From positions 1 through 21,419 of IMG/VR virus record IMGVR_UViG_3300010354_000816: a stretch of 21,419 nt of DNA; one strand, given 5' to 3'. A model generated the notes under the pieces. The model did no database searches. It was not told the DNA's origin and saw only the letters and a program-made list of their open reading frames with translations. This DNA is from a virus. The stretch's first letter is position 1, and each line of letters starts with the position of its first letter. Positions 1-21,419 of the stretch are shown piece after piece. The position numbers were made by a program, and so were the translations under genes.

Positions 1-200
1 ACCAGTTCCAGTTCTACCCTTCCTTTTAAATATAACCTTACCACCATCGGACGGAATAATAACTTCCTTTGCAGCAAGTCCTGCAATAAAAGGTCTATCG
101 TCAACATCCATAACAAAATTTATTTCACCTGATCCAGTTCCTTCAACTTCTAGATAAAAACTTGCTCCTTGTTTAATAAACTTTGCTTTTAAATTTGAAG
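1..200 (-). repeat. Direct repeat, copy 2 (distal)
   Basis: This is the distal copy of a 200-bp in-frame repeat inside the large structural gene. By hand alignment to 1855-2054 there are no gaps and 17 mismatches. All mismatches lie in 1-100, while 101-200 is identical to 1955-2054. The copy may continue past the left edge. Confidence 0.9.
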
Positions 201-3135
201 GTATCGAAGATGGTGAAACCGAAGGAGATCTCCAATCTTGAGTGCTAAAAATTTTAGTATCAATAACACTTTGATTTTCGTTCACTACATTAAAAACTTC
301 TGTAGTTATAGTATGTCTTCCCTTTTCAAGATAAACTTTTGTAAGTTTTGGATTATTTACATTAAATCCATCCAATGAAGAAATTTCTTTACCGTCAATT
401 AAAATTCTACCATTATCATCTTTAGTTCCCTTTACTCCATAAAATCCAGAATAAGGAAGATTAATTTGCCAACTATTGGAGAAGGTAGTTCCGGATGCAT
501 CACTACCCGGAGTGTCTAATGGAAGAACGGGTGATATTGCATATCTATTCATAAACCTACTCCATCCGGGACTTTCAAAAACTTTTGTAGAAGTTTCTAC
601 AGTATCTTTGGATCCACTTGGAGAAGATTCAAGTCTATAAGTTAAGTCAAAAGTAGTCCTACCTCCTATTTTTCCTTTGTTTGAACTAATAAATTTACCT
701 ATATTTGCTTTAACTTGAATATCATCATTATCATTAGTAGATCCAATAGCATCTGCAAATATTCTATTAGAATCTCCTATTCCACCTTCCTTTCTTTTTG
801 TGCCTTCTTTTATAAGACCTTGTTCGACTTTTTTATTTGTCGATTGGTTTACTGAAATGACATAATTAACATTTTTTCTAATGCTAATTTTATCTACTCG
901 CGTGGTGCCACTTTTGTCTGCTCCATCAAGTTTAAATGTGTGTTGACCATCAACTGCAGTGAATGTAAGAGAAAGATATCTTGATTCTCTCCCTTCACCA
1001 AAGACGGCAAATTTAACTTCTTGAGTTTCTGACACTGGTTCAGGCGTAGAAGTAGAAATTGTTTCTTGAAAAATAGTCTTAGATCCAGAGAACCTTACTG
1101 GATACCACTTCTGACTTGATCCAGGAAATCTTGTAGTCCAAATAGGATTGGGTGGACATCTTCCAATTTGTTCTGGTGGTTGTTCTTGAGGAACTGGTGG
1201 AAGTGGAGCATCAATAGTCATCGAAACTCCCATTGGATTTTGATTCCAAGATTTTGAAGAAATAACTTCTATGTCTTCTGCTGAATTTTTTAATACAAAT
1301 TTACATCTATTTCGATTAACATCGAAAAATTTTCCATTAGTTGCCTTAATAACCAAATCATTAAAATCATTATCAGTGCTATCTTCTAGTCGAAGAACTT
1401 TTCCATCAACTCTCAACTTTCTATCATTTGGTTTTGCTATAACTTGATATACTTTTCCAACTTCAAGTTTTCTAGTTATTTCATCATCTTTACTTGCAGT
1501 CAATAAATCAACTATTTCAATCGAACTGCTATCAGATCCCGCCTCACTTATCTTAAAAGTTACTTCTGTTTTTTTCCTCGTTGCACCAGAAATTGCTGCA
1601 GTTGACGTGGTAGTTGACGTTGATGTTGTTTCACCCTTTATACTAGCAATAGTAATCTTAATGTTTTCATCATCCCCATCAGCATCACGAATACCAAGAC
1701 GGTTTGAATTGTTTATAATTGGTCCTCTTGCGCCAACGCCAGCACCAACAATTTGTATTGGTCCATATTTTTTACCGGCAGTAAACTTACCTTTTTCCTT
1801 TATGGTTTCTTTTTCTGGAATAGTAGCGTCAAATAAAGAATTGCCCTTAAACGCACCAGTTCCAGTTAGTCCTTTCCTTTTAAATATAACCTTACCACCA
1901 TCAGATGGAATAATAACCTCTCTTGCCGCAAGTCCAGCAAAATTAGGATTATCATCAACATCCATAACAAAATTTATTTCACCTGATCCAGTTCCTTCAA
2001 CTTCTAGATAAAAACTTGCTCCTTGTTTAATAAACTTTGCTTTTAAATTTGAAGTTGCACTAGTGGTTGTAGTTGTAGTTGTGGGTGCAGTAGTTGGTTT
2101 CTGTAGAATATTTAAAAGATCAATTTTTACAATGTGATTTCCTTCAGAAATTGTTTTCTGTAAAGCAGATGGATTATCATTAAATGATTTCAAATCACCA
2201 ACTAAATTACCATCAACAAAAACCTGTGCAGTATCATCGCCTACGCCTCTGAAAATATACTCTCCACTGATAGGAAAATTTAACTCCCACTCCATTGAAA
2301 AAATTCTTCCTGCTTCATCACTTCCAACCAAATCAGAAGGTTTAACAGGAGAAACTGCATATTGATTCATAAACTCTCCCCATTCGGGACGAGTTACAAA
2401 TTTAGCATCCTGTGTTGCATAAGATTTTTCAATAGTGTAAACTCTATCTGGTTGAGAAGTTCTTGTTGTCCAAAAAGGTTTCTTAAGTGCTCTTTGGAAA
2501 ATTTCAATTTCCCTTTGAATAGGATCAGCACCAATCCTAGTATAAGTTTGAGGCTCCCAAGGACCAAGTTCTTCTCCATCGGGACCATATCTTTTTCCAT
2601 ATCCAATATCAGTATCTTCGCAGAGTTCATATTCTTCAAAGTCTTCTTCTCCCTCAAAGACTTCTACTTCATCTGCAGTTTCTCCAAGAACAGCAGTTAA
2701 AACAGCACCATTACCAATCTGACAATCATCTCTTGCCGCTACAATTGGTGAATATTGATAACCATAACCACCAGTAATAATATCGACTGCAAGTAAGGAT
2801 CCATCTCTTCCAATGATAGGATTTCCAGCTGCACCAACTCCATCACCACCAAAAAATTGAATTCTTGGTGGACCACACTCTCGATATTCTTGAATGCCTG
2901 CACACTCTCCTTCGGATACAACTAAGTCATTTGGCGTAAGACGATTGACCTCATTAATACTCAAATAACGAATGTTATTATCTCCATCCCTAAAAACAAA
3001 AGTTGTTCCTGGATTATTCTTTGCATAATCATTCGCTTCACATATAGAAACGCCATCAACATACCCCAAAGTTGGGTCAACGTATCCAACTTTGATATCA
3101 TCTTTAGTAGGTGCAGAAAATAAATTAAAAGACAT
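1..3135 (-). CDS. Large modular virion structural protein with internal repeats (partial, C-terminus off the left edge)
   Basis: The frame is open from the ATG at 3135 to the window edge, giving about 1045 visible residues with no end. The N-terminal part has Gly/Tyr-rich segments (ITGGYGYQYSPIV) of a kind common in phage tail proteins. Two PA14-like beta-sandwich segments follow (roughly residues 255-345 and 860-950; cores W-x-L-N-F-P-x-S-G-x-Y-x-F and F-V-D-G). Each is followed by a Thr- or Ser/Pro-rich linker and a second module starting SNLKAKFIKQGASFYLEV (about 361 and 979). Between the copies are acidic loops such as DNDFNDLVIK that could bind calcium. An AAGGAG sits only 2 nt before the ATG, and a near-consensus late box (AATAAATA, 3155-3162) lies upstream. 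It follows the gp5-like gene, so a baseplate-, tail- or fibre-associated surface protein is likely. PA14-type folds often bind glycans, so adhesion is an inference. I do not recognise a named family for the whole protein. Confidence 0.8.
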   Translation of the reverse strand, partial: MSFNLFSAPTKDDIKVGYVDPTLGYVDGVSICEANDYAKNNPGTTFVFRDGDNNIRYLSINEVNRLTPNDLVVSEGECAGIQEYRECGPPRIQFFGGDGVGAAGNPIIGRDGSLLAVDIITGGYGYQYSPIVAARDDCQIGNGAVLTAVLGETADEVEVFEGEEDFEEYELCEDTDIGYGKRYGPDGEELGPWEPQTYTRIGADPIQREIEIFQRALKKPFWTTRTSQPDRVYTIEKSYATQDAKFVTRPEWGEFMNQYAVSPVKPSDLVGSDEAGRIFSMEWELNFPISGEYIFRGVGDDTAQVFVDGNLVGDLKSFNDNPSALQKTISEGNHIVKIDLLNILQKPTTAPTTTTTTTSATSNLKAKFIKQGASFYLEVEGTGSGEINFVMDVDDNPNFAGLAAREVIIPSDGGKVIFKRKGLTGTGAFKGNSLFDATIPEKETIKEKGKFTAGKKYGPIQIVGAGVGARGPIINNSNRLGIRDADGDDENIKITIASIKGETTSTSTTTSTAAISGATRKKTEVTFKISEAGSDSSSIEIVDLLTASKDDEITRKLEVGKVYQVIAKPNDRKLRVDGKVLRLEDSTDNDFNDLVIKATNGKFFDVNRNRCKFVLKNSAEDIEVISSKSWNQNPMGVSMTIDAPLPPVPQEQPPEQIGRCPPNPIWTTRFPGSSQKWYPVRFSGSKTIFQETISTSTPEPVSETQEVKFAVFGEGRESRYLSLTFTAVDGQHTFKLDGADKSGTTRVDKISIRKNVNYVISVNQSTNKKVEQGLIKEGTKRKEGGIGDSNRIFADAIGSTNDNDDIQVKANIGKFISSNKGKIGGRTTFDLTYRLESSPSGSKDTVETSTKVFESPGWSRFMNRYAISPVLPLDTPGSDASGTTFSNSWQINLPYSGFYGVKGTKDDNGRILIDGKEISSLDGFNVNNPKLTKVYLEKGRHTITTEVFNVVNENQSVIDTKIFSTQDWRSPSVSPSSIPSNLKAKFIKQGASFYLEVEGTGSGEINFVMDVDDRPFIAGLAAKEVIIPSDGGKVIFKRKGRTGTG
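1855..2054 (-). repeat. Direct repeat, copy 1 (proximal)
   Basis: This is the proximal copy of the 200-bp repeat, offset by exactly 1854 bp (618 codons) from the copy at 1-200. It encodes the start of the SNLKAKFIKQGASFYLEV module. Similarity stops sharply at 2054, where a Thr-rich linker coded by repeated GTAGTT-like units begins. Confidence 0.9.
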
Positions 3136-3162
3136 ATCTCCTTTTCGTTATTGATATTTATT
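3136..3162 (-). promoter_or_regulatory. Possible late promoter box and Shine-Dalgarno before the large structural gene
   Basis: Read leftwards, AATAAATA (3155-3162) matches 7 of 8 bases of the T4-type late box TATAAATA. It is followed by AAGGAG (3138-3143) directly before the ATG at 3135. The 2-nt gap between AAGGAG and the start codon is short. The promoter call is tentative and the ribosome site is clear. Confidence 0.4.
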
Positions 3163-3171
3163 CCACTTTAA

Positions 3172-4971
3172 TCAAAATTGTATCCCACCTATAGAACTCC
3201 CAGGTGCTCCCAATCGTGGTTGACCTGTTTTTGGATTAATATAAAGATCAGGTTGATTTTGTCCCGGTTGGGCAAATGGTTTTTCGACGACTTGAGGTGC
3301 TGTTGGAGTTCCTTGAGATGCCTTATCAACTTGCGCAGGTCTTGGCAATTGTGGTTCTTCCGCAGCACCAGACCCATTCTGCAAGGTGTAGTAGTCAGAT
3401 GCTGGGCAATTTGGTTTTAGTTCAAATCCAAATACATTCAGTTTTATATTTTCAAAACTCAATGCTGAAGTAATACTTCCGTTAATACCACCGATCAAAT
3501 CTTTTATATTTCCAATTGTGCCAGTTACAATTCCAAGTTCATTGAGAACATCGTTTAGAAATTTATTTACATTATCAAGAATTCCATTCACTTCAGTGGT
3601 CATTACATTCATATTTAATGCAATTAAGTCTCCAGTAAGTTGCTCAACAGAACAAATAGGAGTAATTGGAGTTTGTAAAATTATAGTTTTATCTGGTCTT
3701 CTTTTCTCTGGCGGTAATTGTCTTTTAAGTGCCTTGTCTAAGAGACTTTGAATTAAAGCACATAAATTATTTGTGATTTTACTGTATAAACCAGCAATCA
3801 ATTCAGTAATCTTTGTTTTAATATCAAAATATCTACTTCTCATGTTAGGAGGAATCTGCTCTATTGTAGGAGCGAGACCTTTATTTATTTGCTTCAAAAT
3901 ATATTCCATAATCTTATTGAAGACTATCTTCATATATTTTGCAATTATACAAGCAAAATCAGAAATTAGTGCTTGAATATCTCTAATTTTATTTGAAACT
4001 GCATCAACATAACTTTCAACAGCGTTTAAGACTTTATCAATATCTTTAGTTAAATTTTCAAGTTCAGTTTGAATTGCTTTGAGTGCAGACTTAACGGTAT
4101 CACAAGGAGACAATAAAACAGTTTTTCTTTGGTAATAATCATTTCTTACAATATCTGCCTTTGACTGTTCGTGAACTGCATCAACATTTTCTCTAGTTGC
4201 TCCAGGTTGTGAGGGAGATGTTGGAGAGTTTGCTTCTTCACATCGTGCTTTAATACCGGCAGAAACTGCTTTTTGAACAAAATTACTTCTTTCAGTTCCG
4301 GTTAAACCTCTAGCGTCAGCTTCTGCAAGAGCACTTTGCTGATCTCTAAATTGTAGTTTTGTTAATGGTTTATCAGATCTCAATCCAAATTCATTTACAG
4401 AAATTCCAGGTGGAACAGGAGCACATTCTTCAGATTGTTCTTTAGATTTTGGTTTATTGATTACAAGTCCCTCATCAGGAACTTTTATGTTTGGATCTTT
4501 ATTTCCATCAACAGGAGTTGCGTGTCCACTTGTTGCAAGGCTTCCGGGTTGAGTATTAGTAACTCGATTATCACCTATCTTTGTTGAGAGTTGTGTTTGA
4601 GCATTATTTCCAAGAACTCCCATAATAACGGGAACTTGTTGCTCTTGCCCATCAAGAAAGAATCCAAAAACAAACATTCCTTGGCGAAGGTTTGCTGTTG
4701 CTCCTGCATTTGCTTGACCGCCACCACCAGTCACAGGATACATTACCTGTGCCCAAGGAAGTTGATCTGAAGGTACTTCAGTTTCTCCTTGATCGTGAAG
4801 ACCTATAATTCTAACCTTATATCTTCTACCCCACCCAGAAACTTGATCTTTACTCTCAAATTTTCCCGGTAATATATTATCTCGCCAAGTTGAATCTGCG
4901 GCAATCTGTCCGATCCACCAACTAAAACTTGCGCCAAGAAACCCTGAATTAAATAAAGTTCCGCCTTCCAT
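3172..4971 (-). CDS. 5: gp5-like baseplate hub protein (OB-fold; no lysozyme domain)
   Basis: This 599-aa protein has an N-terminal region (about residues 1-125) resembling the gp5 OB-fold of T4-like phages. It includes a WGRRYKVRIIG strand, a SDQLPWAQVMYPV segment and a closing VPVIMGVLGN, typical of the spike-base domain that joins the hub to the central needle. In T4 the OB domain is followed by a lysozyme domain and a triple beta-helix. Here neither is visible. Instead there is a Pro/Lys-rich linker, a long amphipathic helical stretch (about residues 290-420, few prolines, Ile/Leu heptads) and a Pro/Gln/Gly-rich tail. The ATG overlaps the TAA of the upstream small gene (TAATG), suggesting translational coupling. 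The OB assignment is fairly secure. The function of the helical C-terminal half is unknown. Confidence 0.8.
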   Translation of the reverse strand: MEGGTLFNSGFLGASFSWWIGQIAADSTWRDNILPGKFESKDQVSGWGRRYKVRIIGLHDQGETEVPSDQLPWAQVMYPVTGGGGQANAGATANLRQGMFVFGFFLDGQEQQVPVIMGVLGNNAQTQLSTKIGDNRVTNTQPGSLATSGHATPVDGNKDPNIKVPDEGLVINKPKSKEQSEECAPVPPGISVNEFGLRSDKPLTKLQFRDQQSALAEADARGLTGTERSNFVQKAVSAGIKARCEEANSPTSPSQPGATRENVDAVHEQSKADIVRNDYYQRKTVLLSPCDTVKSALKAIQTELENLTKDIDKVLNAVESYVDAVSNKIRDIQALISDFACIIAKYMKIVFNKIMEYILKQINKGLAPTIEQIPPNMRSRYFDIKTKITELIAGLYSKITNNLCALIQSLLDKALKRQLPPEKRRPDKTIILQTPITPICSVEQLTGDLIALNMNVMTTEVNGILDNVNKFLNDVLNELGIVTGTIGNIKDLIGGINGSITSALSFENIKLNVFGFELKPNCPASDYYTLQNGSGAAEEPQLPRPAQVDKASQGTPTAPQVVEKPFAQPGQNQPDLYINPKTGQPRLGAPGSSIGGIQF

Positions 4972-5132
4972 TAGTTATTAATCATTTTGTTTAAAATAAA
5001 TTGAACCTCATCATATGCTTCTTCTGGAGTACTATAAGGCATATATTCACATCTATCAAATGTTCTTACCTCTCCATTCTCATTTATAAAATATTTTGGA
5101 GAATATGTTTTATTCCAAATCATTTCATTCAT
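4971..5132 (-). CDS. Small hypothetical protein (53 aa)
   Basis: This short ORF begins MNEMIWNKTYSPKYF and ends with a helical-looking segment (PEEAYDEVQFILNKM). I do not recognise a family. I chose the ATG at 5132 because it overlaps the CP12-like stop (ATGAATGA), which fits coupled translation. A GTG at 5168 and an ATG at 5153 would extend it upstream, deep into the previous gene. The stop shares one base with the gp5-like start. No membrane segment or cysteine motif is visible. Its place between two overlapping genes supports it being real. Confidence 0.55.
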   Translation of the reverse strand: MNEMIWNKTYSPKYFINENGEVRTFDRCEYMPYSTPEEAYDEVQFILNKMINN

Positions 5133-5337
5133 AAACTCTACATTCAAGAGCATCTGGATGACTGTCACAATATAACTCTAGTGATGTTGGATCGCGATTA
5201 TCATCTGGATGATTGGCTTGGTATTGCTCCAAATCTCCAAGCTCACCCTGTAAATGACGACGCCTTTGTCCACTTATATTAGGATTATCTAATTCGTCAC
5301 GATCATCATTAATGTGTTGTTGAAGGGATCTATCCAT
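5125..5337 (-). CDS. cp12: CP12-like Calvin-cycle regulatory protein
   Basis: This is a 70-aa, highly acidic and hydrophilic protein. The C-terminus LELYCDSHPDALECRVYE matches the CP12 signature: a Cys pair spaced nine residues apart (C57 and C66) around a D/N-P turn, ending in ECR(V/I)Y. CP12 is a redox-controlled, mostly disordered linker that ties glyceraldehyde-3-phosphate dehydrogenase and phosphoribulokinase into an inactive complex, shutting down carbon fixation. The N-terminal Cys pair of plant and many cyanobacterial CP12s is absent, so only the C-terminal loop can form. Cyanophage CP12 is thought to divert host carbon from the Calvin cycle towards the pentose phosphate pathway. I used the ATG at 5337 rather than an in-frame GTG at 5355. 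The odd feature is its location among tail-hub genes. Confidence 0.8.
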   Translation of the reverse strand: MDRSLQQHINDDRDELDNPNISGQRRRHLQGELGDLEQYQANHPDDNRDPTSLELYCDSHPDALECRVYE

Positions 5338-5376
5338 AAGAAAGAAACATAACACTATTACTATTACTATTTAACA

Positions 5377-5384
5377 CATTTATA
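5377..5384 (-). promoter_or_regulatory. Near-consensus late promoter box upstream of the CP12-like gene
   Basis: Leftward TATAAATG matches 7 of 8 bases of the T4-type late box TATAAATA. It lies at the end of the gp27-like gene, 39 bp before the CP12-like ATG at 5337. A short TAATAG-type triple repeat fills the leader. It could give the CP12-like gene its own late transcript. This is an inference from sequence alone. Confidence 0.35.
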
Positions 5385-6771
5385 TTGCATTATACGTTGG
5401 TCCTTTTCTGCCAAGAGAATCTCTCACCAATGTAAGTTTTGTATATCCACCATTTTCTAAACTAATATAATGACATAGTTCAGAGATTACATAAAATCCA
5501 CCAAATTGCTTATTCAGATCTTGAACATCCTTATTTGATAACTCAGGAGATTCTACATAAATTAAATCTCCTGCGTGTAGACTAAAATCACCAGGAACTG
5601 TAATAATAACTTGAGTTGAAAAAAACTGGTTATATCTCATAACAGATTGATTCAAAATATTTTTAGGGTCAAAATTTTCATCTTTTGATTTTTCAATTTG
5701 TTTATTAGTATCTCCACTAGGCAGTGCGCCCTTATCAATTAGCATATATTGAGTTCTGGAAAAATCTTTGTTTGATTCTCTTTTATCAAACTCTTTATTA
5801 TATTTTGGCAGTTCTTTTCCAGCTTTTTGTAAATTATTTTCTGATCCGGGTTTTCCTTGATCCGCTTTTGTATTTGGAGTAACTACTTCATAGTAACAAT
5901 TGAAAGGATCAAATAAAATTGTTCTCGTCGAATAAGTTCCAATTTCCAATTTAGATTCTACATTTCCTGTTGCAGTGGCAATGTTATACTCTAAAATTTT
6001 TCCATCATATCCAGCAGGAATATTAGCACCTCTGCCATCCGGAGTTTGATTACTAATAAATTTTTTATAGTTCTTAACTGTGCCTGATGGTTCAACATCA
6101 GACAAAAGATTTTCTACTGATTTAAATTTAAATCCTTCGGAAGTTTCGAAAAAGAAAAATCCAGCACTATTTCCCTTTGCCTTTGAAAATTTTGGTATTG
6201 ATTTTCTAGCTAACCAAAGTAGTGAATAAAAAGGTCTACGATTATTGCCTATAAAATTATAATTATTTTCAGTTTCCTCAATGTCTAACTTTTTCTTAGT
6301 GGCAAGATAATTTTTGTCTGTTAAAATTCTATTAACATGATCGGATATTTTGCCATCAAACCTAGTATTTAACACTGTTTTATAATTTAAAATTGCCTCT
6401 TTTGAAACTAAATTTAAACTAACTAATGATTTTTGGGTATCTTGTTTTAATGGACTGATATTATCAATATACAAATCAATTTTAATTTCAACATTATTTG
6501 GATCTTTTAGTTTTAATGATGTGTTTTCTGTTCCAACTAGTGGCATACCCTCAACTAAATTTTTTAAAGATCCTTCAAACTCTACAGTTTTTCCAGTTTC
6601 TCCATAAATTAAATCAACTTTTATATTTGGACTTAATATACTCTCATAATAATATAAATCTCTAATGATAGTTGATATATCTTTTTTATTTTTTCCGTCA
6701 TTGGAAGTAATAATGCATGAAGAAATATCATAATCCCTAGACTGCGCAACAGTGATTGGTGTATTTGTCAT
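5380..6771 (-). CDS. gp27-like baseplate hub protein
   Basis: This 463-aa protein has the general layout of contractile-tail hub proteins (T4 gp27, P2 gpD, VgrG N-terminal part). The N-terminal third is beta-rich, with a strand pattern (SPNIKVDLIYGETGKTVEFEG) like the first hub barrel. Near the end (residue 399 on) is HAGDLIYVESPEL, then GGFYVISELCHYIS and GGYTKLTLVRDS. The G-D-x-I then Y-x-V-x-x-x-x-H-x-I order is typical of the second hub barrel. It lies two small genes upstream of the gp5-like gene, the expected partner, since T4 gp27 and gp5 form one complex. T4 gp27 is about 390 aa, so this is somewhat longer. The fold assignment is by pattern and context. Start ATG 6771, preceded by AAAAAGGT. 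Confidence 0.65.
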   Translation of the reverse strand: MTNTPITVAQSRDYDISSCIITSNDGKNKKDISTIIRDLYYYESILSPNIKVDLIYGETGKTVEFEGSLKNLVEGMPLVGTENTSLKLKDPNNVEIKIDLYIDNISPLKQDTQKSLVSLNLVSKEAILNYKTVLNTRFDGKISDHVNRILTDKNYLATKKKLDIEETENNYNFIGNNRRPFYSLLWLARKSIPKFSKAKGNSAGFFFFETSEGFKFKSVENLLSDVEPSGTVKNYKKFISNQTPDGRGANIPAGYDGKILEYNIATATGNVESKLEIGTYSTRTILFDPFNCYYEVVTPNTKADQGKPGSENNLQKAGKELPKYNKEFDKRESNKDFSRTQYMLIDKGALPSGDTNKQIEKSKDENFDPKNILNQSVMRYNQFFSTQVIITVPGDFSLHAGDLIYVESPELSNKDVQDLNKQFGGFYVISELCHYISLENGGYTKLTLVRDSLGRKGPTYNAI

Positions 6772-6798
6772 ACCTTTTTATCTTTATAATAGTATTTA

Positions 6799-9700
6799 CT
6801 ACATAAAAAGATCATCTTGAGATGGATCTTCCGCGCTACCACTAAATCCATTAGAACCATTATAAATTGACATAATCATTGGTGGGACAATAGTTACTGA
6901 AGAACTTTCTGGAACATAATATGTATAGTCTTCTTCAGTTTCTGGATATCCATCTTCTGTGTACTGACTTAGTATTGATATCAAATTTTCTGATGCCATT
7001 TTTCTTTGAGATATAGTTTCAACTTGATTAATAAGGTCATAGAATTTAATTCCAAATAGTTCTACAGAATCTGCATCGACAACATATTCTCCTGGGTGAG
7101 TTATATAATATCCAGTACTATCAATATATCCACCAGTAAACATCATACCTTTAATCATATTTCGGATAGAATCTCCACCAGATCCAGGCGAATCTTTCTT
7201 ATATAATTGAAATAAATCCCAACGTTCTCCTGTACCTCCCCATAATCTAGGTCCATAATTATCAGTAATATTTCTTCCATCTTTATTTGATCCCGCTTCA
7301 GCATGTGTCATTACATTTTTGACATTGACATCAGAAGGTTTCCATCCCCACGCCTTTGCTATTTTGGCAGATTCTTCTGCCATCTTTTGGTATTGAATAC
7401 TTTTAACTGGTATTGACCATGGTTCTGGATTACCCCCCATAGCAGCAACACTAAGTCCTACAGAGTTACTATTTCTTTTTTCGGTATGTTGACCTCTTTG
7501 ATCATATGGAATAACCCTGTGTATTTTTCCATCACCAGTGATAATAGTGTGATAAGATCCTCGCGGAACTGATTGGTATCCACCAGCAGTCCAATGCAAA
7601 TATATTTGCTTTCCCTTTCCATCTCCCAAGTTATTAAAAGAAGCATTATCTGGCGTTGAAATATCTTTATCTCTTTTTATTTTCAAGTTCGCATAATCTT
7701 CATCCGTTCCGTGAAGTTTATCCTTTCCACCTTTATAACCTCCATAGAAATAAAATCCATACTTACTGGCAAGTTGTGCAAGTTTTTCATTAATCCCACC
7801 TTTTGATTTACTAAAGTCATTACCAACTCCAAGTATTCTAACTCTTGCTCCGATCGATTTTAAATAAGAAAATTGTGCTTCAACAGAACTCCAATCATCT
7901 GTTGAATTTGCGATACCTGTAGATAGATCAACCAATACTCCTTTTAAGACATCACCTCTTGCTTTTAAAATGGAAAGAACCGCTGCAGAATTTCTTCCAA
8001 CTTTAGTATCATCAGAATCTGTTCCAGATCCAGTTCTTCCAGCAAATCCGTGAGCAATACTATCTCCGATTACAAATTGCGCTGTACCACCAAACTGTGC
8101 TAATGGATTTTCTGTTCCGGAACCACTACCAGAAGATTGCTGGGATTTTTCTGCGCTACCCACAGAACTGTTCACCTTTAAAGTTAATTGATTCATTAGA
8201 TCTTTTAAAATAGAATCAATTGAACTTGATATTGACTCTTTCGTAATCCTGGTCACCCAATTAGAAATATCAAGGGAACCAGTTTCATCACTAATTACAC
8301 TATCTGTTCCGGGAACTTTAGTTGTATCTAAAAGATTATTGAAAAAATTATTGAGTCCACCACCAACTGCCTTGTAGTCACTTTCAGATGGTTTATCGCC
8401 AAATAAAGTTTTGACGCCCATTTCAAGTATTGGATGTAAAAACTTTGTTGTTCCAACAATATCATAAGTTTTTTCCAAATATTTAAAAGAACTTACTGTA
8501 CCAGGATCATTTGGTTTTGAATAAAATGTTTGTATTTTTGGAGAATTACTATCTTTATAAGGTTGAGTTCCTCCAACATCAATTCCTGGCTGCAAAGGTG
8601 TAGTAGGGATTTCAACAACTCTCTTTGCTTTTACCTTTTTTCCAACAGTTCTAGTAACAGTCTCAGTATAAACTCCACCACGAGTCACAGGCCCTCCAGA
8701 AGCATATCCCATAGACTTTACTGCTTGATCGCCAAATAAACTTCCAAAAGATCCTTGTTTCTTTGCAAGTGTTCCAAAACTCAAAACGTTAACAATTTGC
8801 CTTAATTGCTCTCTTATTCTTGCATCTAATTTTCCTAAATTTTCTCTTTGAGTTTTGATTCCTTTTGCATCTCCAGTGAGAGACATTATGCCAAAATTGA
8901 TAAGTTCAATTGCATATCTAAAGGGAGCACCAATTACATCAAGTAAAGTTCCGATTCCATTAGAAATAAAATTGTAGAACCTCATTCCGGGAATGGCTAT
9001 CGTATTGTAAAATCCAACCTTCAAAAATCTCATAAAAGGATTTGGATCTTTTTGTGCTTCTGCTAATCCAGTATATGCATCCTTTTCAATTTTTGTCGTA
9101 AATTTTCTAAGTTGGAACATTCCTTCGCCTAAAGCAGAAGATATAAGTCCAACCCCACCAACAATTCCTACTGCAGCACGAGCGCCAACTTGTCCAGCAA
9201 CTCTTAGAGCTCCTTGCTGAGATGCTCTTTGCGCTCCTTGTTGAACGACTCTATCTCTTACGGTTTCAACTGCTTGCTGCGCAACAGACCCTCTTGCATC
9301 ACTCTCAACCAGATCACTGAATAACATACCAGCAATGAACATCGAGTTCATTACTTTAGTTGCAAGGTCTAAAGTTCTATTATAATTTTCAAGACCCCTA
9401 TCGCCACCCAATAATTTTGCTTGTTGTTTTCCGAAATCAACAATCCTATAAACCTTATCAATAAAGGTGACCATTGCATTTAACAAAGACCCACCAAACT
9501 CAACTATAAACTCACTGAATTTTAGAGCGCCAATTAATACCCCTTTTAGTTTTGGTAGATGGGGTAAAATTTTAATTGTGAACGCACCAAGTAAGACCTT
9601 AAATAGGAAATTCTTTACAATATCCAAAAATCCAAGTTTTGGGACAGAAAATTTATTTCCAACTTGTTTTTCTTGACCATCTGAAAGATCTTCTATTTTT

Positions 9701-9858
9701 CTTTCTTTCTCTTCAAATTTTTTTCTTTCGTCAAATAATCTTTGTTTTTTAAAAACTACATCCCTAAACTTGTTGTTTTCTCCAACAAGTTTCTCTACAC
9801 GAATAACTTGCTTTTTTATCAGATTTACTGTTAAATTTTTGGGTTGAATATATGCCAT
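6799..9858 (-). CDS. Tape-measure-like tail protein carrying SGNH hydrolase and Amidase_2 domains
   Basis: This 1019-aa protein has three parts. The scaffold (1 to about 585) starts with a charged coiled-coil-like stretch, then a hydrophobic LFKVLLGAFTIKILPHLPKL and a GAPFRYAIELI block. The cargo (about 590-895) begins with an SGNH/GDSL hydrolase: GDS with Ser600, Asn680 in GVGND, and Asp713/His716 in the D-x-x-H motif. An Amidase_2 (N-acetylmuramoyl-L-alanine amidase) domain follows, with likely zinc ligands His755 (LHWTAGG), His852 (THAEAG) and Asp881. The C-terminal part (about 900-1019) has HPGEYVVDADSVELFG. The scaffold and tail are clearly paralogous to the upstream 1035-aa protein. Amidase_2 cuts the stem peptide from MurNAc, and the SGNH domain may remove acyl groups from wall or surface sugars. 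This suggests a tail-borne wall-opening enzyme for entry rather than an endolysin. A GAGGA site with good spacing lies 4-10 nt inside the upstream gene's end. Confidence 0.8.
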   Translation of the reverse strand: MAYIQPKNLTVNLIKKQVIRVEKLVGENNKFRDVVFKKQRLFDERKKFEEKERKIEDLSDGQEKQVGNKFSVPKLGFLDIVKNFLFKVLLGAFTIKILPHLPKLKGVLIGALKFSEFIVEFGGSLLNAMVTFIDKVYRIVDFGKQQAKLLGGDRGLENYNRTLDLATKVMNSMFIAGMLFSDLVESDARGSVAQQAVETVRDRVVQQGAQRASQQGALRVAGQVGARAAVGIVGGVGLISSALGEGMFQLRKFTTKIEKDAYTGLAEAQKDPNPFMRFLKVGFYNTIAIPGMRFYNFISNGIGTLLDVIGAPFRYAIELINFGIMSLTGDAKGIKTQRENLGKLDARIREQLRQIVNVLSFGTLAKKQGSFGSLFGDQAVKSMGYASGGPVTRGGVYTETVTRTVGKKVKAKRVVEIPTTPLQPGIDVGGTQPYKDSNSPKIQTFYSKPNDPGTVSSFKYLEKTYDIVGTTKFLHPILEMGVKTLFGDKPSESDYKAVGGGLNNFFNNLLDTTKVPGTDSVISDETGSLDISNWVTRITKESISSSIDSILKDLMNQLTLKVNSSVGSAEKSQQSSGSGSGTENPLAQFGGTAQFVIGDSIAHGFAGRTGSGTDSDDTKVGRNSAAVLSILKARGDVLKGVLVDLSTGIANSTDDWSSVEAQFSYLKSIGARVRILGVGNDFSKSKGGINEKLAQLASKYGFYFYGGYKGGKDKLHGTDEDYANLKIKRDKDISTPDNASFNNLGDGKGKQIYLHWTAGGYQSVPRGSYHTIITGDGKIHRVIPYDQRGQHTEKRNSNSVGLSVAAMGGNPEPWSIPVKSIQYQKMAEESAKIAKAWGWKPSDVNVKNVMTHAEAGSNKDGRNITDNYGPRLWGGTGERWDLFQLYKKDSPGSGGDSIRNMIKGMMFTGGYIDSTGYYITHPGEYVVDADSVELFGIKFYDLINQVETISQRKMASENLISILSQYTEDGYPETEEDYTYYVPESSSVTIVPPMIMSIYNGSNGFSGSAEDPSQDDLFM

Positions 9859-9862
9859 TTAC

Positions 9863-12800
9863 TTATCCTCTTGTGTAACACATATCTTGTTCCCAATTAG
9901 GAGACTCTTCTCCACCTCCACCAAAAGATGATAAAGTTGAAACATAAATTGGAGGAGACATTATTATAGTATTTTCTGATTCTTCAAAAATAACTTCTGG
10001 TCTTTGATCAATTTTTCTTCCGGTATATTTGCTTAAATGTTGTATAAGTTGAGAAGATTTTTGTGCTCTCTGATTTTCATTTTCTACATTATTAATCAAA
10101 GTAAAAAATGAAATACCACCAAATAAATCAACAGAATCTTTATCAATTACATACTCACCTTTATGTAGAAGTTTAGTTCCACCAGATATCGTTGGTCCGC
10201 CACTTTGGCGAGAACCAGTAAATGGAGATTCTTTACTGTATCTTGACAATGGATTGAATCTAGAAAGAACTGCAGATTTATCTCCACCAGTATCACTTGG
10301 ATTTGTTGCCGCTTCCCAGTGAAGGTGAGGTCCACTTGATCTTCCAGTGCTACCAAGAACACCAAGAACAGTTCCTGCAGTCACTTTTTGTCCTCGTTTT
10401 ACAAATGCGGGTTTATTCATATGACCATAGAAGTGAGCAATTCCAAAACTATCAATCCAATTAACATAATACCCATATCCACCAGGATCTTCTCCAACAT
10501 CTTCAACCACACCAGAAGTAAATGCTTTTAAGTACTCACCAACATTTCCAGAAATATCGACCCCCATATGCATTCCTGGTGACAAAGCAAGTTTCCTCAT
10601 TCCCATTTCAGAAGTTACAATATGCCCTCCTGCTGGTTGTTGAACTGGTGGTGGTAAAGTTCCATCCGGCATTTCTGGATCACAGACACAATCAGAAACA
10701 TTAGCGGCAGGAGAATCTGGAGCAATTTTTGCTGTTGATGGACTTCCTTGACCTCTATATTTTGCCACATTAGCATTATATCTGCCAAGAAATCCTTTTG
10801 TGGCGTTATTTTGCTGACTGCCTCCAGGTAATGAAGGCCAAGTTCCATTTAGTTTATAGGCAACCTTCATTGGATCAGTTCTCAAATCTTTAATAATACC
10901 ATTAACTCCATAACCATAACGATTAACTGCAAGTTGCCACGCTGCTCTATCTTGGTTTGCGGGAGAAAAATCTTTTAATCCCAACTGTTTAGCAAGTGGA
11001 TCCCAAGTTGTAGAAAGAAACTGATATCTACCAGCAGCATCACTACTTCTTCCATCAGGTGTTCGCCTTCCAATTCTTGGATGGTCTTTATAACTATCAA
11101 AGGTTGCTCCACCATATCTGATATTGTATCCTCTAGCTTCTGCGCCAGCAATAGCATCTAAAAGTGCCTTTCCTTCTGGTGGAATTTCTCCAGCAACAAC
11201 TTCTCCACCGCCACCAGATTCATCTGGACATTCACAATCCATATCATTTTTTTCTTTGACAATTTCTGGTAGTTTCAATCCCAACTGATTTCTAAGTTGA
11301 TTTTCAATAAGACCGAAAGTATTTCGAAGAGATGACAAAATCTCACCTTTAATAAAAGGTTTTAATCCATCAGTTCCCAAAGAAGAATAAATCTGATTTG
11401 CTACCTGCGGATTTTGTTCTTGAGCACCAAATAATAAAAATGAAGATAATGTTCCAGACACAATATCATAATCTGCATCAGTAACCTTATCTCCAAATAT
11501 AGACTGTATAGTTAATCCCAATAATGGACCAACATAATTTGCTCCCACCAAAGATTGATAAGAATCATCTATGTATCCATATTGATTCATTACTCCATCA
11601 TCATCAGAATGTGGAAAGACTTTTTGAATCACTCCAGAACCACCAACTGCAGATCCGGGACTTATAACTGACAAGTCTTTTTTAAATGTTCTTGGTATCT
11701 TGACCTCATCTTCATCGCCAACACTTCTTGTATATCCACCACCAGCAAACTTTTTAATCACTAATCCACCACGATAATAACCTATATCCTTTGCTGCTTT
11801 TTCACCATATAAACTTCCAAAAGATCCAGGAGTTTGTAATTTCTGCGAAACTCCTTTCATACCCACAAAACTAAACAAAGGAGCAAGTATTGAAAAATGT
11901 TCTCTAATACCATCACGAACTCTTGCATCAAACTTGCCAAGATTTTTATTCTGCTTATCAAGACCTTCACGATCATCATTTAATTTCATCACTGCTGCAC
12001 GAATTAATTCAACACCATATCTGAATGGAGCACCAACAATATCAAATAAAACTCCAGTACCATTTAATAACCATATTGCTGGACCAAGAGTTGATGATAA
12101 CCACCCAAAAAATCCTTTCTTTAAAAATCTAGTAATTGGATTTTTATCCTGAGATGCTTCAATTAACTTACCAGTAGTCCAACCTTGAAGTTGTTTTCCA
12201 AACTTCTTAATTTGAAATGCACCTTCACCTATTGCCGAAGAAAGAAGTCCAACGCCAAGAACAATCCCAGCAGCACCTAAAGGTCCAATTGCAGTTCTTA
12301 CTCCTTGCTTCGTAAACTCTTGCACTGCTTTGTCAGCAACCTGTTGTTTTATTTGTTGTTCAATAATTTCTGTACCAGCATCAACTGCTTTTTTTGATGC
12401 CGCTCCACCAAGACCAATACCACCAAAATCACTAAACAACATTCCAGCAATAATGATAGAATTTAATAAAGAATTAGCCTGGTTGTTCATTGCGTCAAGA
12501 GAATCAATTGCTTTTTGTCCACCAATACTCTTAACCATTTTTCTAGCGTGGTCTGCCGCTTGATATCCTTTATCGACAAAAGTTATTAAACCATTCAATA
12601 ACTTTCCACTTATGTCAAGTATAAAATCACTAACTCTCAAAATGAGAATGAATACTTTCATCAATTGTGGTAGATATTTCAAAAGACGAACTGCTATAAA
12701 CCCTAACAAAACATTTGTAATAAATTTCTTTAAGGAATCTAAAAAACCAAGTTTTTTTCCTAGTTTTTTTATTGGTCTTCCAAGAAAACCCAATACCTTC

Positions 12801-12970
12801 TCTAAAGTGTTTTCATAATTAATTCTACTTTCTCTTTCATCATTCCTTCTCGCGCCCTCACTACTTTTTTTCTGAACAAGTAGAGATGACTTAATTAATT
12901 TCTCTTTCGCAATAAACTGCTTCCTTATTAATTTAAAGTTTGTTGTGAATGGAGACTCTATTTTTGCCAT
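9863..12970 (-). CDS. Tape-measure-like tail protein carrying GH104 transglycosylase and M23 peptidase domains
   Basis: This 1035-aa protein is a paralogue of its downstream neighbour. The scaffold (1 to about 575) includes FITNVLLGFIAVRLLKYLPQL and IVGAPFRYGVELI. Residues 600-740 closely resemble the lambda R endolysin (GH104 lytic transglycosylase): likely catalytic Glu611, then YKDHPR, AAGRYQFLSTTWD and KQLGLKDFSPANQD. Residues 780-905 form an M23 (LytM-type) metallopeptidase with H801-x3-D805 and H882-x-H884 plus His850. The C-terminal region has HKGEYVIDKDSVDLFG, shared with the neighbour. Two CxC pairs (579/581 and 761/763) bracket the GH104 domain. One protein thus carries both a glycan-cutting and a peptide-cutting activity, probably acting on peptidoglycan during DNA injection. 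Domain identity is strong; placement in the tail tube or hub is inferred from context. Confidence 0.85.
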   Translation of the reverse strand: MAKIESPFTTNFKLIRKQFIAKEKLIKSSLLVQKKSSEGARRNDERESRINYENTLEKVLGFLGRPIKKLGKKLGFLDSLKKFITNVLLGFIAVRLLKYLPQLMKVFILILRVSDFILDISGKLLNGLITFVDKGYQAADHARKMVKSIGGQKAIDSLDAMNNQANSLLNSIIIAGMLFSDFGGIGLGGAASKKAVDAGTEIIEQQIKQQVADKAVQEFTKQGVRTAIGPLGAAGIVLGVGLLSSAIGEGAFQIKKFGKQLQGWTTGKLIEASQDKNPITRFLKKGFFGWLSSTLGPAIWLLNGTGVLFDIVGAPFRYGVELIRAAVMKLNDDREGLDKQNKNLGKFDARVRDGIREHFSILAPLFSFVGMKGVSQKLQTPGSFGSLYGEKAAKDIGYYRGGLVIKKFAGGGYTRSVGDEDEVKIPRTFKKDLSVISPGSAVGGSGVIQKVFPHSDDDGVMNQYGYIDDSYQSLVGANYVGPLLGLTIQSIFGDKVTDADYDIVSGTLSSFLLFGAQEQNPQVANQIYSSLGTDGLKPFIKGEILSSLRNTFGLIENQLRNQLGLKLPEIVKEKNDMDCECPDESGGGGEVVAGEIPPEGKALLDAIAGAEARGYNIRYGGATFDSYKDHPRIGRRTPDGRSSDAAGRYQFLSTTWDPLAKQLGLKDFSPANQDRAAWQLAVNRYGYGVNGIIKDLRTDPMKVAYKLNGTWPSLPGGSQQNNATKGFLGRYNANVAKYRGQGSPSTAKIAPDSPAANVSDCVCDPEMPDGTLPPPVQQPAGGHIVTSEMGMRKLALSPGMHMGVDISGNVGEYLKAFTSGVVEDVGEDPGGYGYYVNWIDSFGIAHFYGHMNKPAFVKRGQKVTAGTVLGVLGSTGRSSGPHLHWEAATNPSDTGGDKSAVLSRFNPLSRYSKESPFTGSRQSGGPTISGGTKLLHKGEYVIDKDSVDLFGGISFFTLINNVENENQRAQKSSQLIQHLSKYTGRKIDQRPEVIFEESENTIIMSPPIYVSTLSSFGGGGEESPNWEQDMCYTRG

Positions 12971-12976
12971 TGGTTA

Positions 12977-15319
12977 TTATTGTTTAATACCCAATGCATT
13001 TTTAGTTCTTCTGTTTGAACCATAGGATGAAGAGAATTGTGGGACTGATGGATTCGCACCAGAACCTCTTACTCCACCCATTCCACCGCCAGAGACTTTT
13101 GGTTTAGTGGAAACTACTTTTGGTGCCGGTTTAGGTGGTGGAGTTATTGTTTTTCCTTTTGGTTTTTGTCTAGCAATTCTTGCCTTATTTGCTGCAGCAA
13201 AATTTGCATAGTACTTGCCATCAGATGAAGAATAATACTTTCCTTGAGAAGCAGCAACTCTTTGTTTTACTCTGTCATCAGATGCTTTATCAGCAGCATC
13301 AACTCTTCCAATATCTTTATTTGTACCAAACATCCTGACACCAGTACGCCAAGCCTGTCCAAAAATACCCCCCCTACGGGTATCTTCTATTGCACTGCCC
13401 CTTGTTCTAGCATCAGCAGCAGATTCTCCTGGTTTAGATCTAGTGGTTTCTCTATTAAGTATTGCCGCTCTATTTTGTTTTGCCTCAGTATCATTTATTG
13501 CTCTAGAATAACCATTAGGTCCTAAACGTTCATTCATCATCTTTTTAATATTTTCCTCTTTCATTCCACGTCTTCTCATATCCTCCAAATCACCAATAGC
13601 AGTTAAACGCATCGTTCTAGCGTTTAGTGTTTCTTGCCTACCTTTTACACCTTTAGGATCAAAAAAATCTGCCAAAGATTCCATCATACCTTTATTTCTT
13701 TGAGTTGCTCTCTGATAAGTTGGTTCTCCCCCTTTAAATGACAAATAACCAACGAATGGTCCATCAGGTCCCATCATAATTTTTGTTTTTGGAAGATTCT
13801 TTTTATCTTTAGTAGAAATACCACTCATCAGTCCACCTCCACGACCAGAATATCCACCACTCCTTGCACCATACTTATCAACTTGACCAGAAAGACCTTT
13901 CGCAAAATTTGATGAATATACAATATCCTTTCCTTTCTGCTGAGCAAAATATTCCATTCCACCAACGTTTATTTTTGGTACAGTAATTGCATCATATCCA
14001 GTACCTGCACCTAACTTTCTTGTGGCATTTTTAACAAGAATTGATTGTCTTCCTCCATAAGTCGTTCCATAACCAGTTCCAACAGAAGTTTGAACACCAG
14101 AACCAGAAGCAAGTCTTCTTTGAACTTTCATCTGCTCTTTTGTTCTTTTCATCCTATCATCATTTGACAGTCTCTTTGTATCTGAAAGAACTGGATCTTT
14201 GTATACCGAACTACCTTCAGAAGGATCTCCACCTATTAGTCCTCCAGTATTGGCATAAACCATTTGTCGAACTATACGTGGATTATTAGTTCCTCCACCT
14301 GCAGCATTCATTGCCTCAAGAGTATTCACACCAAACTTCTGAACTGCTCCACGAGACATTACAAACTCACCATCAGTAAGCATAGCAGGAACTTTATCAA
14401 TTCCTTTGGGTCCAGAAACAACTCCATTCATCCCCTGCATTAAACTTGCAAGACCACCAGACGCAAAGAAAGATGTGAAAGGATTTATTTTAGAACCAAT
14501 TCCAGAAGTTGAGGAAGAAAACAAATCGTTTAGATTTGCAAATCCACCACCAAATGCTCCCATTGCCGGAGTTGCTGGTGCTTCTGGGACATCAAGTTGT
14601 GGTGCCTCGCCACCACTTATCATTTCATTAACTACAAGTCCGGTTCCTACAGTCGCAGCAGCCGCAAGTCCTCCCCGAAAAGCAAATCCCTTTAATCCAC
14701 CAAGTCTTCCGCCACCAGAAAATGCGGCAGCAGCTCCCTTAAGACCTTTACCAGTTGCAATTGCCTTTGCAAGTCTTGCAGCAATAACAACAAGTCTTGA
14801 TGTTGCTCCTATCGCAACTCCTGCGACTTTTCGTACTACTCTACCAAAACCAGTTCCAAATAAAATATATCCAGCAACAAGAGACGGCCACCAATCACTT
14901 AAGAATCGCATTATAGAGCGAATCCTACTTCGATTATTTTCGTCGGCAAACCAATTCAACAAAAGAATAAGTGCTCTACCAAGAAATATTGTAACAAAAT
15001 ATTGTATGATTTTATCTAGAATACTTTTAACTGGAGCAATAACTGACTGTGCAACTGTTTTAACTGCCACAAAAGAACTTTCTAATCCAAGTTCTATTCC
15101 TTGTCTTCTACTTCTTTCTTGTTTTAATCTCGTTTGATCAGCATCTCTTACTGTTTGTTTATTCTGATTGGTCAATAACTGAATAATATTTGTAAGAGAT
15201 TTAGATATATCCTTTAAGATAGTAATATCGGTAGGAGAATTTATAAGTTGTTGCTGAGGGGCAACAGATTGAACTGTGGTTGTTCTGCCCATCAATCTCT
15301 GCCGATTTACTACCGCCAT
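12977..15319 (-). CDS. Probable tail tape-measure protein (gp29 position)
   Basis: This 780-aa protein lies directly after gp26 and the 60-aa ORF, the usual place for a tape measure. The N-terminal 95 residues are polar and helical. Hydrophobic segments follow at about 103-125 (YFVTIFLGRALILLLNWFA) and 145-190, then Ala/Gly-rich sequence. Residues 314-345 carry LTDGEFVMSRGAVQKFG and an LEAMNAAGGG segment, a motif common in tape-measure proteins. The rest is Gly/Arg/Lys-rich with a basic C-terminus. The hydrophobic block and the GE(F/Y)V motif are shared with the two following proteins, so all three look like one diverged family. At roughly 0.15 nm per residue, a helix of this length would span about 115 nm, plausible for a cyanomyovirus tail. 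No enzyme domain is visible. Which of the three genes is the true length ruler is uncertain. Confidence 0.65.
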   Translation of the reverse strand: MAVVNRQRLMGRTTTVQSVAPQQQLINSPTDITILKDISKSLTNIIQLLTNQNKQTVRDADQTRLKQERSRRQGIELGLESSFVAVKTVAQSVIAPVKSILDKIIQYFVTIFLGRALILLLNWFADENNRSRIRSIMRFLSDWWPSLVAGYILFGTGFGRVVRKVAGVAIGATSRLVVIAARLAKAIATGKGLKGAAAAFSGGGRLGGLKGFAFRGGLAAAATVGTGLVVNEMISGGEAPQLDVPEAPATPAMGAFGGGFANLNDLFSSSTSGIGSKINPFTSFFASGGLASLMQGMNGVVSGPKGIDKVPAMLTDGEFVMSRGAVQKFGVNTLEAMNAAGGGTNNPRIVRQMVYANTGGLIGGDPSEGSSVYKDPVLSDTKRLSNDDRMKRTKEQMKVQRRLASGSGVQTSVGTGYGTTYGGRQSILVKNATRKLGAGTGYDAITVPKINVGGMEYFAQQKGKDIVYSSNFAKGLSGQVDKYGARSGGYSGRGGGLMSGISTKDKKNLPKTKIMMGPDGPFVGYLSFKGGEPTYQRATQRNKGMMESLADFFDPKGVKGRQETLNARTMRLTAIGDLEDMRRRGMKEENIKKMMNERLGPNGYSRAINDTEAKQNRAAILNRETTRSKPGESAADARTRGSAIEDTRRGGIFGQAWRTGVRMFGTNKDIGRVDAADKASDDRVKQRVAASQGKYYSSSDGKYYANFAAANKARIARQKPKGKTITPPPKPAPKVVSTKPKVSGGGMGGVRGSGANPSVPQFSSSYGSNRRTKNALGIKQ

Positions 15320-15325
15320 AGTACC

Positions 15326-15508
15326 TTATAGTTGCGAACTTTGCTGTTGTTGCTTGAGTTTTTCCTCTTCAAGATGCTGTTCGAGAAGACCAACATAAAT
15401 GTCTCTCTCCCACGGTATCATACTTTCAATTTCCCATAATGAATATTTATGGTACTGCATCAATGCAAAATTCAACCTAAAATAATTTTCAAGGTCCATA
15501 TGGACCAT
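15326..15508 (-). CDS. Short ORF after gp26; likely tail assembly chaperone extension, also readable by -1 frameshift
   Basis: This 60-aa ORF ends in a charged helix (LLEQHLEEEKLKQQQQ) and contains SLWEIESMIPWERDIYVGLL. A Trp/Met/Tyr-containing helix of this kind is reminiscent of the short second reading frame of phage tail assembly chaperones (lambda T, HK97 gp15). It starts 2 nt after the gp26 stop (TAG-GA-ATG at 15508; a second ATG at 15499 has AGGA upstream). The same frame stays open upstream through the gp26 end to 15535, so a -1 slip on the gp26 message would give a 301-residue fusion. In T4, gene 51 follows gene 26, so it may correspond to gp51, but it is far shorter. It ends 6 nt before the 780-aa tape-measure-like gene. 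Confidence 0.7.
   Translation of the reverse strand: MVHMDLENYFRLNFALMQYHKYSLWEIESMIPWERDIYVGLLEQHLEEEKLKQQQQSSQL
15493..15506 (-). other. Perfect palindrome (GGTCC-ATAT-GGACC), candidate frameshift-stimulating hairpin
   Basis: The 14-bp sequence is fully self-complementary. As RNA it gives a 5-bp stem (4 G-C pairs) with a 4-nt loop. It begins 10 nt after the slippery heptamer on the gp26 transcript and covers the start region of the 60-aa ORF. It could stimulate -1 slippage, or hold the internal start codons in a structure opened by ribosomes finishing gp26. Confidence 0.6.
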
Positions 15509-15510
15509 TC

Positions 15511-16230
15511 CTATGCGAAAAAAGATGCTAACCCTTCAAGTACGACTTCGCTTTCTTTTTGAGTTTTAGGATTTTTAACAGTCACTTTATGAGATAACTT
15601 AGGCATTGTTTCAAAGAATTTTTCAATTTCTTTAAATTGAAATGAATTCATTTGATCAAGAAACTCTGTAAGTTCCTTTTTAGTTACATCAGCAGTAGAC
15701 CAAACTTCTTCCTCAGTATAAATTTTATCAATACAAGATGCAATCAAATCAAAAGATTGCTCCATAGCATTTTCATTTTTAAAATCAAAATTTGTTTTAA
15801 TGAATTGTTCAAGTGATGGATACTTCATCTCCATCATAATACTATTATCTACTTTGATTTTATTAGTATGTTCTTCGTTTTTCTGAACTTTAATACTATC
15901 TAAATTAATACTTACAGTAGTATTCGTTTCATTATCGTCTGGACAAATAATATTAACTTCTACCTCCTCTCCAACAGACTTGCCACGAATATTTAAAAAC
16001 AAATATTCAATATCAAAAGTTGGTAGTGTTTCTACTTTAATATCTTTTGTTAAAATGCAATTTTTAATTACAGTCTTAATTGCATTAGTAATTTGCTTAT
16101 TATCTTCACTCTCTAAAGCAATTACTAAAAGTTTTTCTTCCTTTACCAAGAAAGGTCTGTAACGAATTGTCTTTTCAGTTGAAGGCAATTCAAGTTCATA
16201 TGTTGGTGTAGAAATCTTAGGTAATGGCAT
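15511..16230 (-). CDS. 26: gp26-type baseplate hub / tail assembly protein
   Basis: This 239-aa protein looks like the T4_baseplate family (T4 gp26, 208 aa), recognised by the N-terminal IRYRPFLVKEEKLLVIALES and the following helix with a conserved Cys (IKTVIKNCILTKDI). The C-terminal half is helical and acidic. In T4, gp26 is needed for central hub assembly. It lies between the gp54-type gene and the tape-measure-like genes, as expected for the module. AGGA sits 7 nt before the ATG at 16230. Its last codons (TCT TTT TTC GCA TAG) contain a perfect -1 slippery heptamer, so two products are possible: gp26 ending at Ala239, and a longer gp26-extension fusion. Family identity is by pattern; a role as a tail chaperone is inferred. 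Confidence 0.8.
   Translation of the reverse strand: MPLPKISTPTYELELPSTEKTIRYRPFLVKEEKLLVIALESEDNKQITNAIKTVIKNCILTKDIKVETLPTFDIEYLFLNIRGKSVGEEVEVNIICPDDNETNTTVSINLDSIKVQKNEEHTNKIKVDNSIMMEMKYPSLEQFIKTNFDFKNENAMEQSFDLIASCIDKIYTEEEVWSTADVTKKELTEFLDQMNSFQFKEIEKFFETMPKLSHKVTVKNPKTQKESEVVLEGLASFFA
15517..15523 (-). promoter_or_regulatory. Candidate -1 programmed frameshift site (T_TTT_TTC)
   Basis: In the gp26 reading frame the codons TCT TTT TTC contain the X_XXY_YYZ heptamer T_TTT_TTC, two codons before the TAG stop. After a -1 slip the ribosome would read CGC ATA GGA ATG (R-I-G-M) straight into the 60-aa ORF, giving 238 + 63 = 301 residues. A perfect hairpin lies 10 nt downstream. Position, phase and spacing fit known -1 sites in phage tail assembly chaperone genes. 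The frameshift itself is inferred. Confidence 0.65.
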
Positions 16231-16271
16231 AATGTCCTATAGAAAAATTTCAGGTACGATTATTTAGATGG

Positions 16272-17159
16272 TTACCAGAGAGGTTCTTGTCTGGTTGTGT
16301 TATCATCAAATGCTTCAGCAGATTTATAATAATCAGCATTAATTTGATTTTGACTATATTGGTTAGATCCTAAAGCACCAGTTCCTTCAAGTCCAGATAA
16401 ATTTAAATTCTCAGGTCCATATCCAAATTGCGCATCATTAAATGTCGCTTGATTTGCTGGTCTTGAAGGATCTCCTGTAGTGGTATTAGAAGACTCTCCT
16501 TTCTCATCATCGTGTGGAGGTTCCTTAGATGTAGGATCCAAAACGTATCGAATATAAGAAAAAGACACGGTGCATTTTAATAAAGAAGAAGTATCATAAG
16601 AAACAGGCATTGATGCAATTGAAATTGGAAATGCATCAATAAATTCATAAGTCAAAGTCTTAGTATATGTTCTTTCAAATTTTGTAATTTTAAGTCCAGT
16701 GGCAATATAATTTATTGGATAATTTAGTCTATAAAAATAGTTTGGTGACTTAGATCCAGGTCTTTGATTATTTTCTGTTATACTTTCTCCAACAATATAT
16801 TTCATCCAAACTTCAAAATATCTTATTGGTAAATAATTTTCCGCATCAACATAAAAAGTCATATCAATTCTATCATCATATATTCTTCTATTTGCGTGTC
16901 TTTGTGTTACTCCGTGATAATCACCAGTGATATCCATTGTTCCAATATTGGATCCCGGAAGAGAGGTTTCGGCACACATCAAATTCAAAATAGATTGTTT
17001 GGTACCTTTAAAATTCGATAACCCATTAGCATTTAAATAATTTGCACCTTTTTTTCCTTCCAATCCAGGAGGAATCGGAATTTGAACCTCAAAATGAGAA
17101 GTTAAAGATGGATTAAGTAACTTTGATTTAATATAATCTACTGACCTTGGAGTAGGCAT
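16272..17159 (-). CDS. 54: Tail tube initiator-like baseplate protein (gp54 type)
   Basis: This 295-aa protein begins the leftward block. Its N-terminal region (LTSHFEVQIPIPPG, then LMCAETSLPGSNIGTMDI) follows the tail-tube fold pattern shared by gp19, gp48 and gp54 of T4-like phages: a first strand, then a C-A-E-x-(A/S)-x-L-P-G loop. Next come RIYDDRIDMTFYVD and a segment (FEVWMKYIVG) typical of the tube family's beta-sandwich and helix. T4 gp54 (about 320 aa) is the first disc on which the tube polymerises. With gp48 recognised on the other strand, gp54 is the best assignment. The C-terminal 70 residues are Asn/Gly/Ser-rich. No clear Shine-Dalgarno precedes the ATG at 17159, and no exact leftward late box is present. 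Fold class is well supported; the choice among tube-family members rests partly on length and context. Confidence 0.7.
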   Translation of the reverse strand: MPTPRSVDYIKSKLLNPSLTSHFEVQIPIPPGLEGKKGANYLNANGLSNFKGTKQSILNLMCAETSLPGSNIGTMDITGDYHGVTQRHANRRIYDDRIDMTFYVDAENYLPIRYFEVWMKYIVGESITENNQRPGSKSPNYFYRLNYPINYIATGLKITKFERTYTKTLTYEFIDAFPISIASMPVSYDTSSLLKCTVSFSYIRYVLDPTSKEPPHDDEKGESSNTTTGDPSRPANQATFNDAQFGYGPENLNLSGLEGTGALGSNQYSQNQINADYYKSAEAFDDNTTRQEPLW

Positions 17160-17160
17160 T

Positions 17161-17168
17161 TATAAATA
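17161..17168 (+). promoter_or_regulatory. Late promoter box TATAAATA, immediately next to the gp54-type start
   Basis: This is an exact T4-type late box on the plus strand, 1 bp outside the gp54-type start codon and facing away from it. It overlaps the palindrome ATTTATAAAT (17158-17167). On the minus strand the same bases read TATAAATG across the start codon, which cannot serve that gene. Confidence 0.5.
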
Positions 17169-17201
17169 CTTTTTGACCGTATATATTATGTAGTAAGGAT
17201 A

Positions 17202-17234
17202 ATGGCAGAAAGTATCAAGAGTAAATATAAATAA
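17202..17234 (+). other. Ten-codon mini-ORF with ribosome site in the divergent leader
   Basis: The ATG at 17202 has AAGGA just upstream and encodes MAESIKSKYK before TAA. The 13 bases 17198-17210 are identical to 18262-18274, the start region of the 128-aa gene (MAEGF). It may be a leader peptide or a leftover of a gene start. Nothing proves expression. Confidence 0.25.
17226..17233 (+). promoter_or_regulatory. Late promoter box TATAAATA for the rightward block
   Basis: This is an exact T4-type late box 22 bp before the ATG of the NUMOD protein gene. Initiation around 10 nt downstream of the box would leave a leader of about 10-15 nt. It is the best placed promoter for the NUMOD, gp4, 128-aa, gp48 and gp53 genes. 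Confidence 0.65.
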
Positions 17235-17254
17235 TATGTAATGCTTAATTCATA

Positions 17255-17824
17255 ATGAAAAAGATTATCAAATTCAATACAAAAAAATTAAACGAAGTAT
17301 TTAATAATGATTCTACGCCAAAAATTTTATACGAAGAATATGAAGGGTATTCTGGATATGAAGGAGAGTTCAATCCATTTTATGGTAAGAAGCATTCAAA
17401 AGAAACTAAAGAAAAATTAAGACAAATAACATTAGAACTTTGTAAAAATGAATCTTTTAGAATGAGTAGGACAAATTGTGGAGAAAAAAATGAAATGCAT
17501 AAAAGTGAAAGATTTGGAGAACTAAATCCAATGTGGGGTAAAACTCATTCTGAAGATGCAAAAGAAAAACAAAGGATCAAAAGAAAAGAATGGTTTAAAA
17601 ATAATGAAAGTCCAAACAAAGGTAAACCTTGTTCAGAAAGCACAAAGAAAGCAATATCCGATAAAAATAGTAAAGAATATAAATTAATTTCTCCCAAAGG
17701 AGAAATTGTAGAAATCAAAAACCTCACTAAATTTGCAAAAGAAAATAATTTAAGTATTGGATGTCTACAACACGTTGTTAATGGGAGAAATAAATCACAT
17801 AAGGGTTGGAAAAATGCCGCGTGA
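17255..17824 (+). CDS. NUMOD-repeat protein: homing endonuclease DNA-binding region without a nuclease domain
   Basis: This 189-aa basic protein contains three NUMOD3-type helical repeats: FNPFYGKKHSKETKEK (about 39-54), LNPMWGKTHSEDAKEK (90-105) and NKGKPCSESTKK (121-132). It ends with a NUMOD1/IENR-like helix-turn-helix (about 141-187, EYKLISPKG, FAKENNLSIGCLQHVVNG, KGWK). These modules normally form the DNA-recognition tail of GIY-YIG or HNH homing endonucleases such as T4 Seg proteins. The N-terminal 38 residues show neither a GIY-YIG core nor an HNH motif, so the catalytic part is missing. It could be a decayed endonuclease or a retained DNA-binding protein. It has no evident Shine-Dalgarno, lies at the head of the block as an inserted gene would, and its end overlaps the gp4 start by 11 bp. 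Confidence 0.8.
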   Translation: MKKIIKFNTKKLNEVFNNDSTPKILYEEYEGYSGYEGEFNPFYGKKHSKETKEKLRQITLELCKNESFRMSRTNCGEKNEMHKSERFGELNPMWGKTHSEDAKEKQRIKRKEWFKNNESPNKGKPCSESTKKAISDKNSKEYKLISPKGEIVEIKNLTKFAKENNLSIGCLQHVVNGRNKSHKGWKNAA

Positions 17825-18266
17825 TTCAAAGTATCATCAAGGATATTTCCATCCAAGAAATCCAGAAAAATATATCGGAGATCCCCAAAACATAATATAC
17901 CGAAGTGGGTGGGAACTTAAATTTATGCAATGGTGTGATAGATCGCCAAACATCATAAAATATGGATCAGAGGAGTTTTGTATTCCTTATTATAATCCAG
18001 TAAAGCAAAGAGTTTGTAGATATTTCCCCGATTTTATTATTGAAGTATTGGAAAGTAATGGAAAAATTCAAAAGTATGTTATTGAAATAAAACCAAAAAA
18101 ACAAACTATCCCCCCAACCCAAGGAAATAAAAAAACAAAAACATACATTAACGAGATTAATACATATGCAGTTAATCAATCTAAATGGAAATCAATTCAA
18201 GAATGGTGTGATGATAGAATGATTAAGTTCCGCGTAATCACCGAACAAGAACTAGGTATCAGATAA
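17814..18266 (+). CDS. 4: gp4-type head completion protein with nuclease-like motif
   Basis: Starting at the ATG at 17814 this protein is 150 aa, the same length as T4 gp4. GYFHPRNPEKYIGDPQNI, then YRSGWELKFMQWCDRSPNI and EEFCIPYYNPVK, are characteristic of the T4 head completion protein, which acts after DNA packaging so that heads can join tails. It has a full PD-(D/E)xK-like core: Glu34, P72-D73 and E91-I-K93, as in TnsA-type nucleases. An upstream ATG or alternative start (17757 on) would read through the NUMOD gene and add a non-family N-terminus, so I reject it. Its start lies inside the end of the NUMOD gene, with AAGGG upstream, and its stop overlaps the next ATG (TAATG). Confidence 0.85.
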   Translation: MPRDSKYHQGYFHPRNPEKYIGDPQNIIYRSGWELKFMQWCDRSPNIIKYGSEEFCIPYYNPVKQRVCRYFPDFIIEVLESNGKIQKYVIEIKPKKQTIPPTQGNKKTKTYINEINTYAVNQSKWKSIQEWCDDRMIKFRVITEQELGIR

Positions 18267-18652
18267 TGGCAGAAGGTTTCGGACAATATCTCAACATACC
18301 TCCAAGAATGAGAGAATTGAAAAAAAGAATTATTAGCGAATACACAAATGATCCAGAAGATCTAATGTTAATTATAATGGATGTTTTGAAAGAAGATGCA
18401 TTGTATCCAGAAGTAGGAAAATTTTACACTTTTGTTTACAATCCTAAGACACCGAATATTGAATATGACCAACATCCTTTAATTGCTTGTACAGGTATTT
18501 ACAACTGGGGATTTAGGGGAGCTAATTTTCATTGGGAAAAATATAGAAATTATACTTGGCAAGAAGTTGCAGGAAAATTATATACTATCAAATACGAAGA
18601 ACTTGATGAAATGCTTTCTATACCTTATGCAAAATTCCGTCTAAATAAATAA
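18266..18652 (+). CDS. Conserved-looking hypothetical protein (128 aa) between gp4 and gp48
   Basis: I do not recognise this family. It begins MAEGFGQYLNIPPRMREL, is rich in aromatic residues and has a central pattern KFYTFVYNPKTPNIEYDQHP, then YNWGFRGANFHWEKYRNYTW. This suggests a compact beta-rich domain with a buried aromatic core. The C-terminal helix is acidic. Its start overlaps the gp4 stop by one base, so it is probably co-translated with gp4. The position among head-completion and baseplate genes suggests a structural or assembly role in the neck or baseplate, but nothing in the sequence decides this. Confidence 0.75.
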   Translation: MAEGFGQYLNIPPRMRELKKRIISEYTNDPEDLMLIIMDVLKEDALYPEVGKFYTFVYNPKTPNIEYDQHPLIACTGIYNWGFRGANFHWEKYRNYTWQEVAGKLYTIKYEELDEMLSIPYAKFRLNK

Positions 18653-18669
18653 AAACCCCCCTTTCATAA

Positions 18670-18732
18670 ATGTCTCATACTCTACAAAAAATTGAGATGA
18701 TTATTTCTCTTGTAAGAATGGAGAGTGTTTGA
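18670..18732 (+). other. Possible 20-codon ORF ahead of gp48
   Basis: The ATG at 18670 opens a frame (MSHTLQKIEMIISLVRMESV) whose TGA overlaps the gp48 ATG (TGATG). There is no good ribosome site. The 79-bp gap also holds a run of six C (18656-18661) and no exact late box. It may be a coupled leader or chance. Confidence 0.15.
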
Positions 18733-20069
18733 TGGCAGGAACTTATGGAGAGCCAGGAAAAAATCCATTTGCATTAAAAGGTATTGGTGGCGTTCTTTCC
18801 CCAGTAGTAAATGCAGAAACTGGAGTAATTCAAATTTATAAAAAAGGTGCATTCAATACATATCAAAGTTTAGGGACGTTAGATCCTAAAACAAATAAAT
18901 TTTCGAAGGACGATAAAAATTCGCCAAACTTGTCAGAAACTGAAATCAAGGCATTATCAAGTTCAGAAGGAATAAATAATATTAAAAACGCAGCAAAGAC
19001 TGCAACTATACAAGGGGTAAAAGCAGAAGGTAAAACTGACGCGGAAGCACAAGCAAAGGCTAATAAATTAATATCTCCAAATAGTGCATCAAATCCAGGT
19101 GGACAAAATCCTACTGCAGGAACACCTGCGGCAAGTGATGCAGATAAAAAATCCTTTGATGAAGAAAAAGGTACTTTTAAAGAAGGAACCAGAGAAGAAT
19201 ATGGTAATGCAATATATCCACTAAATTTAAAATTAGAACATCAAGATTGTATTAAATTTTCAATACTAAAATACATACCATCTTTAGAATATAATAATCA
19301 AAATTCTCAGGGAGATGTATTAAGACTTGTTAGAATAGAAGATGGGGTTCCAAAAATTGGCAAACAAATATTAGGAACCATAACACTACCAATACCTGCC
19401 GGAATTAATGATAACAATAGCGTTGACTGGCAATCAGATACACTATCAGAACTTAAATCAGCATTTGGATCCATCGCTGCAGAAGCAATAAAAGGTGGTA
19501 GAGAAGGTGCCGAGGGTGCTATTAAAAATGTCAATTTCAGTGAAAAATTAAGCGACCCAACTACTACAAAAGGTATTAGTGGATTGCTTGCTGGCATAGC
19601 AGTCGGTAGTGAAAAACTTCAACAGAGATCAACAGGAACAATATTCAATAATAACTTAGAACTTCTTTTCAATAGTCCATCTCTTAGATCATTTTCATTT
19701 ACTTTCAAACTCTCTCCAAGAGAACCAAAAGAAGCGAAAGAAGTTATGAAAATTATTCGTTTTTTTAAACAAGCAATGTCTGTGAAAAGAAGTAAAAGTA
19801 CATTACTACTCAAAACTCCACATACTTTTGCTATTTCATACCTAACTTCAAACCAACAACATCCATACTTAAATAAATTTAAAGAGTGTGCTTTGACTAC
19901 CTTTAATGTAGATTACACTCCAGAAGGACAATATATGACTTATATGAGTTCAGATATTCAGGATAGATCTATGATTTCATATGTAATATCAATGACCTTC
20001 CAAGAACTTGAACCAATATTTGATGATGAGTATCAAAAAGAAGATCCAGTTTCAAATATAGGTTACTAA
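18732..20069 (+). CDS. 48: gp48-type baseplate tail tube cap protein
   Basis: Starting from the ATG at 18732 (GGAG 8 nt upstream) the protein is 445 aa. The C-terminal third matches the T4 gp48 pattern: NNNLELLFNSPSLRSFSFTF, then LSPREPKEAKEVMKIIRFFK, and a late segment PEGQYMTYMSSD with SMTFQELEPIFDDEY. This is the tail-tube-like domain that caps the hub and starts tube growth with gp54. T4 gp48 is about 364 aa. The extra length is a low-complexity Ala/Lys/Gly-rich stretch (about 80-145) after the N-terminal EPGKNPFALKG region. A further Ala/Gly-rich insert lies near 240-280. It is directly followed by gp53 with a 1-bp gap. The in-frame TTG at 18729 is an unlikely start. Confidence 0.8.
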   Translation: MAGTYGEPGKNPFALKGIGGVLSPVVNAETGVIQIYKKGAFNTYQSLGTLDPKTNKFSKDDKNSPNLSETEIKALSSSEGINNIKNAAKTATIQGVKAEGKTDAEAQAKANKLISPNSASNPGGQNPTAGTPAASDADKKSFDEEKGTFKEGTREEYGNAIYPLNLKLEHQDCIKFSILKYIPSLEYNNQNSQGDVLRLVRIEDGVPKIGKQILGTITLPIPAGINDNNSVDWQSDTLSELKSAFGSIAAEAIKGGREGAEGAIKNVNFSEKLSDPTTTKGISGLLAGIAVGSEKLQQRSTGTIFNNNLELLFNSPSLRSFSFTFKLSPREPKEAKEVMKIIRFFKQAMSVKRSKSTLLLKTPHTFAISYLTSNQQHPYLNKFKECALTTFNVDYTPEGQYMTYMSSDIQDRSMISYVISMTFQELEPIFDDEYQKEDPVSNIGY

Positions 20070-20070
20070 A

Positions 20071-20763
20071 ATGACGAATCCTTATTTCAAAAAACTTCCA
20101 TCTTTTGAATATGTAAGTAGATTACCTGACGCCAAAATAGGGGATTATATTGAAGTTAAAAATATATTTAAAAAAGGAACAATTCGCCCTGATATTTTTA
20201 ATAATCTTGCTTTTTTTGAAAATTATAAAATCTTAGGAGATGATCGTCCAGATAATGTTGCCTTTAAACTTTATGATGATTCGACTTTAGACTGGATTGT
20301 TCTTCTTTCAAATAATATCATAAACATTCAAACAGAGTGGCCATTAACTCAACAATCTTTTGATACTTATTTGAGAAAGAAATATGGATCTGGATTAACA
20401 ACTGAAGAAGAAATCTATACAAAAATTTACGATGTTCATCACTACGAGACTGTAGAAGTTAAAAATAGTCAAGGTGTAGTAATTATGCCCGCAGGTCTTC
20501 AAGTCCCATCAAATTATTCAGTAAATTATTATGATGCTTTTATAGAATCTCAAGTAAATGCCACAAACATAACAGTACCGGTTACTAACTATGAATATGA
20601 AGAAAACCTTGAAAATGATAAAAGAAATATTTACGTTTTAAATTCAAGATATTTAAACGTTATTCTTAATGATATGGAAAATTTAATGGCATATAAAGAA
20701 GGTGCCACTCAATATATTTCAGAAAATCTTAAAAGAGCAGACAACATTAGACTTTATTCTTAA
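20071..20763 (+). CDS. 53: gp53-type baseplate wedge protein
   Basis: This 230-aa protein shows the gp53 signature. The N-terminal part (YFKKLPSFEYVSRL) is followed by a VKNIFKKGTIR region and then DDSTLDWIVLLSNNIINIQ, EWPLTQQSFDTYLRKKYG. This corresponds to the conserved P-x-L-Y-W-V-L-L-x-x-N block of T4 gp53 (196 aa), which links wedge proteins to the hub. A Tyr/Asn-rich C-terminal half ends with a helix (NVILNDMENLMAY) similar to the T4 C-terminus. It begins one base after the gp48 stop. In T4, gene 53 also lies close to gene 4, so gene order is partly conserved. It is the last gene of the rightward block. Confidence 0.85.
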   Translation: MTNPYFKKLPSFEYVSRLPDAKIGDYIEVKNIFKKGTIRPDIFNNLAFFENYKILGDDRPDNVAFKLYDDSTLDWIVLLSNNIINIQTEWPLTQQSFDTYLRKKYGSGLTTEEEIYTKIYDVHHYETVEVKNSQGVVIMPAGLQVPSNYSVNYYDAFIESQVNATNITVPVTNYEYEENLENDKRNIYVLNSRYLNVILNDMENLMAYKEGATQYISENLKRADNIRLYS

Positions 20764-20786
20764 GTTTCAAGTACCTTTTAACATAA

Positions 20787-20924
20787 TCACTTTTGAGTTG
20801 GTTTAAATGTTTTATCAATAAAAGACCCGAAATACTTTACATCTTCTTCAGGCAAACATCTACAAGTTCTTGATCCAATATATCCCATTCCCCATTCTTC
20901 ATAGGAATAATAGACATAGCGATA
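20787..20924 (-). pseudogene. GIY-YIG endonuclease domain fragment
   Basis: A 45-codon open stretch reads YRYVYYSYEEWGMGYIGSR and continues with a YFGSFIDKTFKPTQK segment, then TGA. The Y-V-Y-Y and G-Y-I-G-S-R strands, then Y-F-G-S, are the conserved opening of GIY-YIG homing endonucleases common in T4-like phages. A TAA lies directly before it (20925-20927) and no ATG starts this frame in the right place. The first in-frame ATG (20888) would remove the GIY strand. The catalytic helix and DNA-binding tail are missing after the stop. It therefore looks like a truncated remnant. An exact leftward late box lies just upstream. Together with the terminator it fills most of the gap between gp53 and gp32. 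Confidence 0.65.
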
Positions 20925-20925
20925 T

Positions 20926-20933
20926 TATTTATA
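20926..20933 (-). promoter_or_regulatory. Late promoter box TATAAATA facing left, in the gp32-gp53 gap
   Basis: This is an exact T4-type late box on the minus strand, just past the gp32 terminator and directly ahead of the GIY-YIG fragment. A transcript from it would cover the fragment and then run antisense to gp53. Confidence 0.55.
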
Positions 20934-20940
20934 CTGGAAA

Positions 20941-20960
20941 GGAGGAGATTTCTCTCCTCC
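20941..20960 (-). terminator. Terminator-like hairpin downstream of gp32
   Basis: On the minus strand GGAGGAGA pairs perfectly with TCTCCTCC (8 bp) around a GAAA tetraloop of the stable GNRA class. It is followed by TTTCC, a weak T-tract. It lies about 40 bp after the gp32 stop. On the plus strand no T-run follows, so it best fits gp32. Confidence 0.7.
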
Positions 20961-20999
20961 AACCTTAAAGATGCTAGTCAGTTAAGACGTCTTTATTTA

Positions 21000-21419
21000 T
21001 CAGTCATTTGCAAGGCGAGAAAAATATGCCATTGCATCATCTTCATCATCATCTTGAGAGATTTGGGGAAGTGAAGGAGACTTAGAACGAGCATAAGACT
21101 GTTCCAGTTCTTCCACTACACGATCTTGAACTGTAGGAGTTTGAGTAAACTCTTCAAGATCATCTTCTTGTTCAACCACTGCACGGGAGCGAGCAGGAGA
21201 AGAGTTCTTAAGACCAAGAACCATATTCATGCGACGCTCAAGTTCTTCATAGGACTTGAACTGGTCGGGAGCAGTGATAGCAGTCAAGGAATACTCTTTC
21301 TTCCAGAGGGCTTCCAGAGCATCGTCATCATCCAGTAGTGGTTCAACAGAACCAAATTCGGACTTGTCGTAGTTCCAATACCCATCTTTCTTTACGATTT
21401 TGAGTTTGAAATTAGCACC
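21000..21419 (-). CDS. 32: Single-stranded DNA-binding protein gp32 (partial, C-terminal 139 residues)
   Basis: The frame enters from the right edge and stops at 21000 (TGA). The visible start (ANFKLKIVKKDGYWNYDKSEFG) and the following APDQFKSYEELERRMNMVLG match the end of the T4 gp32 core. There the Y-W-N-Y-D-K-S segment and the PxQFKSYEEL helix are conserved. The rest is a Ser/Arg/Glu linker leading to a strongly acidic end (DDDEDDAMAYFSRLAND), the tail through which gp32 contacts replication and recombination proteins. It is a replication gene, normally early or middle expressed, converging on the late gp53 gene. The N-terminal half is outside the window. Confidence 0.9.
   Translation of the reverse strand, partial: GANFKLKIVKKDGYWNYDKSEFGSVEPLLDDDDALEALWKKEYSLTAITAPDQFKSYEELERRMNMVLGLKNSSPARSRAVVEQEDDLEEFTQTPTVQDRVVEELEQSYARSKSPSLPQISQDDDEDDAMAYFSRLAND

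Follow-up and report, generated by a model that had tools for sequence, protein, structure and literature searches.

The window analysed here, a virus record of 21,419 bases, carries tail genes of the T4-like cyanophage type. On its minus strand, gp26 (16230-15511) encodes 239 residues, the short product of the 0 frame and a candidate N form of a tail assembly chaperone, and its 3' end reads TCT TTT TTC GCA TAG. These codons hold a slippery heptamer, T_TTT_TTC (15523-15517, minus strand), which lies in phase with gp26 (the last base of TCT, then TTT TTC), with the TAG stop of the 0 frame (15513-15511, minus strand) one codon past it. After a 10-nt spacer (15516-15507, minus strand), the sequence GGTCC-ATAT-GGACC gives a hairpin at 15506-15493 on the same strand, with GGTCC at 15506-15502, the ATAT loop at 15501-15498 and GGACC at 15497-15493. 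Around the stop, the -1 frame stays open over 22 nt on the upstream side and 185 nt on the downstream side, and its extension (15517-15326, minus strand; 63 residues, RIGMVHMDL...) contains a gp51 ORF of 60 aa (15508-15326, minus strand). A fusion of gp26 with this frame is predicted to have 301 aa and to read ...LASFF|RIGMVHMDLENYF... across the junction. The window has ATG codons at 15508 and 15499, the second of them preceded by AGGA. This layout of heptamer, open -1 frame, 301-aa fusion and stem at 10 nt had been claimed in a sequence-only reading of the window, and every coordinate proved correct.

Upstream of gp26 we found the tail tube gene (17159-16272, minus strand), with matches to PF23849 Phage_TTP_2 (E 2.2e-13) and to the tail tube family phrog_45 (E 1e-37). 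The next gene after gp51 (15319-12977, minus strand; 780 aa) occupies the tape-measure position and gave weak matches to phrog tape-measure families (E 0.009-0.027). Annotations of HTVC008M and phiM12 likewise name a tape measure, or a tape-measure-like gene, downstream of gp51.

In-phase heptamers of the form X_XXY_YYZ are common in the window, with 74 of them in the 6710 codons of its main genes. At this rate, about 11% of genes (about one in nine) would be expected to show one by chance in their last ten codons. The motif T_TTT_TTC occurs in phase twice among the main genes, and gp26 is the only one of them with an in-phase heptamer in its last 40 nt. Regarding the hairpin, its minimum free energy of -8.3 kcal/mol corresponds to z = -1.05 against shuffled sequences, and single-sequence folding does not make it significant or exceptional on its own. 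Because heptamers are common and the hairpin reaches a z of only -1.05, the heptamer and hairpin of this single sequence are weak evidence, suggestive and not decisive.

Conservation of the heptamer and of the -1 frame

Relatives were picked from IMG/VR and from named phages by similarity of the gp26 protein only, and their loci were fetched with peptide patterns located outside the junction, which gave a set of 262 distinct junctions of 160 nt. An in-phase T_TTT_TTN is kept in 259 of them (243 with TTC, 15 with TTT, and a single TTG, in RL38J1), so 15 junctions have seven T's. The -1 frame is open for at least 90 nt past the stop in 261 of the 262, and five additional named phages show the same pattern. 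A comparison of relatives for heptamer, open -1 frame and downstream stem had been proposed together with the original claim; it came out in favour of the claim, with the first two kept almost throughout and a downstream stem conserved in forms that vary by clade. In 228 of 258 junctions the heptamer and the stop are separated by 3 nt. Mosig-type Pelagibacter phages have their 0-frame stop 21 nt farther on, with the position of the heptamer unchanged.

Bases 1 to 6 of the heptamer show no change at all in 223 junctions of equal spacing. In these same junctions the preceding codon is AGT, TCT, AAT, GAT, GCT or GGT, ending in T without exception, while T-ending codons account for only 47-81% of the Ser, Gly, Asn and Asp codons elsewhere in gp26. 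Third-position changes were counted on a tree of 251 gp26 sequences. Their median is 43 over the 57 codon columns that are well conserved, and the two Phe codons of the heptamer are the two lowest columns, with 0 and 3. An internal control is provided by the FF of KFFETMP, around 30 codons upstream, which is encoded as TTT TTC in 8 of 251 sequences and mostly as TTC TTT or TTT TTT. Since 259 of 262 junctions keep the heptamer, and none of the 223 changes at bases 1 to 6, these sequences argue decisively that the junction pattern goes far beyond chance. From the heptamer onward, variation follows the triplet periodicity of the -1 frame, also in the codons ahead of any ATG, and the -1 frame after the heptamer is under coding selection. 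We also considered whether a Shine-Dalgarno sequence within gp26, ahead of the heptamer, stimulates the slip in the manner of dnaX, and found no support for it: the Glu and Gly there are kept as residues, and the third bases of their codons are free to change (38 and 71 changes).

A closed -1 frame is seen in cyanophage S-SCSM1 (locus L082, 3715-3745), which keeps the heptamer and has an 11-nt insertion just after it that closes the frame after 4 codons. This insertion may be a sequencing error or a real loss. The distant relatives Cygsa01, Vibrio K362 and Serratia 2050H1 all lack an X_XXY_YYZ heptamer and carry (A/C/G)TT TTC in place of the full motif. In Serratia phage 2050H1 (locus L095, around 1980-2000), gp26 ends with CAG GTT TTC ATC TGA, and the -1 ORF does not open with an ATG. 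The G_GTT_TTC of this gp26 end resembles the slip site of T7 gene 10 and is possibly a variant slip site of that lineage.

Regarding the start codons of gp51, 125 of 258 junctions have no ATG, GTG or TTG in the stretch that separates the heptamer from the conserved core of gp51. In 34 additional junctions only GTG or TTG is found there, and an ATG precedes the core in 99 of the 258, the window included. KVP40, D491s, Bhz51 and Cygsa01 show an overlapping TAATG or TGATG at the gp26/gp51 junction. In databases, gp51 is unannotated in S-CAM4, ACG-2014b, ACG-2014d, ACG-2014i and P-RSM1, and the annotated start falls inside the conserved core in P-SSM7, Mosig and HTVC008M. As it has no codon to start from, gp51 probably does not exist as an independent second protein in many of these relatives.

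Aeromonas phage AS-yj (Ceceduovirus; locus L345, 2670-2850), which we take to be an Aeh1-type phage, reads AGT TTT TTC GCA TAA, followed by an unannotated gp51-like -1 extension without a start codon. Because AS-yj has both the site and the start-less extension, a frameshift likely accounts for the 'missing' gp51 of Aeh1-type phages, as judged from this one phage. Sullivan et al. 2010 had listed gp51 as missing only in Aeh1 (PMC3037559).

Hairpins downstream of the heptamer

Hairpins in the relatives begin mostly 6-10 nt past the heptamer, in registers that differ between clades. The clade of the window has GGTCC/GGACC and covariants of it, S-CAM4-like phages have CCCTCT/AGAGGG or ACTCTTCCA/TGGAAGGGT, Pelagibacter-like phages have GCCTCT/AGAGGC, and P-RSM1-like phages have CCTTCA/TGAAGG with a long loop. 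One fixed stem common to all clades is ruled out by these differences. The mean folding energy across the set is -10.5 kcal/mol, compared with -7.75 ± 0.13 kcal/mol when the synonymous codons of the -1 frame are permuted among sequences and the protein is kept, a test that ignores relatedness and so overstates the significance. The hairpins exceed what the encoded protein requires.

Within the clade of the window, the stem positions pair in 82% of cases against 77.3 ± 0.7% after permutation, with the significance again overstated because relatedness is ignored. Compensatory cells, changed on both sides, number 50 against 19.3 ± 7.2 in the permuted sets, which likewise take no account of relatedness. 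Mapped on the tree, this stem underwent 22 events from pair to pair with both sides changed and 37 from pair to broken, and because of the latter it is not strictly required. For the S-CAM4-like and P-RSM1-like clades, fixed-register tests gave no covariation, although their stems pair well. Taken as a predicted element, the hairpin is a probable stimulator of frameshifting.

Protein families and the two-gene arrangement of T4

The window's gp26 belongs to PF12322 T4_baseplate (E 2.3e-76) and matches phrog_150 (E 6.3e-81). The gp51 ORF with its -1 extension matches phrog_634, named 'baseplate hub assembly catalyst' (E 3e-27), and also positions 241-281 of phrog_150. An AlphaFold model of gp26, built from 55 sequences, reached a pLDDT of 90. 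For residues 1-90 of the model, the best VIA-align matches were the HK97 tail assembly chaperone 2ob9 (Z 8.0), 3fgx (Z 7.9) and the YqbN structure 3klu (Z 7.3), the last two of which we take to be tail assembly chaperone relatives; the next ones were 5ir0 (Z 4.9) and an unrelated chain (Z 4.0). A Foldseek search with the same model returned no match at E < 0.001, and the gp26 profile gave no meaningful match among PDB sequences. The model thus provides moderate evidence that the N-terminal fold of gp26 is chaperone-like.

T4 gp51, encoded by a separate gene and about 249 aa long, consists of an entire PF12322 domain (1-201, E 7.7e-55) with the gp51 tail after it, while T4 gp26 is PF12322 alone. 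The 60-aa gp51 ORF of the window matches the C-terminal part only, and the gp51 proteins of T4 and 44RR have both parts. By its domain content, T4 gp51 is a natural fusion of the gp26 and gp51 parts. Besides, a profile of the cyanophage fusion spans the junction in 44RR gp51 and in the fusions of phiM12, Bhz51 and RL38J1. In the tree, the T4-type gp26 and gp51 domains fall into two adjoining clades to which no single-copy form belongs, with a support of 88/86 that is not strong. Such a pattern would be expected from a duplication that took the place of the slip site in the T4-type lineage. The heptamer is absent from gp26 of T4 and of Klebsiella R3_1.

A probable frameshifted chaperone gene and its alternatives

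We consider it very probable, on the strength of these comparisons, that a programmed -1 frameshift at the end of gp26 gives a short and a long tail assembly chaperone. Most ribosomes would terminate at the TAG and release the 239-aa protein. A minority would slip back one base on T_TTT_TTC, with both Phe tRNAs pairing again on TTT, helped by the hairpin just downstream, and would go on in the gp51 frame to make the 301-aa fusion. The two products would act as tail assembly chaperones, playing the part that gpG and gpGT play in lambda. Phages of the T4/44RR type would make both from two genes, 26 and 51, a state for which a duplication with loss of the slip site is the simplest explanation. 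What we infer here is that the slip occurs, how often it does so, what the hairpin contributes and that the products work as chaperones. The sequence-only reading had taken gp26 and the following ORF for a G/T-type chaperone pair. The conservation, the fold of gp26 and the fused T4 gp51 speak for the pair, but the idea that the second ORF is a protein of its own probably does not hold for the many relatives where it has no start codon.

One could argue that no fusion is made and that re-initiation or translational coupling past the end of gp26 yields gp51 as a small protein by itself; the window reads TAG GA ATG at this point, and KVP40 reads TAATG. The two ATGs of the window (15508 and 15499), the AGGA ahead of the second, the overlapping TAATG or TGATG of KVP40, D491s, Bhz51 and Cygsa01, and the ATG present before the core in 99 of 258 relatives would all fit such a scheme. 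However, it fails to provide a start in the 125 of 258 junctions that have no ATG, GTG or TTG before the core, and would have to use GTG or TTG in 34 more. It also leaves unexplained both the invariant T_TTT_TTC and the T that ends an otherwise variable preceding codon, and it does not fit a -1 frame that is conserved as protein ahead of any start, or the fused gp51 of T4. Hence, we regard it as improbable.

Far less probable still is a slippage of the RNA polymerase on the six or seven T's, by which some mRNAs with missing or extra bases would encode the fusion. The homopolymer is indeed conserved, and seven T's are found in 15 junctions, but six is a short run for transcriptional slippage, and hairpins lying mostly 6-10 nt downstream, together with the strict phase, suit slippage of the ribosome. 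Finally, the heptamer might have no role and simply follow from a conserved Phe-Phe C-terminus in AT-rich DNA. With 74 in-phase heptamers per 6710 codons and a hairpin that is not significant alone, the window by itself would allow this reading. The conservation data, by contrast, already contradict it, given that the synonymous freedom used elsewhere in gp26 is not used at the heptamer and that the FF dipeptide around 30 codons upstream varies freely; we give it almost no credence.

As in G/GT of lambda and the conserved -1 frameshifted chaperones of long-tailed phages, gp26 lies downstream of a tail tube gene and is followed by a second ORF and then by a gene that is a putative tape measure. 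The frameshift proposed for gp26 also shares with these systems the -1 direction, a short and a long product (here predicted from sequence) and the chaperone-like fold of the first part. It differs from them in its protein family (PF12322), in a slip placed one codon before the stop, in the shortness of the extension (around 63 residues) and in the slip site itself, T_TTT_TTC here and G_GGA_AAG in lambda. Two separate genes encode the two chaperone forms in T4, 44RR and Klebsiella R3_1, whereas the gp26 locus studied here is a single one with a slip site.

Such a frameshift is not new in kind, its principle being already known for other tailed phages. Nor can we keep the earlier view that it was undescribed for T4-like phages: according to PMC10885494 and PMC12846349, Vladimirov, Gautam and Davidson 2022 (Virology 566:9-15) reported a short gene alongside a long fused one in some T4-like phages, and PMC12846349 credits them with poly-T slippery sites in T4-like short-form chaperone genes. 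As far as these citing papers tell, we infer that genes 26 and 51 are the ones referred to, which is consistent with T4 gp51 being PF12322 plus a tail and T4 gp26 being PF12322 alone. Our literature search, in which the 2022 study is represented by papers citing it, found no paper describing the gp26 slip site in cyanophages. In Vandenendeviridae and Andersonviridae, which are other phage families than those of the gp26 locus, a tail assembly chaperone frameshift has been described with the motif GTTTTT (PMC12846349). The ORF that we call gp51 is the shortened baseplate hub assembly catalyst of Sullivan et al. 2010, who found that cyanophage gp51 is without the first ~200 residues of T4 gp51 and did not consider a frameshift (PMC3037559). 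The simplest reading is that gp26, by way of the slip, would provide the absent ~200 residues. Features that may be new are how widely the pattern is conserved, the absent start codons, the varied hairpins that switch register and the explanation of gp51 in Aeh1-type phages.

Taking all of this together as one wider proposal, we see about even chances that Kyanoviridae gp51 is generally only the frameshifted tail of gp26, with a slip stimulated by hairpins that switch register between clades via synonymous codons. In the same proposal, KVP40-type, Aeh1-type and several other T4-like lineages would share the layout, which would explain the 'missing' gp51 of Aeh1-type phages and would predate the two-gene state of T4. 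T4-like cyanophages are among the most abundant viruses of the ocean, and their annotations of gp26 as a baseplate hub subunit and of gp51 as a separate hub assembly catalyst both look misleading. If the two are one frameshifted chaperone gene, annotation would be corrected in hundreds of genomes, start-less and unannotated gp51 would be recovered, and cyanophages would be tied to the lambda-type scheme of tail assembly. A true frameshift would also offer a compact set of natural sites that can be tested in cyanobacteria.

Some other features of the window are worth recording. An ORF with a NUMOD3 domain (17255-17824, plus strand; E 1.4e-14), by its domain probably a homing endonuclease, is flanked by the tail tube gene and by the next gene on the plus strand, and overlaps the ORF of the latter. 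Two large tail genes (6799-9858 and 9863-12970, both on the minus strand) are adjacent paralogues with 35.6% identity over 533 columns that differ in the cell-wall enzyme they bear, an amidase in one and an M23 peptidase in the other, and either of them could contribute to the tape measure. A CP12 domain protein (PF02672, E 3e-12) is encoded at 5125-5355 on the minus strand; CP12 is a host-like regulator of the Calvin cycle and a known auxiliary metabolic gene of cyanophages. A long ORF of the tail region (1-3135, minus strand) contains a PA14 domain (E 2.9e-8), and one of its segments, LYLEVEGTGSGEINFVMDVDD, is repeated internally.
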